A stretch of DNA of 64,000 nucleotides from a virus. The stretch lies in the IMG/VR virus record IMGVR_UViG_3300047560_001406, positions 1 through 64,000 of that record; one strand, 5' to 3'. Below are positions 1 through 64,000 of this stretch, in pieces. The notes below the pieces were generated by a model, which saw only the letters and a list, made by a program, of their open reading frames with translations, was not told where the DNA came from and ran no database searches. The position numbers and the translations under genes were made by a program. Within the stretch, counting starts at the first letter, position 1. The number at the start of each line of letters is the position of its first letter.

Positions 1-18
1 ACGTGCACTTGTACACGT

Positions 19-36
19 ATAGGTGATTAACCTATA
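19..36. other. short inverted repeat next to tRNA-Gly
   Basis: TATAGG and CCTATA flank a seven-base loop, forming a small hairpin just downstream (minus-strand sense) of tRNA-Gly. It could help 3' processing or terminate the tRNA transcript. There is no U-tract, so a function is not established. Confidence 0.35.
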
Positions 37-38
37 GA

Positions 39-108
39 GCGAATAGTGAGAATCGAACTCACGCCACCTACTTGGAAGGAAGGAGCACTACCATTATGCA
101 ATATTCGC
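39..108 (-). tRNA. tRNA-Gly (anticodon TCC)
   Basis: The minus strand folds into a 70-nt cloverleaf without encoded CCA. The acceptor stem GCGAATA pairs perfectly with TATTCGC, the T arm GTGAG-TTCGATT-CTCAC is canonical, and the anticodon loop CTTCCAA places TCC at positions 34-36. The anticodon stem has one T-T mismatch. It would read GGA glycine codons, which AT-rich phage genes use heavily. Confidence 0.9.
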
Positions 109-297
109 AAGGTGAGTAGGTGGATTGCATTTTACCACCAGTGCCTAGTCAATACGGCTCGTCAAGTACCGCTTTGAGCACACCTACCGTTTGTCCGCTA
201 AGACGATCCGCTAAGATCCGATAGTACCTTATTCCCCCCATTTGACTCTGGGAATTATTCGGTCATACTCCACATCAACCGTCGTCAATGTGTTTGC
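109..297 (-). other. spacer between the two tRNAs, no gene recognised
   Basis: This 189-nt spacer is transcribed with the tRNAs if they share the promoter at 489-518. I see no third cloverleaf and no ORF with a ribosome-binding site. It contains two imperfect copies of a GGATC-CTTAGC element on the minus strand near 190-222, and it is less AT-rich than the flanking genes. It may be a structured RNA or the remains of a lost tRNA. Confidence 0.3.
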
Positions 298-369
298 TGC
301 CCCACCTGGGATCGAACCAGGGACCTGCCGATTAACAGTCGGACGCTCTGCCAGCTGAGCTATAGGGCA
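298..369 (-). tRNA. tRNA-Asn (anticodon GTT)
   Basis: The minus strand gives a 72-nt cloverleaf. The acceptor arms TGCCCTA and TGGGGCA pair apart from one wobble, the D arm contains AGCTCAGCTGGCAGAGC, and the T arm is CCTGG-TTCGATC-CCAGG. The anticodon loop CTGTTAA gives GTT. The outer anticodon-stem pair is a T-C mismatch. It lies downstream of a minus-strand promoter at 489-518 and was probably co-transcribed with tRNA-Gly. Confidence 0.93.
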
Positions 370-374
370 ATAGT

Positions 375-396
375 GGTGGGTACGACAACGCCCACC
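375..396. other. hairpin upstream of tRNA-Asn
   Basis: GGTGGG and CCCACC pair across a ten-base loop just upstream (minus-strand sense) of tRNA-Asn. No U-tract follows. It may be a processing structure in the tRNA precursor. Confidence 0.35.
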
Positions 397-486
397 TCGT
401 CAGAGTAATTACCTCACGCAACCTACACTAAGTCTTTCTGCAGTGAACTTAGCAGCTATGCGGTCATATTCTATTTTGTTGTAATA

Positions 487-1296
487 CTATGATACCACAA
501 ACACTGTACCTTTGTCAACTAGAGTTGAAATATATTTTGCAGCAACTGCAACTGTTGCAGCAGATGTACTTTGTGAAATCAATCCAAAAATATTTGACTT
601 GTATGAAAATACATTTGCTGGAAGCGAACCCATTCCATCAGTATTAGCATCACGACTGCTTGAAGGGATATAGGCTCCACCAACTCCAGCACCAATAGCA
701 TTCGTATCAGTAATGCATGCTGGATATGATACTGGCTTTGTTGGTCCACTATTTCCAGTTGCAGCAAATACTGGCACATTAGATATTTTTAGATTTGCAA
801 TGCTAGCACGAATCTTTGGATCAACAACGCTGATATTGGTTAGTCCAAAACTAGATAGTTTACAGTCACCAATTTTAGTCATATTGCCACTTAGACTATA
901 TGAAAATGATACTGCACCAACTATAGACTTATTTGTTTCTACCCATTGAAGTGCACTAAGAAATGTATTTCCAGTTACTCCATATACCGCACCAGTAGAG
1001 GAAACGTCAGATGCCCGTATAACAATTACCTTGATAGACGGATCTTGTTTTAATGCAATATCAACCATTACTGTTCCATGATTTGCTGGATCAGACAATG
1101 TCGTTGATGGTTTTGCCTTATTTACACACTTATCAGTTGCTACACAAACTTGGGAAATATTTGCACCAAATTTGGAAACATCAAAATAGCTGTCAATAAT
1201 TACAAGAGATTTCGTATCAGCATGTGCAGGTGTTGACAATGCTGTAAGTGATATAACTGCTGATAATACTGCATAGCTTACTTTTTTCATACCCAT
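487..1296 (-). CDS. secreted subtilisin-like serine protease
   Basis: The 269-residue product has a Sec signal peptide: Lys4-Lys5, a hydrophobic core, and an AHA cleavage site near residue 26. The S8 subtilase triad is visible in order: Asp35 in VIIDSYFD, His73 in NHGT, and Ser245 in STSAAT, with Asn182 of AATGNSG as the oxyanion-hole residue. There is no propeptide and the length is minimal for the family, so folding may be spontaneous or chaperone-dependent. Cys51/57 and Cys145/194 could form disulfides, which fits an exported enzyme. AAAGGA eight bases before the ATG supports the start. I infer that it acts outside the cytoplasm on host surface proteins, for example during lysis or release. 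Its presence beside holin-like and PA14 genes supports a surface role. Confidence 0.85.
   Translation of the reverse strand: MGMKKVSYAVLSAVISLTALSTPAHADTKSLVIIDSYFDVSKFGANISQVCVATDKCVNKAKPSTTLSDPANHGTVMVDIALKQDPSIKVIVIRASDVSSTGAVYGVTGNTFLSALQWVETNKSIVGAVSFSYSLSGNMTKIGDCKLSSFGLTNISVVDPKIRASIANLKISNVPVFAATGNSGPTKPVSYPACITDTNAIGAGVGGAYIPSSSRDANTDGMGSLPANVFSYKSNIFGLISQSTSAATVAVAAKYISTLVDKGTVFVVS
489..518 (-). promoter_or_regulatory. promoter for the tRNA region
   Basis: On the minus strand TTGACA (513-518) is followed by an 18-base spacer and TATCAT (489-494). It overlaps the 3' end of the subtilase gene and reads into the tRNA pair, so the tRNAs need not depend on upstream transcription. Confidence 0.6.
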
Positions 1297-1307
1297 TTTT
1301 ATTTCCT

Positions 1308-1487
1308 TTATTGTATTAGTTTAATTACTGGTGAACATGGATCTCCGCCATCTTCCCACTCTTGCTGTTCTTCTTCTGACATGTATGGGTCACCATCATG
1401 TGTATAGCAAAAAGGTTCTGTAACCCAGCCCTTATCAATGCCATGTTGGAGCCAATCGAATAGCTCATCAAAGTTTTTATCTGTCAT
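1308..1487 (-). CDS. small acidic conserved-type protein (59 aa)
   Basis: This compact ORF begins MTDKNFDELFDWLQHGI and contains EPFCYTHDGDPY and an acidic EEEQQEWEDGGDPC stretch; two Cys and one His might bind a metal. The composition is coherent and it sits under its own consensus promoter (1494-1522), six bases after the -10 box, so translation is probably leaderless. I recall similar short proteins in other phage genomes but cannot assign a function. Confidence 0.75.
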   Translation of the reverse strand: MTDKNFDELFDWLQHGIDKGWVTEPFCYTHDGDPYMSEEEQQEWEDGGDPCSPVIKLIQ

Positions 1488-1493
1488 GTATTT

Positions 1494-1522
1494 AGTATAA
1501 CACTAAGAGGTGACAATGTCAA
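1494..1522 (-). promoter_or_regulatory. consensus promoter, leaderless output
   Basis: TTGACA (1517-1522), a 17-base spacer and TATACT (1494-1499) read leftward. Only six bases separate the -10 box from the ATG at 1487, so transcription would start at or next to the A of the start codon. The -35 box lies within the last codons of the proteasome-like gene. Confidence 0.8.
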
Positions 1523-2027
1523 CTGGACCCTGGCAAGAAGTTGAGAATTTTATTGCAGCCCCAACTGCCTTCATAACACGCTTACGGGTATCCTTTAAAG
1601 ACTCTGTAGCATACATAGATCCATAAGCATATTCTGCACCAGAACCCATGGCAACATAGTCATGCATGTATTGATTTAAAGACATATCTACTGCATTATG
1701 CTCATATATCTTGCCACGTATACCTATAAGCAATCCAAAGTCTGAATCATTTGATACGTCTACCCACCAATTTTCATAGAATACACGCAATGCAATAAGA
1801 AAATCAGTATACATAAACTTATCAAGATCATCACCTTTAGGTGTAGGTGGTTTAAAATTATATTTCATTCTGTCGCCATCCATAGAGCCACAATATCCAA
1901 ACAGATATTCTCCATGTTTCCAAACTTTAGGACTAGTCAATGACATAATTAAATTACTTTCAGATGCACCACGGTCCCCTGCCATATGCACCTTATCACC
2001 CTGACGGGCAGCAACAATACAGGTCAC
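1503..2027 (-). CDS. proteasome-beta/HslV-like N-terminal-threonine hydrolase
   Basis: The 174-residue product starts M-TCIVAARQ. If the initiator Met is removed, Thr becomes residue 1, and Asp17 (AGDRG) and Lys33 (TSPKVW) fall at the exact spacing of the T1/D17/K33 triad of 20S proteasome beta and HslV peptidases. A later AMGSGAEYA motif with Ser128 matches the conserved GSG turn. The size equals HslV (about 174 residues). The start is GTG, preceded by AGGGG at good spacing. No alpha subunit or ATPase gene is nearby, so it would need to self-assemble or join host proteasome or Clp partners. The fold assignment is strong by motif; the substrate is unknown. Confidence 0.8.
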   Translation of the reverse strand: MTCIVAARQGDKVHMAGDRGASESNLIMSLTSPKVWKHGEYLFGYCGSMDGDRMKYNFKPPTPKGDDLDKFMYTDFLIALRVFYENWWVDVSNDSDFGLLIGIRGKIYEHNAVDMSLNQYMHDYVAMGSGAEYAYGSMYATESLKDTRKRVMKAVGAAIKFSTSCQGPVDIVTS

Positions 2028-2064
2028 AAAAATCCCCTAGCTCATGTAGTAATTGTATCTTTCA

Positions 2065-2093
2065 ATTATACACCAACTAGGGGACCTTGTCAA
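2065..2093 (-). promoter_or_regulatory. perfect consensus promoter for the proteasome-like gene
   Basis: TTGACA (2088-2093), a 17-base spacer and TATAAT (2065-2070) form an exact sigma70-type consensus reading leftward. Transcription should start near 2058, giving a leader of about 30 nt with an AGGGGAT ribosome-binding site before the GTG at 2027. Confidence 0.88.
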
Positions 2094-2109
2094 TTAACCC
2101 CAATAATGA

Positions 2110-2400
2110 TTATTTAACTTGTTTCTTATCAACTGTAGCAAATGCATCATTAATTTCAGCAATTGTGAGCTTGCCATCATCAAGAAATGCTCTTGCAAGC
2201 TTCTCAACGACTGTAGCTACGCCCAACAATCCTGCAAGAAATACTGCCTGTATGGTATCAATACCTACAACGGCTCCTGCACCTAAGACTCCAAGACCAT
2301 TTGCTGCAAACACAGCAATGATTCTCATGAGGACATTAGACAGGGCTTTTGGACCCTGGGGTTTTGCTGGCACTGTTCCAATTTCTTTTTTGGCTGCCAT
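2110..2400 (-). CDS. holin-like membrane protein
   Basis: The 96-residue protein starts at the ATG of a TAATG overlap with the preceding small membrane-protein gene; in-frame ATGs further upstream would overlap that gene more. After a Lys/Pro-rich N terminus it has a hydrophobic Gly/Ala-rich stretch (residues about 24-62) able to form one or two membrane helices. A soluble tail follows, containing DDGKLTIAE, which resembles the second half of an EF-hand loop. Small paired membrane proteins like this are typical phage holin or antiholin candidates. No experimental or sequence signature fixes the role. Confidence 0.6.
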   Translation of the reverse strand: MAAKKEIGTVPAKPQGPKALSNVLMRIIAVFAANGLGVLGAGAVVGIDTIQAVFLAGLLGVATVVEKLARAFLDDGKLTIAEINDAFATVDKKQVK

Positions 2401-2570
2401 TAGTCTTCCTCTCTGTTTCTTATAGGATAGGTAACAACCCAAGCAATAAAGGTTCCTATGATCGCATACCCAACAACTGTTTTTGCACTTCCGTCAAGAA
2501 CGACCCATGCAATGAACATTCCTAGAAGTGTCCATAGCTGGTCAATCATATCTTTGAAGAACTTTACCAT
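2400..2570 (-). CDS. small two-helix membrane protein, holin candidate
   Basis: The 56-residue product has two short hydrophobic segments (residues about 12-25 and 31-46) separated by a DGSAK turn and ending in charged RNREED. This is the size and topology of class II holins. The ATG lies within the last codons of the upstream PA14 gene and its TAA overlaps the next ATG (TAATG), so the three genes are translationally coupled. Lysis function is inferred from topology and pairing with the next membrane protein. Confidence 0.6.
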   Translation of the reverse strand: MVKFFKDMIDQLWTLLGMFIAWVVLDGSAKTVVGYAIIGTFIAWVVTYPIRNREED

Positions 2571-5032
2571 GTTTCATTTCTCCTTCTTGTTCCACCAGAA
2601 TTTCCACCGCTAGGTCCGCTACCGCCACTTGGTGCTGAAGGTGCTGATCCACCACTGCCTGCCAACCCTATGGCATTCATGGCTGCACCTGCTGCAACAA
2701 CGGTAGCAACAACCATATGCGTTGCTTCTTCTCTTTCTTGTGGTGACATGTCTGCACCTACACTACCCAATGCAGACAATGCTGCAGCTGGGTTAGTGAA
2801 TAACTCCTGAACCAATGCTCCTGGATCAGAAATTAATTCTATATTTGCTGCATCTTGTGCAGTAATCACAACGGCATTTCCGTTTTCATCTGTACGTACA
2901 TCTACTGGAGTTTCTGGTGGAAGATCTTTATATTCAATTCCAGCACTTTGAATTTGCTCAGATGTTAATGCTTCTCCTGGTTTCAAATCTGAAACTAGAG
3001 AATCTACAATTGCTGCTTTTTCTTCTGCAGTTATTACGCCATCAGCATTTGCATTTTCAATAATTGCTTCTGGCTGTTTTGCTGCCTCTTCTGCAGCAAG
3101 TCTTTCTGCTTCAGCTTTAGCAGCAGCTTCTGCATCAGCTTTAGCTTGAGCATCTGCAGCAGCTTTTTCAGCTGCCAATCTATCTGCCTCAGCCTTAGCC
3201 TGAGCCTCTGCTTCAAGTGCAGCTTGTTCTGCTGCTAGCTTTGCTGCCTCTTCTGCTGCTGCTTGCTCTGCAGCAATCCTATCTGCCTCTGCTTGAGCAG
3301 CCTGTTCTGCAGCAATCCTATCTGCTTCAGCTTTAGCTGCTGCTTCTGCTGCAATTCTGTCTGCTTCTGCTTTAGCAGCTGCTTCTGCAGCTAAACGATC
3401 TGCTTCTGCCTTTGCTGCAGCCTCTGCTGCTGCTTTTGCATCTGCCTCTGCTTTTGCCTGTGCTTCTGCAGCAAGTCTTGCCTGCTCTGCTTCATAAGCT
3501 TGTTGTGCAGCAATTCTTGCAGCCTCTGCCTCAGCAGCTAGTCTGGCAATCTCAGCTTGTCTAGCCTGTTCTGCAGCTATGGCAGCTTGACGCTGTTGCT
3601 CTTCTAAATTAGCTTGAGAAGTATAAGTTGCTTGAACATTAGATACACTTCCTTGCATTGTTTGAACAGAAACATTAAGATTACCAACAGCAACAGAAAC
3701 AGCTATTTCTGCTGATTGAGATTGAGACTCAAGATTATCTAACATTGTTGCCTGATTTGTTAGGTTTTCTGTAGCAGTTGTTAGGTTTTCTGTAGCAGTT
3801 GTTAGGTTTTCTGTAGCAGTTGTTAGGTTTTGAGTTTCATTAATTAGAACTATTTGCTTATCTGCTACAACATCAGATGCATTATTTTCAATTTGTTGTA
3901 GGGTATTTAATGTAGATTGCTCTGTTGTCAGGGTCTGAATTGCAGATAGTAGTGCTGCTTTTTGTTCTGGAGTAGCAGAAGATGTAGAAAATTCTGATGC
4001 TGGAATTACTGACCATGACCCATCTCCGTTATATCTCATTAAGGCAACTGATGCTCCACCACCATTTTCATAAAACCAAAAATCTAATGTTTTACCTACA
4101 CCAGCTATAGTAGAGATGGCAGCAGTAGATCCACCACCACCTTTATCGTACCAATCATTAATAACCATTTGTCCGTCAAGGTACAGTCTTGTTCCATCAT
4201 CTGCTGGAGCATAAATCCATTGAGTTCCTGTATACTGAGGTGTCCAAATGCCCTGCCATCTGACCTGGAAATCTTCAGGATATGTATTAGCAGGGCCACC
4301 GCCACCCCACGGCTCATTGATTCCATTAGTATCTGTGGTAACAGACACTACTGTCCCAGCACCCATTGGTGGTGCATTATTATACCCACGATCTTGGTAT
4401 ACAGTCATCGTTAGCCCAGCAGAAGTATTGGAATCAACTATCGCTTGTGCTGTATCTTTATTTGTCTGAGCTGTATCAACAACTGGGATTTGTGCATCAA
4501 CGGCATCCGATGCAGATTGTAAATTAGCCTGAGCGTTTGTCAAATTTGTTTGTGCTTGATCTACCACAGCAGTTTGAGACTCTAATGTTTGTGTTGCTTG
4601 CTGCAAAGTTGAGGTTGCATTGTTAACAATAGCCGTTGCTGAGTCTACAATAGATGTTTGTACTGTTACTGATTCTTGAGCAGAATTTAATGTCTGCACG
4701 GATTCCTGTACCGCCTGAATATTTGCTGTAACAGTTTCGATAGCTGATTGTGCCAACGATATTGCTTGATTTACAGAAGATTGGTCATTTAATGCTGTTG
4801 AGCTATCAGATACTTGCTGAATGCTATTTTGTGCATTACTAACAGATGTTTGTGCTTGCTGAATAGAATCAGTAGCTGTTATTTGGACTGTTACTGTAGA
4901 AGTTTCATTTGTTGGAGCAGGCGAAACTTGGACTGTGATCTCATCTGCATGTGCCTGTTCTGAAGGTGCAAATGCCAGCCATATAAGTATAAATATTCCA
5001 ACTAGGGCAAGCCTAAATGAAAACTTCTTCAA
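2564..5032 (-). CDS. secreted PA14-domain coiled-coil protein with EF-hand loop
   Basis: The 822-residue protein has a signal peptide ending near AHA (residue 29) and then Gln/Thr/Ser-rich heptad-like helix. A PA14-type carbohydrate-binding beta domain follows (about 205-347; motifs PEDFQVRWQG, DDGTRLYLDG, LDFWFYENGGG). Next come three exact NLTTATE repeats and a long TolA-like Ala/Glu/Lys coiled coil (about 480-650). A canonical EF-hand loop NANADGVITAEE (about 657-668) and a Gly/Ser-rich C terminus with a hydrophobic patch complete it. It is exported and long enough to span the cell envelope. I infer a glycan-binding surface or lysis-stage protein, possibly a spanin-like tether, but no catalytic domain is visible. 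A TATACT -10 box lies in the 105-nt upstream gap. Confidence 0.7.
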   Translation of the reverse strand: MKKFSFRLALVGIFILIWLAFAPSEQAHADEITVQVSPAPTNETSTVTVQITATDSIQQAQTSVSNAQNSIQQVSDSSTALNDQSSVNQAISLAQSAIETVTANIQAVQESVQTLNSAQESVTVQTSIVDSATAIVNNATSTLQQATQTLESQTAVVDQAQTNLTNAQANLQSASDAVDAQIPVVDTAQTNKDTAQAIVDSNTSAGLTMTVYQDRGYNNAPPMGAGTVVSVTTDTNGINEPWGGGGPANTYPEDFQVRWQGIWTPQYTGTQWIYAPADDGTRLYLDGQMVINDWYDKGGGGSTAAISTIAGVGKTLDFWFYENGGGASVALMRYNGDGSWSVIPASEFSTSSATPEQKAALLSAIQTLTTEQSTLNTLQQIENNASDVVADKQIVLINETQNLTTATENLTTATENLTTATENLTNQATMLDNLESQSQSAEIAVSVAVGNLNVSVQTMQGSVSNVQATYTSQANLEEQQRQAAIAAEQARQAEIARLAAEAEAARIAAQQAYEAEQARLAAEAQAKAEADAKAAAEAAAKAEADRLAAEAAAKAEADRIAAEAAAKAEADRIAAEQAAQAEADRIAAEQAAAEEAAKLAAEQAALEAEAQAKAEADRLAAEKAAADAQAKADAEAAAKAEAERLAAEEAAKQPEAIIENANADGVITAEEKAAIVDSLVSDLKPGEALTSEQIQSAGIEYKDLPPETPVDVRTDENGNAVVITAQDAANIELISDPGALVQELFTNPAAALSALGSVGADMSPQEREEATHMVVATVVAAGAAMNAIGLAGSGGSAPSAPSGGSGPSGGNSGGTRRRNETW
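3759..3832 (-). repeat. 21-bp tandem repeat encoding NLTTATE
   Basis: Three exact 21-base copies (3759-3779, 3780-3800, 3801-3821) and a partial fourth lie inside the PA14 gene. They encode seven-residue units within a coiled-coil region. Exact identity at the DNA level implies recent expansion by slippage. Confidence 0.9.
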
Positions 5033-5087
5033 AGTAGGGGTCTCCTTTGTAGGGTTAAGAAGCTTAACAAGATAAGTATATCATGAT

Positions 5088-5119
5088 TTGATAAAAATAA
5101 AGGGGCACCGAAGTGCCCC
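5088..5119 (-). terminator. intrinsic terminator after ribonucleotide reductase
   Basis: GGGGCAC-TTCG-GTGCCCC forms a seven-base-pair stem closed by a stable UUCG tetraloop, followed on the minus strand by TTTATTTTTAT. It lies just past the stop of the RNR gene and separates it from the lysis and surface genes. Confidence 0.92.
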
Positions 5120-5137
5120 CTTACCTTTTCCGATCTA

Positions 5138-7168
5138 TTAAGAGATCTTTAGTTCACATGCATCTGTTGTACAGTATGCTTCTCCTTGTGCTTCAAGATT
5201 GTCGATGCCATCATAGATAGCTGACCAGTTAATCTTTTTAATGGAGCCAACATAAGAATTGTACTCATCTTCAGTGATCTCTGTATATGGTTGCTGTGGG
5301 TAGACTGTGTTACCCATTGGAAGGAATGATACAGCCTTTAATTGCCCCTCATACATGTTGAGAACTGATGCAATGTGCTGCTTTTCTGTTTCCTTGTCAA
5401 ATGATAGAGTTACAGATACTCCATTATCTGACCAATACTTTTGTGTAGTTGCTGCAAGACCAATCTTTTCAAAAAGAGTAACTTGCTTTTCTGCTCTCTT
5501 CTGTCCAGATGCAACTGGGAAGTATACTACTGAAGTATTTGCTGATACTAGATCATCTTCAATTTTGTACCCTGCTGCTCTAAACAAGTGCATCATTGGA
5601 TCTTGATTACCAAATCGAATAGCACGTAGGTAGTGCTTTCCACCTGGACCCCAGTGAACACCAGGCGTTGCACCAGAAAGAATTGATACAGAACCAGATG
5701 GCTTAACTGTAGTTACACGAATGGACTCACGCACACACAGCCATTCTGAATACTGCTTGTCATAGAATCGAATCTTATTATATCCTTCATCCATCCAATC
5801 ACGTACTGTTGGCAGTCCATGTTCATCAGCAAATGATGCAATACCAGTTAGTGATGTTCCAATACGACGGTTTCTCTGCATGATACCGTTTGTTTGCTGC
5901 CAATGAGTAGGAAGAAGTGTAACAGTCTTGCCATACAAATATGCAAACTTCAAAGTACGCAAGAAATCTTCCTTGCTTTCATGACGATTGAGGTGTACCT
6001 CAACTAGGGTACATAGCTCATAAGACTCCAGTGGCTGCTCTGCACATGGATTAAAGCCAACTACACGATAGTCCTTACCATCTGGAGCATCTGCAAGACG
6101 GCCATAATTACGAGCAACATCAAGCCAAATAAATCCTGGCTCTCCATTATCTGCAATGCGATCAACATACTTTGAGTAGTCCATACCCACTGTTGCTGAA
6201 ATAGAATTGTTAGACATCCAAGCCCAGCCTGGATTCTCTGGATCATAAGAGTTACGATCAGGGAAAACTTCTGCATTTTTTAGATTCAAGAAATCTTCAT
6301 CGCCATCGACACCGAGTGCAAGTGTAGCTGAACGGCGTACGTTACCAGCAACAACACAAGTACCAATAAGGTTAATGATATCTACAATTGCACGAGAGTC
6401 GAACTTATCCCCTGCTCTTGAACCAATAGCCTTGCGAATAGCCTCATGCATCTTAATCAATGGTTCTGGGCCAGATGCAGTACCACCAAATCCCTTGATG
6501 GGAGCTCCGTATGGTCTAATAATTGAGTAATCAAAATCCTGGATAGGCTGGTTTGGACGAAGATAAGAGTTGAGCAGAAGTCTAGTAGATTCTACCCATC
6601 CCTCACGATCATCTGTAATTTGCCAAATCACTGCTGGCTCTGTAGGGGCATAGATATGCCAATTCTTATCCTGTCCCAAAGTATCGAAGCCAACACCAAT
6701 ACCAAGCATTAGGGCATCCATAACCCATGCAAATAGGGCACCTGGGTCATTCTTGTCTAGATCCTTTGTAGAGACTACAGCACAGTTCTGAAGGGCTGCT
6801 GAGTTACGCTTTTCCATGGTTAGAGGTGTTCCAAAGGACCATAGTCCACGTCCAGGTGGAGTCCATTTAAGATTGAACATTCTATCAAAAGCTTCTTGTG
6901 CTGACTTCTGTGCCTTATAATCATTCCATGGAAGACGGTTTTCCTTAGCGTGATTCTTCTGTACTGAATACATACCTTCGATTACACGACGACAAACTTC
7001 ATGCCATCTTTCTTTTGTCCCGTCTTCTTTAATACGTGAATATGTTCTAATAAAAGTAATTTCACCTAATGAATTATCACCTGCATCTCTAAAACCAAAC
7101 GGTGACTCTGAGGTCTTATACTTATCAATGAACTCTTCAGCAAGCCTGAAGGAAAAGAAATCTGACAT
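5138..7168 (-). CDS. nrdJ: adenosylcobalamin-dependent ribonucleoside-triphosphate reductase (class II)
   Basis: The 676-residue protein matches monomeric class II RNR of the Lactobacillus leichmannii type. It reduces ribonucleoside triphosphates to deoxyribonucleotides in the cytosol. All five functional cysteines are visible. Cys129 sits in LQNCAVVS. The pair in NPCAEQPLESYELC has the 11-residue spacing of the thiyl and partner Cys. The C-terminal CTTDAC pair has the five-residue spacing of the swinging thiols. The C-terminal pair is normally reduced by thioredoxin or glutaredoxin, such as the product at 17435-17665. The start is supported by AAAGGAG. It requires B12, made or scavenged by the host. 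Its own promoter and terminator make it a single-gene unit. Confidence 0.95.
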   Translation of the reverse strand: MSDFFSFRLAEEFIDKYKTSESPFGFRDAGDNSLGEITFIRTYSRIKEDGTKERWHEVCRRVIEGMYSVQKNHAKENRLPWNDYKAQKSAQEAFDRMFNLKWTPPGRGLWSFGTPLTMEKRNSAALQNCAVVSTKDLDKNDPGALFAWVMDALMLGIGVGFDTLGQDKNWHIYAPTEPAVIWQITDDREGWVESTRLLLNSYLRPNQPIQDFDYSIIRPYGAPIKGFGGTASGPEPLIKMHEAIRKAIGSRAGDKFDSRAIVDIINLIGTCVVAGNVRRSATLALGVDGDEDFLNLKNAEVFPDRNSYDPENPGWAWMSNNSISATVGMDYSKYVDRIADNGEPGFIWLDVARNYGRLADAPDGKDYRVVGFNPCAEQPLESYELCTLVEVHLNRHESKEDFLRTLKFAYLYGKTVTLLPTHWQQTNGIMQRNRRIGTSLTGIASFADEHGLPTVRDWMDEGYNKIRFYDKQYSEWLCVRESIRVTTVKPSGSVSILSGATPGVHWGPGGKHYLRAIRFGNQDPMMHLFRAAGYKIEDDLVSANTSVVYFPVASGQKRAEKQVTLFEKIGLAATTQKYWSDNGVSVTLSFDKETEKQHIASVLNMYEGQLKAVSFLPMGNTVYPQQPYTEITEDEYNSYVGSIKKINWSAIYDGIDNLEAQGEAYCTTDACELKIS

Positions 7169-7211
7169 TTACGCTCCTTTATATAATTATTAAAAAATGA
7201 ATCAGACAATA

Positions 7212-7241
7212 ATTATAGCATAGTGTTTTTGTTTTTGTAAA
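7212..7241 (-). promoter_or_regulatory. promoter of the ribonucleotide reductase gene
   Basis: TTTACA (7236-7241), an 18-base spacer and an exact TATAAT (7212-7217) precede the gene, giving a leader of about 35 nt with AAAGGAG before the ATG at 7168. Confidence 0.7.
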
Positions 7242-7290
7242 ACTCTCCTTCAAGTAATCCTTTAGAGTTATGCAAATCACAAAACAGCAA

Positions 7291-7320
7291 ACAAAAAAGG
7301 GACCAGTTTTCCAGTCCCTT
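7291..7320 (-). terminator. intrinsic terminator after the S-layer-like gene
   Basis: AAGGGAC and GTCCCTT (7297-7303 and 7314-7320) pair, with inner wobble pairs and an AAAA loop. TTTTTTGTTTG follows on the minus strand. It lies just downstream of the stop at 7336. Confidence 0.88.
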
Positions 7321-7335
7321 TAGTGTTAACTTAAA

Positions 7336-8337
7336 TTACTTAAGTAGTGCAACCTTAGCCTTTGGATTCTTTGCATTCCACTTCTTAGCGATAGCGTTGA
7401 AAGCATCCTTTACAGACTTAATTGCAGCAGCGTTATCTGCCTTTGCCTTTGCAAGTTCTGCATCCTTTGCAGCAATCTGTGCAAGTGCATCTGCAAGTGC
7501 CTTATCTGCAGCAATCTTATCAGCAGCACGTGCAGCCTTCTCAGCAGCAAGTTCTGTAGCAAGATCACGAACAGTTACATCAGCAACACGGACAGCAACA
7601 GGAGTTGCAAGACCAGTTACAGCAGCAGCAACTGTTGCAGTTGCAATAACACGTACAGTACCAGAAGTAGGAAGTGTTACATCCTGAGTCTTTGTACCGA
7701 CTGTTGCTGCAGCAGTGTCAGTTGTCAATGCATATGTAGTAGAGGCAGTATTTGTAACAACCTGAAGGTTGATAGTTGCTCCGCCCTTAGCGTTACCAAA
7801 TACGTCAACACCCTTAACGGTTGCTGTGTATGTAGTTCCAGCAGCACCTGAAGCAGCACCAGCAAGTTCAATTGCATTTAGTGCACCAGCAGTACCCTGG
7901 AAGTAGTATGTAGTTGTATTGCCACCAACAGTAACCGCTACAGAACCAACAGATGTAGTTGTAGTGAATACGTATAGATCTGCAGTTGTACCAGTACCAG
8001 TGTTAACTGATGCTGTTGACGAACCTGCAGAAGCAGTGACAGGTGCAGAAACGGTTGCAAGAGCAGTTACGATCTTACCGTTTGTTGCAACAGCAGAAAC
8101 AACTGTGCCTGTGTCAAGACCAGTTAGAGCGATCTTGAGAGCATCTGCAGAATCTACAGAGTTATCTGCAGGAACTGGAAGTGCTACTGGTGCTGAGACA
8201 GCGGTACCGCCAACAGCTGACGAACCGCCAACAGTTAGAGTAGTAGCTACTGCAGCACTTGCAGGTGTTGCGATTACTGATGTTGCAAGGGCAGTAGCTG
8301 CAACCACTGCGAATGCGATCTTCTTGATAGAAGTCAT
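7336..8337 (-). CDS. secreted S-layer-like protein
   Basis: The 333-residue product starts MTSIKKIAFAVVAATALATS, a clear signal peptide with ASA cleavage near residue 28. The body (30-245) is Thr/Val/Ala-rich, low in charge and beta-prone, like Ig-type surface domains. The C-terminal 90 residues form an Ala/Lys/Asp helix ending SVKDAFNAIAKKWNAKNPKAK. From memory, surface-layer proteins of planktonic actinobacteria end in a similar KWN-KNP segment; I could not verify this. I chose the ATG at 8337 because GGAGAAC sits nine bases before it; an in-frame ATG at 8352 lacks this. The gene has its own promoter and terminator and looks less AT-rich than its neighbours, consistent with acquisition from a host and strong expression. 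A receptor-mimic or superinfection-exclusion role is inference. Confidence 0.72.
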   Translation of the reverse strand: MTSIKKIAFAVVAATALATSVIATPASAAVATTLTVGGSSAVGGTAVSAPVALPVPADNSVDSADALKIALTGLDTGTVVSAVATNGKIVTALATVSAPVTASAGSSTASVNTGTGTTADLYVFTTTTSVGSVAVTVGGNTTTYYFQGTAGALNAIELAGAASGAAGTTYTATVKGVDVFGNAKGGATINLQVVTNTASTTYALTTDTAAATVGTKTQDVTLPTSGTVRVIATATVAAAVTGLATPVAVRVADVTVRDLATELAAEKAARAADKIAADKALADALAQIAAKDAELAKAKADNAAAIKSVKDAFNAIAKKWNAKNPKAKVALLK

Positions 8338-8359
8338 ATATATGTTCTCCATTTTCTTC

Positions 8360-10138
8360 TTATATTAGTTTTAATCTATCCAAATAGTCTTTTACTTCTT
8401 TTGGCATAGGCTTATATTGTATCACACTATCTTTAGCCTTGTCAAATTCAGTTTTAGGCCTATCTCTGAATGTATGAATCTCTACCTCAAGGTTTAGGTC
8501 CCTAGGGGTGTGACTTATAGCACCAAAAATGGAACCACACACAGCGTCAGCCAAGTCTTTTGAGAGTTTACGTGGGTGGTCTACATTCTTACCATTCTTA
8601 GTAATCTTAAGCTCTGTAAGCTCTTCGAACAAAAGTTCGACTGCTGGCATGGCTAATCTGTCCTCATAGATAAGCATTGCCATATCCTCATAGTGCTTTT
8701 TACCAACAGAGACGGTTTCTGTTCTCATGCCCACCTCTGCAAGTTCTTTTTGAATATCAAATGACTGCCAACGGTCAAATGATACCATTCCTATATTAAA
8801 ACCCAGTCTTCTTAGGTTTTGAATCCATTGCTTTACTTCTGATAAATCTACTGGACCCTCTGTCTTTGGTTCCCACCAAGCTACAGCATCTACAATTACA
8901 ATTGGGGATACCTGCTGATAATCTTTAATTACCTGAACATTTACCCATTTGTCTACGTGAGCAATCGCTACTGCACATTTGTCATGTCTTTGTGCAAGGT
9001 CAGCATGTACGTAATAAATCTTGTCTGGGTCAGGCGTAAAAGAAGACTCAAATCTTCTAAAATTATCTATGGGATTTCTGATGCTCATAGATGATCTAAC
9101 CTTATCACGTTGTCTAAAGAATGTATCTGTCATAAATGTTGGGATACAGGCAAAGCGTTGCATGGCATCTCCCATATCTGTAAAGAATGCTAGCTTGAAA
9201 TCATCAATCTTTCTTGTTGGATTCACTACCCAAGTTGGACGCTTTAATGCAAATACATTTGGATACTTATAGCTAAGGATATTATCTTCATCCCACTCAA
9301 TTTCTAGACTATTTCCCTCTGCATCTTCTGGAATGTCTGGATTTAGAATGAACTTGTGTGTCTTGTGTGTCACATCTTTTTCGGCAATAACGCTATCATA
9401 ATGCTCAGAAATAAAGTCTCCTGGAAAACGTGGAAAAGATAGAAGTGCTACCTTTCCTAAATCTGGAAAACGTGAGTCTACGGATGCACGGAAAGCTTTG
9501 TAGATGTTATCTGCAGTTTTGCCTTGATCATTTCCAGTTCCAATTTCAGTAGCAAAGCCAGAAATCTCGTCAAGTACCGCAAGGATAAGGTTGAGCCCTT
9601 CGTGAGACTCTCTTTCTGAATGTCCTGAATATACTGTAATTGATTCATCAAATTCAATAGATTCTGCTTTTGCGTTGAACTTTCCAATAAACCAGGGAGA
9701 TTTTTCAATCTTGGTTTTAAAGCCTTTAAAGAATACGTTCTTCGCCTGCTGTGCGTTGATAGCAACGTTAATGATATCAATGGCATCCCCACTAGGTTTA
9801 CCGAAATAACGAGCAGGCTCTTTAAGACATAATAGTTTGTATACGATATAAGCACACGCAACCGTAGATGTAAAGTCCTTACCAGAACCTTTGCCAAGCT
9901 GAAGAATAACTTCATTCTTTGTATACTTTTTGAAATAACGGGCACCAGCTTCCTCCCCCATTAGGTCGATCAAATCTTCTTTACGATAGATCTGACTCAT
10001 TGCCTCCACAATATCATACTGAATTTCTGACAGCGGTGGCTGATTTAGGAAATCCTCACCTTCAACAAATGTACGTGCATCTACTGGGGTTTCCCTAAAG
10101 TTATCATTCTTTAATGCATCTAAGAAATCATCAAACAT
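8360..10138 (-). CDS. terL: terminase large subunit
   Basis: The 592-residue protein is the DNA-packaging ATPase and nuclease that drives genome translocation into proheads. A Walker A-like LGKGSGKD lies at 81-88 and a Walker B LILAVLDEISG near 184-194. The C-terminal part holds a YYVHADLAQRHDKCAVA strand, typical of the RNase H-like nuclease first aspartate, near residue 377. The length is normal for the family. Its start overlaps the small-subunit stop by eight bases. The small terminase lies directly upstream, but portal and capsid are about 40 kb away, which is unusual for siphoviruses. Confidence 0.92.
   Translation of the reverse strand: MFDDFLDALKNDNFRETPVDARTFVEGEDFLNQPPLSEIQYDIVEAMSQIYRKEDLIDLMGEEAGARYFKKYTKNEVILQLGKGSGKDFTSTVACAYIVYKLLCLKEPARYFGKPSGDAIDIINVAINAQQAKNVFFKGFKTKIEKSPWFIGKFNAKAESIEFDESITVYSGHSERESHEGLNLILAVLDEISGFATEIGTGNDQGKTADNIYKAFRASVDSRFPDLGKVALLSFPRFPGDFISEHYDSVIAEKDVTHKTHKFILNPDIPEDAEGNSLEIEWDEDNILSYKYPNVFALKRPTWVVNPTRKIDDFKLAFFTDMGDAMQRFACIPTFMTDTFFRQRDKVRSSMSIRNPIDNFRRFESSFTPDPDKIYYVHADLAQRHDKCAVAIAHVDKWVNVQVIKDYQQVSPIVIVDAVAWWEPKTEGPVDLSEVKQWIQNLRRLGFNIGMVSFDRWQSFDIQKELAEVGMRTETVSVGKKHYEDMAMLIYEDRLAMPAVELLFEELTELKITKNGKNVDHPRKLSKDLADAVCGSIFGAISHTPRDLNLEVEIHTFRDRPKTEFDKAKDSVIQYKPMPKEVKDYLDRLKLI
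8416..8445 (-). promoter_or_regulatory. promoter for the S-layer-like gene
   Basis: TTGACA (8440-8445), an 18-base spacer and TACAAT (8416-8421) lie inside the last codons of the large terminase gene and read into the S-layer-like gene, giving a leader of about 70 nt. Confidence 0.65.
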
Positions 10139-10661
10139 TATTATTCACAATCACGATTGTCTCTTGATTCTTGCTTAATCTTGAAAGTCTTCTCATAATC
10201 TCATCACGAATTTCTGGATATTCAGATGCAATATCTTTAAGGATTTGAATCAAAGCGGTCTGTCGTTCTTCAATAGCAATCATCTCTTCTGCAAGCTCTT
10301 TATTCTCCAAAAGGCCAGCTTTCTGAAGCATCTCAATACGGGTTTTTTCTAGATCCATGACCAACTTAATGCCCTGAGTTTTAGCATTAAGGTTAGCGGT
10401 TGTTGTTGCCTCTTCAATAACTTCATATGCCTTTGAAATAAGCTTGGTATAGTGTGTATCAGCTCCCACGAGTGCTTCCTTAGCACGTGCACGGATGGCT
10501 GCGTTATCTGCTGCCATCTGTCTCCACTCATTGATATAAGCCACAACAGTTTGTCTTGGTACAGCCAACTCTTTAGAAATTTGTGTTGGATCATTTCCAG
10601 CAAGATATTTTTCTACAACCTTATTTACATTATCTAGGTGCTCTATTAGTTTATCTTCCAT
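10131..10661 (-). CDS. terS: terminase small subunit (HTH DNA-binding)
   Basis: From the ATG at 10661 the product is 176 residues. An N-terminal helix-turn-helix (about 17-48, containing PTQISKELAVPRQTVVAYI) is followed by long charged helices suited to oligomerisation. Small terminases recognise the packaging site and hand DNA to the large subunit, and the direct adjacency to terL supports this. The longer in-frame reading upstream would overlap the preceding oxygenase gene heavily, so I favour the internal ATG with GGAG upstream. Confidence 0.78.
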   Translation of the reverse strand: MEDKLIEHLDNVNKVVEKYLAGNDPTQISKELAVPRQTVVAYINEWRQMAADNAAIRARAKEALVGADTHYTKLISKAYEVIEEATTTANLNAKTQGIKLVMDLEKTRIEMLQKAGLLENKELAEEMIAIEERQTALIQILKDIASEYPEIRDEIMRRLSRLSKNQETIVIVNNNV

Positions 10662-11397
10662 ATTTAAAAGCACTCTCCATTCGTTCTTTAATTTTTGCAA
10701 CAAGTTCTGGTTGCTTTGCTTGCTCATCTGTAGGTGCAAATAATGCTCTTGTTGTCAAGTCAGAAGTATCATCTATTGGTAAATAATAGAACAATGCCAG
10801 ACTTTCTCTATTTACACCATCTGGTGCATGACATGCATTGTCTGCAGGAAGTCCATGCCAGAAATTTTGATCTGTTTCAAAAATAACAGCACGATTACAG
10901 ATAGGATCAACATCAAATACCTTTTCTTTTGGCTGACCATCTTCATCACTCCAAAATTCTAGCTGTCCACCATACTCTGGCTTCCAATCTGGATTAGTAT
11001 AAATGATAATATTTAGCTTGCGTCTTAGTCCCAGCTTGGGATGCAGATCAGCATCTTTATGTAAATTCAATCTTCCATTGTGTGCATGTAGATGCATTCC
11101 ACCAGCATGCAGTCCATAATCTGCAACAAGACCATTAATTCCAGTCAATTGCTCTAACTGATTTATGAAGTCTTGAGACGATAGCTTAAACATAGCACGG
11201 TAGATACTTCCTGGATACCAATCCCAGTGAGTTGACAATCTCTTTTGTTCAAACTCTGTATGGTTTCGTGTTAGCCATCTTTCATCATCAAAGTCATAAA
11301 AATCATCATTGATCTGAGATATCGTCTTAAAGTCAAAGAAGTTATCGATAATCCAGACATTAGTTGGATACGACATGTGTTTTATGTTTTCGTACAC
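10651..11397 (-). CDS. 2-oxoglutarate/Fe(II) dioxygenase, prolyl-4-hydroxylase type
   Basis: The product, 248 residues from a GTG start, has the double-stranded beta-helix oxygenase motifs. The Fe ligands are His113-x-Asp115 (LNLHKDAD) and His181 (NFWHGLP), with Arg197 placed to bind 2-oxoglutarate. The strand motif YGGQLEFW is typical of P4Hc-fold enzymes. AAGGG lies before the GTG; an ATG at 11376 is an alternative start. The gene overlaps the 3' end of its upstream neighbour. The enzyme should hydroxylate or oxidise a protein or small-molecule substrate in the cytosol; none can be named. It is one of six such genes in the window. Confidence 0.85.
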   Translation of the reverse strand: MYENIKHMSYPTNVWIIDNFFDFKTISQINDDFYDFDDERWLTRNHTEFEQKRLSTHWDWYPGSIYRAMFKLSSQDFINQLEQLTGINGLVADYGLHAGGMHLHAHNGRLNLHKDADLHPKLGLRRKLNIIIYTNPDWKPEYGGQLEFWSDEDGQPKEKVFDVDPICNRAVIFETDQNFWHGLPADNACHAPDGVNRESLALFYYLPIDDTSDLTTRALFAPTDEQAKQPELVAKIKERMESAFKYGR

Positions 11398-11668
11398 TTC
11401 TTTTTCCCTTCTGTGGAATTCTCTTTATTTGATTAAGGTCAAATGATCGAAAGCATTGGCTTACCCCACGGTATAGCTCAAAGCAATCTACCCACTTGGC
11501 ACCAGTATCTTTATTGGTAACCACACTGTCAAATTTGAACTTAAGTCCATATTGTCCACTTACTTTAATTATATCACCACGAACAACCTCAAATCCATCA
11601 CATATCATTGAGGGTTCTCTAGAAAATCTAGTTTCTACTGGTACTACAGAGGCTTTCTTACGTCCCAA
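11360..11668 (-). CDS. conserved-type small basic protein (102 aa)
   Basis: The product has a central beta-rich segment, DIIKVSGQYGLKFKFDSVV followed by DCFELYRGVSQCFRSF, that reads like a small SH3/KOW-type barrel, and a basic tail (KGKRSVRKHK). Translation appears to start at TTG directly after the TAG of the preceding gene, with AAGGGTGAG as ribosome-binding site. I do not recognise a function; nucleic-acid binding is possible from the basic charge. Confidence 0.65.
   Translation of the reverse strand: MGRKKASVVPVETRFSREPSMICDGFEVVRGDIIKVSGQYGLKFKFDSVVTNKDTGAKWVDCFELYRGVSQCFRSFDLNQIKRIPQKGKRSVRKHKTHVVSN
11504..11532 (-). promoter_or_regulatory. candidate promoter inside the gene before the 2OG oxygenase
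   Basis: TTGACA (11527-11532), a 17-base spacer and GATACT (11504-11509) read towards the oxygenase and terminase genes. The -35 and spacing are ideal; the -10 has one mismatch to TATACT. Confidence 0.45.
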
Positions 11669-11905
11669 CTAAATCTCACCCTTAAGCCTCTTGATTTCAT
11701 CCTGAATATAAAATATTGCCTTCTCAAGGTCTTCTACGTGTCTGTCCTCATTCTTTAGGCCAGCTCTCCACAAATACTTGATGGCATTTCCAATATTAAA
11801 ATTTCGGTGTCTAGTTATCTGAAGGCATTCAACTCCAGACGGATCAGATGTATAGTGTTGTGGGTGATTCACTTGGTCTACTGTAATCTTTAGTTTGTTA
11901 CTCAT
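11669..11905 (-). CDS. DUF3310-like nucleotide-kinase-type protein
   Basis: The 78-residue product contains VNHPQHY, a GVECLQI strand, GNAIKYLWRAGLK and a C-terminal helix DLEKAIFYIQDEI. These match the short DUF3310 family common in phages and often labelled nucleotide kinase. No P-loop is visible, so that label is doubtful. Its ATG overlaps the HTH gene stop (ATGA). Confidence 0.8.
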   Translation of the reverse strand: MSNKLKITVDQVNHPQHYTSDPSGVECLQITRHRNFNIGNAIKYLWRAGLKNEDRHVEDLEKAIFYIQDEIKRLKGEI

Positions 11906-12054
11906 CTTTTACTCTTTCTTAATCCAAATTTAGCTAAATAAACATATATGGTTTCCATGCTGACACCACACTCTTTTGCTATATCTTCTGGAGATTTTCT
12001 ATCTACTAGATATCTCTTTCGTAACCATACCTCATTAGTATACAGCTTTGCCAT
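11902..12054 (-). CDS. small helix-turn-helix protein (50 aa)
   Basis: This 50-residue basic protein is almost entirely an HTH: the helices around SPEDIAKECGVSMETIYVYL read as a DNA-binding HTH with a KFGLRKSKR tail. It starts in a TAATG overlap with the resolvase gene and ends in an ATGA overlap with the DUF3310 gene. A consensus promoter at 12037-12065 straddles its start codon, so transcripts from that promoter cannot encode it. It is probably a small transcription regulator of the adjacent operon. Confidence 0.78.
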   Translation of the reverse strand: MAKLYTNEVWLRKRYLVDRKSPEDIAKECGVSMETIYVYLAKFGLRKSKR

Positions 12055-12065
12055 TAGTCTGTCAA
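12037..12065 (-). promoter_or_regulatory. consensus promoter spanning the HTH start codon
   Basis: TTGACA (12060-12065), a 17-base spacer and TATACT (12037-12042) read leftward. The HTH ATG (12052-12054) lies in the spacer. Transcription would start near 12030, inside the HTH gene, and serve the DUF3310, 2OG and terminase genes. Confidence 0.75.
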
Positions 12066-12632
12066 CCTGTCCCAGCTATTTACTGCATAATGTCCAATAC
12101 CAATAGCATCAGCAACATCAGGATCGTTGACCATCCTATCATATTGAAGATTAATATACTTAATAGTCTTTTCTTTTCTGAGGTTGCGTTCATACGTCTT
12201 ATACCATGACTCAGACTTTCCAGGATGCTGCTTGCGAACTTCAATCTTTTCTTCCTTGGTTAACTTCTTGTTTCCAATATAGTTTTGCCAGGTAATTGGT
12301 GCCACTGACTTTACCACAGATACCCCAGTCATTCCTGCTGCTCCAAGAAGAGCTCCCTGAACTAATGCAAGGTCTGCAGCTGTTTTTGGACTATTCATAA
12401 ATACTGTATGTTCGATTACTACTGCATCTATAGACTGGTAGACATCAAGGAATGCCTTAGTCTTTTTACATGCATCAATAACTTTATCGTATGTAGTTGC
12501 ACCACTATACTTAATCTTTCCAAATGATACAAGATTGGAAGATTTGAAGAGGGCAAATGCCAAGCTATTTGTACTGGCATCAATCGCTAGGATCGTTGCT
12601 GGCTTCCCCACTAGTGAGTTCAATTTTGCCAT
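12054..12632 (-). CDS. RuvC-like Holliday-junction resolvase
   Basis: The 192-residue product has the RNase H-fold RuvC arrangement: Asp18 in ILAIDAST, Glu74 in AVVIEHT, and an acidic DPDVADAIGIGHYA segment with Asp172/Asp175 near the C terminus. It would cleave branched recombination or replication intermediates before packaging. The N terminus overlaps the upstream zinc-finger gene by about 50 bases, and a shorter start (GTG near 12611) is possible. The UvsX-like recombinase and Cas4-like nuclease nearby support a recombination role. Confidence 0.85.
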   Translation of the reverse strand: MAKLNSLVGKPATILAIDASTNSLAFALFKSSNLVSFGKIKYSGATTYDKVIDACKKTKAFLDVYQSIDAVVIEHTVFMNSPKTAADLALVQGALLGAAGMTGVSVVKSVAPITWQNYIGNKKLTKEEKIEVRKQHPGKSESWYKTYERNLRKEKTIKYINLQYDRMVNDPDVADAIGIGHYAVNSWDRLTD

Positions 12633-12903
12633 TTGCCATCCCCTTAATCTGTCTTAAAATTTTGTTCATCTGTTTTGGATCTACTAAACAAGTGTCACAA
12701 GTCTTTTCATCATTATAGATAGATAGTACACCATCACAAATCTTACAACGACGATCTTTATTCTTACGTCGTTCTCTTCGTGTTCTTTCGTACCTATCCG
12801 CTATCTTTTCTTTAGTTGCCTGCTCACGACATAAGACTGAGCAGTAAACCTGATAAGACGTATTTGGACTAAATTGTGTATCACACCATTGACAGTGTTT
12901 CAT
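12580..12903 (-). CDS. double zinc-finger protein (107 aa)
   Basis: From MKHCQWC the protein has two four-cysteine clusters: CQWC with CSVLC (residues 4-23), and CKIC with CDTC (about 53-72), joined by a basic RYERTRRERRKNKDRR helix. This is a zinc-ribbon nucleic-acid-binding layout. The ATG overlaps the end of the Cas4-like gene. The function is unassigned; it may be a DNA-binding partner of the flanking nucleases. Confidence 0.72.
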   Translation of the reverse strand: MKHCQWCDTQFSPNTSYQVYCSVLCREQATKEKIADRYERTRRERRKNKDRRCKICDGVLSIYNDEKTCDTCLVDPKQMNKILRQIKGMANGKIELTSGEASNDPSD

Positions 12904-13714
12904 CGATTGGCTCCAGAGATTTGATCTTGATATCTCCCTTACCAACTTCTGAACACATTGCCTTTAGAGGACATGTCTTGCAGATCTTTGAATTAGATCG
13001 ATAGTTCTTTTCAGGCATTGTTCTATCTGCCCATGCCTTACGAACTGTTCGCATCCAATCAAATGCGTTGTTTACCCACGATATGTAGTAGCTACCTGGC
13101 TTTACTTCAATAGGAAATATAATCAGGTCATGGTTATTCTTATTCTCATATATAAGAACTCCCCTACTCTTGCCTAGAATCTTCATATAGATTAGAATCT
13201 GTACTAAGTGGCCAGTCTTTGGCCTATTAGCTGTCTTTCTATACTCAAACCCTTCATTCGGCATTGTCTTAATTTCACCAACCATCTCCTCATCATTCCA
13301 GAGAAGCATAGCATCACCATATCCAAAGATAGGTGGGTCTTGGCTAGTAATCTTAAACTCAGTTGTTTCATTACCCTTATCATCAACGAACTTCTTAGCA
13401 ATACCAGACTTAAGCATGGCATCCTGAATACGTTCATGTGATAGTGTTCCAGATGTCATATTGGCAACACCATATGGATCTGCATAGTCTTCAAAGTTAC
13501 CGCCATCAAAAGCTAGGTACCAGTATCTTGGACATTCTCCATGAGAATATGCAATAGTACTTGGTGCAAAAGTTTTCTTCTTTTGATACTTTGTTTCTCG
13601 TCCAACGAGATAACCAGAATTTAATTTTTCAATAAATTGCTGATGATTAATAAAAGAATTATCCTTGTCTGTGGACTTCTTTTCCATTATTTGACTCAAT
13701 AAATTTTTAGCCAT
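12881..13714 (-). CDS. Cas4/RecB-like PD-(D/E)XK exonuclease with Fe-S cluster
   Basis: The 277-residue protein carries the cluster Cys61 and Cys245-x2-Cys248-x5-Cys254 that holds 4Fe-4S in Cas4/AddB-type nucleases. The nuclease core is visible: GYGDAML (metal Asp), EMVGEIKTM (E-x-K), and downstream HLVQILIYMKIL (Q-x-x-x-Y). It would process DNA ends for recombination or degrade host DNA. No CRISPR array or other cas gene is present, so a CRISPR role is unlikely. Overlap with the zinc-finger gene suggests co-translation. Confidence 0.87.
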   Translation of the reverse strand: MAKNLLSQIMEKKSTDKDNSFINHQQFIEKLNSGYLVGRETKYQKKKTFAPSTIAYSHGECPRYWYLAFDGGNFEDYADPYGVANMTSGTLSHERIQDAMLKSGIAKKFVDDKGNETTEFKITSQDPPIFGYGDAMLLWNDEEMVGEIKTMPNEGFEYRKTANRPKTGHLVQILIYMKILGKSRGVLIYENKNNHDLIIFPIEVKPGSYYISWVNNAFDWMRTVRKAWADRTMPEKNYRSNSKICKTCPLKAMCSEVGKGDIKIKSLEPIDETLSMV

Positions 13715-13722
13715 ATTACCAC

Positions 13723-14025
13723 TTAGCGAGTGATGTACTTGAGTGCAGCAACCAAATTATTGATTGATTCTGCAGCAGTGAAGTACAAATTCTTCTTCGC
13801 TCTATCTCCCTTATCTACGTTAGCCATCCAAGTTGCCTTAAAAGACATCTTAGCAGCAATTGCCTGTAGGCGTACGATTTCAATTGTTGCGACATTCAAA
13901 GGAATGTCTGGTTTTACTATTAGTTTTGCAATAAAAGTTAAAGCTGTTGTCAGCTCTTCATCCTGCATGTAGTCTGCAATATCTGCAAGACCATTAATCA
14001 TATCTAAAGTTGTTTCATTCGACAT
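13723..14025 (-). CDS. uncharacterised helical protein (100 aa)
   Basis: From MSNETTLDMING the product is helical and Ala-rich, with a C-terminal YFTAAESINNLVAALKYI helix and a central KATWMANVDKGDRAK loop. The ATG lies within the last codons of the upstream oxygenase gene (11-base overlap), so it is translationally coupled. I do not recognise a family. Confidence 0.6.
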   Translation of the reverse strand: MSNETTLDMINGLADIADYMQDEELTTALTFIAKLIVKPDIPLNVATIEIVRLQAIAAKMSFKATWMANVDKGDRAKKNLYFTAAESINNLVAALKYITR

Positions 14026-14815
14026 CGGCGAAGCCTGCAATCTGAGATTCATCTAGGCCAATCTCTCTACCCATATTGTTATAGATATCCCATGCTGCTT
14101 TCATCTTAGGATGTTCAGCAACTTCTGCTTGATACTTCTGTCTTTCATCAAATCTTTCCTGCGGATCAATTGGATTACCTAGACCTTGCCAACGATAGTT
14201 TGTTACTGGACAATAGTCGAAACTAACAATCTCACAGAACTCTCCTTCTTTCCACTTACGCTTTGGTCTCCAGTGTACCTGGTTAACAGCACTAAAGATA
14301 ATGGCATCGCCCTTCTTTAGGTTATATTCCTTATCATCTACCCACAGAGTCCAGTCTTCAATATTCTGATCAAGGCAGTAGTTAAAAGTAACTAGATTTT
14401 CATCAGCATCTAGATGAGGTGGAAGTGCTGGTGCATTCTTTTCATCTCCGTATGCCATATTATAATCAATGTAATTGTAGTGTGTCAGCCTAATTGGATC
14501 TTTGTGAATAGGTAAAGCATACTTATTCATTACCATCTCAATTTGAGGTGGGCAGATAAACTCAATAAGTAGGCGTGACATATGGACAATCTTCTTTGGA
14601 TGAAATCTAGTTTCACCGTAGTATTGCTCTTGTGACCCCTGGAGTCTGCCATATTCTGCATTATCCATTAGTTTTCTATTAGTCTCAATAGTGTCTCTGA
14701 GCAGTCTAATTTCAGCATCATTAAATGGTTTTTCAATATAAATAGGAAGCTCTTGGTTATATCTATCAAAGTCTGTTAGCCATTTGTGCATTGGTGCATA
14801 TTGTTTATTATTCAT
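14015..14815 (-). CDS. 2OG/Fe(II) oxygenase-like protein, single domain
   Basis: The start at 14815 is preceded by AAAGGAGAACA; a longer in-frame reading has no such site. The 266-residue product holds His134-x-Asp136 (PPHLDADEN) and His181 (QVHWRPKRK), placed as Fe ligands, with a KKGDAIIFSAVNQVHW strand pair typical of the jelly-roll core. The upstream gene's second domain shares the DNEALVF-GTHQIHW arrangement, so the two genes are related and adjacent. The substrate is unknown. Overlap with the upstream stop by eight bases indicates coupling. Confidence 0.7.
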   Translation of the reverse strand: MNNKQYAPMHKWLTDFDRYNQELPIYIEKPFNDAEIRLLRDTIETNRKLMDNAEYGRLQGSQEQYYGETRFHPKKIVHMSRLLIEFICPPQIEMVMNKYALPIHKDPIRLTHYNYIDYNMAYGDEKNAPALPPHLDADENLVTFNYCLDQNIEDWTLWVDDKEYNLKKGDAIIFSAVNQVHWRPKRKWKEGEFCEIVSFDYCPVTNYRWQGLGNPIDPQERFDERQKYQAEVAEHPKMKAAWDIYNNMGREIGLDESQIAGFADVE

Positions 14816-15977
14816 TGTTCTCCTTTGTATCAATTTTACCATACTCTGGCTTATTTTGGTACCAGGCATCTCGCTCTATTTTTTCTCTTCCCTGCATTCT
14901 TTCCCTATGGCTATCGGTTACCTTTTCAGCAATGTCAATTGGTTCAGAGAAATGACAAAATATCATATCTACATAGTCATCATCATTGAATATCGTGTGC
15001 TCTCTCCAATGAATCTGATGAGTTCCACTAAATACTAGTGCCTCATTATCTTTTAGTTCAAAGCTTTTTCCTTCGACAACAAGTGGCCATGGCTTTGTGC
15101 CACGTACCTGGATGTCATAGGTTATTCTTCTTTCTTGGAATGGATTATCAAAATGAGGGTAAAGAAGTGGTGTTCTTCCATTACGGGTATCATATCTGGC
15201 AAAAGATAGCTCTCTGAGCACTAATGGCTTATGATAATTGTTATTAGCCATATCCTCAATCTTCTTTACGATATTTTCTGGAAGCCATGAGAAGTATGCT
15301 GTATGACCATAATCTGGTTGATCAAATGTCTTATCTACTGGAGTCTTTTCAATATGCTCATAGATAGTCTCAATATCTTCATCGGAGAATATGTTGCTAA
15401 TAATAAAATTATCAGTGTGGTCCTGATACTCATCATTATCTAAATTAAGATCAAAGAATATCATTCTTACATATTGATCATCTGCAAACTCTAATGGCAT
15501 TCTTCTGTGATATGTTCTATTTGGGAAAAATACAAGTGCATCATTGTTATCCAGCTGATATACTCGCTCCTCATCTTCTTTTCCACCAAGACCTAGTGGC
15601 CAAGTGACATTTGCATCAAGCTGGTAATCTATCATGAATAGGTCCATCTTGTCTTTATGTCTAGTGAGAATTGGCTTTCCCCATTTATTAGAATACTCTA
15701 CATACCCTGCACGAATTAGATGTGTGGCACGGAAGCCATTGTCTCTAGCGTATTTAACTAGTTTATCTTTAATATGATCTGGCATTGGGATATCAAATGT
15801 TATCTTGCCAAGCTTTTTGTCTTGCTTGATCTTATGCTCAATAGTAAAGTCGATTTCTGGTTCTGGCAGTAATCCATCCCAAACAACCATTTCTGCAGTT
15901 AGCATATATGTATCAATATAGTATTTTATCCAGTCTATATCCTCTTTAGACAGTAGTCCTTTTACGTGCTTTTCCAT
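14808..15977 (-). CDS. tandem double-domain 2OG/Fe(II) oxygenase-like protein
   Basis: The 389-residue protein contains two copies of the oxygenase core. Domain 1 has His107-x-Asp109 (TRHKDK), a NDALVFFPNRTYHRRM strand and His157. Domain 2 has His275-x-Asp277 (YPHFDN), NEALVFSGTHQIHWRE and His323. Both show the WPL...G strand before the second half of the barrel. Both domains therefore keep a complete Fe triad and could be active. The start at 15977 is six bases from an exact TATAAT, so translation is probably leaderless. No known substrate; a host-cell or DNA/protein modification role is inference. Confidence 0.72.
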   Translation of the reverse strand: MEKHVKGLLSKEDIDWIKYYIDTYMLTAEMVVWDGLLPEPEIDFTIEHKIKQDKKLGKITFDIPMPDHIKDKLVKYARDNGFRATHLIRAGYVEYSNKWGKPILTRHKDKMDLFMIDYQLDANVTWPLGLGGKEDEERVYQLDNNDALVFFPNRTYHRRMPLEFADDQYVRMIFFDLNLDNDEYQDHTDNFIISNIFSDEDIETIYEHIEKTPVDKTFDQPDYGHTAYFSWLPENIVKKIEDMANNNYHKPLVLRELSFARYDTRNGRTPLLYPHFDNPFQERRITYDIQVRGTKPWPLVVEGKSFELKDNEALVFSGTHQIHWREHTIFNDDDYVDMIFCHFSEPIDIAEKVTDSHRERMQGREKIERDAWYQNKPEYGKIDTKENNE

Positions 15978-15983
15978 ACCTAT

Positions 15984-15989
15984 ATTATA
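15984..15989 (-). promoter_or_regulatory. -10 box of leaderless double oxygenase gene
   Basis: TATAAT sits six bases before the ATG at 15977, so transcription should begin at the start codon. No good -35 element is visible. There is no Shine-Dalgarno sequence. Confidence 0.6.
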
Positions 15990-16269
15990 CCTCATCAATG
16001 AGTTGCTCAAGTATTTCAAGCTCTATTATTGCAAGACGCACCTTCTGATTTCCCTCACCAAGGACAACAAAGATAGCTGGATCATTGCCATTTCTAATAG
16101 CATCAGTTACGGCCTTGGCCCAGTTGTCTTTATTGACAGTAAAACCTTTTGGATATTCTTTAAAATCAACAGTAAAGTTATGCCAAGTAGCATCGCCCTT
16201 CTTGGTATTTCTACCAGAATTCTTATGTTGCTTAGCACCGATTCTATTGCTCTCGCTTTTCTCGCTCAT
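15985..16269 (-). CDS. probable PD-(D/E)XK nuclease, Holliday-resolvase-like
   Basis: From MSEKSESNRIGAKQ (after GAAGAGAG) the product is 94 residues. A basic N terminus leads into GDATWHNFTVDFKEY, which reads as the D...DxK active-site strand pair of small PD-(D/E)XK enzymes. A WAKAVTDAI helix and a FVVLGEGNQKVRLAIIE strand follow. The size is short. Its place between a zinc-ribbon gene and oxygenase genes, near the recombinase, fits DNA processing. The family call is tentative. Confidence 0.5.
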   Translation of the reverse strand: MSEKSESNRIGAKQHKNSGRNTKKGDATWHNFTVDFKEYPKGFTVNKDNWAKAVTDAIRNGNDPAIFVVLGEGNQKVRLAIIELEILEQLIDEV

Positions 16270-16429
16270 AGTCTCTCTTCTTTTTTGTTGATAGCGAAAC
16301 CTTAGATATATGTCCGCTTTTACATAACCATGTAAGTTCCATTGTCTCTCCATAGCAACGTAGAGACTGAACCTCTTCCTTGCATGTATGACAAGGAAAC
16401 TTACCGTTATAAACAGAATACTTAGCCAT
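16244..16429 (-). CDS. small zinc-ribbon protein (61 aa)
   Basis: The product contains CHTC (residues 13-16), a second Cys near 25 and CKSGH near 36-40, consistent with a single zinc site, followed by a highly charged KKKRDYEREKREQ helix. It overlaps the recombinase gene upstream and the nuclease gene downstream. Nucleic-acid binding is likely; the specific role is unknown. Confidence 0.65.
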   Translation of the reverse strand: MAKYSVYNGKFPCHTCKEEVQSLRCYGETMELTWLCKSGHISKVSLSTKKKRDYEREKREQ

Positions 16430-17435
16430 TAAGTTTTGCCTTAATTGATTCCTGTAGGTCTAGATCTTCTTTTACCCTTGCGATAAACGCTTCTCTACCC
16501 TGAACCTTTGTTCCGTCCTCAAGCTGGTACCAGGCACCAGTTCTTGCTACAATTCCTAATGACTCTGCAGTATCAACCAAGTCACCAATGGCATCAACAC
16601 CAACATCGTCGCCTCTAAAATAGAAGTCATATTCGCCACCCTGAAAAGCAGGAGATGTCTTAGAGAATTGTAAATCCCAACGAACCTTTCTTCCAATCTT
16701 TTCTTCAATGAGTTTATCTCCGACATGTATCTTCCCCTTAATTGCTTGATTATCTGATTCTGATGAGAATAGCTTAATGATAGTAGATGAGTAGAACTTA
16801 ACAGAAGTTCCTCCAGTTGGCTGCTGGCTAGTATACATTGCACTAATATTATTTCTAGACTGACTAATAAAGATAAGCAATGTAGGCTTTACCTTATTAT
16901 TAGCATAGTTAAGCATCTTAACAGCATTACTAAAGTCACGTGCTTCTGCACCGATCTGTTTAGTATTTTCTAGTTGTTTAAGTTCATCAGAGTCTTTCTC
17001 AAAGTAAATTGCAGGTAGCAGAGATGTAATTGAGTCAACGACAATGATATCTACTCCAGCATTCATAAGTTGTGTACCTACATCAACCATATCATTAATT
17101 GTACGTGCCTGAGATACGATAAGCTTTGATGTATCAACACCCAGACGTTCTGCCCATGACTTATCATATGACATTTCAGCATCAATCCATGCACAGACCT
17201 TACCCTCTTTTTGTGCTAGGGCAATTGTTTGAAGACATACGGATGATTTTGCTGAAGACTTTGAGCCCCAAATGAGGACCTGCCTACCATAAGGCAAGCC
17301 CCCATTCAGTGCACGGTTTAGTCCATAACTTGGTGTTGGCTGAAATTCAGTTTCTGGCACAGCATCTCCAACCATAATGTTTTTTCTCAACTTAGGGTTT
17401 AGCTGTGCTAGAACATCCTCAACAGTTACGGTCAT
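16422..17435 (-). CDS. RecA/UvsX-type recombinase
   Basis: The 337-residue protein promotes strand exchange. The P-loop is GSKSSAKS (57-64): the usual glycine before Lys is Ala, a relaxed form like that of T4 UvsX. The Walker B strand DIIVVDSITSLLP and the L2-like loop QPTGGTSVKFYSS are clear. The length is close to cellular RecA but lacks its long C-terminal acidic domain. The start follows GGAGCAAATTA in a TAATG overlap with the glutaredoxin gene. Confidence 0.9.
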   Translation of the reverse strand: MTVTVEDVLAQLNPKLRKNIMVGDAVPETEFQPTPSYGLNRALNGGLPYGRQVLIWGSKSSAKSSVCLQTIALAQKEGKVCAWIDAEMSYDKSWAERLGVDTSKLIVSQARTINDMVDVGTQLMNAGVDIIVVDSITSLLPAIYFEKDSDELKQLENTKQIGAEARDFSNAVKMLNYANNKVKPTLLIFISQSRNNISAMYTSQQPTGGTSVKFYSSTIIKLFSSESDNQAIKGKIHVGDKLIEEKIGRKVRWDLQFSKTSPAFQGGEYDFYFRGDDVGVDAIGDLVDTAESLGIVARTGAWYQLEDGTKVQGREAFIARVKEDLDLQESIKAKLNG

Positions 17436-17665
17436 TAATTTGCTCCATTTTTCAACTCAGAGAGTCTCTCAATATCAAAGCCTTGCCAAACATGTGTGTC
17501 TGACTCAACAATTGGTGCTGAACGGAATCCCATATCGATAAATCTCTTAAGGTCATCCTGGTGTTCTGCGAATGGTTTTACTTCATATTCAATACCTGCA
17601 TTATCTAGGTATCTCTTAGTCTGCTCACACTGGTTGCAGTTTTCATTTGTATAAATTTTAATCAT
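17435..17665 (-). CDS. glutaredoxin/NrdH-like redoxin
   Basis: The 76-residue thioredoxin-fold protein has the redox motif Cys10-Asn-Gln-Cys13 and the strand APIVE with the cis-Pro typical of NrdH/glutaredoxin. It likely re-reduces the C-terminal thiols of the class II ribonucleotide reductase at 5138-7168. It is coupled to MazG upstream and the recombinase downstream by TAATG overlaps. Confidence 0.87.
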   Translation of the reverse strand: MIKIYTNENCNQCEQTKRYLDNAGIEYEVKPFAEHQDDLKRFIDMGFRSAPIVESDTHVWQGFDIERLSELKNGAN

Positions 17666-17985
17666 TAGAATTTTACTCCGTGTCTTTCTGGTCTAGTTTT
17701 ATTGAAATTGGTTTTCTTTTCCATAGCATAATCTAAGGAAGTCTTAGTATAACCATTTTCTACAAGGCCTGCGTAGAGGTCAAAGGTACGGATTAGAATG
17801 TCTGCCATTTCATCAGCAATCTGATCTTCACCCTTGTCCTTACGGATAGCCTCCATTACTTCTACAGCTTCTGATACGATCATCATTAGCTGTTTTGTGA
17901 TGAAAATATCATCAACATCTTCGGGCCAAAAGCCCTTTTCAACGGCAGTCTTGTGTAACTGTTCTGCCCAATCATCAAATTGCAT
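17665..17985 (-). CDS. MazG-like nucleotide pyrophosphohydrolase
   Basis: The 106-residue helical protein has the all-alpha NTP-PPase motif: SEAVEVMEA and DEMADILIR provide the paired acidic residues for Mg2+. Such enzymes hydrolyse (d)NTPs or ppGpp-like nucleotides. I chose the ATG at 17985 because GGAGG lies six bases before it; the upstream ATG touches that site. It lies directly after the DNA polymerase gene. Confidence 0.83.
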   Translation of the reverse strand: MQFDDWAEQLHKTAVEKGFWPEDVDDIFITKQLMMIVSEAVEVMEAIRKDKGEDQIADEMADILIRTFDLYAGLVENGYTKTSLDYAMEKKTNFNKTRPERHGVKF

Positions 17986-20900
17986 GTACATCCTCCATTA
18001 TTACTGTTCCGTCCTTGGTCTTCCCAAGGTCAAATTTATATGCCGTTCCCTCTTGAATCTTCATGTATGCCTTGGCAAACGCTGTAGGGAATACTGTTAC
18101 TGGATGCAAATCTCGTGATGCATCAGCAAGTGTTAATGTTGCCATCTTCTTGCCAGCCTTGGTAATACGTGGCTTAAAAGATACAACAAACATCTCTTCA
18201 TCCTTATATGGCAACTGTTTATAATTCAAATACTTTATGAGTGCCGAATCAATCTTACCAACCTCATCAATCTGGATGGCCTCAGTAATGCGATTATCGC
18301 TAGCCAAAATAAGATATGTCTTTCCAGTTTCGATTGCAGACTGCTCTTCATCAAAAATACCTACACTTCCAGTCTTGTCTAGAATCTCAACACGTGACCA
18401 ACCCTTGCCTCGCTTAATACCCTTTACCATACCCATAAGAATGAATGAGCCTTTCTCTTCAAACTCTTCTACATCGCTAATGAAAGCATGGTAGTGTTGT
18501 GGTACAGAAATATTAAACTCTGGCAGATTTAGATATTCGTATAGATTTTCTTTAATCTCTTGATCATTACGTGGATTATCTTGGAATGTTGCAGCACCAA
18601 CTACACGCATAGACTGCAATGCACGACTGTTAACTCCATTACCCTTTGTAAAGGTAAACTCTTCAAGCTCTTTATACGAATTGAATGGACGTGCAGCCAT
18701 GTACTTGCTTGCAATGTTATCAGATATATACTTAATTCCAGTTAGTCCAAATCGAATACCTTTGCCCTCAATCTTAAAGTCAGCATCTGAGTCATTAACA
18801 TGTGGTAGCTTTACAGGAATTCCCATACGCTTTGTTTCGATTAGATATTCTGTACGTGCATCTTTGTCCTTCTCATTCTTGAGAATTGAGTACATAAACT
18901 CTAGAGGATAGTGATACTTTAGCCATGCTGTCCAGTACGAAAGTGTTGAATATGCTACAGCGTGAGATTTATTGAATGAGTATCCAGCGTGAGCCTCAAA
19001 GTCATGCCATAGTTCTATTGCAGCATTTGGACTGATAAACTTAGATGCACCCTCTACGAACTTATCCTTAAACTGATCAAATTCCTTAGCATCCTTCTTC
19101 TTACCAATGATCTTACGAACCTTGTCAGCCTCAGCCATTGTCATGCCACCAAGTTCTGTACAAGCCTGCATTACCTGCTCCTGATATAGAATACAGCCAT
19201 ATGTTTCAGCAGTAAATGCCTTCATGACTTGGTGATGATAGTCAATATTCTGACGACCATGCTTACGAGCAATATAGTCCTTACCAATAGTATTCATAGC
19301 ACCTGGACGAACGAGAGCATTTGATGCTGCTAGCTCTGACAAATTCTTTACACCCATCTTAATCAATAGATTGGTATATGGTGTAGCTTCACATTGGAAC
19401 ACACCCTTTGTGTATCCATCGGAGAGCATCTGATAAACATTCTTATCATCCATATCTACTGATAAAAGATCAATCTTCTTATCATGACGTTCTTCAATAA
19501 TATTAAGTGTATCCTTAAGAACAGACAGAGTCTTTAGGCCAAGTGCATCAATCTTAATTAGACCAATACGTTCTGCTTCTTCCATGTCTACTGCTACAAC
19601 AGGGATGCGTTCCTTATTCCCTGGAGAAGTACGAGTCTCTAGTGGTGCAAACTTGAAGATAGGCTGCTTAGATGTTACAACACCTGCAGCGTGAATACCA
19701 GTACCACGAATACGACCACGCAACAAATCTCCATAAGTTTCAATCTCAGGATACTTTTCACGGAACCATGCTGACTGCTTTGATGTACAATAGTCATCCC
19801 AGTCATCAACAACTTTAAGAACCTTATTAACATCTGGCAGTGGTACATTCAGTGTACGTGCAATATCACGAACCATTCCCTTTCCACGGAACTGCAGGAA
19901 TGTTGCAATAGAGGCAACGTGCTTATATTGGCGAACAAGATAATCTTTAACTTCTTCACGTCGTGAATCTTGAATGTCTGTGTCAATATCAGGGAAGTCA
20001 TTACGTTCTGGATTAATAAAACGGAAGAATAGGAGACCATGTTCGATTGGGTCAATGTCTGTGATGCCTAGAGCATAGCAAAGCAATGAACCAGCTGCAG
20101 AGCCACGGCCTGGTCCCACCATGATACCTTCCTTCTTAGCCCATGAAATCATAGAGCGTACAACTAGGAAGTATGGACCAAAATTCTTGTCGCTAATAAC
20201 CTTTAGCTCTTCTTCAAGTCGATCAAGGTATTCTTGAGACTCAAGATTTCGCTCTTTTAGGCCTTCTAGTGCTAGCTCACGCAATTCTTTATCAGGATTC
20301 TGATACTGTACTGGTAACAGGTCTAGATGGTCTTTAATCTTGTAGTCTTCAATCTTATTTACAATCTCACGAGTTGCCTCATACATATCCTCACGATCAA
20401 TACCTTGAGCCTTCATAGCATTGTGCATTTCATCATCAGATAGTAGGTGAATCTCAAACTTATTAAATGACATCTGACGGTCAGCACCATATAGGTAATC
20501 AAGACGATCCATTAGATTATCATACTTCTTTGAACCTTCATAGGTTGCATCCTTCTCAACCTTATTAGAGTATGAGTTAAGAATTAGTTTAAGTTCTTGA
20601 ATTTCCTTCTGTGAAGGATCTGAGTGGTGACAGTCTGGAGTTACCACAGGCTTTACGCCAAACTCATCTGCCAAATCAAGCAGTAGTTTGTTTACTTCTG
20701 GAGGGTTATGTGGCATTACCTCAATGTAATAATCGTCACCGAATGTTTTCTTAGCCCATTGAATATGCTCTTTTGCAACAGCAAGATTCTCTGCCTCAAT
20801 TGCTTTAGCCAAGAATCCAGACAAGCATCCAGAAGTCACAATAAGACCATCCTTATACTTCTCAAGAACTTCCCAGTCAATACGTGGCTTCTTGTAGAAT

Positions 20901-21250
20901 CCTTCAGTCCAAGCAATCTCATTTAGCTTGTTTAGGTTCTCAAGTCCCTTTGCGTTCTTTGCAAGGATAATAAGGTGGTTATAGTTAAGATCTAGAAGGT
21001 CATTCTTTTCCTTCTTGTCTGTGTGATCAAAGCGGTCTTTTGTAATATACCCTTCGATTCCAAGAATAGGTTTAATTCCTGCTTCCTTAGCAGCACGGTA
21101 CATTTCTCTGTGACCAGATAGAGATCCATGGTCAGTGATTGCAATAGCTGGCATTCCCAGCTCTACAGCACGGTCCACATATTCTTGTGGAGTTGCAATA
21201 CCATCAAATAGGCTGTAGTGTGTGTGTACGTGGAGACCAGCGTAGCTCAT
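17975..21250 (-). CDS. dnaE: DNA polymerase III alpha-type (family C) polymerase
   Basis: The 1091-residue protein is a full DnaE-type replicase. The N-terminal PHP domain keeps its metal residues (LHVHTHYS, TDHGSLSG, TPDCHH), so proofreading or phosphoesterase activity is possible. The catalytic region has GPGRGSAAGS near 380 and the Asp pair in FPDIDTD near 415-420. Finger motifs include QEQVMQACTELGGM and the HAGYSFNKSHAVAYS block, and an OB/C-terminal part follows. AAGGAAAT precedes the ATG. Together with the helicase, primase and SSB, the phage has most of its own replisome; no beta-clamp gene is seen. Confidence 0.95.
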   Translation of the reverse strand: MSYAGLHVHTHYSLFDGIATPQEYVDRAVELGMPAIAITDHGSLSGHREMYRAAKEAGIKPILGIEGYITKDRFDHTDKKEKNDLLDLNYNHLIILAKNAKGLENLNKLNEIAWTEGFYKKPRIDWEVLEKYKDGLIVTSGCLSGFLAKAIEAENLAVAKEHIQWAKKTFGDDYYIEVMPHNPPEVNKLLLDLADEFGVKPVVTPDCHHSDPSQKEIQELKLILNSYSNKVEKDATYEGSKKYDNLMDRLDYLYGADRQMSFNKFEIHLLSDDEMHNAMKAQGIDREDMYEATREIVNKIEDYKIKDHLDLLPVQYQNPDKELRELALEGLKERNLESQEYLDRLEEELKVISDKNFGPYFLVVRSMISWAKKEGIMVGPGRGSAAGSLLCYALGITDIDPIEHGLLFFRFINPERNDFPDIDTDIQDSRREEVKDYLVRQYKHVASIATFLQFRGKGMVRDIARTLNVPLPDVNKVLKVVDDWDDYCTSKQSAWFREKYPEIETYGDLLRGRIRGTGIHAAGVVTSKQPIFKFAPLETRTSPGNKERIPVVAVDMEEAERIGLIKIDALGLKTLSVLKDTLNIIEERHDKKIDLLSVDMDDKNVYQMLSDGYTKGVFQCEATPYTNLLIKMGVKNLSELAASNALVRPGAMNTIGKDYIARKHGRQNIDYHHQVMKAFTAETYGCILYQEQVMQACTELGGMTMAEADKVRKIIGKKKDAKEFDQFKDKFVEGASKFISPNAAIELWHDFEAHAGYSFNKSHAVAYSTLSYWTAWLKYHYPLEFMYSILKNEKDKDARTEYLIETKRMGIPVKLPHVNDSDADFKIEGKGIRFGLTGIKYISDNIASKYMAARPFNSYKELEEFTFTKGNGVNSRALQSMRVVGAATFQDNPRNDQEIKENLYEYLNLPEFNISVPQHYHAFISDVEEFEEKGSFILMGMVKGIKRGKGWSRVEILDKTGSVGIFDEEQSAIETGKTYLILASDNRITEAIQIDEVGKIDSALIKYLNYKQLPYKDEEMFVVSFKPRITKAGKKMATLTLADASRDLHPVTVFPTAFAKAYMKIQEGTAYKFDLGKTKDGTVIMEDVHAI

Positions 21251-21281
21251 TTATTTCCTTTGTGTTTGTTAGTTATTATAA

Positions 21282-21310
21282 ATTATTGCATATTTGTGAC
21301 AGATTGTCAA
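21282..21310 (-). promoter_or_regulatory. promoter for dnaE and the recombination operon
   Basis: TTGACA (21305-21310), a 17-base spacer and AATAAT (21282-21287) precede dnaE, giving a leader of about 25 nt. It overlaps the tail of the hairpin at 21322-21347, so this operon restarts after upstream termination. Confidence 0.72.
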
Positions 21311-21321
21311 GAGAGATAGAA

Positions 21322-21347
21322 GTGGGGGCAACCAAAGCTACCCCCAC
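21322..21347 (-). terminator. hairpin terminator after the ssDNA-binding gene
   Basis: GTGGGGG and CCCCCAC form a seven-pair stem around a 12-base loop, just past the stop at 21359. The downstream tract TTCTATCTCTC is only partly T-rich, so termination may be incomplete. Confidence 0.7.
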
Positions 21348-21358
21348 AACTAAATTAA

Positions 21359-22012
21359 TTACCACTCAACGTTAGTGGATGTTACAGATGGAGTATCAAA
21401 ACCAAAGTAGAAAGCTTCCTGCTCTGGATAAGGCACTTCACGAACAACCTTCTCTAGGTTGTGGAATTCGTAGTCGCCCCACTTGAATGGTTCTGTGTCA
21501 GGCTTGGTAGGAAGAAGAGTATAGTTGGTTTCAGTTCCCTGACCATTACGCTTTAGCTTCCACTCAAGATTAGAAACAGATCCTGTCTCAAGTGCGTATT
21601 CACGAATTGTGTTGAATGCTGATTGCTTAGTAACACCCTGTGACCAAACGGCAATGTATGGTGCTTCTAGTGCATCATCAACTAGAACGTTGCAATAGAA
21701 ACGAAGCTTAGCTCTCCAGCCAGCCTTTGGCTCCTTACGAGCCATTTCACATGCAAAGCAGCGACCTTCAGTTTCCATAGTACATGCAGCCATACGCTTG
21801 TAGTCCTTTGGATTTGTGTGCTGTGCGATTACTACAGAAAGGCCACGAGCCTCATCGTAGTGTGCTGAGTCCTGATCCAGTTCCTCTACGAAACGGATCT
21901 TAGCAGCTTGACCATCTGCAAGCTTTACCCAGCGAACCTTTGTTGCTGTACCTTCGAATTTTGGCTTGTCAAGGATTGCATTGATATCCTTTAGCCCTTT
22001 AATTACACCCAT
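21359..22012 (-). CDS. single-stranded DNA-binding protein, zinc-containing
   Basis: The 217-residue protein resembles phage SSB proteins of the T4 gp32 type. A central segment with His, CTMETEGRCFACEMARKE and surrounding aromatic/basic strands is a gp32-like zinc knuckle inside an OB fold. AGGAGAACACC precedes the ATG. It lies after the primase and helicase and has its own promoter, as expected for an abundant replication protein. Assignment rests on the zinc motif and context. Confidence 0.75.
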   Translation of the reverse strand: MGVIKGLKDINAILDKPKFEGTATKVRWVKLADGQAAKIRFVEELDQDSAHYDEARGLSVVIAQHTNPKDYKRMAACTMETEGRCFACEMARKEPKAGWRAKLRFYCNVLVDDALEAPYIAVWSQGVTKQSAFNTIREYALETGSVSNLEWKLKRNGQGTETNYTLLPTKPDTEPFKWGDYEFHNLEKVVREVPYPEQEAFYFGFDTPSVTSTNVEW

Positions 22013-22040
22013 GGTGTTCTCCTTATTGTTTGTTGTTGTA

Positions 22041-22952
22041 TCAGTTTAGCATAGCCATGATTGATTTGTCAAATGACATATCTAGCTTTTTTATGTCTTC
22101 ATCACTCATATCGCCAATATCTTTATATCTGCTATCTAACTTAATTACAGTGACAGAAGATCCAAGATTTTCAACAATCTTATTCTTCATATTGCCACCT
22201 GCCTCATCATTATCTGCAACTACAAAAATAGAGTTGAAGTATTTGCGAAGAAGTTCTATTTGTTTATTTGAGACGTTAGCACCAAGGGTTGCAACAGCAG
22301 GAAGACCAACCTGGTCCAACCGTATTGCATCAAATGATGACTCAACGACGTACACCCTATTAGATGTTTTTACTCTATGTAGGTTAAACAAAACTTTTGA
22401 TTTTGGAAGGCCAGGAGTATTCTTAAAATCCTTGCCTTCGATTGATCTACCAACGAATCCTACTTCCATTCCATCTGGAGCAGATACTGGTATAGTAACC
22501 ATATCTTGCTTCTCTGAAAATCCTAGCATAAATTTTTTGACAGATGAATCTGTAATTGAGCGACCTGCAAAATATTGCATAGCTCTGTGAGAATCTAGTG
22601 CTTGAATATTTAATCTTTTAATTAATACCTGATCATACTGGGTATAGTCAGGAACGCTAATAAGCTTTTTCTCAATATCATTGGTGATTGATGAGAGACC
22701 CTCTCTTGACTTAATGAAACGAGCAGACTCAAAATATGTACGATTAGTTGTATGCATAACAAGTTCTACCAAGTCTGCGATGTGGTGACATGAAAAGCAA
22801 AAGAATTTTCCAGTGTTCTTGTCTACTTCGCCAGCAGGTGTGCGATTATTTGCATGGAATGGACAAAAAATGATGTAGTCAGTATCTACCTCTTTTTCAA
22901 TTGTCAATCCAGAACCAATTAGGACTTTTTTAATCTGATCAGTGGTATACAT
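22041..22952 (-). CDS. DnaG-type primase (CHC2 + Toprim)
   Basis: The 303-residue protein begins with a CHC2 zinc finger: Cys30, His33, Cys52 and Cys55. The Toprim core follows, with the glutamate strand VYVVESSFDA (about 190-200) and the acidic VADNDEAGG (about 248-256). It makes RNA primers for lagging-strand synthesis with the DnaB-type helicase, whose stop overlaps its ATG (TAATG). It is shorter than bacterial DnaG and lacks a separate helicase-interaction domain. Confidence 0.93.
   Translation of the reverse strand: MYTTDQIKKVLIGSGLTIEKEVDTDYIIFCPFHANNRTPAGEVDKNTGKFFCFSCHHIADLVELVMHTTNRTYFESARFIKSREGLSSITNDIEKKLISVPDYTQYDQVLIKRLNIQALDSHRAMQYFAGRSITDSSVKKFMLGFSEKQDMVTIPVSAPDGMEVGFVGRSIEGKDFKNTPGLPKSKVLFNLHRVKTSNRVYVVESSFDAIRLDQVGLPAVATLGANVSNKQIELLRKYFNSIFVVADNDEAGGNMKNKIVENLGSSVTVIKLDSRYKDIGDMSDEDIKKLDMSFDKSIMAMLN
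22043..22072 (-). promoter_or_regulatory. promoter for the ssDNA-binding gene
   Basis: TTGACA (22067-22072), an 18-base spacer and TAAACT (22043-22048) lie in the last codons of the primase gene, giving a leader of about 25 nt before the SSB start. Confidence 0.6.
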
Positions 22953-24172
22953 TACTGTCCTTCAAAATCCTTATAGCGGTAGTATCCTCTATCAAAGTCT
23001 GCCTGTACCATAAATTCACCCATAAATCCATTACGGTTCTTACGGAAGACACACTCAATAATGTCAGAATTAGTTCCACGACCTAGTGCTAGCACCCAGT
23101 CAGCATCATAAGCAATCTGACGTGACCAAGCAGTCTGTCCAAGTGTAGGAACAGTATCAAGTTTAGTTACATCATCAGGAGTAGCTGATGAGATAGCAAT
23201 AATTGGAACTTCTTCGCTGATAGCCATAAGCTTTAGCTCACGAGATAGGTTCTTCATACGTACCGTTTCAGAATCCGCCTTCTGATTTGGCGACATTAGC
23301 TGTAGATAATCAACTACTACAAAGTCTGGCTTATATTGATCAATCTTTCCACGAAGAACTGAGGGAGTTACGTCTCCACCAGAATCATTAGAGATGATGT
23401 GGAACTCTGGCTTTCCCTGCAAATTCTTCTCGTGCCACATCTTTAGGTCACTAATCTCAATCTGACCAGAAGAAAGTTTTCTATGAGACCAAAGACCTTC
23501 ACCCATAATTGCGAACACACGGTTGCGAACTTCTGTCTCACTCATTTCAAGTGATACGATCATTGGAGACTTGCCCTGCTTCCATGCTTGTACAGCAAAG
23601 TAAAGGGATAGCCATGACTTTCCAATACCTGGATATGCAAGAAATACTCCAAGTTGTCCTGGCATAATTCCTGCAGGAAGATAGTTATCAAATCCTGGAA
23701 GACCAGTCTTAATACCAGTAGTGCCAAGTGCAGCCTGTTTTTGCACATTCTCATAGTAAGCAACGGCAGAATCAACATCCGTAACATCAATATCACGGAT
23801 AGCAGCAGTATTCTTGCGTAGCTCTGATGTCTTTGAAATAAGACTTTCCAAAGCCTCTAGACCCTTGTCTGCCTGAACATCTGCAGCAGCATTACGGATA
23901 ATATCTTTGAGACTATCATTCATGTACTCTGCTTGAAGCTCTTCTAGGTGATGCTTAGTTGCACCAACACCTTCTACTGGAGAAAAGTCTCTAAACTTAT
24001 CAACTACCAATGATGCAGGAGGAACAGATCCATTATTTTCAAAGTATAGACGAATGAAATTCCAGATGTCTTTATGTGTCTTCAAAATGTTCTCTACGTT
24101 GGCCTGTAAAAGAACATGCATCTGTTTGTCAGCAAGAACGGCAGAGATTACCTTTGATTCTGTGTTATTCAC
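22952..24172 (-). CDS. DnaB-type replicative helicase
   Basis: The 406-residue protein has an N-terminal helical domain and a RecA-fold motor: Walker A YPGIGKSW (180-187), Walker B VVVDYLQLMSP (about 284-294), and later motifs RELKLMA and GQTAWSRQIAYDADWVLAL. It unwinds DNA at the replication fork as a hexamer. It overlaps the small protein gene upstream by eight bases; that protein could be a loader. Confidence 0.94.
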   Translation of the reverse strand: MNNTESKVISAVLADKQMHVLLQANVENILKTHKDIWNFIRLYFENNGSVPPASLVVDKFRDFSPVEGVGATKHHLEELQAEYMNDSLKDIIRNAAADVQADKGLEALESLISKTSELRKNTAAIRDIDVTDVDSAVAYYENVQKQAALGTTGIKTGLPGFDNYLPAGIMPGQLGVFLAYPGIGKSWLSLYFAVQAWKQGKSPMIVSLEMSETEVRNRVFAIMGEGLWSHRKLSSGQIEISDLKMWHEKNLQGKPEFHIISNDSGGDVTPSVLRGKIDQYKPDFVVVDYLQLMSPNQKADSETVRMKNLSRELKLMAISEEVPIIAISSATPDDVTKLDTVPTLGQTAWSRQIAYDADWVLALGRGTNSDIIECVFRKNRNGFMGEFMVQADFDRGYYRYKDFEGQ

Positions 24173-24473
24173 TTAGCCACTTCCTTGCCATTTCTCTTCG
24201 TTGTTTTCTTTCTTCTTCGTCTGTTTTATGTTGTGCTTGTTTATCAATTATATCATGTGCATAATTTGCGAAATATTTCCATGTTGGATTTTGTGCAACA
24301 GTAAAATAGTATTCTAGTAAATCATAACATGCTGGCATGCCATACGACTCAATAAGGGCATCAGCTGCCCATTGTTCAACATTTAGATTTAAAGAAGGCT
24401 TCTGCTCAAATCGCAATGTGTGCAATTTAGAGTAACGACTGAGCAAAGCCATTCGGTCTTTGCGTTCAGCCAT
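24165..24473 (-). CDS. small helical protein, helicase-loader candidate (102 aa)
   Basis: The product has a WAADALIESYG helix, a YYFTVAQNPTWKYFANYAH segment and a charged C-terminal helix (DEEERKQRREMARKW). I recall this pattern from short phage proteins encoded just before DnaB helicases, but the loader role is inferred from position. Its stop overlaps the helicase start. Confidence 0.6.
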   Translation of the reverse strand: MAERKDRMALLSRYSKLHTLRFEQKPSLNLNVEQWAADALIESYGMPACYDLLEYYFTVAQNPTWKYFANYAHDIIDKQAQHKTDEEERKQRREMARKWLSE

Positions 24474-24676
24474 TATTCGACTTCAGACTTTGCTTCTGTA
24501 ACTTTTTCAGCAAGCTTTGTCTCTACAAAAGAGTAGACACGGTCAAAGGCCTCATTAATGCTTTCACCTTCACGCTTGTTATCAATAACATTGAGATCAA
24601 TCCTCAATGACTGGAAGTTCCCTAGATTAAGTGTATAACCTAGTGTTACTCCTACTTTAGTGTTTTCGTTTTCCAT
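24473..24676 (-). CDS. small conserved-type protein (67 aa)
   Basis: The 67-residue product has beta strands (VGVTLGYTLNLG, LRIDLNVID) and an acidic helix FDRVYSFVETKLAEKV. AAGGAAAACGGGT precedes the ATG. It starts the replication operon, downstream of the promoter at 24749-24777. Function is not recognised. Confidence 0.62.
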   Translation of the reverse strand: MENENTKVGVTLGYTLNLGNFQSLRIDLNVIDNKREGESINEAFDRVYSFVETKLAEKVTEAKSEVE

Positions 24677-24690
24677 ACCCGTTTTCCTTA

Positions 24691-25248
24691 CTAGATGGAT
24701 TCAGACCATACTGGGATGAACCTACCATCTTCTGTTTTTGTATATGTAAGTATACCATCTCCCATACGCCTTGTCAACTCCTGGCGTGTTGGGGTGATAT
24801 TATTCGTTATTAACTTATCCTTACGTGGACCACCAATGTGGTACGAAGCTAGTATATCACGAAGTTCAAAAACTTGCGACTCAGAGTAGTAAGACCTTAC
24901 CTGAAAACCCGTTCTACCGCCCTTCTGTGACCCCATGGCAGGTGGAACTATGCCTCGGCGGACTAATGACGGCATGTACTTCTTATGTCTGTTAACTAGA
25001 CTAGCAGTCTCTCCAACCGTGAAGGCTCTTTCTCTATTTTTCTTAAAATCACTAATAAGACAGCTTTCAATTCTATCTTGTGTAATATTATAAACAGACA
25101 TTATTCCATTTGATCTGTTTAGGTGGTGTACACGAACCAAGTCACCATTTAGAAAATATACCTTTTTGTTACCAGGTATTACTGGAGCATTGTTATAATC
25201 TTCACGGGATAGCTGTCCCAATCTATGTGCTCTAGGCTTTTTATGCAT
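24691..25248 (-). CDS. MerR-like HTH DNA-binding protein
   Basis: The 185-residue basic protein has an N-terminal SH3-like segment and a winged HTH of excisionase/MerR type (FTVGETASLVNRHKKYMPSLVRR, then GRTGFQVRSYY as wing; residues about 75-125). It sits between the tail genes and the replication operon, and its 3' end holds the replication promoter, so it may regulate the switch between modules. No strong ribosome-binding site is visible. Confidence 0.65.
   Translation of the reverse strand: MHKKPRAHRLGQLSREDYNNAPVIPGNKKVYFLNGDLVRVHHLNRSNGIMSVYNITQDRIESCLISDFKKNRERAFTVGETASLVNRHKKYMPSLVRRGIVPPAMGSQKGGRTGFQVRSYYSESQVFELRDILASYHIGGPRKDKLITNNITPTRQELTRRMGDGILTYTKTEDGRFIPVWSESI
24749..24777 (-). 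promoter_or_regulatory. consensus promoter of the replication operon
   Basis: TTGACA (24772-24777), a 17-base spacer and TATACT (24749-24754) lie near the 3' end of the preceding HTH gene and read into the 67-residue protein, helicase and primase genes. Confidence 0.8.
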
Positions 25249-25252
25249 TTCA

Positions 25253-25699
25253 CTAATTCGGTATTCCTATGATAATTAGGTTTAGCCCAACAGATAAGCT
25301 TCCTGAACCAGAAAAGATTACAGTTCCATTTACCTGATTTTGTCCAACAGACTTGATCATAACACTAACTCCAGTTCCTGCATCTGATCCAGATACTGTT
25401 ACTGGTGTTGCAGTCACAACTGGTGGATATTTAAAGTATGATGGGAATTGATACGACCATGGAACAGATGTTCCTGCAGCAACGTTACCATTAGATACTT
25501 CGGTGTATCCTCCAACAAAGCATGCCTCGGATGTCTTTACAGTCTGATTACCTGCACTTGGTGTGTTGATAGTTGTTAGCTTCATTGTTGGTGAGTCAGA
25601 AACTCTTCCAGCTAATGTATTGATTGCATTAGCTAATTCTAGTAAATAGGTAGCATCGATTGGCTGACCTGCACTTGGTGTTCTTATTATATTTGCCAT
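25253..25699 (-). CDS. tail-associated structural protein (148 aa)
   Basis: The product has an N-terminal helix (ATYLLELANAINTLAG) and a beta-rich C-terminal half (WSYQFPSYFKYPPVVTATPVTV, VSVMIKSVGQNQVNGTVIFSG) typical of small phage fibre or baseplate beta-sandwiches. TATAAT and GGAG lie upstream. It is the last gene of the tail module. Exact role unknown. Confidence 0.6.
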   Translation of the reverse strand: MANIIRTPSAGQPIDATYLLELANAINTLAGRVSDSPTMKLTTINTPSAGNQTVKTSEACFVGGYTEVSNGNVAAGTSVPWSYQFPSYFKYPPVVTATPVTVSGSDAGTGVSVMIKSVGQNQVNGTVIFSGSGSLSVGLNLIIIGIPN

Positions 25700-25723
25700 T
25701 TTTTCTCCTATTACATTATACCA

Positions 25724-26146
25724 TTAAAGGTCTTGGCTGCCCTCGTAGATTTTTACTAAATTGGTTGATCCAGTAGAAGCAGCTTTTGAATAGGTTGCTG
25801 CCTGAACTAGAATGTAGATCTTAGTGTGTCCTTGATCAGGGATTATTGAGTAATTATTTGCAGATGTTCTTCCATGAAAAACATATGGATCAGATGTATC
25901 ATACCTAACAAAAATGTCATGAGAATTAAGATGGTTTGTGTTTTGCCATGTGATATCAACAACGCCATTAGCTAATCTAATTACTCCTGAAACAACAACC
26001 ACTGGTTCAGCATTTACCTTATACATTGGGGACCAATCTGACACAGAAACAGTATTCTGAACAACCCTATACTTAACATAATATTGATTATTATTATCAA
26101 CAAGTGGAAGCTCTGATTTGTTAATTATGCTCTTTTTGTTAGACAT
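25724..26146 (-). CDS. fibronectin-type-III-like tail protein (140 aa)
   Basis: The beta-rich sequence includes YYVKYRVVQNTVSVSDWSPM, VVDITWQNTN and YSIIPDQGHTKIYILVQAATY, which read as an FN3-like sandwich. The YxVKYR...WSP segment is similar in spirit to that in the partial gene at the right window edge (QYVSKPSGYGWSP). It follows the 456-residue tail protein in a TAATG overlap. Likely a minor tail protein contacting the cell surface. Confidence 0.6.
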   Translation of the reverse strand: MSNKKSIINKSELPLVDNNNQYYVKYRVVQNTVSVSDWSPMYKVNAEPVVVVSGVIRLANGVVDITWQNTNHLNSHDIFVRYDTSDPYVFHGRTSANNYSIIPDQGHTKIYILVQAATYSKAASTGSTNLVKIYEGSQDL

Positions 26147-27516
26147 TAAACATCCATCCCAAACCTAAACTCAATGTAGTTTGTGGTATTCTCTAGCTTT
26201 TTTACTGTAGCAGAGTCTGATGTTTTAACAACAGAATATGCTGTTAGTCCATATAGAGGATTTATTGTCTGTGTGTTTTCAAGCCTTAGTGCATCTAAAC
26301 CAATATAAAACAGGTCTGTTGGACCATCTGTATCACTAACAGATGCATATACTCTTACTGCCTTTACCTGTGACCAAGAGAAGTTGGCTGATGTAATAAG
26401 CTCACTAATCTTTTTTGATACAACGAAATATCTATTTGTTATAAAATTGTAATCATCTGCAGATAAATGAATTTCCATTTTAGCAGACTCAGCATTTGTA
26501 GAGTCATCAACAGAGAACTCAACGACGATATTCACTTCTTCTGGAATATCGGCCTCAGCACCTCTTGTATTAATTACTGAGAATGCAAGTCTAATTTCGT
26601 CTGCTGGTGAATTTTTATCTAAATTTAAACCAGAGATAGCAAGGTGGATATGGTCTCCAGACTCAACTGTAATTCTTTTTGTTGAATTATTGTATGATAG
26701 GTCTGCTGTATTGCCACGAATTGCAACAATATTATTTAGATATCTACATGTCTCATATCTATCAACTCTAACCTTGTTGGCAAATAGGGTGTTTGTTGCG
26801 TTAGTATGGAATACCTTACAATCTTTTGATACGCCATCAACTGTATACGTACCCTCAATTAAGTTTGCTGTATTTGGATCAAGTGGTGTATAGATGGTTG
26901 GAATTCTATCAATTGATGAACCATGATATTGCCAATTTTCTGATTGTGAAAATGAGTAAAGAGTTCTACTATCATATGCCCCTGCATCTGGATTAGACTG
27001 TGCAGGGAACACGCCAATCTCTGTAATCTCATATCTTTCTTCAGTTGGCAACTCAGCAGTAAAAATAATATCTGTGAAATAAGTTTTAGCTACTCCACCA
27101 GATGTATATGAGTCTGTTATATTTGAGCCTACAGAAAAAGTAGTAGATGATGCCTCAAGGATGGTAGCTGCTTCTGTATTTAGTGATAATGGTGTAATGC
27201 CACTTATTGTAACCGTGTCACCAGCAACGAAATCATTATTTGCAGTATAGGTAATTATCCCATTGCTATGTGATGCACCAGTAATTGTAGCATTTCCAGA
27301 TTCTTCTGTCAAGTACCCCTTTGAGATAATTGGAACACGGAACATTTCAAACTCTAAATTATTCTTAATTCTATGTTCCTCATTGTCTGCTTGAGAAACA
27401 CTAGTATTGCTATCGTATGGTGTTGGACCACACCCAAGTGCAATATATGCAGCATACGAAGTTGATTGTCCAACCATGTATTTTGTTAAAAGCTGCTTTC
27501 CTTTATTAGTTATCAT
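26146..27516 (-). CDS. minor tail / baseplate structural protein (456 aa)
   Basis: The N terminus (MITNKGKQLLTKYMVGQ, YAAYIALGCGP) resembles phage baseplate-wedge or tail-fibre attachment domains that begin with a TNKG-type helix. The C-terminal half is beta-rich with Asp/Ser patches and ends in NYIEFRFGMDV. GAGGTAAATGAT precedes the ATG. The position after the baseplate hub supports a tail-tip role. Confidence 0.68.
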   Translation of the reverse strand: MITNKGKQLLTKYMVGQSTSYAAYIALGCGPTPYDSNTSVSQADNEEHRIKNNLEFEMFRVPIISKGYLTEESGNATITGASHSNGIITYTANNDFVAGDTVTISGITPLSLNTEAATILEASSTTFSVGSNITDSYTSGGVAKTYFTDIIFTAELPTEERYEITEIGVFPAQSNPDAGAYDSRTLYSFSQSENWQYHGSSIDRIPTIYTPLDPNTANLIEGTYTVDGVSKDCKVFHTNATNTLFANKVRVDRYETCRYLNNIVAIRGNTADLSYNNSTKRITVESGDHIHLAISGLNLDKNSPADEIRLAFSVINTRGAEADIPEEVNIVVEFSVDDSTNAESAKMEIHLSADDYNFITNRYFVVSKKISELITSANFSWSQVKAVRVYASVSDTDGPTDLFYIGLDALRLENTQTINPLYGLTAYSVVKTSDSATVKKLENTTNYIEFRFGMDV

Positions 27517-27526
27517 ATCATTTACC

Positions 27527-28408
27527 TCAATATATTATATCATCCGTAATAGCTGACTCAAAGCCTATCTGAACCTGCATTGTATTGTCTATATTTGTTA
27601 GCTCAACAACTATATTGCCACTGGCATCTAGATATACTGGACGATTTAGTCCAGAAGGATCGTCTGTAGTATCTGGAATAAACTTATGTCTTTTAAGAGG
27701 ATACTTATTAAAAAGTTGCTCTGATGTATTCTGCAAGGCAATAAGATTAGCTGCACCATAGATTGTCTCAATTTTTGCCAAATTAGATATTTGTTGATAT
27801 TTAATATCTATCCCATTAAGCAAATCATGTCTAGCTATGGATAGAATTTCTGTACCGCCAATATCCTCAAACAGTAGGTCAGCCATTGCATCCATTGGAA
27901 GTACTTCATCATTAACAAGAATAATATCTGGTCTGGCTGGCTTTACGGCTGGATCTGAGGTTGCAGGAGTTGCTGGTGCAACATTTGGAACTGCACTGCC
28001 CCCACCACCTGCAGATGATGAGCTACTAGAAGATGATGAAGATGAGCTACTAGATGAATTATTATTTGATCCATCATCTTGAGTATCCAATGCCTGCTTA
28101 TCTTTATTTTCTGGTGTTGGATTTTGGTTTGACGATACTGGTGGGCCAATATTCAAAATTGCTTTTTCTGCAGCAGTCAAAGTCTGTCCACCAGTTAATT
28201 TTCTTAAAGCTGCTGCTGATTCTTCATATACTTTTGCCTGGGCAGCTTTCTTTTCAGCTGCTGCAGCCTGTGCTGCCAGTCGCTTTGTTTCGACTTCATC
28301 TTGGCTGTATGCTCCAGTTGGACTAAGACCAAGCAAAGACTTTTCAGCAGGTGTCATAGTTATACCACTCTGAAGTTTTCTTAAGGCTTCTCTTGAGTCA
28401 ACTGCCAT
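27527..28408 (-). CDS. tail protein with duplicated motif and polyserine linker
   Basis: The 293-residue product starts with two copies of an ALRKL-G-T-T-AEK-L helical motif (about 9-30 and 67-90). A 15-residue serine run with AGGGG follows (about 120-140), then a folded C-terminal domain containing DIILVNDEVLPMDAMADLLFEDIGG. The serine run uses mixed codons, so it is selected as a linker and not a slippage product. Location after the hub gene points to a virion component. Confidence 0.62.
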   Translation of the reverse strand: MAVDSREALRKLQSGITMTPAEKSLLGLSPTGAYSQDEVETKRLAAQAAAAEKKAAQAKVYEESAAALRKLTGGQTLTAAEKAILNIGPPVSSNQNPTPENKDKQALDTQDDGSNNNSSSSSSSSSSSSSSSAGGGGSAVPNVAPATPATSDPAVKPARPDIILVNDEVLPMDAMADLLFEDIGGTEILSIARHDLLNGIDIKYQQISNLAKIETIYGAANLIALQNTSEQLFNKYPLKRHKFIPDTTDDPSGLNRPVYLDASGNIVVELTNIDNTMQVQIGFESAITDDIIY

Positions 28409-28409
28409 A

Positions 28410-31400
28410 TTAAATTACCTCGCTCACGAATACTTGTGATGATGGACCATCTGGTGTAACACTATACTCTATATGATATACAACAAATTTCTTTTTTCTA
28501 TCTACAAGCTGGTCAACTCCAGCATCATCAGTCCAAAATACCTGAACAATATCACCAAGTTGTAGAACAGATCCTGCAAATACAGATAATCCTAATTGCT
28601 TGCGTGGCTTCATCGTTTTGGCAACTAGCCAACCCATAAGCGATCTTGCAGAATCTTCATTCTGAATATATTTTGATGTTAGTGAGAATTCATTTGTTCC
28701 ATATGCTGCACGACTAGCCTTAATATCAAAGTATTCTTTTTCTACCTTATATGGAGAATTGGTTCCTGATATAATTCCATCAACATTAGAAAAATCACTA
28801 TTGTACTTATAATAATCATCTACAGTTAGCTTTCTATCTGAATTTTGAGTGAATGTCACACCCTGAATTCTTAAATAGTTTCCAGTAGTTTCATCAAGAC
28901 TGATTGCGGTGTCTGTGTGATTAAATACTAGGAATTCTGCACCGTAGGCATTTGGAAGGAATCCTGAAACTGTATACCCCTTAAGCCTACTTGGTGTTGG
29001 AGAAATCTTTGCACTTAGTGCTGGAAAAGCCTTATCATATTTAATGTTAAAATATGCAGCTTCACGCATTATTGTTCCGAATTCGTCAAAGTACATATCA
29101 TAGGCTGGGCCTTGTTGACTACTAATATCAGATAGGTATGTTTTCTGAATAGTACCGCTCATTGCATATTTTCTCATTGATTCTGATATATCTACAATAT
29201 CATCATTAAAAATAGAATTAATTGGTGTACCAAGGTTAGCAGAAGAATCTGATGAGTACTTCTTAGAAATAGCAGAAATATTTTCAAACATAGCTCTTGA
29301 TGTTCCACGAACAAAAGGTGCAATATTTTGATATGCTGGAAGCGGATCATTATCATCTACAATTGCAACATTCTGATTATTAATATATAGATGGAATCTT
29401 CTTATTCCATTTTTTGCAATATCTTCATATTCAACAGCGATGTCGTATACTGTTGGATTTTGACTTCCTGCTATACGTGATTGGCCAGTGAAATCTCCAG
29501 AATCAACTAGAATGTTTGCAGTCCCAGACCAGAGTCTTACTGGTACAGCAGCACCACTAGATGATGACTTAATTTTATAAAACATTACATTATTGAGTGT
29601 AATATCATCTTTGCCAGTTGCACTGTCATTGGTTAATGCCATTATCTCAAAATAATATCCTACATTGGTAGATGAGTTAAGCATTACAGCTAATCCTGCA
29701 GATGATCCACCTATCTGTCCATTATCGTAATAGCCCATAGATCCAATTGGTGACTGAATCTTATTTGTACCCTTTTCTGGTCTGCCAATAATTCTTAGTC
29801 TTGTGCTAAAGTGTGCATATGGCCTATTCAGTGATTTAGGTACATAACTAATATAATCTGTTGCTTTTGTATCTGCTGTGAAGGTTGGGCCTTCCATTAC
29901 TAGTGCAGATGACTGAACTGTTCCAACCTCAGTGGCCTTTAGTTGATTTATTTTTGCATCTGTCTTATATGTACCACTTAAAGAATTTCTAATAATTCCA
30001 TTTCGTGAACATGTTACTACCTTGGCATTTTCAATACCTGCAGCACCCACAGATAGTGTCTTACTTTTTGCAGTTGCTTGTGCTTCATCAAAAGATATCA
30101 GGTCTGTAAATGACATTGAGCATCCACGAGTTGGATTTGCCCCATCAGCATTTGACCATTCATTACCTAATCCAGCACTATGTGAAACAATTGGTGTGCC
30201 AAATTGACCACGCCCATGCTTTTCTACAGCACCATCTTTAAACCTAACAATACCATTTACAGTTTCATACTTTGGCTCACAATATATTCTGACTCTTCCT
30301 GTTGGAAACATTGCTCCACCAAACTTGAGTTCTTGGAAGTAATTAGAATATTCTTGTGTATCCTGAATCCACACTGTTGAGGCTTTTCCAGTTATTGCAT
30401 ATTCAACTGCATCATATTTTATTATTTCTCCATTAGCAAAGAAGTATCCATTGTATCTAGATAAGAAATAAGAGCCTTCTGCAAAATCAATAATATTATT
30501 AATTATAGAATTATTTACAACTGTTGGAATTGAGTCAGATAAATTGGAGTTTAGTGGAATTGCAGAAAGAGTATAAGATGATGAATTTGTCATCTGACCA
30601 TTTTGAGACTTTGTATTGAGAGATCCAGACGCTTCCCACAAAAGAGCAGGCTTATAAAACCATGTCTTATCTCTATCAATAAAGAATGCCTGCTTAACGG
30701 AGCCATATGATCTCTGAATATATTTCTCCTGAAAGCTTATGCTTCCGCCATTAAAGACCTTAGACTCTTGAGAAGATATAGACTCAATGTTAGCATCTAT
30801 AAGATTAGTCTTTTCTCCACTCAGAATCATTGATGTATCTCTTGATGGTGTTGAGTCTGGTAGCATATACCCCTTTGACATGACAATAAGGTTATTTTCT
30901 TCATCAAAGAATATTGCAGATTGTGATGATACCGCCAGGTCTTGAAGAACTTGCATAATAGATTGATCACTATTTGTATAGAAATATGGAATTGTTAGTT
31001 CTGTCTCTCCATCCATTCTTAAAAATTTGTAGTTTGAAAAACCAACATAATCTAATAATGTTGAAATAGCCACACTTAAAGATACATCAACAAGCAATAT
31101 CTCTGGAGCCATTGATTGTTCAAACAGGAATGTCAAATCTCTTAGGTCAAATGATACATCTCTTGTATTGGCATCAACAGTAGGTCTATTTGACGAGTAT
31201 AAAGTTTTAATCGGAATAAGATATTTTGACCCAGAATTATCTGTAATTTGCTCATATACCATAAATTTAATCATTTGATCTAGATATGGTGCAATCACAC
31301 TTAGCTTATTATTCTCATTAAAGATTTCATCATAGTCAAATAGACTAATCTTTCCGACAGATGCAAGTAGCTGTCCTACTGGCAATCCACCATTACCTAG

Positions 31401-32657
31401 ATCAGAAAGAGTCTTTGTAACATTTGCAGACTCTGTCATATTGGTGAAGTCCATGACTAGTCTTGGTGACATTTCAATTAGGTCAAAGGATGCACCATTA
31501 GTCTTCATTTGATCTACAACCACACGAATACCACGAATGTGCTGATACTTAGAATGTCTCTTTTTTCCAGTCATTGAATCAATAAAGTATGTTGCTGATT
31601 CTGTAGATGTTACAGTGTTTCTAAAATCAAGCACTTCAGAGTTAGATAGTGACCATCCGTACTGAACTGCAAATTTGCGATATCCAGCAGATGTATATAT
31701 AAAGAAATTTCCAGATTCATTATCTGATGTTTTTACCAAATATGTACTACCAACTTCTGGAGAGGTTGGAAGCATTTGTTCTGAAATCAATGTTTTCTTA
31801 TAATTAAAAATAGCATCATAATCTTTTGGAATAATAGCACCATAATATAATTCTACATAACCATCTGGACCAACTACTGGAGAACCATCATTTCTAACAC
31901 TAAAAGGATTAAAGGATGCTGCGTCCACCCAAGTATCATTCTCATCAAGGTATTGAATTCTCCATAGACTTGGTGTCTTACTATTCTGTTCACCATAGAA
32001 TGGGTCATTTAGTTGCCCACCAGAATTTGATACAAATGGGCCCTGATTAATTGATCCAATATGAGTTTGCATTTTTACAACTATTCTATTTGCAGGAACA
32101 CTATTAGAATAAACAATAAAAGGGGCTGCATCATCAATATGATACACGCTATCTAGTGGATAGGAGACACCACGTCTAATACCCTCTGTTCTGTCTGATG
32201 TCCAATATTTAAATGGATCATTTCTTGTTGCCATGTAATAACGTGGTCGCTTAGCCATGTCTTTATTGCTGTGATGAAAATATCCAGTAAATGCTTTTGC
32301 TTTATTGATACCAGAGCGTGGTCTAAACTTATTAAAACAATCTTCAAGTGAGAATAAGAACTTTGTCTGATCTTTTGGTGGAGTAAACAGTAATGGCCGA
32401 TTGCTATTACTTACACCACCATCAATAGTTATGTCTGCATCTGTAGCTCCAGTATAAAAATTACCAGAATCATATTTATCATATGTAGATAGAATTGTTT
32501 TATATACAGATGTGCTATCTGTTGGGCGATGTCTATAGTTTCCCATTCTTTCAAAGTTTTGTGGAATATTCATATTCCATTCAGCAAATATCGATGACGA
32601 TACGCTAATATTTGAAGATTTTTCTAGATGTGCTAGAAGATTTTTATTACCAAACAT
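28410..32657 (-). CDS. large baseplate-hub / minor tail protein
   Basis: This 1415-residue protein follows the distal tail protein, where siphoviruses encode the tail-associated hub (Tal/gp27-like). Segments such as VAPYLDQMIKFMVYEQITD and VSLSVAISTLLDYVGFSNY with DLAVSSQSAIFFDEENNLIV resemble hub beta domains. The C-terminal QLGDIVQVFWTD and VVYHIEYSVTPDG match hub OB-like ends. The middle contains carbohydrate-binding-like sandwiches (residues about 890-1110). No lysin catalytic motif is recognised. Confidence 0.78.
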   Translation of the reverse strand: MFGNKNLLAHLEKSSNISVSSSIFAEWNMNIPQNFERMGNYRHRPTDSTSVYKTILSTYDKYDSGNFYTGATDADITIDGGVSNSNRPLLFTPPKDQTKFLFSLEDCFNKFRPRSGINKAKAFTGYFHHSNKDMAKRPRYYMATRNDPFKYWTSDRTEGIRRGVSYPLDSVYHIDDAAPFIVYSNSVPANRIVVKMQTHIGSINQGPFVSNSGGQLNDPFYGEQNSKTPSLWRIQYLDENDTWVDAASFNPFSVRNDGSPVVGPDGYVELYYGAIIPKDYDAIFNYKKTLISEQMLPTSPEVGSTYLVKTSDNESGNFFIYTSAGYRKFAVQYGWSLSNSEVLDFRNTVTSTESATYFIDSMTGKKRHSKYQHIRGIRVVVDQMKTNGASFDLIEMSPRLVMDFTNMTESANVTKTLSDLGNGGLPVGQLLASVGKISLFDYDEIFNENNKLSVIAPYLDQMIKFMVYEQITDNSGSKYLIPIKTLYSSNRPTVDANTRDVSFDLRDLTFLFEQSMAPEILLVDVSLSVAISTLLDYVGFSNYKFLRMDGETELTIPYFYTNSDQSIMQVLQDLAVSSQSAIFFDEENNLIVMSKGYMLPDSTPSRDTSMILSGEKTNLIDANIESISSQESKVFNGGSISFQEKYIQRSYGSVKQAFFIDRDKTWFYKPALLWEASGSLNTKSQNGQMTNSSSYTLSAIPLNSNLSDSIPTVVNNSIINNIIDFAEGSYFLSRYNGYFFANGEIIKYDAVEYAITGKASTVWIQDTQEYSNYFQELKFGGAMFPTGRVRIYCEPKYETVNGIVRFKDGAVEKHGRGQFGTPIVSHSAGLGNEWSNADGANPTRGCSMSFTDLISFDEAQATAKSKTLSVGAAGIENAKVVTCSRNGIIRNSLSGTYKTDAKINQLKATEVGTVQSSALVMEGPTFTADTKATDYISYVPKSLNRPYAHFSTRLRIIGRPEKGTNKIQSPIGSMGYYDNGQIGGSSAGLAVMLNSSTNVGYYFEIMALTNDSATGKDDITLNNVMFYKIKSSSSGAAVPVRLWSGTANILVDSGDFTGQSRIAGSQNPTVYDIAVEYEDIAKNGIRRFHLYINNQNVAIVDDNDPLPAYQNIAPFVRGTSRAMFENISAISKKYSSDSSANLGTPINSIFNDDIVDISESMRKYAMSGTIQKTYLSDISSQQGPAYDMYFDEFGTIMREAAYFNIKYDKAFPALSAKISPTPSRLKGYTVSGFLPNAYGAEFLVFNHTDTAISLDETTGNYLRIQGVTFTQNSDRKLTVDDYYKYNSDFSNVDGIISGTNSPYKVEKEYFDIKASRAAYGTNEFSLTSKYIQNEDSARSLMGWLVAKTMKPRKQLGLSVFAGSVLQLGDIVQVFWTDDAGVDQLVDRKKKFVVYHIEYSVTPDGPSSQVFVSEVI

Positions 32658-33295
32658 TATACCTCTTCTAGCGAGATAGAGATATTCCAGAGATCATGAT
32701 TGCCACCACGTTTAACAACATCGTAATCAAATGATGATACATACATCTCTAGTGCCTGTGGATATTCTGCAATTCTTTCATACCTCTCGCTATCCTTGGC
32801 AAATTCATTATACTTGTCATATGATAGGTATACCCAGAAAGACCCTTGATTGTTTTCATACCACTCAACAATATCTACTCCTCCTGCACCACCATCACTT
32901 GTTATTTTTTGTGATGCAACCAAGTTTGAGTCTGGCTTACCCGTTGCAGTATCAAAGCTTGGATATGTTGCAAATCCTCTTGATGGAAGAAGGTTCCATG
33001 AGACAGAGATATTCATCTTATCTGCAATATGATATGAACGCATCTGTCCATTAACCATACGCTTACGTGTCTGAATTCTATTTGTTTTAAAAGCCAGTGG
33101 CTGTCTATTATCATCTGATAATATCAAAAACTGATCTTGTAGAGATTCTGCTGTATTAGCTGGAACAGCATCATTCATTTCAAGACCGTATGGTACATAC
33201 TTGCCATTTATGATTAGTGGTTCATTCTTAGACCACATCATTGCATGTGGGCGTGAGTATTGCTTACGTCCAGCTATATATGCATTTGTAGCCAT
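32657..33295 (-). CDS. distal tail protein-like
   Basis: The 212-residue protein sits between tape measure and hub, coupled to both by overlapping stop/start. It includes a strand DKMNISVSWNLLPSR and ends in a LWNISISLEEV strand, consistent with a Dit-type beta-sandwich that caps the tail tube. Position is the main evidence. Confidence 0.68.
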   Translation of the reverse strand: MATNAYIAGRKQYSRPHAMMWSKNEPLIINGKYVPYGLEMNDAVPANTAESLQDQFLILSDDNRQPLAFKTNRIQTRKRMVNGQMRSYHIADKMNISVSWNLLPSRGFATYPSFDTATGKPDSNLVASQKITSDGGAGGVDIVEWYENNQGSFWVYLSYDKYNEFAKDSERYERIAEYPQALEMYVSSFDYDVVKRGGNHDLWNISISLEEV

Positions 33296-36200
33296 TAAAT
33301 TCTAACTCCTCTAATCTTTTGTGAATCTACCGCTCTAATTCTGCCCATTACTGTATTTGCGATGTCTTGTGCACCTGCATTACCGTTTGCAGAGTTAACA
33401 GTTATACTATAATTATACACTGAAGAATTGTTAACATTAGACTTATTAGTTGCATTAATTCTAGGTGCTGGAGAGTTTCCAGGTGTACGGTGTACTGGGG
33501 CAGATAGTGAAGGAACGTAGCTTCCGCTATTTAGTGCCTTCATCATTCCAATTCCATACTTGCTTACAGAAGCCTTATTCATTACAAACTCTCCAGGTGT
33601 TAGCATAGCTGGCACTGTATCTGTTCCAGATGATTGCCAGTTAATCAAACCACCGAAGGCTTTCTTAATAACATTAACAGTTTGTCCTGGATAGATTAGG
33701 TTTGGATTAGAGATTTGTGGATTGGCCTTAATGATTTCAGCAGTTGTCATTCCATTCTTAGCTGCAAGACCAGACAAGGTATCTCCAGACTTTACAGTAA
33801 CAGTGCCCTTTGTTCCAGTTCCAGTAGAACCTGTTCCAGTAGAACCAGATGCTGCTGGAGCAGATCCATTAGTAACTGTATTAATTACGTGTGTTGTTGT
33901 AATAGTTGTATTTAGACTATTCCAAGCAGCGACAAGACTGTTAGCAGTTCCAAGTGCTTTATCAATTTGCTCCTTGTACTTTTCAGAATTTGTACGTGCA
34001 GTATCAACCTTGCTCTTAATCTGCTCCCATTCATCCTTGTTCTTTCCAAGTACTGTGATGCTATCTGTAGCTGCCTTAAGCTTCATCTCTGCCTGTCTTC
34101 TTGCTTCTTCGGCTGGTTTTAGAATGTTTTCTTCTTCAGCAAAAATTTGCTTCTTTAGGTCTAGAATTGATGCTTCAAGCTGTGCTCTAGTTCTTCCGTT
34201 TGAATCTGTAAGTGCAGCTAGCTCAGCCTGCTTTGCAGTATCCATAGCTTGCTTTTGAGATTCCATGGCTGCTGATGCATCTGATGCTCTCTTATCTTCA
34301 ATTGCCTTAGCAGCTGCAGCAATATCACCTTGGGTTATAGCGTCAGCAATGGTAAGTTGCTCTTTATTTTGACGTGTTATAGCATCATTTGCTTTTTGAA
34401 TCTTATCAAGTGCTTGGCTTCTTGCTTCGTACTTTTTGTTTACTTCATCTTCTTTCCAGGAGATTTCTGTAATGCCAGCATTGAATTTATTCATCTGGTT
34501 ATTCATACCAGCTATCTTGTTTTGTGAAGTTTCAATTGCTTTATCAATTTCCTTCATATTTACAAGTGTGCCATTTTTACCGCTTAGATTTGTTCCAAGC
34601 TTAAAGTCTAGCTGGATTGCATTTTCTTGTGCAGAGAACTTCTCTTGAATTTTACTATACATATCATCAAAGACTGATTGCATTCCTTCTGGAGTAGCCA
34701 TCTTAATCTGAAGTTGAATATCTGCATTTGCACGGACCTTCTTTAATGCTTCAGCAAGTTGTTCTGCATTTACCTTTCCAGCCTTAAAGCTAGCAACTAA
34801 ATTCTCATTACCCATTAATTGATCAATCTCAGCTGCAGAAGCTCCAGTTTTTGCAAGAGCAGTTGCCATTGCAGCTTGATTCTTAAGCTTTTCTTTTTCC
34901 ACATTCATTTCTGCTGAGAAATTATTATATCCATTTTTAGCTCTAGCAGCAGCAACAGCCTTAGCAGCATCAGCTAATTGCTTTAATTGCTTAGCTGTCT
35001 TTGCAGCAGCAACACCAGCAGCAATAGTTGGATCTTGGGCCATCTCAAAAGCAGTTGCCATATCAACACCAGCTTTTTTCAATTTAGTATAAGCACTAAG
35101 TGAGTTTACAATCTCAGCTTTCTGTTGCTTTAGTGAATCAACTGCATCCTTAAATGGATTTGCCTTTGTGCTGCCACCAGATGAGCTAATCTTGCTCCAC
35201 TCACTGTTTGCCTTTAAGAATGCTGCTAAACCTTCAATATCTTTTGCAGTCCCCTTAGCAATAATAGCTGCTCTAATAGTTTCATCATTTGAAGCAGCAA
35301 GAGCATCAGCTGCCGAATATCCTGCATCTATCAACATATGATAAGCGTCAATCTGCTCTTGAAGCCCTTGTGTTTTTGCCTTAAGATATACAGCACTTGC
35401 ATCAACAGCTTGCTTCTTTACTTCTGCTGCACGTGCCTTATCTGTATCTCTAGCAAGCTTTCCATATGATGCACCAAGAACTGAAACTGCAGATGCACCC
35501 TTTTTAATCTTATTAACCTGACCCTCTGTAATTACACCACCAGCTGCAGTATATTGTGCCATATAAAGCTTATCTCTATAGTCTGTAATGTCCTTTGTCT
35601 GTTCCTTAAATGCTGGACCAAGTTGATCCTCAAGTACTGGGATAAACTTTGCTAATTGTTCATCAGATAACTTTTGGAATGGACCATAGATGCCATCTAC
35701 TGTTTCAATAAGTTTATCAGCACTTATTGTCTGATCAGAAAATGCCTGGCTAATTGCTTGTGTTGAGGCAACTGTTTCAGATGCAGCTAGAGCCATTTCT
35801 TTTCTAATGTCATCGTTCATGCCCATTGCCTGGCCACCCTGCATACCGCCATATGCAGCAGACCATGATGACCCTCGTCCCGTATATGCAGGACCAGTGT
35901 TTGTCATATCTTGCACTGGTGGCTTGTAGTTCTTAAACGCTGTTGACAATGCATTTGCTGAAGTTTGTGCAGAATCTGTAATAGCCTTTGTTGATTCTGG
36001 ATTTTTTGGATCAAAAATAGTTCCAATAATTTTACCAACATTAACTTTCTTAAGTTCTGGATTATTTTCAACAGAATCAATTAGGGTTCTAATTTGGGCA
36101 CCGACTGCTTCTTTTGTAGCTCCAGCAGCATACATCTGACGTGCCTGACTTGAAAGAGCTCTTGTGGCCTGATTTGCAGAAGCATTACCCAAACCATTAA

Positions 36201-39200
36201 TAGCTGCTCTATTTTCATCTTTAAACTTATTTAGTTTATCTTCTGTTGTATTACCCTCGTATACAGATAGCAGTTTATCTTTTGCACTAAGGGTCTTTGA
36301 GTCACCAGCAGCGACATCCTTTGTCCCAATACGTGCACCAAGGTCTACAGCCTTTGCAGGATCAAATCCAAAAGCATCGCCAATTTTCTGAAGCTTGTCT
36401 GATGTTAATAGAGCAGCATCTCCAAGACCAGTAATTTTTTCTTGAGCAATCTTTGCCTGTTCATTTAGGAACTTAAGTGCTTCGAAGGCTAGTAATGCTC
36501 CGCCAATCCATGGGATTGCTCTAGCAAATAATCCAGCTACGCCAGTCAGTCCCTTGCTAAAACCAAGAATAGATCCACCAAGATTTTTAAGTCCACTAAA
36601 GAATCCACCCTTGAATAATCCTGCTACCTGCTTGAATGAACCCAAGTTTGCTGCATTAGCTGCTGCAGTTACCATTTCACTCTTGCCAAGAAGCTGTGTT
36701 ACGGATGTTAGTGTAAACATGGCATTAGATAGTGTTGAGATTACATTTCCAAGTGCCCCAAGATTTACTCCAAAACCCTGTAGCATAAACATTGCTGAGC
36801 TAATAGCTCCAGAAATACCCATCATCTTGCTTGATAATGTATTAAAGTGGTTTGCTATAAATCCTGATTCTTTTCCTGCATTTTCAAGTCCAGTAGTCAG
36901 TGTTTTTAGAACAGCAGGTGGAATTGCATCAACTGATCCAAATTTTCTTCTTGCTGCCTTTAGTTCTGGAGTAATAGTCATTCCTCCGTAAAGGTTTGAT
37001 TTAGACGCAGCTGATTGTGCTAATGCATCCCCAGCTTGCTCTCCAACTTTTCTTGCTTCATCAATCTTTGACTTTGCACCAATCTTAAAACCTTCGCCAG
37101 TTTGTTCACCAATAATCTGAGCTTCTTGTGATGGTGATTGAATATCTAGTTGTTGCTTAGCACCTATCTGAATTCCCTCAGTTACAGATGTAGCAGCAGC
37201 TTCAGCAATCTGAATTCCTAGCTTATGAGCCTCTTGCTCAATCATCATTAAGCGTTTTCTCTTATCCTCTTCTTGGATAATAGCAGTTGCAGCAGATGGG
37301 TTCTGCTTCTTAATTGCATCAAATGCTGGAGTGTATCTTTCTGGAATATCTCTCTTAGATACACGTGGGAAATAAGACTGACTTGGATCTGGAGAATACT
37401 CTAGACCTGCCTCAAAGTTTTTACGGCGTTGTGCATCAGCTTTATAGAATGGACTTGCAGATGTTCTATCTGTTAAGCTTAATCTATTAAGTGAGTTTCC
37501 ACCTTTTACATTTTTAATAGAAGATGCAAAACCACTAATCTGAGATAGTTCGCTATAGGCTTTCTTTAACTCTTCCTTACCCTTTTTAGCAGTTTTTAAT
37601 ACTGTTTCATATGCTTGCTGAATAACACCATCAAGATCTTCTCCAGTCATCAAAACATCATCACCAAATTGAGACAGACCCTTGTCTACCTGATCTGCCA
37701 ACTCTGTCATTATGCTCTTTATGGTTTCTGGATCAACTCCGTTTCTTTGAAGCTGTGAGGCCATCATTCCATGTGCTTGTTCTCTTGAACCAGCAAACTC
37801 AGCCTTAACTGCAGCTGCACTAGCTGTTTGACCGCTACCAGATCTACCAAAAGCATTATTTAATGTTGCAGACATTGATACAACACGGTTATCATATACC
37901 TGGAATAGGTGGTCCATAACCTGTTCTGTTGTAACTCCAAGATTTTTAGCTTCGGCTTCAAGCTTTTTAAGTATTGCATTCCATAGGTTTGATCCCTTTT
38001 CTGCAAGTGCAAGCATATCTCTACCAGCCATCTGCTGGAATCCAGAGAAGTGTGCCTGCTCATATCCACCAGGACCTTGTCTGCTGTGCATTCTTTCGCC
38101 AGCAACTCCATTATCTTTATATCCAGGAATTTGAATCTTTTGTCCAGATAGAAGTGCAGCTACGATTCCAGGATTCTTATCAACAGTATCTACTGAAAGA
38201 ACTACTTCTCCATTTGAAAGGTTTGCAGGAATAGCATCATCCTTCGGACCACCTGGTCCTTGAACGACCATTCCACCATCTGCAAAATTCTTTGCTTTTC
38301 CAGCACCTCTTGCTACAGACCCCTTTGCACCGCCAAATCTTGCCTGTGCAGCTGCAGCCTTATCAAGTGCATCTCTAAGCATAAAGATTGCACCAGCCTC
38401 AGACGTAAATGTCTGTGTAAGTTTGCTATGTACTTGATCAAGGTTTGCAGCAACTGTTGCAGCTTGTAATTGTTCTGCAGACATATACTGTGTCTGCAAT
38501 CCTAAGTCTGTAGTTTCATTCTTTGCACCAGTAATAAAATTCTTAATTGCTAAGAATCCCTTAAGTCCGTTAGCAACAGCGTTAGCAATAAGACCAAATG
38601 TCATAATAAATACTGGAGCGATACCTCCAACAATACCGATAAGGGCTGTTATAAATCCTTTAGCACCATCAGACATGTTGTTGAATACATTAAGAATCTT
38701 TGTACCAAAATCAATAACTGGTGTAAGCATCTTCATAAACTGCTCACCAACAGGGGCCATGGCTGCATTAAACTTTTCAATAGCTGATTGGAATTTGTAG
38801 AGTGGTGACTGCTCTACCTGACCAAGTTCCTTACGTGAAATAGCAGCTAACTGTGCAGTAGTCATGTTTGTTAGCTCTAGAACCTTTTGTGCCTGAGTTC
38901 CTTCTGCTACAACGTTCTTGAATAGTGTTGACATACGAGCAAACTGGAACTTACCAAACAATTGTTCAATTGCCTGTGCTCTTGTTGTAGGATCTAGCTG
39001 ATCAAGTGCTTTTCCAAACTCTGTAATTATTCCAGTTACATTGCCCTTGTTTTGATCAATAATTTCTTTTAAATTAATTCCCATTCCAAGTAACATATTC
39101 GATGCTTTTGCTGTAGGGTTAATTAATGATGCAAGACCAGACTTTAGAGCGTTAGCACCTTCAGATGCATTAATGCCACCCTCTTTCATAGCTGTCATAA

Positions 39201-40281
39201 AGAATGCGAGGTCTTCTACACTACCACCAAGTTGTTTAATAACTGGTCCAGCCTTTGGAATAGCTTCTGTTAAATCTTGAATATTTAATACTGTTTGGTT
39301 TTCAACACCGTTAAGGAAGTTTACTTTATTTGTAAGTTGGTCTGCTGAATATCCAAAAGCATTTGTAAGTGAGATAGTTGTCTCTAGTGCTTGCTGTTGG
39401 TCTACTCCACCAAGTACGCTTAGAATGCTTGCTTGGCTTACTTGTGCTAAAAGATCATTACCCTTTTTACCCATAGCAGCTGCATCAGCAGCTAGTTGCA
39501 TTGTCGTATCTAATGCAACACCATATTTTGTAAATTCTAGTCCAAGTGTTCGAAGCTGTGTAATCATCTGATTAGCTTCTTCTGGCGTAGTCATAGAGTC
39601 GCCATACACACGCTTAAATCTAATTGATTGTTCTTCTAGTTTTTTAAATTCCTGTGCAGCTTTTGCACCAAAAATTGACAATGGAATTGTAAAACCAACC
39701 ATGAGCTGACGACCAGCCCATTGTGTATTCTTACCAAAGTTGAGTAGGTTTGTAGATCCTTGCTTTAATACCTGATTAAAAATCTGTGTACGTTGTGCAG
39801 CAATTTGTGCTTTTGTTCCAAGATCATTAAGGTCAAGTGAAAGTGGTCTAATTGAGATTGCTTTTGTTGCACCATTTGCATCTTTTCCAAGAGAAACAAA
39901 CTGTGTCTGAAGATCCTTAACACGTTCACGAGCAACTTTATTAACTGTATCAAATTCATTCTGGAACATTCTAGAAAATGACTTGCTTGATGCCATTCCA
40001 TAACGGAAATATTCAGTGAGTGATAACTTATTTTTTTCTAGAGCTCTAGTGAAGTAATCTGTTGTTGTTCCAACAGTTTGGATACTGGCAGAAAATTTAC
40101 CAGTAGCATTAATATCATCAATTAATGCTTTTTGAAGATTTTTTGCAACAAGTGCATTGGCCGTTGATGAACTGGCCATTTCTTTCTGAAAGGCTGATAT
40201 CTGTGCCTGAAGAGCCTTAATAGACGCTAAAGCATTAGACGTATCTATGTTGACTTGTATGTTAGACTGGATATCAGCCAT
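33295..40281 (-). CDS. tail tape measure protein
   Basis: The 2328-residue helical protein sets tail length; at about 0.15 nm per residue it predicts a tail near 350 nm. The N-terminal 500 residues are the classic TMP region (TEAIPKAGPVIKQLGG, MKEGGINASEGANALKSG, GKFQFARMSTLFKN). A hydrophobic segment (about 540-580) may insert into the membrane. Two Gly-rich motifs follow the pattern GG-D-(V/I)PA-L-GE-V: GPGGPKDDAIPANLSNGEVV near 680, and SGTDTVPAMLTPGEFV near 2230. A LysM domain (about 2160-2205, KSGDTLSGLAAKNGMTTAEII) could bind peptidoglycan on DNA injection. Confidence 0.95.
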   Translation of the reverse strand: MADIQSNIQVNIDTSNALASIKALQAQISAFQKEMASSSTANALVAKNLQKALIDDINATGKFSASIQTVGTTTDYFTRALEKNKLSLTEYFRYGMASSKSFSRMFQNEFDTVNKVARERVKDLQTQFVSLGKDANGATKAISIRPLSLDLNDLGTKAQIAAQRTQIFNQVLKQGSTNLLNFGKNTQWAGRQLMVGFTIPLSIFGAKAAQEFKKLEEQSIRFKRVYGDSMTTPEEANQMITQLRTLGLEFTKYGVALDTTMQLAADAAAMGKKGNDLLAQVSQASILSVLGGVDQQQALETTISLTNAFGYSADQLTNKVNFLNGVENQTVLNIQDLTEAIPKAGPVIKQLGGSVEDLAFFMTAMKEGGINASEGANALKSGLASLINPTAKASNMLLGMGINLKEIIDQNKGNVTGIITEFGKALDQLDPTTRAQAIEQLFGKFQFARMSTLFKNVVAEGTQAQKVLELTNMTTAQLAAISRKELGQVEQSPLYKFQSAIEKFNAAMAPVGEQFMKMLTPVIDFGTKILNVFNNMSDGAKGFITALIGIVGGIAPVFIMTFGLIANAVANGLKGFLAIKNFITGAKNETTDLGLQTQYMSAEQLQAATVAANLDQVHSKLTQTFTSEAGAIFMLRDALDKAAAAQARFGGAKGSVARGAGKAKNFADGGMVVQGPGGPKDDAIPANLSNGEVVLSVDTVDKNPGIVAALLSGQKIQIPGYKDNGVAGERMHSRQGPGGYEQAHFSGFQQMAGRDMLALAEKGSNLWNAILKKLEAEAKNLGVTTEQVMDHLFQVYDNRVVSMSATLNNAFGRSGSGQTASAAAVKAEFAGSREQAHGMMASQLQRNGVDPETIKSIMTELADQVDKGLSQFGDDVLMTGEDLDGVIQQAYETVLKTAKKGKEELKKAYSELSQISGFASSIKNVKGGNSLNRLSLTDRTSASPFYKADAQRRKNFEAGLEYSPDPSQSYFPRVSKRDIPERYTPAFDAIKKQNPSAATAIIQEEDKRKRLMMIEQEAHKLGIQIAEAAATSVTEGIQIGAKQQLDIQSPSQEAQIIGEQTGEGFKIGAKSKIDEARKVGEQAGDALAQSAASKSNLYGGMTITPELKAARRKFGSVDAIPPAVLKTLTTGLENAGKESGFIANHFNTLSSKMMGISGAISSAMFMLQGFGVNLGALGNVISTLSNAMFTLTSVTQLLGKSEMVTAAANAANLGSFKQVAGLFKGGFFSGLKNLGGSILGFSKGLTGVAGLFARAIPWIGGALLAFEALKFLNEQAKIAQEKITGLGDAALLTSDKLQKIGDAFGFDPAKAVDLGARIGTKDVAAGDSKTLSAKDKLLSVYEGNTTEDKLNKFKDENRAAINGLGNASANQATRALSSQARQMYAAGATKEAVGAQIRTLIDSVENNPELKKVNVGKIIGTIFDPKNPESTKAITDSAQTSANALSTAFKNYKPPVQDMTNTGPAYTGRGSSWSAAYGGMQGGQAMGMNDDIRKEMALAASETVASTQAISQAFSDQTISADKLIETVDGIYGPFQKLSDEQLAKFIPVLEDQLGPAFKEQTKDITDYRDKLYMAQYTAAGGVITEGQVNKIKKGASAVSVLGASYGKLARDTDKARAAEVKKQAVDASAVYLKAKTQGLQEQIDAYHMLIDAGYSAADALAASNDETIRAAIIAKGTAKDIEGLAAFLKANSEWSKISSSGGSTKANPFKDAVDSLKQQKAEIVNSLSAYTKLKKAGVDMATAFEMAQDPTIAAGVAAAKTAKQLKQLADAAKAVAAARAKNGYNNFSAEMNVEKEKLKNQAAMATALAKTGASAAEIDQLMGNENLVASFKAGKVNAEQLAEALKKVRANADIQLQIKMATPEGMQSVFDDMYSKIQEKFSAQENAIQLDFKLGTNLSGKNGTLVNMKEIDKAIETSQNKIAGMNNQMNKFNAGITEISWKEDEVNKKYEARSQALDKIQKANDAITRQNKEQLTIADAITQGDIAAAAKAIEDKRASDASAAMESQKQAMDTAKQAELAALTDSNGRTRAQLEASILDLKKQIFAEEENILKPAEEARRQAEMKLKAATDSITVLGKNKDEWEQIKSKVDTARTNSEKYKEQIDKALGTANSLVAAWNSLNTTITTTHVINTVTNGSAPAASGSTGTGSTGTGTKGTVTVKSGDTLSGLAAKNGMTTAEIIKANPQISNPNLIYPGQTVNVIKKAFGGLINWQSSGTDTVPAMLTPGEFVMNKASVSKYGIGMMKALNSGSYVPSLSAPVHRTPGNSPAPRINATNKSNVNNSSVYNYSITVNSANGNAGAQDIANTVMGRIRAVDSQKIRGVRI

Positions 40282-40299
40282 TCAAAAATTCCACCTCTG

Positions 40300-40611
40300 T
40301 TATCCTTGAAGTGAACTTAATCCTTGCCCACCAAGATCAGCTCCTGATGCTTCCTCAACGATTTTGTACACTGTTGGCAAATCTATATTCTCTTCTAGCT
40401 TTGCCTTATCCTCTGCAAGTTCTGGTGCATATTGCTGCATAGCAATCTGAACGCATTCCATCAGAAGATCGATTGATTTATCATTGTTGTCTGCTACCTT
40501 GGCTAGTCCTTCAAACTTCTTCATAAATTGACGAAGAAGGGACACTCGTAAAGGTCTGATCTCAATTGTGGTTCCATCAATAAGAGTGATTGTTTTCTTT
40601 TCCTGAGACAC
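40300..40611 (-). CDS. tail-assembly chaperone, short paralogue
   Basis: The 103-residue product (GTG start, strong AAGGAGGAGCA) aligns with the N terminus of the next upstream gene: TLIDGTTIEIRPLRVSLLRQFMKKF against TIDGVEIEIYPLKVKYLREFMESF. It lies directly before the tape measure, where phages encode the G/GT chaperones. A separate strong start shows it is independently translated and not a frameshift product. Confidence 0.75.
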   Translation of the reverse strand: MSQEKKTITLIDGTTIEIRPLRVSLLRQFMKKFEGLAKVADNNDKSIDLLMECVQIAMQQYAPELAEDKAKLEENIDLPTVYKIVEEASGADLGGQGLSSLQG

Positions 40612-40667
40612 TGCTCCTCCTTAGAACATATACTGTGTATTGATATTATTATATCATAGGAACATGC

Positions 40668-41357
40668 TTATTTTTGGCGTAAATCTTCATAGTCTAGCCC
40701 CATACCAATTCCAAAGCCAGCTTTAGAAGCATTAGCTCCTTGATATGCCATTATGTCGTTAGAACTAGTAGCTTTACCACCACTGAATACCCTGGCTTTC
40801 ATAGCTTCCCATGGATCCTCTTCTTCTTTTCCTCCACCGAGATCAACACCTTGTATAGCAGCAGTAAACTTCTTATCTTCAAAATCTTTATCACGTTTGG
40901 TTGTCAGGAGGGCTGTCATCTCTGGCATCGAAAGTGACATTTCTAAATCATCAAAGTCTTTCCAAATTCCTAATAAGAACAATTCTGATTCTATCTTAGC
41001 TAAGTCAAAGTTAGCCCAACTAGTTCCTTCTTCATCATCCTTGGCCTGCTGAGCTATATCTTCTACATCTGGATCAATCTTAATACCAGCAGATAAATAA
41101 AGAATTGACTTAATTGCAGCAAGATCAAATCTGTCTTCTACTTGCGATACTGTCTTTATTTCTGGATAAAATTGTTGTAGGGCTACCCTTGCACAATCAG
41201 ACATAAAGGTAAGGGCCATCTCATCATTAACAGATTGCTTGAGGAAATCAAAAGATTCCATAAATTCTCTTAAGTACTTAACCTTGAGTGGATAGATCTC
41301 AATCTCTACCCCATCAATTGTGGATACAGTTCCCTTAGTATATACAGATGTTGCCAT
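40668..41357 (-). CDS. tail-assembly chaperone, long paralogue
   Basis: The 229-residue protein has the same N-terminal domain as the short paralogue, followed by an acidic middle and a C-terminal Gly-rich tail. In other siphoviruses the long form recruits the tape measure and the short form coats it. An exact TATAAT lies six bases before the ATG with no ribosome-binding site, so it is probably translated from a leaderless mRNA starting just after the terminator at 41371-41409. Confidence 0.75.
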   Translation of the reverse strand: MATSVYTKGTVSTIDGVEIEIYPLKVKYLREFMESFDFLKQSVNDEMALTFMSDCARVALQQFYPEIKTVSQVEDRFDLAAIKSILYLSAGIKIDPDVEDIAQQAKDDEEGTSWANFDLAKIESELFLLGIWKDFDDLEMSLSMPEMTALLTTKRDKDFEDKKFTAAIQGVDLGGGKEEEDPWEAMKARVFSGGKATSSNDIMAYQGANASKAGFGIGMGLDYEDLRQK

Positions 41358-41363
41358 TAGACT

Positions 41364-41369
41364 ATTATA
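41364..41369 (-). promoter_or_regulatory. -10 box of leaderless chaperone gene
   Basis: TATAAT is six bases from the ATG at 41357, directly after the T-tract of the tail-tube terminator. No -35 match is visible. Confidence 0.6.
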
Positions 41370-41370
41370 G

Positions 41371-41409
41371 CAAAAATAAAACTGCCCCAGGAGAGTTTCC
41401 CAGGGCAGC
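41371..41409 (-). terminator. intrinsic terminator after the tail-tube gene
   Basis: GCTGCCC and GGGGCAG pair in a GC-rich stem, and TTTTATTTTTG follows on the minus strand. It separates the highly expressed tail-tube gene from the chaperones, a common way to lower downstream expression. Confidence 0.87.
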
Positions 41410-41427
41410 TTTCTTTATTAAGTTATA

Positions 41428-42036
41428 TTAGAATGTACGGTCTACGATTTTACCGTATGAACCGTTGTCATTTGGAAGTAGACGGAATGAAACGTCGAAC
41501 TGTGTTGCTGCGTCACGCTTTGCTGCGACAGTTACGCTGTCGATTGAAAGTGCACGGTATGCAACATAAATTCTTTCCTCATCTGCTGCACAGTCACCTG
41601 TACCAGGTCCCACTGCAACCAATCCACGTTCTACTGGGCATTCGCCGAGTTCACCAGCTGATAGGTTGAGGGTCTGTAGGCCAGCACCTGAAGTAAGGTT
41701 TGTGTCCTTGCTCGCAAGAGCAAATAGCAAATTCTCAAGTGTAGCTTCAGCAAATGTGGTCTTCATGTTAACCTTCATGCCTTGCTTGAAAAGCTTAGCA
41801 GCGTCAAGAACCTGGTCAACCGCAACTTCTGCGAAGTCAGGCTGGAACTGTAGTTCAAGACCGTTTGAAGTATAACCGACGTTACGGTAATCTGAATCAG
41901 AAGATAGATCTTCCTTAGCAGACGATCCGCTTGTCCATGTTGGCAAATCTGCATCTGTTAGTGAGCCAGCTTCATATGTGAAGAGAGCTGCAGCACCTAC
42001 GATGATGTTTGCGTTGGATCCACGTGTATATGCCAT
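41428..42036 (-). CDS. major tail (tube) protein
   Basis: The 202-residue protein has a tube-like beta sandwich: the N-terminal GSNANIIVGAAALFTYEAG, a YRNVGYTSNGLELQF strand, TTFAEATLENLLFAL helix and a C-terminal FDVSFRLLPNDNGSYGKI strand. The AAGAGGTGA ribosome-binding site, own terminator and position before the chaperones and tape measure fit the most abundant tail protein. Two Cys-containing loops (GECPVERG, GTGDCAADEER) are near the surface-exposed region. Confidence 0.85.
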   Translation of the reverse strand: MAYTRGSNANIIVGAAALFTYEAGSLTDADLPTWTSGSSAKEDLSSDSDYRNVGYTSNGLELQFQPDFAEVAVDQVLDAAKLFKQGMKVNMKTTFAEATLENLLFALASKDTNLTSGAGLQTLNLSAGELGECPVERGLVAVGPGTGDCAADEERIYVAYRALSIDSVTVAAKRDAATQFDVSFRLLPNDNGSYGKIVDRTF

Positions 42037-42111
42037 ATTTTTTCACCTCTTATTTTATGGATAAGTGGGCTTTGTTTCCTCGTTATAAGTATACAGCCCT
42101 TTATGATATAA

Positions 42112-42717
42112 TTACGATTTATGCCAGTCGTAATCAATAATTATTTTGTTTCCTGCATAGGTCCTGGCAGTACCAAAATTTACTATATCTCTAGTCTCTT
42201 GTAGCTGATAAATACGGATTTTGTGGAAAAACACTGGTAAAAAGTCTGTACCTAGAATACGAACTGTATTTCTCAACAATGGGACCGTTTTTTCTTCATC
42301 TTGCCACATTAAATTACCTTCATCATCTTTAAGCTGGATTGGGGTTCCAGCTGGTAATGTTTTTATCCAATTGTTTATATTTTGTGCTGACTCATCTTCC
42401 CTGTCTAATAGGTCTTGGACTACCTGGGTTGTTTCGATGAGATCTTCTGGATCCCCTGCCATTTTATAAAAATAATAAAGTAATTGCTCAGACTTAATAT
42501 GTGGAAAGGGACCCTTTCTCATCTTGAGCATTCTATCAAATACAGCAAAAACTTCTGAAGATGCTGATGGGAATGTCTCAGTTAATGCTTCGATATCTGT
42601 TGGGCTTGTAGGGAAAAATTTAACTAGGCCATCTGAGAATCTTCCATCACCCAAATTTATTGGAATCTTTTCTGCTAAATATGCATTAATAAATGCTGGT
42701 GGATAGTGTATTGCCAT
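42112..42717 (-). CDS. tail terminator / neck protein
   Basis: The 201-residue protein begins AIHYPPAFINAYLAEKIPIN and ends with ETRDIVNFGTARTYAGNKIIIDY. It lies between neck genes and the tail tube, where the tail-terminator or tail-completion protein is encoded, and is coupled by TAATG to the upstream gene. The function rests on gene order. Confidence 0.6.
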   Translation of the reverse strand: MAIHYPPAFINAYLAEKIPINLGDGRFSDGLVKFFPTSPTDIEALTETFPSASSEVFAVFDRMLKMRKGPFPHIKSEQLLYYFYKMAGDPEDLIETTQVVQDLLDREDESAQNINNWIKTLPAGTPIQLKDDEGNLMWQDEEKTVPLLRNTVRILGTDFLPVFFHKIRIYQLQETRDIVNFGTARTYAGNKIIIDYDWHKS

Positions 42718-43394
42718 TAATTATTAACTCCTGCTCTAGAAATCCATTCGTATCCTGCTTTAAGTCCAGCAGATTTTCCATTTGCCATCCCAACAGCCAA
42801 ATACTTTTTATATAGTGTTGGCTCTTGTAGGTTTTCCATAATTCCACTAGCTCTTAAGAATGACTGTGTAAAGTAATTGCCAAAGAATGTATCCATCGTT
42901 TGTTCGAATCCACCCTCTACAAATTCACCACCTGGGTTAGTAATTGTTACTGGCTTTCTAGTAAACACAGTTTCCCCATCTACCTCAAAACGTAATGCTT
43001 TTTTCTTAGGAGTAATTGTTACTGGAATACCCTGTTCCATAATTCTTGCCTTGTCATAGAATGGTGATGAAGCACCTGATGCAGCAATTCTAGATTGTGT
43101 AAATGTAGCATCAATAGACAATCCTTGTCCATCGACTCTAGACTGTAACTCAAATAATCTTGACTCTGCATTTCCAGACATATTCCATTCATATACGTGA
43201 TGAAGTAGTCTTTGATCAACTCTAGCCATTGAATCTATAAAATTTTCTAAATACTCAATTACTGATTTCCCAAGGTTATTCAAAAATGCTGCTTTACCTG
43301 ACTCAACGCCTTCTACAAATCCGATAGAGTACTCTATAAGATTATTCATCTCTTTATTGAACTGTTTATTATCCCAGGAGATAGCAATACTCAT
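42717..43394 (-). CDS. neck / tail-completion protein (HK97 gp10-like position)
   Basis: The 225-residue product contains a central segment (RIAASGASSPFYDKARIMEQGIPVTITPKK) with a beta hairpin typical of minor capsid or tail-completion proteins and a C-terminal YEWISRAGVNN. Gene order (after head closure, before tail terminator) supports a neck protein. Both ends overlap neighbours, so the neck genes form one translational chain. Confidence 0.58.
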   Translation of the reverse strand: MSIAISWDNKQFNKEMNNLIEYSIGFVEGVESGKAAFLNNLGKSVIEYLENFIDSMARVDQRLLHHVYEWNMSGNAESRLFELQSRVDGQGLSIDATFTQSRIAASGASSPFYDKARIMEQGIPVTITPKKKALRFEVDGETVFTRKPVTITNPGGEFVEGGFEQTMDTFFGNYFTQSFLRASGIMENLQEPTLYKKYLAVGMANGKSAGLKAGYEWISRAGVNN

Positions 43395-43846
43395 TATACC
43401 TCTACCGCCTGGTTCTCTGATCTTCTAATTACAACCTTGTAATACTCCACATTTCCAAATGGACCAATAATCGGTTCCTGAGATGCAATTTCAAAAATAG
43501 TTGCTTTGTTAGCTCGTACACCAGATGTCTCCATATATAGACTATTGCCTAGATTATCTTTAATGTTACTAACCACAATATTTGTAAAAGATTGCCCTGT
43601 CTCTTGAGCACTTATTCTAATATCTGAACGAACACGACCAACAAGTACTAGATCTCTTGTTATACTTATATTAGGAACAATATCTTCTTGTGCAGGTCTA
43701 GCAAAAGATGCAAAATAGCAAGCAATAGTTTTATTATGAATCCATTGCTTCTTAACATTTCCATATGCCCCCTGCTCAACATTAGGGTAGAATATTTCTG
43801 CTGTCATTGGAAAAACAACATCTGTTTTTTCACATATAACAGCCAT
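43394..43846 (-). CDS. head-closure protein-like
   Basis: The 150-residue beta-rich protein (VFPMTAEIFYPNVEQGAYGN, TIACYFASFARPAQED, ITRDLVLVGRVRSDIRISAQE, EYYKVVIRRS) resembles small SPP1 gp16-type head-closure or tail-attachment beta barrels. It is next to the adaptor gene in the expected order. Assignment is by layout and fold impression. Confidence 0.55.
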   Translation of the reverse strand: MAVICEKTDVVFPMTAEIFYPNVEQGAYGNVKKQWIHNKTIACYFASFARPAQEDIVPNISITRDLVLVGRVRSDIRISAQETGQSFTNIVVSNIKDNLGNSLYMETSGVRANKATIFEIASQEPIIGPFGNVEYYKVVIRRSENQAVEV

Positions 43847-44751
43847 TATAGGACTCCGATTTTATGAATAGACTTCTTATACTTTTCAAGCATCTTGTCT
43901 ACTATTGCATTACCTGTTCCCTCTAAGAATTTAGAATCAAATTGCATCTTGAATTGATCAGTGCTATATGAAGTAATATACTTTTCATAATAATTAAGTT
44001 TTCCACACTTGATATCTTCAATTAAAATTTTGACTGCTGCATCAACATCTTGTGGTATAGCACGATATCCCTCATCAAGCACAAATAGGTAATCATAGTT
44101 TAGTGGGAATGTTCCAACTCTAGAAAGACCAAATGCTAAATCTCCTCTAGCTGTAGGGAATTTAATTACTGATGATGCGACAGAACTTGTTTGTCCAGTT
44201 TCTACTCTAACAATAGCAGAGTTATCTAGTGTTATACGATATTCATGCTCATTAGTTGTAGAATCAATATCATAAATTAATACATTATTCTCGTATACTT
44301 TGAGTACACGGTTTGCATCTCTCCATACTGGGAGGTAGTCAGTGCCATTACCAAGCACTTGATAAATTGATTTGTGGTTATAGAAACCATCTTCTGTATA
44401 TGTATCTATAATAGATCTTGCTATAAGTTCATATACCTTATATTGCTCTATCTCATGTGCTAGATCACTTAACTTTGAAGGATCTACGTATGGTCTAATA
44501 ATATCTAGATTATCTTCATAGATAATATGTTCATGTTCTGCATCATAGAATCTTATTAAGAATCTTCTATCGAACTGTACCTTAGTTAGTGGTAGTGTGT
44601 ATGTAACTACCCCGTTGCTATCAGATGTGAGAGTAATCTCTTCGATTGAGTGGTCCACCAAATCTTCAACATACAGAATATAGCCATAATTTGCATCTGG
44701 CAAATACCATGTTGTAGTTAGCGGATATGGTGGAACCCTCAATACTTCCAT
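43846..44751 (-). CDS. head-tail adaptor (connector) protein
   Basis: The 301-residue protein has an N-terminal Ig-like beta domain (residues 1-85) and a C-terminal helical part with AAVKILIEDIKCGKLNYYEKYI and a long last helix, like gp6/gp15-type connectors whose ring docks under the portal. The order capsid, small protein, adaptor, closure fits. The N-terminal extra domain is unusual. Confidence 0.6.
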   Translation of the reverse strand: MEVLRVPPYPLTTTWYLPDANYGYILYVEDLVDHSIEEITLTSDSNGVVTYTLPLTKVQFDRRFLIRFYDAEHEHIIYEDNLDIIRPYVDPSKLSDLAHEIEQYKVYELIARSIIDTYTEDGFYNHKSIYQVLGNGTDYLPVWRDANRVLKVYENNVLIYDIDSTTNEHEYRITLDNSAIVRVETGQTSSVASSVIKFPTARGDLAFGLSRVGTFPLNYDYLFVLDEGYRAIPQDVDAAVKILIEDIKCGKLNYYEKYITSYSTDQFKMQFDSKFLEGTGNAIVDKMLEKYKKSIHKIGVL

Positions 44752-45213
44752 TTAGAGACCGTATCCCTGAGCAACTTCTTTTGGATCAGCGATGCGAACG
44801 CCTTCTCTAGTTAGCCACTTCTCTGCTACGTCTTTATTCACGACATTGAAGCCCTTAGAAAGCTTGCCTACTCCATCCCAATGAATATTCTTTGGTGAGT
44901 AAACTGCAATTACGTTGTCCTTCTTTGGCTCTGACTTTTGCTTAGCAGGCTTTGCAGCAGGCTTTGCAGAAGATGTGCCAATTACTCCATTTGCGACAGA
45001 ACCAAGAACTGGCTTCTCTTCTGCTGGAGCGGAATATGATGGTCCAGAAATTACGTTGTCTGACTTTGTTTCTTCAGCTTCTACTGGCTTTGATTCCTCT
45101 ACAAGCTTTTCTACAACCTCAGCTGCCTTTTCTGCAACTTCTGGTGAGATGATTGGTTCATTGTCTACAACTGATGCTGGGACTACATCTTCATTCTTAA
45201 TATCTTCAGACAT
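44752..45213 (-). CDS. small head protein with acidic/Ala-rich N terminus (153 aa)
   Basis: The first 90 residues are Glu/Ala/Pro-Lys-rich and disordered. The last 55 form a compact domain (IAVYSPKNIHWDGVGKLSKGFNVV, VAEKWLTREGVRIADPKEVAQ). An extended -10 TGTTATAAT and AAGGAGG drive it separately from the capsid gene. It may be a decoration or head-joining protein; I do not recognise a family. Confidence 0.6.
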   Translation of the reverse strand: MSEDIKNEDVVPASVVDNEPIISPEVAEKAAEVVEKLVEESKPVEAEETKSDNVISGPSYSAPAEEKPVLGSVANGVIGTSSAKPAAKPAKQKSEPKKDNVIAVYSPKNIHWDGVGKLSKGFNVVNKDVAEKWLTREGVRIADPKEVAQGYGL

Positions 45214-45257
45214 AATTCCTCCTTAATTGTCTATGTATATTATAACATTATTATATG

Positions 45258-45292
45258 AGATAAGGGGCAGGAGCTTGGATGCCCCTGCCCCC
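45258..45292 (-). terminator. intrinsic terminator after the major capsid gene
   Basis: GGGGCAGG and CCTGCCCC (45264-45271 and 45284-45291) form a strong eight-pair stem with TTATCTC downstream on the minus strand. The T-tract is short, but the position, 22 bases after the capsid stop, is typical. Confidence 0.8.
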
Positions 45293-45313
45293 TAAAAAGG
45301 TACTGTTTACAGA

Positions 45314-46447
45314 CTATGCATCTGCAGCAGCGTCAGCGAATGCGATTGCATCCTGCTCTTCCCACTGGATACCAAAGCGGACGAATACTGTGTATTCAAT
45401 TGTGTCTTTCTTTGGCTTGTATTCACGGTTTACAGTGATGTCTCTCTGCATACCCCAAACACGGTTAGATGGGAATGTAAGGTCAACATAACCTTCTGGG
45501 TAGTAAGGAACTTCCTGAACGTCAATTCCTAGAACACGAGTTGTACGTGCACCACCGAAAGTCTGACCATTACCATCAAGGTATGCCTGACGGTTTGCAG
45601 GTGTACCAGCAGGGGTACCAGCAAATGCTTCAGCGATTGCGTCAGCAAGAGTACCATTGTGCTTTACGATACCTGCGAATGCGTCTGTACCAGCGTAGAA
45701 CTTAAGGTTATTCTTAAGTGCACGGTACTTACGTGGCATAGCAAGGATGATCTTCTGCATAACTTCTGGAGTCCATGCATTGTCAGCAACAGTAACTACT
45801 GCTTCGTGTGCATCTCCATCAGTCTTAACCTTGTTAACAAAACCATTCATGATAGATGTAAAGGCGTTAGAACCTGTACCTGTACCATTAATAGCCAAGT
45901 CTTCAATGTCATTAGCAAAAGCGTTGGTCATAAGACGTACTAGGTGATCTTCAAGAGCACCACCTTCAATACCATCTTCTAGAGCTTCAGCTGAAACTTC
46001 CCAGTCAAGACGAATCTTCTTGGTAGTAAGTTCAACCTTAGAGAATGTAGCACCAGTGTTTGTGTAGTCACCGTCAGCCTGTGTAGCAGCACGGATAACA
46101 CGCTCACCAACGTTAACCTTCTCAAGTTCCATGGTATTTGCTCTCATTGTTACACGACGACCATCGTTAGCAAGAACAGTTGCGTCCCAAACATAGTCGA
46201 TAAAACGACGTGCTTGTTCTGGACGTAGGATACCACTGCCAGCATCACCTGAAGGATTTACTGCGTTAGGTCCTGTTGTCAAACCAAGGTTAGCTGTTGG
46301 GATGTTGCCAACAACACCGCCAGTTGCATAGTTACCTGGAACAGCAGCACCAGCGTTTGAACCAGATGCGAATGCACCTTCTCCGTTAAAGAGACCAGTT
46401 GCGTTACCATCTGAATCTGGATTATTTTTCTTAATTTCTTCCGACAT
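45314..46447 (-). CDS. major capsid protein, HK97 fold
   Basis: The 377-residue protein follows the protease/scaffold gene. A flexible Gly/Asn-rich N terminus (1-75) precedes a typical core: ILRPEQARRFIDYVWDATVL, MRANTMELEKVNVGERVIRAAT, KIRLDWEVSAEALEDGIEGG-LEDHLV, and a C-terminal VDLTFPSNRVWGMQRDI. An ideal AGGAGGTGA ribosome-binding site and own terminator suit very high expression. The class is clear; the subfamily is not determined. Confidence 0.88.
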   Translation of the reverse strand: MSEEIKKNNPDSDGNATGLFNGEGAFASGSNAGAAVPGNYATGGVVGNIPTANLGLTTGPNAVNPSGDAGSGILRPEQARRFIDYVWDATVLANDGRRVTMRANTMELEKVNVGERVIRAATQADGDYTNTGATFSKVELTTKKIRLDWEVSAEALEDGIEGGALEDHLVRLMTNAFANDIEDLAINGTGTGSNAFTSIMNGFVNKVKTDGDAHEAVVTVADNAWTPEVMQKIILAMPRKYRALKNNLKFYAGTDAFAGIVKHNGTLADAIAEAFAGTPAGTPANRQAYLDGNGQTFGGARTTRVLGIDVQEVPYYPEGYVDLTFPSNRVWGMQRDITVNREYKPKKDTIEYTVFVRFGIQWEEQDAIAFADAAADA

Positions 46448-46468
46448 ATTGTCACCTCCTAAGTGATT

Positions 46469-47002
46469 TTATCTGAATAGATCGGCAGTTTTGAGGAAAC
46501 GTCCGCCCCATATTGATTTTTCAACCTGTGTCTCAGGCTGTTCCTGCACGATATCGCCGATATCGCCAGACTTTCGGAATGCAGTATCTGCTTCTACAGC
46601 ATCTACTCGCTTTCCAAACTCATCAAATGTGCCCTTTGCAGATGCAACTTCTTGCTGCACTGACTCTAGGGACTTTGTCAAAGAAGCAATCTCTGCTTGC
46701 ATTGACTTTACTGTTGATACAATATCGCTAAAGGCTGATGTTACAGTCTCTTTCATTTCAGTAATTGACTTTGAAAGATCTTCTGTATCGTCTGACTTCT
46801 TAGCTGCGTCTTCTGCCTCTTCATCTCCTGGCTTTTCACCAGCATCTTCAGCAGGAGTCTCCTCGTCTGCATGTGGCTTCATAGCCTTTTCTGCAGTTTC
46901 GTCATCTGGAGTTGACTCAGCTTTTGCCTCTGGAGCGACCTCAACAGTTTCTACAATTGCATCTGTCTTTTCTACAGTTGCTTCTGTTGTTTCTTCTGTC
47001 AT
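46469..47002 (-). CDS. nested scaffold protein from internal in-frame start
   Basis: Inside the protease gene an ATG at 47002 (MTEETTEATVEK) is preceded by a perfect AAGGAGG (47011-47017) at eight-base spacing. It is in frame and would yield a 177-residue acidic coiled-coil protein identical to the C-terminal half, as in the lambda C/Nu3 arrangement. The start is a prediction from the ribosome-binding site. Confidence 0.6.
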   Translation of the reverse strand: MTEETTEATVEKTDAIVETVEVAPEAKAESTPDDETAEKAMKPHADEETPAEDAGEKPGDEEAEDAAKKSDDTEDLSKSITEMKETVTSAFSDIVSTVKSMQAEIASLTKSLESVQQEVASAKGTFDEFGKRVDAVEADTAFRKSGDIGDIVQEQPETQVEKSIWGGRFLKTADLFR

Positions 47003-47761
47003 AGGATTTTCCTCCTTGGTCATCTTAGAAAGAGTTGTGCCTTTAGCACTATCAACTAAGAACTTTATCATTTCTGTTTTTTCGCTGTCATTTTTTTCAA
47101 CGAAACCTATGTTCAACATTGGTGAACCATCGACTGGACTATTCTCAGCTTCTTTGTCTGAAAGAATAGCAATACCTGCAGACTTGTCATAAAAGACATT
47201 TTCAATTTCTGTCTCAGTAGCAATTCCAGAAATCTGATTAGCTCCATCTGCCTTAACAACAGAGAGCACATTAGCAAATTGGTTTGCTGGATTGTCTACA
47301 AGTGATAGCTCAACAAGATCATAATCCTTGATAATTCTAATCTGTGTATCCATCTTTTCATCATAAGCGTCATCCCACTTATTCATTCTACCGCCGATGG
47401 AGAAGCCAGAAAGAGTGCCATCAAGAACCTTTTCCCAAGTATCCTGAGCACCCTTTGAAATATATGCAGAAACATAGATGCCGTTATACATTTTCTTTGT
47501 TTCTGGATCAAAAAACTTTTCTTCTTTAAATGCTACCATTTTGCCAACAGAAAGTGGTTGGTGCATTTCACGAATGTTGCCACGGAATCTCTTAAAGGCA
47601 TCAAGAGATGCTTCTGGAGTGACGATATCTGCTTGCTTATCAATATTGTCTAGAGTGGCAAAACCTGAGACAATACGCTTTTGCTCATCCACCTTTGAGA
47701 GTGGCATAGATAGACGGATGTCGTTTCCGTCCATAGTCCATTGTGCTTTAGAAATAGTCAT
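46469..47761 (-). CDS. prohead serine protease fused to scaffold (XkdF-like)
   Basis: The 430-residue protein has an N-terminal prohead-protease domain (about 1-170) with the XkdF-type signatures IVSGFATLDNIDKQAD, IREMHQPLSVGKMV, LDGTLSGFSIGGR and LVELSLVDNPANQF. The C-terminal half is acidic and coiled-coil (SLTKSLESVQQEVASAKGTF), as expected for a scaffolding/delta region. Proteolysis of scaffold and capsid would mature the prohead. TATAAT lies ten bases before the ATG. An in-frame internal start at 47002 makes a separate scaffold likely. Confidence 0.87.
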   Translation of the reverse strand: MTISKAQWTMDGNDIRLSMPLSKVDEQKRIVSGFATLDNIDKQADIVTPEASLDAFKRFRGNIREMHQPLSVGKMVAFKEEKFFDPETKKMYNGIYVSAYISKGAQDTWEKVLDGTLSGFSIGGRMNKWDDAYDEKMDTQIRIIKDYDLVELSLVDNPANQFANVLSVVKADGANQISGIATETEIENVFYDKSAGIAILSDKEAENSPVDGSPMLNIGFVEKNDSEKTEMIKFLVDSAKGTTLSKMTKEENPMTEETTEATVEKTDAIVETVEVAPEAKAESTPDDETAEKAMKPHADEETPAEDAGEKPGDEEAEDAAKKSDDTEDLSKSITEMKETVTSAFSDIVSTVKSMQAEIASLTKSLESVQQEVASAKGTFDEFGKRVDAVEADTAFRKSGDIGDIVQEQPETQVEKSIWGGRFLKTADLFR

Positions 47762-47828
47762 CGTAGTATTAATTATAGAGCCCTTTTTAGCAATATTGTC
47801 TGTTTTGAACCATTATATCACTATTTTA

Positions 47829-49466
47829 TTATTGAGAAGCTCTTCCCTCGCCTTTCGGATTTCTTCCAGCTACCGTTGCTGTACTATCTGATGCATTATT
47901 TGTACGCTGTGCATCTCTTGCATCATTTCCAGTACTATTTGGTGCTGGCTTTAAATCTAATGGCTTAGACCCATCACCATCTGGTCTAGCACCCATACCA
48001 AGAATTGCACGTGCCTCATCAGGAATAATAATCTGGTTCTTTACGTATCTTTCTAGGATTTGAGACTGAGCGATTTCGTCTGTAAGCGTAAGTTCATTAA
48101 ACTTAAACTCAAGAATATCTGTTTTTTCACGAATGACTCTATTGATGATCTTCTGCATAGCATCTTGTCTAGGACGAGCTACCTGCTCCTTAAATGTACG
48201 ATCTTGTGCCAAAGCAGCAGCAATTGCAGCAGAGTCTCCTCCACCAATCTTTGATAGTGGTACCTGGTGTGCAACTAGGATATCATCACGATTACGAATG
48301 CGATATTCATTGAATGATGCTTCCTGTGTACCAGTTTCTACAGCTTCCATCTTGAACTCTACCTTGTTGGTATCTGTATCTCCAGGAAGTGGAATGTAGA
48401 GGGTTCTGTGATTTGAACCCTTTAGACTTGTCTGTAAGAATCTAAACATCTTATCTTCGGCATCTTCTGAAAGACGTGCACCCTTAAGTGTAACAACGTA
48501 ACGAGGCACACCCTTGTTGGTAAAGTAGTCAATATTATATTGTGAAGCTAGCATATCTCCTTGTAGTGCAGAGATTGCTGAGATGATATCAGGTACACCA
48601 TAGAATGTATTTAGTGGTGAGTATGACTTAAAGTGAATAATTTCATTAGGACGAGGATCTGCTGTAATTGGGTTTGGATTTGTTCCCTGGAAATTTCTAA
48701 AGTAAACAATTCTATTACCAATAATTTGCAAGTACCCATCACGCAAACGGCGGACTCTCATAGTAGTTGATGGAATATGTCCGATATATCCAATCTCACC
48801 TTTAACAGTTCTACCAATTTCAAGGTATCCATTTCCAGTAGACTCATAGTCAGTCATTACCTTTGACATAACTTCTGTGAATGACTCGTCAAGATTTAAA
48901 CTTTCAACCCAATCACGAAGTTCTACCTTCATGCGTTCAATACGTTTCTGTGCCTTTTCTCTAGCACTTTCATTTGACTGAGAGTCAAGAGCCATCATAG
49001 TTCTCTTTGATACCTCAAAGTCATAGCCAAGGCCAACGATATTCTCTACCTTAGCATCAATAGCAGCATGGTTCGCAAAGGATGTATCGTAGTAGTTTGC
49101 TAGTTCATACAAGTTCCATGGTGGTGTAATGACATCAAACATTCCATATCCATTGCGATAGACACGACCAGGGTTAATCTCTTTTGATCGTGCACCATCT
49201 TTACCACGATTAATTGCAAGAGCACTATCTTGATATCCTAAATCATTAATATCAATTCCAGTGTTTACAGTTTGGTTTTCAATAAGTACGTCTGTTGATT
49301 TTACTAGACGTTCTGTTCTACGCTTAAAATTCTTTTCTAGACCAGTATAGTTTTTTAACTCATCCCAATTTTTTGCAAATGGATCGTGGTCTTTAAATTG
49401 GTCTAGAGTTGCTTCGGCATCTCCAAGTGATGCATGGATATATCTAAGCTCATCGTTATCTGACAT
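47829..49466 (-). CDS. portal protein
   Basis: The 545-residue protein has portal-family features: VITPPWNLYELANYYDTSFANHAAIDAKVENIVGLG, STGNGYLEIGR, EIIHFKSYSPLNTFYGVPDI (wing/stem region) and a C-terminal barrel with RNRDDILVAHQVPLSKIG. It forms the dodecameric ring for DNA passage and docks to the terminase and adaptor. It lies directly before the protease/scaffold gene, and its ATG overlaps the upstream stop. Confidence 0.92.
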   Translation of the reverse strand: MSDNDELRYIHASLGDAEATLDQFKDHDPFAKNWDELKNYTGLEKNFKRRTERLVKSTDVLIENQTVNTGIDINDLGYQDSALAINRGKDGARSKEINPGRVYRNGYGMFDVITPPWNLYELANYYDTSFANHAAIDAKVENIVGLGYDFEVSKRTMMALDSQSNESAREKAQKRIERMKVELRDWVESLNLDESFTEVMSKVMTDYESTGNGYLEIGRTVKGEIGYIGHIPSTTMRVRRLRDGYLQIIGNRIVYFRNFQGTNPNPITADPRPNEIIHFKSYSPLNTFYGVPDIISAISALQGDMLASQYNIDYFTNKGVPRYVVTLKGARLSEDAEDKMFRFLQTSLKGSNHRTLYIPLPGDTDTNKVEFKMEAVETGTQEASFNEYRIRNRDDILVAHQVPLSKIGGGDSAAIAAALAQDRTFKEQVARPRQDAMQKIINRVIREKTDILEFKFNELTLTDEIAQSQILERYVKNQIIIPDEARAILGMGARPDGDGSKPLDLKPAPNSTGNDARDAQRTNNASDSTATVAGRNPKGEGRASQ

Positions 49467-49846
49467 TAGTCTGTATCTCCATATGTCTGTAAAGTTTTCT
49501 TTGCAGCGATTACGGCACCAAGGTCATTCATGCTAGGGATTAGTCCTTGCTTCATTCTATCTACCTGCTCAGAATATTCTTCATCTGAAATCTTACGCAT
49601 GTTCGGATAGAATACTGCTCTACCCTCTGGCTGCCCCCAGTATTTAGCTGCATCGGCTAATTCCTTAATCTTGGCTTTGTCGCCCTTCATTCCAGATATA
49701 GATAGAGGACTATTGTTTCCATCTGTAAAAGCTTTTCCGTCTGGCTTTACCCAAACATATGTCCCATACATTGAGAAATTCTCTTCTACAACGCTAAGTT
49801 TTGTGTCGCCCACCTGACCAGGAAAACGTGGTTTTTGCTGTTTCAT
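49466..49846 (-). CDS. uncharacterised protein upstream of portal (126 aa)
   Basis: The product has a beta N terminus (NFSMYGTYVWVKPDG) and helical C terminus (ISDEEYSEQVDRMKQGLIPSMND). I place the start at the ATG at 49846: a TATACT -10 box ends seven bases before it, which suggests a leaderless transcript, whereas the in-frame GTG at 49852 lies against the -10 box. Its role is unknown; position suggests a head or packaging accessory protein. Confidence 0.6.
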   Translation of the reverse strand: MKQQKPRFPGQVGDTKLSVVEENFSMYGTYVWVKPDGKAFTDGNNSPLSISGMKGDKAKIKELADAAKYWGQPEGRAVFYPNMRKISDEEYSEQVDRMKQGLIPSMNDLGAVIAAKKTLQTYGDTD

Positions 49847-49853
49847 AACCACT

Positions 49854-49859
49854 AGTATA
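49854..49859 (-). promoter_or_regulatory. -10 box before the head operon
   Basis: TATACT lies seven bases before the ATG at 49846 and would give a leaderless mRNA for the 126-residue protein and portal. No -35 match is evident. Confidence 0.5.
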
Positions 49860-49864
49860 CCACA

Positions 49865-52800
49865 TTAAACAGCATTAAGAGTGAAGTTTGTCGTCTTTGA
49901 GTCCATGAATAGGCGATAACGCATACCATTTTTGCGATTAAACCTAATCTTAGCAACATCATTAAATATTAACTTTGATGTTCCAACATATGAATTATAG
50001 ATGTCAGATGGGTCAATTCCATAGAAGTTGCTTGATGACAGCACTAACACCTCAAACCATCTAAACACACCTTCCCAGTAACTCCAGTCAAAATGTACAT
50101 ATCCAGACTCACGAACTGAGAACCATGGCCTAGGGGATATTGTCTGTACTTGCTGTAGGCTAGATCCATTATAGTGTGATAGGTTATTTATTGTTAATGG
50201 ACCAGTTATTCTAATTGCCCCTCCAGTAACAGAGAAGTCTACATAATTAGAGAATCCCATACCAATTGCTGACCACTGCTTAACTGTTAGGACTGGATCC
50301 TTGACAATTTGACCATTAATAAAATATCCAATACCATTTTCAAGTTGTCCTGTCTTAACGTTTATTGCAAAGATACGACCTCTTAGTCCATCCTTCTGTA
50401 TTGCCTCAATATAGAATTTTATGTGTGACTTATCTGATTTGATATCTAGAACTTCTGTTGGTGAGTATGGGAAAAAGTCTTGTGAGTACATAGCAAACAT
50501 CTGCATAGCAATCATTTTATGGTTTGGTGTCCTTGTAGTATTTACAGGGATCTCAATGCCTCTTGCAGTTCTACTATCAAATCTTCCTTTAAGCGTTATC
50601 CCATTTTTTTCTGTTAGGTATAGATGTGGAGTGCTGCCTTTATAGATTGTAAATGGATTTCTCTTTTTATAGTCATAGTAGAATCCATTTTCTGTAAATG
50701 GATAAATATCGCTACCGAATCTTGTACCAATTGGTGTTGGAACAGTATCACTAAGTGCTACAGATGACAGAGCAAGGTTACCAATAGCTAAAGGTTTATC
50801 TGATATATTATCTATCTTAATATCAATATCTATTGCTATCGAATATTCTGTAAAGTCAATATCTGCTGGAGGATAGATAATCATTCCATCTACTACCTCA
50901 TAACGACTATTGACCCATTCTGTTCCTGGCATTACCATTCCATCATTTGTAGCTAATACAGTATTTGAGTAATATGCTTTATTGAAGCTTTCTGAAGATG
51001 TTGGCTTAAAGTAAACATATGTTCTTGCTAAAGACTTAGATGTGTCATAGACATATGATCTTGTTTTATTATTCTTAAGATCCTCATAGTCAATATATCC
51101 AGTATATAGATGATTGTCTAGATCGCTATATCTTTTCTGTGATGGATGTGAGTACTTTAGGTATAGATCTTGATATGTCCATGATCCTGATACTGACTCA
51201 ACGATCTTATTGCGTGATGGTGATGGATACTCAACATTAAACTGAATGAAATCCATATCATAGTATGTTTGCCCATTACCAGCTACCACATTTTTTCCAA
51301 AATATGAAAGTGGTAATGTTGATGTCCATGAACCATTTATATCTGAATCCAGAGTCATCTTTCCATTTTTAATTAGTGGATGAATCTTATAACTAAAGTC
51401 GGAATTTTCTACTAGACCTTCAGCAGCGTACTGTGCAACAGTTCCACCATCCATTAAAAATTGCCAAAATGTTGTACTATAGTATCCTGCATCCGCATTG
51501 TTTATTGGATCAATTACTTGCTCTGTATTCCATACAAGTCCAGACTGATCAAAGTAATCATATAGTCTTGTGTTAGCAAACTCATTATTGATTCCTATAG
51601 AGTATACCTTGCCATTGAATGACTTAGAAACTCCATCTCCAGCAACATAAAGAGATAGAGAATTCTTGTTATTTAGAAAAGATCTAATACTGCTATTAGA
51701 AAAATATTCACTAAATCTATCAAAATCTATACCTATTGCAAACTTTTCTCCAGGATAAAATCCTCTTGTTTCAGCAATAGTTTCTTTTATCCCTGCATGA
51801 ATATACGAGTATTTAATAGATTCGCCACTGATTGTGACTGACATAAAATTACCAGAGACACGGTCAACAAGCTTTAGAAGAATTTCCTCATCATCTGAAG
51901 GTTGTGATAAAGACTTAAATACAGCAACAATTGATTTGGTTTCATTAGGTAATATGTTCATATTTTCAAAATAGAAATATCCATGTTCTGGTATAAGTAT
52001 AAATTCTGAATCCTCATTTTGCTGAGAAAGATTATTTGCTAAAATTTCCTCTTTTGATAATGTTGGTGACTGAAGTGTTATCTCTTTAAAACTTGGTATA
52101 GATAGATAGTCTGTATTGGTAGATAGGTTATCAGATATTCCTGCTGACCAAGACCTAAATTTTGGATAAGAATAGTTATTAGAATATTTTGAATATTGAA
52201 AATCTATAGAGACATTCTTTCCACCAAATGCTGTATTTAGTGCTTCTGGATTATCAACGCCTTGTCCGTATACCCATCTTTTCTTAGCTAAAACATTTGA
52301 TATTGGATAGCTATAAATAGATACTGGACCTAGCTCAAATAAATCTACTAGCTCATTTCTATAAAAACCAATCCAGTCATTTGAATAACCATTATCTTCT
52401 TGTGCTGGAAGTGTTAGAGATTCTCTATCAATAATTAGTCTGCCCACCTCTTCTGCATTTAGATACATGATTAGATTATTTTTAAACATAGAAATATGAA
52501 GTAGCATTGGCCTATACCATTCTCCAACATAGTGTGATATTTCTTGAGATCCAAGCTTTAACTTTAAGAATGGACCATTCACATATACACCATCTTGAGA
52601 TGCTACTGGCCCAATAATCTTAATATCTGTATCAACAAATGCATTTATTCTAAACCACGACTCAAACGTATATGTTTTGTATTGCCCAATTTCATTTAAA
52701 AAACCCATGCCAGGAATTACTAGCGATGGAGAACTTCCATTTGGATAAAGAGTTAGAGATGTATTACTTCCATATACTAATGGGATTCCTGCATTTCTAG

Positions 52801-53527
52801 CTTTTAGCTGATTATTATTAACAATAACATATCCATCTTTTGTAGATTCTAGAGATCCCAGCATTTTTACTACAAGAGACCCATCCTCAAGCCCATGAAT
52901 TTTTTCTACTAGGTTTTCTGGAACTACTCCAGATGAAGATGAAACAAACTCTTCTGACCATTGGCCTAGAGATAGACCATTAAATAAAAACGATGTTTCT
53001 GATGTAGTTGTATCAGAAAGGAATTCAATTTCAAAAAAAATAGAGTAATCTATATCTGTAGCGGTTGGTACATCAAATGTTTGAGATAGCATCAACCATT
53101 TATCGGAAATAATGGTTGGAAATCTTTTAGAAACCTTATACTCTCCATAGGTTGCATCCTCATATACAACTCCCATAGTAACTGCAAGGATGTTATCAGC
53201 ATTACCTTTAAAAAATGTAGACAGTGTAAAATTACCAAGATAGTCGTTAAAATCAGAAAAGTTGCCAATCACTGGACTTCTAAGACTAACAGTTACAAGG
53301 TTAAGTGCTCCAACATTGGCAGAGGACACTTTATAGAGATTTTCAGATTGCCTTGGTTTATCATATGATGACTCAATAGATATCTGTGAATTGCTATCCC
53401 ACAATGTCATATCTTTATTAGAATTAGATATTGATGACAGATAGTCACACTGATCCTGCAGAGACCAGAATCCTAGAGGATGCTCACGCAGTAATTTGGA
53501 GGTATAGAGGCTGAGAGAGTTTAACAT
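49865..53527 (-). CDS. large LamG-like structural protein (1220 aa)
   Basis: Segments such as YKTYTFESWFRINAFVD followed by PFLKLKLGSQEI and LLHISMFKNNLIMYLNAEEVGRLI are typical of LamG/concanavalin-like carbohydrate-binding sandwiches, and several further FESWF-type units follow. There is no signal peptide. The gene lies between the oxygenase cassette and the portal operon, away from the other tail genes. I infer a virion surface or fibre protein that recognises a glycan. Confidence 0.65.
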   Translation of the reverse strand: MLNSLSLYTSKLLREHPLGFWSLQDQCDYLSSISNSNKDMTLWDSNSQISIESSYDKPRQSENLYKVSSANVGALNLVTVSLRSPVIGNFSDFNDYLGNFTLSTFFKGNADNILAVTMGVVYEDATYGEYKVSKRFPTIISDKWLMLSQTFDVPTATDIDYSIFFEIEFLSDTTTSETSFLFNGLSLGQWSEEFVSSSSGVVPENLVEKIHGLEDGSLVVKMLGSLESTKDGYVIVNNNQLKARNAGIPLVYGSNTSLTLYPNGSSPSLVIPGMGFLNEIGQYKTYTFESWFRINAFVDTDIKIIGPVASQDGVYVNGPFLKLKLGSQEISHYVGEWYRPMLLHISMFKNNLIMYLNAEEVGRLIIDRESLTLPAQEDNGYSNDWIGFYRNELVDLFELGPVSIYSYPISNVLAKKRWVYGQGVDNPEALNTAFGGKNVSIDFQYSKYSNNYSYPKFRSWSAGISDNLSTNTDYLSIPSFKEITLQSPTLSKEEILANNLSQQNEDSEFILIPEHGYFYFENMNILPNETKSIVAVFKSLSQPSDDEEILLKLVDRVSGNFMSVTISGESIKYSYIHAGIKETIAETRGFYPGEKFAIGIDFDRFSEYFSNSSIRSFLNNKNSLSLYVAGDGVSKSFNGKVYSIGINNEFANTRLYDYFDQSGLVWNTEQVIDPINNADAGYYSTTFWQFLMDGGTVAQYAAEGLVENSDFSYKIHPLIKNGKMTLDSDINGSWTSTLPLSYFGKNVVAGNGQTYYDMDFIQFNVEYPSPSRNKIVESVSGSWTYQDLYLKYSHPSQKRYSDLDNHLYTGYIDYEDLKNNKTRSYVYDTSKSLARTYVYFKPTSSESFNKAYYSNTVLATNDGMVMPGTEWVNSRYEVVDGMIIYPPADIDFTEYSIAIDIDIKIDNISDKPLAIGNLALSSVALSDTVPTPIGTRFGSDIYPFTENGFYYDYKKRNPFTIYKGSTPHLYLTEKNGITLKGRFDSRTARGIEIPVNTTRTPNHKMIAMQMFAMYSQDFFPYSPTEVLDIKSDKSHIKFYIEAIQKDGLRGRIFAINVKTGQLENGIGYFINGQIVKDPVLTVKQWSAIGMGFSNYVDFSVTGGAIRITGPLTINNLSHYNGSSLQQVQTISPRPWFSVRESGYVHFDWSYWEGVFRWFEVLVLSSSNFYGIDPSDIYNSYVGTSKLIFNDVAKIRFNRKNGMRYRLFMDSKTTNFTLNAV

Positions 53528-53542
53528 TATGTATCTATTTTA

Positions 53543-54070
53543 TCATACTAAACGTGTAAACCAGCGTGGTGTTGTATACCTAATTCCTTCCGAAATAGAC
53601 TTAACTCCATGGACATAGTCTGGATTATCTGGAAATGTTAGCAGATCTCCTGGTTCTGGTTTGTATGAAATGTCATATTCTGGAAAATAGATTTCTCCAC
53701 CAAGGTAGTCATTATTTATATATATTAATGTAGCAATATCATTTGGTTTTCCAGCATCAAAGTGCTCATGCATACCCCACCCTGGCTCAAACCTAGCTAT
53801 ATGAGACATTAATGGGTCATACTGCTTAAACGGACCACCATATTGATCTAGAACAAAGTCATAGACTTTCTGCCCCCATTCGGTCACCAGTGACCTAATA
53901 GAGCCTGTCTCTTCATCATTTCTTTTGAACACATTAACTTTAAATTCTTTTTCGTTATTTCCATATTCATCAAATTCATTATCATATTTAGTAGCATAAT
54001 CATTTATCAAGATTGCTACATCTTTTGGCATAAAGCCTTTTATATAATGTATCTGTGATGCGTCTTTCAT
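53543..54070 (-). CDS. 2OG/Fe(II) dioxygenase, prolyl-hydroxylase-like
   Basis: From the ATG at 54070 the 175-residue protein has a complete motif set: His103-x-Asp105 (MHEHFDAG), the YLGGEIYFP strand, GDLLTFPDNPDYVHG with His154, and Arg164 (EGIRYTTPRW) for 2-oxoglutarate. This is the best-formed oxygenase of the window. The start forms an ATGA overlap with the zinc-ribbon gene; longer in-frame reading upstream would lie inside that gene. Proteins of this type modify prolyl or other residues; no target can be named. Confidence 0.88.
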   Translation of the reverse strand: MKDASQIHYIKGFMPKDVAILINDYATKYDNEFDEYGNNEKEFKVNVFKRNDEETGSIRSLVTEWGQKVYDFVLDQYGGPFKQYDPLMSHIARFEPGWGMHEHFDAGKPNDIATLIYINNDYLGGEIYFPEYDISYKPEPGDLLTFPDNPDYVHGVKSISEGIRYTTPRWFTRLV

Positions 54071-54219
54071 AGAAATGTTGCTCCTTGGTGTTTTGGCACA
54101 TTGGTTGCACCACAATTATTACATGTAAGTCTAATAATTCCAGTAACTGGGCAGACAGGACCTTGGACAACCTCATGCCCTCTCATTTTACACATAATTG
54201 CCTTTAGCCATTGCTTCAT
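54067..54219 (-). CDS. zinc-ribbon mini-protein (50 aa)
   Basis: This 50-residue protein carries Cys10, His15, Cys23 and Cys33-x2-Cys36, enough for a zinc site, in the pattern CKMRGHE, CPVTG, CNNCG. Both ends are ATGA overlaps with oxygenase genes, so it is made in step with them. It may be a partner, specificity or DNA-binding subunit of the oxygenases. Confidence 0.72.
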   Translation of the reverse strand: MKQWLKAIMCKMRGHEVVQGPVCPVTGIIRLTCNNCGATNVPKHQGATFL

Positions 54220-54908
54220 GACAATTTTATCCAATGCTTTAGCACATAGTCTGGATCTTCTGTTCTAGATATATCATCAATACTTCTAGTGTCATAGGCT
54301 ATTGTAATTCTTCGTCTGTTGTTTGGACCACCATTCCACCATCCACGTGTATGTAGCTGTCCAGTTTCAGAAATTACTGCACGACCATTTATGTTTATGT
54401 TATCAAATGGTGTCACCTTATGAATTTTGTAATGAGTAACTGATGGCTCTGCATCAACACAGAAATATCCATGTAGCTCAGGCATTCCTTCACCACTTCC
54501 ATGGTCATGAAGGTTTTGCTCAATCATATTCTTGGCATAGTCTTCTTCGTTTCCGTGATCAGCATTTTCAATATTGACCCATCCCTGAACATAGTAGTTC
54601 GACTCAGCGAAGCTTGTTCCATAGTATGAACATGCCTCCTGTGCCATAGACAAGACATTCTCAAATAGTTGCTTGATTACTGGATGGTCGTAGTGGAATA
54701 TGTTGTAATAACTAAGAAGTCTTGTGGTCATTCCACCAAGCTTATCTTTTTCTGATGCAAATTCTTTGGAAACGCCATCTATTTTTCCATCTAACAAATC
54801 CTGCTCTACAGTTAGACAAAAAGAATACAAATCATTAAGCTGGTCATTAGTTACTGCCAGCCTTCTTTCAAAGAACTTGTGTGGTGGCTTTTCTTTCATA
54901 GCTATCAT
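54216..54908 (-). CDS. 2OG-Fe(II) oxygenase-like protein, HxH variant
   Basis: The 230-residue product is paralogous to the next upstream gene. Shared blocks are the N-terminal HKFFERRL, VQGWVNI, LHDHGSGEGMPELHGYFC and SETGQLH, then RRITIAYD. It resembles the phage 2OG-Fe(II) oxygenase family in which the first ligand pair reads His134-x-His136 in place of HxD; His186 and Arg200 complete the pocket. Iron binding is therefore less certain. Start and stop are both in ATGA overlaps. Confidence 0.65.
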   Translation of the reverse strand: MIAMKEKPPHKFFERRLAVTNDQLNDLYSFCLTVEQDLLDGKIDGVSKEFASEKDKLGGMTTRLLSYYNIFHYDHPVIKQLFENVLSMAQEACSYYGTSFAESNYYVQGWVNIENADHGNEEDYAKNMIEQNLHDHGSGEGMPELHGYFCVDAEPSVTHYKIHKVTPFDNININGRAVISETGQLHTRGWWNGGPNNRRRITIAYDTRSIDDISRTEDPDYVLKHWIKLS

Positions 54909-55564
54909 GCCAATGGAATCCAGTGTTGTTCATGTGAATACCCTCCACGCTTCAAGTACTCTAGTGGAGTTACGTCATATGCAACAGTAATTCTTGGGCC
55001 TTGCCAATCCCAATCTCCCATTGCATGTGGGTGTCCCATTTCAGAAAGAATTGCACGATTGTTCTTGTTAATATTTTCTACTTCATTATCGAAAACAATG
55101 TAGTGTGTTGACGATGGTTCTGCTGCTACGCAATAGTATCCATGAAAATCTGGAGCTCCTGGTCCACCATGCTCATGCCAATTTAGCTTTCCATTTCCAG
55201 CATGGTTAATATTAAACCATCCTTGAATCATAAATTTTTGTGCTTCAAAATCAATCTCGTAGTGGTCACACGCTTCTCTAACCATTTCGCCGATTGCTTT
55301 ATAAAGATTATAGATACCATCAATGTGGAACTGGAAAACATTGTACTGTCTCCACTTCATTGTAGAGATACTGTTAGAATCTTTCCAAAGTTCAAATGGT
55401 GTTACTGGCGTTACGCCGTTAAGTTTTGCTTGCTCAATTAAAGAGTATCTATCCTGTAACTCTTTTGTAAGTACATCCAGATCATTATCTAGATATCTTT
55501 CAAAGAACTTGTGTCCTTGAGTTGTCTTGCTGATACTTCTAAGAGGTGTTTGATCTTTATACAT
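54905..55564 (-). CDS. 2OG-Fe(II) oxygenase-like protein, HxH variant, first gene of cassette
   Basis: The 219-residue product starts at the ATG at 55564, with GGAG seven bases upstream (an ATG at 55570 is too close to that site). Shared motifs with the next gene: GHKFFERYL, IQGWFNINHA, WHEHGGPGAPDFHGYYCVAAEPSSTHY, and SEMGHPHAMGDW followed by GPRITVAYD. TATAAT and the GGAG leader form its own promoter region. It opens a four-gene translational chain. Confidence 0.65.
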   Translation of the reverse strand: MYKDQTPLRSISKTTQGHKFFERYLDNDLDVLTKELQDRYSLIEQAKLNGVTPVTPFELWKDSNSISTMKWRQYNVFQFHIDGIYNLYKAIGEMVREACDHYEIDFEAQKFMIQGWFNINHAGNGKLNWHEHGGPGAPDFHGYYCVAAEPSSTHYIVFDNEVENINKNNRAILSEMGHPHAMGDWDWQGPRITVAYDVTPLEYLKRGGYSHEQHWIPLA

Positions 55565-55619
55565 CCCCATACTCCGTTCTGTGTATAAAACTATTATACA
55601 CTATACCACGGATACTGGC

Positions 55620-56432
55620 TTATCTAAAGCCGAAGACGCTGAATGGTGAGAAGCCAAATACTCCAAAGAAGCCAAACACACCGAATGGCCCAAATCCAAA
55701 CACACCAAATGGAGAGAATCCAAACACACCAAATGGGCCAAATCCGAATACTCCAAATGGAGAGAATCCGAATACGTTAAATGGAGAGAATCCGAATACA
55801 CCAAAAAAGCTGAACACTGAGAATGGAACGAACGTAAAGGTTGTAACCTGACCAGAATATGGAGACCAGTCTGAGTTACCATTAGCGTTTGTAGCATATA
55901 GTCTATATGACTGAGCTGTTCCTGCCTCTTGGTTAATGGTTACAGATGTCGATGTTGTATCGCCAGACTTAGAATCATCAGACTCCCAGTGATAATTAGA
56001 AATTGCTTTACCACCGTCAGCTGGTGCTGACCATGAAATAGTATCTTGTGCAACATTTGAAACTGTTGATGCAGACGGCTGTCCTGGCGTTTGTGGCACT
56101 GTGGTTGCAGTAATAGAAGCAGATGCAGATGATGCATCAGAATTTCCATATGAGTTTGTTGCAACAACTGTAAATGTATAAGCAGTATTTGATTGCAATC
56201 CAGCTACTGTAATAGGAGAAGATGATCCTGTTCCTGTATATCCACCTGGAGATGAAGTTACAGTATAAGATGTTGCTGGTTGTGAGTTAGATGGCAAAGA
56301 GAAGGCAACTGAAGCAGCTCCATTATTATATGCTCTATTTGTACCAACATCTATTGCAGTTACGCTAGTTGGTGCTAATGGTTGCAAGAAGTCGTTTGAC
56401 TGCTGCGAGTGTCTACCTGCTCTTTTGCTCAT
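55620..56432 (-). CDS. two FN3 domains plus Phe/Gly-rich C-terminal repeats
   Basis: The 270-residue protein has two fibronectin-type-III domains (about 20-109 and 113-198), with the typical YTFTVVATNSYGNS and SYRLYATNANGNSDW strands. Residues 199-270 are about eight copies of an octapeptide (S/G)PF(G/N/S)VFGF, ending in a single Arg. The tail has no acidic residues and only that one basic residue, and it is strongly hydrophobic. There is no signal peptide, so it is probably a virion protein whose FN3 part may bind cell-surface polymers. The repeat may assemble into a beta fibre or anchor it to the virion. The same tail occurs at 61840-62331. Confidence 0.75.
   Translation of the reverse strand: MSKRAGRHSQQSNDFLQPLAPTSVTAIDVGTNRAYNNGAASVAFSLPSNSQPATSYTVTSSPGGYTGTGSSSPITVAGLQSNTAYTFTVVATNSYGNSDASSASASITATTVPQTPGQPSASTVSNVAQDTISWSAPADGGKAISNYHWESDDSKSGDTTSTSVTINQEAGTAQSYRLYATNANGNSDWSPYSGQVTTFTFVPFSVFSFFGVFGFSPFNVFGFSPFGVFGFGPFGVFGFSPFGVFGFGPFGVFGFFGVFGFSPFSVFGFR
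55623..55838 (-). repeat. tandem 24-bp-type repeats encoding PFGVFGFS
   Basis: Near-identical 24-base units, each containing an AACACCAAA/AATACTCCAAA-type core on the plus strand, lie head to tail and encode the octapeptides. The length of one unit (FFGVFGF and FGVFGF) differs, a sign of indels by whole or part codons. Confidence 0.85.
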
Positions 56433-56456
56433 CTATGTATCCTTATCTAAGTAGTT

Positions 56457-58166
56457 TTAAGCTGAAAGGTCTCCATACACAACCCAAGTATCTGTTGCTC
56501 TCTTGAACAGAGTTGCAGATGACCACTGTGTACGTAGTTTTAGTCCTGGTGTAGCATTTACTGTTACTCCTGCTGCTCCAGCAATTGTAATTTGTCCTGC
56601 TCCAGTTTGAAGAATATCAAATGATGTTCCAACTGGATATGCAACTGATGCATTTGTTGGAATTGTAACTGTAACTCCAGATGCTGAAGAAATTTCAATC
56701 ATCTTGTCACGGTCAGTTAGAACTGGAGTATATGCACCAGTTTGCTGATTGATAGCTGTTAATGATGGTACGCCTTGTTTTACCTGCACACCATCTGAGA
56801 ATTCTACTCCGCCTAGTTTAACGGTGTCATATGTTGCTGTTGAGAAATCAACAACATTGCTCGTAGGTTCTGAGCCACCAGAGATAAGCTTCCACTTGCC
56901 ATCTGAGGCATCACGAACAAGTCCTGTGTGGAAGTGACCTGCACCTGAATCTCCATAAGCACCGAAGATACCAATATCTACAACATCTGTATCATACTGT
57001 GTTGATGATAGGTAGATAAGTGAATCTGTAAGCTCTAGATTTGCAGATGATACAGTTGTAGTTGTACCATTTACAGTTAGATTACCTGAAATTGTAAGAT
57101 TTTCTGCTGTAGCATTTCCAGTAAGTGCTGGTGCTGCTAGAGGGGCCTTAGCTGCAAGAGCAGTATCTAGGCCAGAAATCTTTGATGTAGCAATAGCTGC
57201 AGAACCATTAATGTCAGCATTTACGATTGTTCCATCAGCAATCTTTGCAGATGTAACTGCCCCATCAACTAACTTTGCAGTAGAAACTGTATTGTCAGTT
57301 GGTGTACGTGTATCTGATAGACGTGAATCAGTTGTAACTACAAGTGCAGATGTATCTGCAATTCCGTGTACTGAAGTAGTATCAGAATTGTGTGTAGAAA
57401 TTGATGACTCTACACCAGTTGTTGTAGCTAAGCTTGAGTCAGCTGATACAACGATAGTGTTTGCTGAATCATTATATGTTACAAGAATTCCATCAGATCC
57501 ACTTGTGATTGACGCTACTGCATCCTGTGCACGTTCATTTGTAAAATATAGATTTGTACCTTCCGCAACATTTGTTGTTGCAATGTTATTTACTTGAGTT
57601 TGAAGGCTTGAAAGTTGTCCATTTGTGGTATCAAGGTCTCCTGCTACAGCAGCAATTGCTGTATTTGCAGTAGAAATTTCTGTTGTATGTGTTGATGTTA
57701 GACCCTGGAGTGCTCCGATGTCAGTAACTGCATCATTAAGAGCTGTTGTTGTTTCTCCTGCTGTTGTTTGTAGAGCAGTGATATCTGTTACAAAGTCAGC
57801 AACCTGATCATCAACATATGTTGTAAGATCTGTCAATCCACCAGCAATTTCGTTAAGTGTATCTAAAGCTTCTGGAGAACCCTGAATAATGTTTGAAAGT
57901 TGAGAAACTGGGATAGCTGCAGCACCATCAAGTGTGGCAACACCATTAGCTGCACCCTTTTCTGTAAGGAGAATATAGTCGTCAAGGGATCCACCTAGGT
58001 CTTCTAGGTTCTTAAAGTAAGATAGGTCTGCCCAGTTAGTAATACCGTCACCCATCTTGAACTGACCTGTATCAGTCTCAAAACCGATCTCACCAGCAGA
58101 TAGAATAGGGTTTGCAGTAGTCCATTGTGTTGCAGTTCCTCTGCGTTGCTGCATTCTTGTTGCCAT
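56457..58166 (-). CDS. tail-fibre / receptor-binding protein with Mtd-like N terminus
   Basis: The 569-residue protein begins TRMQQRRGTATQWTTANP and LSAGEIGFETDTGQFKMGDG, the N-terminal attachment motif found in many phage tail fibres and tropism determinants. A long Thr/Ser/Ala helical/beta segment follows (coiled-coil like), then an Ig-type repeat and a C-terminal domain ending in VVYGDLSA. The last 70 residues match the C terminus of the fibre at 62340-62987. The protein probably forms a trimeric receptor-binding fibre. Confidence 0.75.
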   Translation of the reverse strand: MATRMQQRRGTATQWTTANPILSAGEIGFETDTGQFKMGDGITNWADLSYFKNLEDLGGSLDDYILLTEKGAANGVATLDGAAAIPVSQLSNIIQGSPEALDTLNEIAGGLTDLTTYVDDQVADFVTDITALQTTAGETTTALNDAVTDIGALQGLTSTHTTEISTANTAIAAVAGDLDTTNGQLSSLQTQVNNIATTNVAEGTNLYFTNERAQDAVASITSGSDGILVTYNDSANTIVVSADSSLATTTGVESSISTHNSDTTSVHGIADTSALVVTTDSRLSDTRTPTDNTVSTAKLVDGAVTSAKIADGTIVNADINGSAAIATSKISGLDTALAAKAPLAAPALTGNATAENLTISGNLTVNGTTTTVSSANLELTDSLIYLSSTQYDTDVVDIGIFGAYGDSGAGHFHTGLVRDASDGKWKLISGGSEPTSNVVDFSTATYDTVKLGGVEFSDGVQVKQGVPSLTAINQQTGAYTPVLTDRDKMIEISSASGVTVTIPTNASVAYPVGTSFDILQTGAGQITIAGAAGVTVNATPGLKLRTQWSSATLFKRATDTWVVYGDLSA

Positions 58167-58218
58167 AGTTGTTCTCCTCTTTCAGGATTGTATCCTGCTT
58201 TATATTATATCCTATGTT

Positions 58219-58680
58219 TTAATTAAAATTATCAGTTACAGAGCCACCATCGAAGATTAAAGTGAATTCTGTTGAGCTTGGGCTTCCGCCATCAATACCA
58301 CTCGACATAGGTGCTTGAGGTATTGATCCACCTTCACGGAAGGTAGAAGTAATTAAACCAGTTCCGCCAATAGATGTATCGTGAATGTGCTGAGTCAAAT
58401 TAATTGTGTCATCAATATTAGCGACAGTAAGCCATCCATCTGTTTCATCATAGATATTAATTCTTTTTGTGATTGTGTCATACCACATCTTACCTGCAGT
58501 AGCACTTTCAGGTGCAGTAGAGGCAACAGTAATACCAGAAGCTTGAGCATTCAGATATCCACGTGTAACAACGTGAGTATCGTCAGTTGGATCTGATGCG
58601 ACGATTGGTCCACCAAATATACCACCCTCTGCTACCTGGATTCCATTTTTTACTTTGAAATCCTTGTTTACTGTTGCCAT
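58219..58680 (-). CDS. short structural protein with fibre N-terminal motif (153 aa)
   Basis: It starts MATVNKDFKVKNGIQVAEGG, the same N-terminal module as the next upstream gene (MATVTKDFKVKSGLVVEGAN). The middle contains TAGKMWYDTITKRINIYD, common in small phage fibre pieces. A shared attachment module suggests both proteins bind the same virion site. Confidence 0.65.
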   Translation of the reverse strand: MATVNKDFKVKNGIQVAEGGIFGGPIVASDPTDDTHVVTRGYLNAQASGITVASTAPESATAGKMWYDTITKRINIYDETDGWLTVANIDDTINLTQHIHDTSIGGTGLITSTFREGGSIPQAPMSSGIDGGSPSSTEFTLIFDGGSVTDNFN

Positions 58681-58693
58681 CTACTTACTCCCT

Positions 58694-60109
58694 TTACTTA
58701 ATAACTGTTCCGTATACTGTAACTACAGAATTATTGTTTGCTGTTGTAACACGAAGTCTTGCATTACCAGCATTAATATCAGCTGTAATTGTTGATGCTG
58801 AGCCATTAGTACCAACAACAGCATATTCTGAGATTGCGATGTTGTTTGATGCATCAAGTGTAAGCATTACCTTTGATAGTTCTGTGTGTGAACCATAAGC
58901 AACCTTAACTGTGTACTCTGCAGAACGGTATACTGCTGTGTCAAATGCGTGTGCTGTAATCTGGCTTGCAGTTGGAACATCTGTCTGTGTGGCAATGTGT
59001 GCTACAAGACCATTAATGTCAACTTCAGTGAAGTTTGGAACTACAGCCTCAAGTGCATCTACTGCACGAGCATCTGTGAAGTAAAGGTTTGAACCTTCTG
59101 CAAGATCAGATGTTGTAGAATCTGCGATACCATTTTCAGCAACAAAGTCATAGGCACCTGTTCCTGTGTTGTATGTCACAGAGATGTTTGTCTGAGTTCC
59201 AAGTGTAATTGGATCAATCATTGCATTTTCTACACGTGAGTTATTGAAGTAAAGGTTATCCTGTCCTTCTTCAATAGCATCTGTTGTGAGAGCACCAATC
59301 TCTGAGTCTGTGTAAGACTTAGCATTATTTTCTGCTGTATTGGCATAGCCTTGTGCTGCTGTATTAAGGCTAGAGATTTCTCCATCAACATATGTTGTAT
59401 CAGCCTTAGTCGCTACTAAATTAGCCACATCTGATGCATAGTTTGGATTATCTGCAATTGCAGCTGCAAGCTCATTAAGAGTATCTAGAAGAGCTGGTGC
59501 TGAATCTACAAGATCTGCAACCTTTCCATCTGTATATGAATTTGCATCTGTAAGTGCTTGGCTAGCAGCTCCAAGTGCATCATATGTACCAGCAAGATTT
59601 AGATTTGTGATTGCTGTATTTGTATAATTATTTGCATTACCTTCTGCATTGTTTGCTGCATCATTTGCATAACCTTGTGCATCTGTTTGTGTTGCAATCT
59701 GGTTACCCCAGATAGTAGCCACTCCGTCTGGACGAAGGTCAATATCTGAGTTTTGTGTTGTAATGATTACTTTTTGATTTGCATCAAGTACGATATTGTT
59801 TGAATCCCAGGACTTGATGTATAGATCATCGTCTGTAGCATCAATTTTTCCAGCATTACCAATACGTACATCTGGGGTTGTTAATTTTGAATCAAGATCA
59901 ATTTGTCCAGCTGCAAAGTTGCCAAAACCATCACGCTTTACAACTGTGTCTGGGTTATTATCTCTTGTAGCTGTACCACCAATAAGGTTGACAATGTAAT
60001 CTTGGTCATCTTGCTTTTTGGTGAGAATATCATAGTTATTGACGGTAGCATTTGCACCTTCAACAACAAGTCCACTCTTAACCTTAAAGTCTTTAGTGAC
60101 TGTTGCCAT
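58694..60109 (-). CDS. fibre protein with repeated Ala/Asn/Thr helical region (471 aa)
   Basis: The N-terminal DFKVKSG module leads to a beta region, then an alpha-helical Ala/Asn-rich coiled region with multiple NNAEGNANNYTNTAITNL-type segments. The C-terminal 90 residues (KVMLTLDASNNIAISEYAVVGTNG) resemble the end of the 60132-60578 protein and the short fibre domain common in T4-like phages of marine bacteria. It is probably a trimeric tail or head fibre. AGGGAGTAAGTAG precedes the ATG. Confidence 0.68.
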   Translation of the reverse strand: MATVTKDFKVKSGLVVEGANATVNNYDILTKKQDDQDYIVNLIGGTATRDNNPDTVVKRDGFGNFAAGQIDLDSKLTTPDVRIGNAGKIDATDDDLYIKSWDSNNIVLDANQKVIITTQNSDIDLRPDGVATIWGNQIATQTDAQGYANDAANNAEGNANNYTNTAITNLNLAGTYDALGAASQALTDANSYTDGKVADLVDSAPALLDTLNELAAAIADNPNYASDVANLVATKADTTYVDGEISSLNTAAQGYANTAENNAKSYTDSEIGALTTDAIEEGQDNLYFNNSRVENAMIDPITLGTQTNISVTYNTGTGAYDFVAENGIADSTTSDLAEGSNLYFTDARAVDALEAVVPNFTEVDINGLVAHIATQTDVPTASQITAHAFDTAVYRSAEYTVKVAYGSHTELSKVMLTLDASNNIAISEYAVVGTNGSASTITADINAGNARLRVTTANNNSVVTVYGTVIK

Positions 60110-60131
60110 TTTGTTTTATCTCCTTGTTAGA

Positions 60132-60578
60132 TTACGCCTTTAATCCCATACGTGCGAAACGTACAGTAATCGGACGAATTATTGCATCTGGTGTTACAAT
60201 CAAACTGACTGTATCATCAATGCGAGAGACGCTAACGGTGCCCATATTCCCATCATTGTCAATTGTGCCGTATTCTGTTACGCTGATATTATCAGCATCA
60301 CAAAGAACGGTCAACTCTGTTGCGTAGAACTTATTGTCTCCATTTGTCAATTTTGAAATTGAGACAATATATTTAATCATTCTCCACTCTGTAGCATCAA
60401 ATGTATCTACAATTGTAGAGCTTTCAATTCCTGTAATAGTATTCTCATTATTACCAAATGTGCCTAAATCAGTAGCCTGAGCTGTGGCGGTATCGATAAG
60501 AGAAGTATAATCACTCTGAGTAGGACGATCTCCAGTCTCAAATAGTGTCTTTACGTTAGGGATTGTAGTTCTAGCCAT
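60132..60578 (-). CDS. small fibre-tip-domain protein (148 aa)
   Basis: The product has the same beta domain as the C terminus of the 58694-60109 protein (EWRMIKYIVSISKL, TELTVLCDADNISVTEYGTI, VSLIVTP), widespread in structural proteins of T4-like phages. An exact TATAAT ends six bases before its ATG and no ribosome-binding site is present, so it is probably leaderless. Confidence 0.66.
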   Translation of the reverse strand: MARTTIPNVKTLFETGDRPTQSDYTSLIDTATAQATDLGTFGNNENTITGIESSTIVDTFDATEWRMIKYIVSISKLTNGDNKFYATELTVLCDADNISVTEYGTIDNDGNMGTVSVSRIDDTVSLIVTPDAIIRPITVRFARMGLKA

Positions 60579-60584
60579 GGTTAT

Positions 60585-60590
60585 ATTATA
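60585..60590 (-). promoter_or_regulatory. -10 box of leaderless fibre gene
   Basis: TATAAT lies six bases from the ATG at 60578. The upstream -35 region has only a weak TTAAAA-type match. Confidence 0.6.
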
Positions 60591-60607
60591 CAGTATATTT
60601 ACACATT

Positions 60608-60886
60608 TTAACGAATGTAATTGCTGTGACCAATGATTGCTACGCCAATAGAAGCAACATTATCTCTTGTATAATTTTCAGAAGTTACCTGTCTAAATTC
60701 AACCTTGAATGGTAGTTGCTCAACTATGTCAACTCTAGATAGGAACTGTGTTCCATTTACTGATATTGAGCCTGTTTGTGGAAATGTAGAAGAAACTTCT
60801 GCAATGGGATTCTTTGTAGATAAACCCCATAGGCTTGGATTGAATCCTGGAATTTTAGTCTGTTTAGATATTACTACAGATGCCAT
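60608..60886 (-). CDS. small structural-context protein (92 aa)
   Basis: A beta-rich 92-residue protein (PIAEVSSTFPQTGSISVNG, VEQLPFKVEFRQVTSENYT, SIGVAIIGHSNYI). It is coupled by TAATG to the upstream gene and lies among fibre genes. I do not recognise a family. Confidence 0.58.
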   Translation of the reverse strand: MASVVISKQTKIPGFNPSLWGLSTKNPIAEVSSTFPQTGSISVNGTQFLSRVDIVEQLPFKVEFRQVTSENYTRDNVASIGVAIIGHSNYIR

Positions 60887-61287
60887 TATCGATCAGTTAC
60901 CTCTGCGATGATAGTCATAATTCCACGGCATACCGTCCAAACTACGACAGCATCGGAGAGCTGAACGTCAAAAATATCACCAGTCTGAAGCAGCTTGCAT
61001 TGTGCAGGCAAAAGCTTAACTGTGAACTCACCAGTGACATCAAATTCAGTTGCTTCTGGAGTAATTGAAAATAAAAGTTGAGTTCCTCTTCTAAAGTCTG
61101 CTTTAATAGTATAATCAGCAACAGTTATTGGGTTTGCTGAATCGTCTTCAACATAGCACTTAAAAGCAGCATAGTCACCCTTTACAGCTGTCCACCTAAC
61201 AATTGGTGGAGTAGCTCCAACCTCAATCTCACCAGCAGCATTAACTGCCTGAGTTGAAGTTGTGGTTGTTGTTCTCAATACTGTCAT
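60886..61287 (-). CDS. beta-sandwich structural protein (133 aa)
   Basis: The sequence VRWTAVKGDYAAFKCYVEDD, YTIKADFRRGTQLLFSITP and FDVQLSDAVVVWTVCRGIMTI reads as an Ig-like beta sandwich, like the N-terminal domain of baseplate upper proteins. An exact TATAAT is six bases before the ATG, indicating a leaderless transcript. Confidence 0.62.
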   Translation of the reverse strand: MTVLRTTTTTSTQAVNAAGEIEVGATPPIVRWTAVKGDYAAFKCYVEDDSANPITVADYTIKADFRRGTQLLFSITPEATEFDVTGEFTVKLLPAQCKLLQTGDIFDVQLSDAVVVWTVCRGIMTIIAEVTDR

Positions 61288-61293
61288 AGTTTT

Positions 61294-61299
61294 ATTATA
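61294..61299 (-). promoter_or_regulatory. -10 box of leaderless gene
   Basis: TATAAT-AAAACT-ATG: the six-base gap places transcription start at the start codon at 61287. The identical TATAAT-AAAACT-ATG element precedes the gene starting at 61825. Confidence 0.65.
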
Positions 61300-61306
61300 T
61301 CATTAA

Positions 61307-61825
61307 TTATGATAGACCAGCCTTAAGTGATCCCCATGTTGGACTTGACTTAGAGCCAACGATAATAGAGCCATTTAATGATGGGTGTACAACCGTAGCA
61401 ATAGCAGTTCCTAGTCCAGAAGCATCATCTGGGTCACTAGTGAGACCTCCAAATGCACCAACATATAAAACTTGTCCAGCTGAATATGATGATGTATTAA
61501 TATTATTTATAACTCCTGCTACAACAGCTACGCCAGTTGAAGATGCTGCAATATCTGATCTAACTAATCCCAAAATTGGTCCAGGGTGACTAACATCAAC
61601 CTTATTAATAAGAACATTGGTTCCATCGTGACCAACAACTCTTACTGGAGAACCTGCAGAGATTGTTGATGATGAAGAGTTTTTAACTGGAATATCAACA
61701 TACGATGCTTGTGGAAGAACAGCATCAAGTCTTTCGGTAAGTGTCTTGATATCCCCATGTACGTTAACTGCATCTCCAGATTGTGGAAATGGAAGTTCGT
61801 AATTAGTAGTTTTTCCTGTAGCCAT
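61307..61825 (-). CDS. fibre or decoration-like protein (172 aa)
   Basis: The N terminus (KTTNYELPFPQSGDAVNVHGDIKTLTERLD) is followed by a Ser/Ala/Val beta region with repeated IAASSTGVAVVAG-type strands. Its leaderless -10 element TATAAT-AAAACT-ATG is identical to that of the next gene. It is probably a virion surface protein. Confidence 0.65.
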   Translation of the reverse strand: MATGKTTNYELPFPQSGDAVNVHGDIKTLTERLDAVLPQASYVDIPVKNSSSSTISAGSPVRVVGHDGTNVLINKVDVSHPGPILGLVRSDIAASSTGVAVVAGVINNINTSSYSAGQVLYVGAFGGLTSDPDDASGLGTAIATVVHPSLNGSIIVGSKSSPTWGSLKAGLS

Positions 61826-61831
61826 AGTTTT

Positions 61832-61837
61832 ATTATA
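61832..61837 (-). promoter_or_regulatory. -10 box of leaderless gene
   Basis: TATAAT lies six bases before the ATG at 61825, with the same AAAACT spacer as the promoter at 61294-61299, and overlaps the last codons of the repeat protein gene. Confidence 0.65.
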
Positions 61838-61839
61838 CC

Positions 61840-62331
61840 TTATCTAAATCCAAATACTGAGAATGGAGAGAATCCAAACACTGAGAAGCTGAATCCAAAA
61901 ACAGTAAATGGAACGAATCCAAATACGCTAAAGCTGAATCCAAAAACAGTAAATGGAACGAATCCAAATACGCTAAAGCTGAAGCCAAAGACAGTAAATG
62001 GTACGAAACCAAACACATTGAATGGTGCAAAACCAAAGACACCAAAAGGAGAAAAACCAAAAACACCAAAAGGTGTAAAAGTAAATGTTCCATATGTAAG
62101 ATCTACATTTGACTCATACTCTGCTAGATTGCCAGCAGCAGGAACTTGAGATACAATTTTTCCATCTTTATCTTGATCAGATGCATCTGTATATGACTGT
62201 GCTGTCTCAGTACCGACTTTAAAACCATCAGAAACGATTCCATACTCAGCATTAGTTTTAGTCATACCAACATAGTTGGTAACAACTTTCATCCCCTTAG
62301 AAGATGCCCATAAGCCGAAAGAACCTAGCAT
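61840..62331 (-). CDS. PASTA-like domain plus Phe/Gly-rich C-terminal repeats
   Basis: The 163-residue protein has an N-terminal PASTA-like fold (about 16-80: VGMTKTNAEYGIVSDGFKVG, then KIVSQVPAAG and VDLTYG), the type that binds peptidoglycan. The second half is about ten copies of xPFxVFGF and SFSVFGF, including three 15-residue VPFTVFGFSFSVFGF units, and ends in the same SPFSVFGFR as the FN3 protein at 55620. It lacks a signal peptide, so a virion location is inferred. The PASTA-like head could target the host wall during adsorption. Confidence 0.75.
   Translation of the reverse strand: MLGSFGLWASSKGMKVVTNYVGMTKTNAEYGIVSDGFKVGTETAQSYTDASDQDKDGKIVSQVPAAGNLAEYESNVDLTYGTFTFTPFGVFGFSPFGVFGFAPFNVFGFVPFTVFGFSFSVFGFVPFTVFGFSFSVFGFVPFTVFGFSFSVFGFSPFSVFGFR
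61851..62077 (-). repeat. tandem repeats encoding xPFxVFGF / SFSVFGF units
   Basis: Repeat units of 24 and 21 bases lie head to tail; three 45-base copies (VPFTVFGFSFSVFGF) are nearly identical at the DNA level, indicating recent expansion. The same protein unit occurs in the repeat at 55623-55838, about 6 kb away. Confidence 0.85.
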
Positions 62332-62339
62332 CTATTTCC

Positions 62340-62987
62340 CTATGCCGTCAAATCACCGATAAGGAGCCAGGCATTTGTATCAATTTTAGTAAGTACTGCA
62401 CCTGAGTATCTTGAAGCGATTCTTCTGTTATCATTTTTGCTATACAGCGTTACAGTTCCAATTAATGGAGCTATAGAGACATTTCCAGACCCCATACGTA
62501 GAATCTCAACCTTCTGACCAATCTTAAATGAGTTAGAAGAATTCTCTGGAATGTATACTGTTGTATCTGTTGATTCAGAAATCTTAAGGCTATTACCTGC
62601 ATCTGATGCAACTAATGTATAAGAGTTTGCAGCAACTGCAGGTGATGTAAGAATAGCTGAGTCATTTGATGAACGCCATCTAGTTCCATCATAAAACTGA
62701 ATATCATTGATTGATGATCCATCTGCTGATTGTGCAACGAAACATACAAGACCAGTTACTGGAGATGTCAATGCTGCATCTCTAGCAGATGGGTTTGCAA
62801 AATTATTTATACCTGCTTTATCTTTTACCACTGTTTCAAACGTAACAGTGCTATCTGAAGAAAATGTTTGGTCTCCAGTCCAATTATAGTCTGCCGATGT
62901 ATTAACAGTTGCAACACCTGCAATAGGTCTCCAATTTGTACCATCAAATAGATATGCTACTTTTGGTTCAGAGCTGATATTTGCCAT
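62340..62987 (-). CDS. fibre protein with C-terminal module shared with 56457-58166
   Basis: From MANISSEPKVAYLFDG (TAATG overlap with the upstream stop) the product is 215 residues. It has small beta strands (IQFYDGTRWRSSND, VYIPENSSNSFKIGQKVEIL) and ends TNAWLLIGDLTA. The last 70 residues align with the end of the 569-residue fibre, so the two share a terminal beta domain, perhaps the receptor-facing tip or the trimerisation domain. Confidence 0.68.
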   Translation of the reverse strand: MANISSEPKVAYLFDGTNWRPIAGVATVNTSADYNWTGDQTFSSDSTVTFETVVKDKAGINNFANPSARDAALTSPVTGLVCFVAQSADGSSINDIQFYDGTRWRSSNDSAILTSPAVAANSYTLVASDAGNSLKISESTDTTVYIPENSSNSFKIGQKVEILRMGSGNVSIAPLIGTVTLYSKNDNRRIASRYSGAVLTKIDTNAWLLIGDLTA

Positions 62988-63445
62988 TAGCCAACCACCT
63001 TCCATGTAGATGTACCTGAATCATAAACTTTTAGTATTGGTGTTGATCCAGAAGAATCAATCCAAAGAAGACCATTTGTAAGTCCTAGTGTTGGTGCTGT
63101 AGCTTGATATATAGATACTGCTGCTGCAGGAACAAAATCTACAGCTGCACTAGATGACATCCAAATTTGACCAGTCTGCGGAGTAGAAGGCTCTGTACCA
63201 TATGAAGAACCAATTCCAGCAGCTGTGAGTGCATCAATTTCATCTTGCATCACTTTAATGTAACGTGCAATCGAAGGATTGGGAAGATTGTTAATAGCAC
63301 CAGATGCTGTTGGGTCAAACGTTGCTGAGCCATATAGGAATAGCTTTAGAGCAGCCTGGATATCGGCAGGATCTTCATATCCTGGAACTTTTGTATTATA
63401 TACTCCGCTTCCTTCAGCGGTACCGTCTATATTCTGTGCAGCCAT
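62987..63445 (-). CDS. structural protein (152 aa)
   Basis: The 152-residue protein has an N-terminal ADIQAALKLFLYGSATFDP helix and repeated short beta strands (TGQIWMSSSAAVDFVPAAAVSIYQAT, GLLWIDSSGSTPILKVYDS). It is translationally coupled to the next fibre gene. TATAAT (63462-63467) and AAAGGTG precede the ATG at 63445. A tail or fibre component is likely. Confidence 0.62.
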   Translation of the reverse strand: MAAQNIDGTAEGSGVYNTKVPGYEDPADIQAALKLFLYGSATFDPTASGAINNLPNPSIARYIKVMQDEIDALTAAGIGSSYGTEPSTPQTGQIWMSSSAAVDFVPAAAVSIYQATAPTLGLTNGLLWIDSSGSTPILKVYDSGTSTWKVVG

Positions 63446-63462
63446 TTTTTCACCTTTCTAAA

Positions 63463-64000
63463 TTATACCATAGTGATGAATAAATGAACATTCTTTTGAC
63501 CAGTTAGGCCAGTCCATTCTCCACCAGAAAACTCTGCTGCTCTAATCGTAATTGGCAGTGCTAAAACTTCCTCTGGGGATAGAGAAATATCTCCCAGAGT
63601 TATTGACGATGCAACTGGATTTTGATTTACGATTGAGTGTTGCACGTTAAAGCTTGATGATGTTGTATTTCCAATTTCAGATCCCTGACCCATAACGGAA
63701 ACAACTGGTATCCAAACCTCAACAGATCCATTTACAAAAGATAGCTGGTCATTCTTGCTAAACGTATTTGGATTAAGCTTGAAAATTGGTGACCATCCAT
63801 ATCCAGATGGCTTTGATACATATTGGTACATCCACTGATATTCATCATCTGATGGAAGTAGGTTTACGTACATATCATAAACTACTGGAGTTTGTGGAAG
63901 TGTAACTAGCGATGGCTTTCCTTGTCCATAAAGAATTACGCTACCACGATCACCTCTTTGTCCATAGTCAACAGCAATCTCAATATCTGTTGGTCCACCA
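63463..64000 (-). CDS. partial structural/fibre protein running off the right window edge
   Basis: The reading frame stays open through the window end, so the true start is outside; 178 codons are visible. The visible N-terminal part has a collagen-like GQRGDRGS stretch, then beta segments (WMYQYVSKPSGYGWSPIFKLNP, VEVWIPVVSVMGQGSEIG). An internal ATG at 63873 has no clear ribosome-binding site. It is likely the 3' part of a larger fibre gene. Confidence 0.72.
   Translation of the reverse strand, partial: GGPTDIEIAVDYGQRGDRGSVILYGQGKPSLVTLPQTPVVYDMYVNLLPSDDEYQWMYQYVSKPSGYGWSPIFKLNPNTFSKNDQLSFVNGSVEVWIPVVSVMGQGSEIGNTTSSSFNVQHSIVNQNPVASSITLGDISLSPEEVLALPITIRAAEFSGGEWTGLTGQKNVHLFITMV

Follow-up and report, generated by a model that had tools for sequence, protein, structure and literature searches.

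Two unrelated proteins of uncultured phages, one FN3-headed and one PASTA-headed, carry phenylalanine-rich tails that tend to match within each genome

PASTA domains elsewhere bind peptidoglycan, many receptor-binding proteins combine a conserved head with a variable C-terminal end, and the repeats of FG nucleoporins are uncharged, Phe/Gly-rich and disordered. Phages have FN3 minor tail proteins (phrog_6977), and bacterial-intein-like (BIL) domains of the Hint type give mainly cleaved products (PMC7664689). The locus analysed here lies in a window of 64,000 nucleotides (the whole stretch of DNA under study, part of a 64.7-kb virus record) and, taken together with its counterparts in related phages, resembles each of these systems in part. 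The FN3 heads of two relatives match phrog_6977 (E 1e-6), with an FN3 tandem seen in the model; unlike here, the match to that family comes without a Phe-rich tail, and the FN3 protein of the window has no PHROG match. The second protein has a head that matches the Pfam PASTA profile and solved PASTA folds, but here a single such domain sits on a phage protein that ends in an aromatic tail, and not on a kinase or a penicillin-binding protein. The phages of Streptomyces in the Stanwilliamsviridae have a similar portal, and the portal, protease and tape measure genes are as in the annotated Enygma record, but no relative of the tailed proteins, of the C1 family, of the 148-aa protein or of a 1220-aa protein was found there. 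The likeness to FG nucleoporins is an analogy only: the phage tails are also uncharged, Phe/Gly-rich and disordered in models, but they are denser in Phe and occur in viruses of bacteria, with no sequence relation shown. This repeat was met nowhere in literature searches that covered the repeat itself, Phe-rich phage tails, Hint domains in tail fibres and phage FG repeats.

The record encodes a portal, a head protease, a 2328-aa tape measure and tail proteins, and the phage is therefore most likely a siphovirus, from a large uncultured group. The resemblance of its portal to those of Stanwilliamsviridae (ca. 46% identity), together with the presence of whiB in the group, indicates that the host is probably an actinobacterium. 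This actinobacterial marker, used too for host prediction (PMC6802176), exceeded the cut-off in 12 of the group's 18 records, including all nine of at least 100 kb, and was not found in the window record, which is partial. The features of the locus are collected in Table 1.

Table 1. Features of the tailed-gene locus in the window (positions of the window; all on the minus strand).
Feature	Position	Strand	Basis
Second C1 family protein, 230 aa	54216..54908	(-)	alignment; synteny
C1 family protein, 221 aa, directly downstream of FN3-tail gene	54905..55570	(-)	phrog_2696 (unknown function); synteny
FN3-headed protein, Phe-rich C-terminal tail, 270 aa	55620..56432	(-)	ORF; Pfam fn3 E 1.1e-9; 8 F.VFGF units
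FN3 protein tail, Phe-rich, 72 aa, end SPFSVFGFR	55623..55838	(-)	
FN3 protein head	55839-56432	(-)	
Fibre-like protein, Mtd_N head, directly upstream of FN3-tail gene	56457..58166	(-)	Pfam Mtd_N E 7.5e-14; PHROG tail families; conserved position
Fibre-like protein between the two tailed genes	58694..60109	(-)	PHROG tail families; conserved position
148-aa protein between the two tailed genes	60132..60578	(-)	found in 21/21 loci of synteny map
PASTA-headed protein, Phe-rich C-terminal tail, 163 aa	61840..62331	(-)	ORF; Pfam PASTA E 1.1e-7; fold match; 10 F.VFGF units
PASTA protein tail, Phe-rich, 81 aa, end SPFSVFGFR	61843..62085	(-)	
PASTA protein head	62086-62331	(-)	
Portal protein	47829..49466	(-)	phrog_12 E 4e-55; ca. 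46% identical to Stanwilliamsviridae portals; tailed-gene module upstream of head genes

An earlier note, made from the letters alone, had described the two tailed proteins as unrelated heads on one charge-poor octapeptide tail with a common end. Their coordinates, both tandem PFxVFGF tails and the shared end are borne out by the open reading frames, and the terminal Arg is indeed the only charged residue in each window tail. The heads stand above the curated Pfam cut-offs (FN3 against PF00041, 38.9 bits for a cut-off of 25; PASTA against PF03793, 32.1 bits for 23.2), and the top fold matches of the PASTA head are solved PASTA domains. Phe makes up 40% of each tail. PF.VFGF occurs six times in the FN3 tail and seven times in the PASTA tail, while tails shuffled with their composition kept had on average ca. 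0.15 units (maximum 3), compared with the F.VFGF counts in Table 1. The PFxVFGF repeats are real, with two refinements: the unit is better written as F-x-V-F-[GSN]-F plus a linker of 0–2 residues (often SP), with units of six, seven and eight residues mixed, and x is charged in some relatives (R 23, K 11 and E 3 of 527). Exact DNA repeats, also claimed, are present at both loci; the longest measures 53 nt for the PASTA tail and 21 nt for the FN3 tail, and the tandem arrays have periods of 24 and 45 nt. Neither Pfam nor PHROG has a family that covers the repeat, in agreement with the earlier view that no described family is known to have it. Elsewhere in the window (3104-3474 and 3757-3831) there are other tandem arrays, including a perfect 21-nt one, within an 822-aa ORF (2564-5032).

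The search that the note had proposed, a pattern search of metagenome viruses, recovered two consecutive octapeptides in at least 119 stretches of IMG/VR, and the proteins bearing them were FN3- or PASTA-headed in almost every match listed, so that the modular combination of unrelated heads with a shared tail recurs across the collection. The repeat is not an assembly artefact, since it recurs in more than 100 places; besides, its 24-nt units differ between copies. A cellular origin was also rejected: the two-unit pattern had no match in 84,980 bacterial and archaeal genomes of GTDB, and the three matches to a shorter pattern there were isolated, free of repeats and put down to chance. Among cultured phages no convincing relative was found of the heads, the tail DNA, the Hint domain, C1 or the 148-aa protein, apart from one weak match to the FN3 part only; the tail is poorly probed there by BLAST, which masks low-complexity sequence. 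IMG/VR contains at least 585 relatives of the 148-aa protein, whereas a search of 50,697 deposited phage records found none.

Gene order was kept in 20 further loci, the two tailed genes, ca. 6 to 10 kb apart, flanking a fibre-like block upstream of the portal. The succession is small genes, the PASTA-tail gene, small genes, fibre-like genes, the FN3-tail gene, usually two C1 genes, others and the portal; often a gene that by eye resembles a lytic transglycosylase stands between the PASTA-tail gene and the next small genes. In some genomes of the set L131-L150 extra genes between the tailed genes look by eye like a lytic transglycosylase, a fucosyltransferase or a nucleotide-sugar epimerase, and in others a sulfotransferase-like gene after the FN3-tail gene.

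The tails of relatives are written in different Phe-rich dialects (FFSVFNF, VPTFGVFGF, PFGAFGFTP, FFPPFFP) and finish in FGFR/FSFR, in FAPWG, in a Cys-rich segment or in a folded domain of ca. 160 residues. This last domain is of the Hint/BIL type as judged by its profile, which matches 2lwy (bacterial intein-like, PDB; 1.3e-6) and several inteins, single-sequence Pfam matches being below the cut-off. It caps the tail in about half of the genomes and is absent from both window proteins, which end in FGFR. The PASTA tails of L148 and L147 consist of other simple repeats that are not Phe-rich (TINTIDTINTI; AVTPSVTP), often with Cys-rich segments between. In the PASTA genes of L014, L026, L074, L100 and L137 the Phe-rich tract is adjoined by segments that by eye look like thrombospondin type 1 repeats (WSEWSxW...C; GDWTYADPASWSTC).

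Many uncultured viruses, then, carry both genes, otherwise unrelated, with like Phe-rich repeated tails. We compared the two tails in 34 distinct genomes with both genes, 23 of them for the Phe-rich tracts, using thresholds for tracts, dialects and ends that were chosen in this analysis. Tract likeness was 0.61 within genomes and 0.29 between them (P 5e-5, n=23), and the last 15 residues scored 41.9 and 15.5 (P 5e-5, n=34), in both cases by permutations that leave shared descent in. In 19 of the 23 genomes the partner tail was more alike than the FN3 orthologues elsewhere. The presence of the Hint domain agrees as well: it was on both proteins in 14 genomes, on neither in 16, on the FN3 protein only in four and on the PASTA protein only in none (P 2.3e-6). 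There are exceptions, as the PASTA tail was not Phe-rich in 11 of the 34 genomes and for the window FN3 tail the PASTA partner is not the closest match. At the matched residues codons were identical in 591 of 1122 cases, against 569.9 ± 12.6 expected, which places the match between genes at the level of the protein. The extreme case is L131, whose tracts agree at 98% of aligned residues in near-identical unit order with codon identity at chance. Units inside one gene, in contrast, share codons strongly (z 12.8), and we take them to have spread by duplication within each gene.

Unit number also varies between near-identical contigs. Repeat length differed in 38 of the 73 pairs whose heads were at least 85% identical, and L074 and L100 have identical heads with 133 and 67 residues of repeat (a difference of 66), although in individual cases a single length difference could be a collapse by the assembler. 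The variation in unit number anticipated from the exact DNA repeats is seen among related contigs.

The match within each virus suggests that the two proteins work together or bind the same thing, and its cause is either selection on the protein or old exchange. The explanation we favour, with about an even chance of being right, is that the FN3 and PASTA proteins are paired, fibre-type surface proteins of the virion, with aromatic tails that bind either each other or a partner common to both. Their place on the virion is suggested by gene context, and the PHROG tail-protein matches of FN3 heads in relatives were counted in favour of the explanation. Each protein joins an N-terminal FN3 or PASTA part, folded and conserved, to a C-terminal tail that is rich in aromatic residues, variable and, in the models, disordered. 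Units would be gained and lost by local duplication within each gene, while selection on the protein would keep the two tails of a given phage alike in dialect and end. The reason for such selection, co-assembly of the tails or a common partner, would be that they bind each other or one molecule, either a third virion protein or one component of the host envelope. Where the Hint domain retains all its catalytic residues, as in a minority of proteins, self-cleavage could remove it, and the tail would then be bare as it is in the window. A bolder form, which we think unlikely, is a private zipper, in which like-with-like aromatic repeats would let a phage's own FN3 and PASTA proteins co-assemble and, during a mixed infection, would exclude their counterparts from other phages, the dialects diverging for that reason.

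Structure models fit this division of the proteins. In AlphaFold monomer models pLDDT is near or above 90 over most of each folded domain (PASTA, FN3, C-terminal Hint), while the tails in both models have pLDDT of 32–43 and no secondary structure, which supports a tail disordered as a monomer and leaves the beta fibre imagined by the earlier note without support. Compared with the PDB by itself, the tail matched coronavirus spike chains, which was judged to be a chance effect of composition. The topology may even be the reverse of the adhesin proposed in that note, with heads conserved and tails and ends variable between genomes and matched within them.

This same arrangement feeds the main rival reading, somewhat unlikely in our opinion, that both tails are receptor-facing tips with the same chemistry for the same host surface, the heads holding them on the virion and the tails never touching each other. 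In its favour, conserved heads with variable C-terminal ends are seen in many receptor-binding proteins, and the ends change ca. 8–9 times on the tree. However, the tract is of low complexity and disordered in the monomer models, unlike most known receptor-binding tips, and a PASTA domain that binds peptidoglycan would instead put the head on the host.

Another possibility is that common descent, together with gene conversion between the two repeat tracts, produced the match as a by-product, with no functional link. It draws on the shared descent left in the permutations and on the few independent switches: a co-variation test controlled for the tree found only two to three supported ones, all in the same direction, and for this reason cannot reach significance. 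Genome L132 also shares more codons than expected (excess z 3.1). In the remaining 22 of the 23 genomes, however, codon sharing was at chance, so that recent conversion does not explain the match, and dialects differ between genomes of one clade, yet the partners still match (exact P 0.025 and 0.017 inside two clades). An old exchange, with synonymous drift since then, may also have produced the codon pattern seen, which counts against the favoured explanation. The by-product reading as a whole we find very unlikely.

Last, the tails might be signals or substrates of one processing or assembly step of the phage (self-cleavage by Hint or neighbouring enzymes) and match through the shared enzyme, which we consider the most doubtful, since the strong match of the C-terminal ends, a processing domain by family (Hint/BIL) and the C1 genes that follow the FN3-tail gene, with a 2OG-Fe(II) oxygenase in the window, are set against a tract that is long, repeated and variable in length where a signal should be short and constant, against a C1 family recognised as an enzyme by no tool, and against a full catalytic set (Cys1 or Ser1, the block B His of TxxH and the C-terminal HN) in only 15 of 68 distinct proteins, with partial loss in the rest. 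C1 has no relative in Pfam, PDB or profile-profile searches. By eye the C1 pair (54216-55570 in the window; L131-L150) has a conserved H.H...H...R resembling 2OG-Fe(II) oxygenases, an assignment that none of these tools supports, and an oxygenase recognised as such (Pfam PF13640, 53543-54115) lies just downstream of the pair. Hydroxylation of tail prolines by neighbour genes is likewise unsupported, because C1 is not established as an oxygenase and a phage with a low-proline dialect (L145 and L156) retains its C1 genes.

Returning to the paired-protein explanation, this system of surface proteins in uncultured phages with probable actinobacterial hosts looks both common and undescribed. Tails that are alike in protein and not in codons amount to a natural experiment on the co-evolution of disordered, aromatic-rich viral sequences, and the pairing itself is directly testable with expressed proteins.
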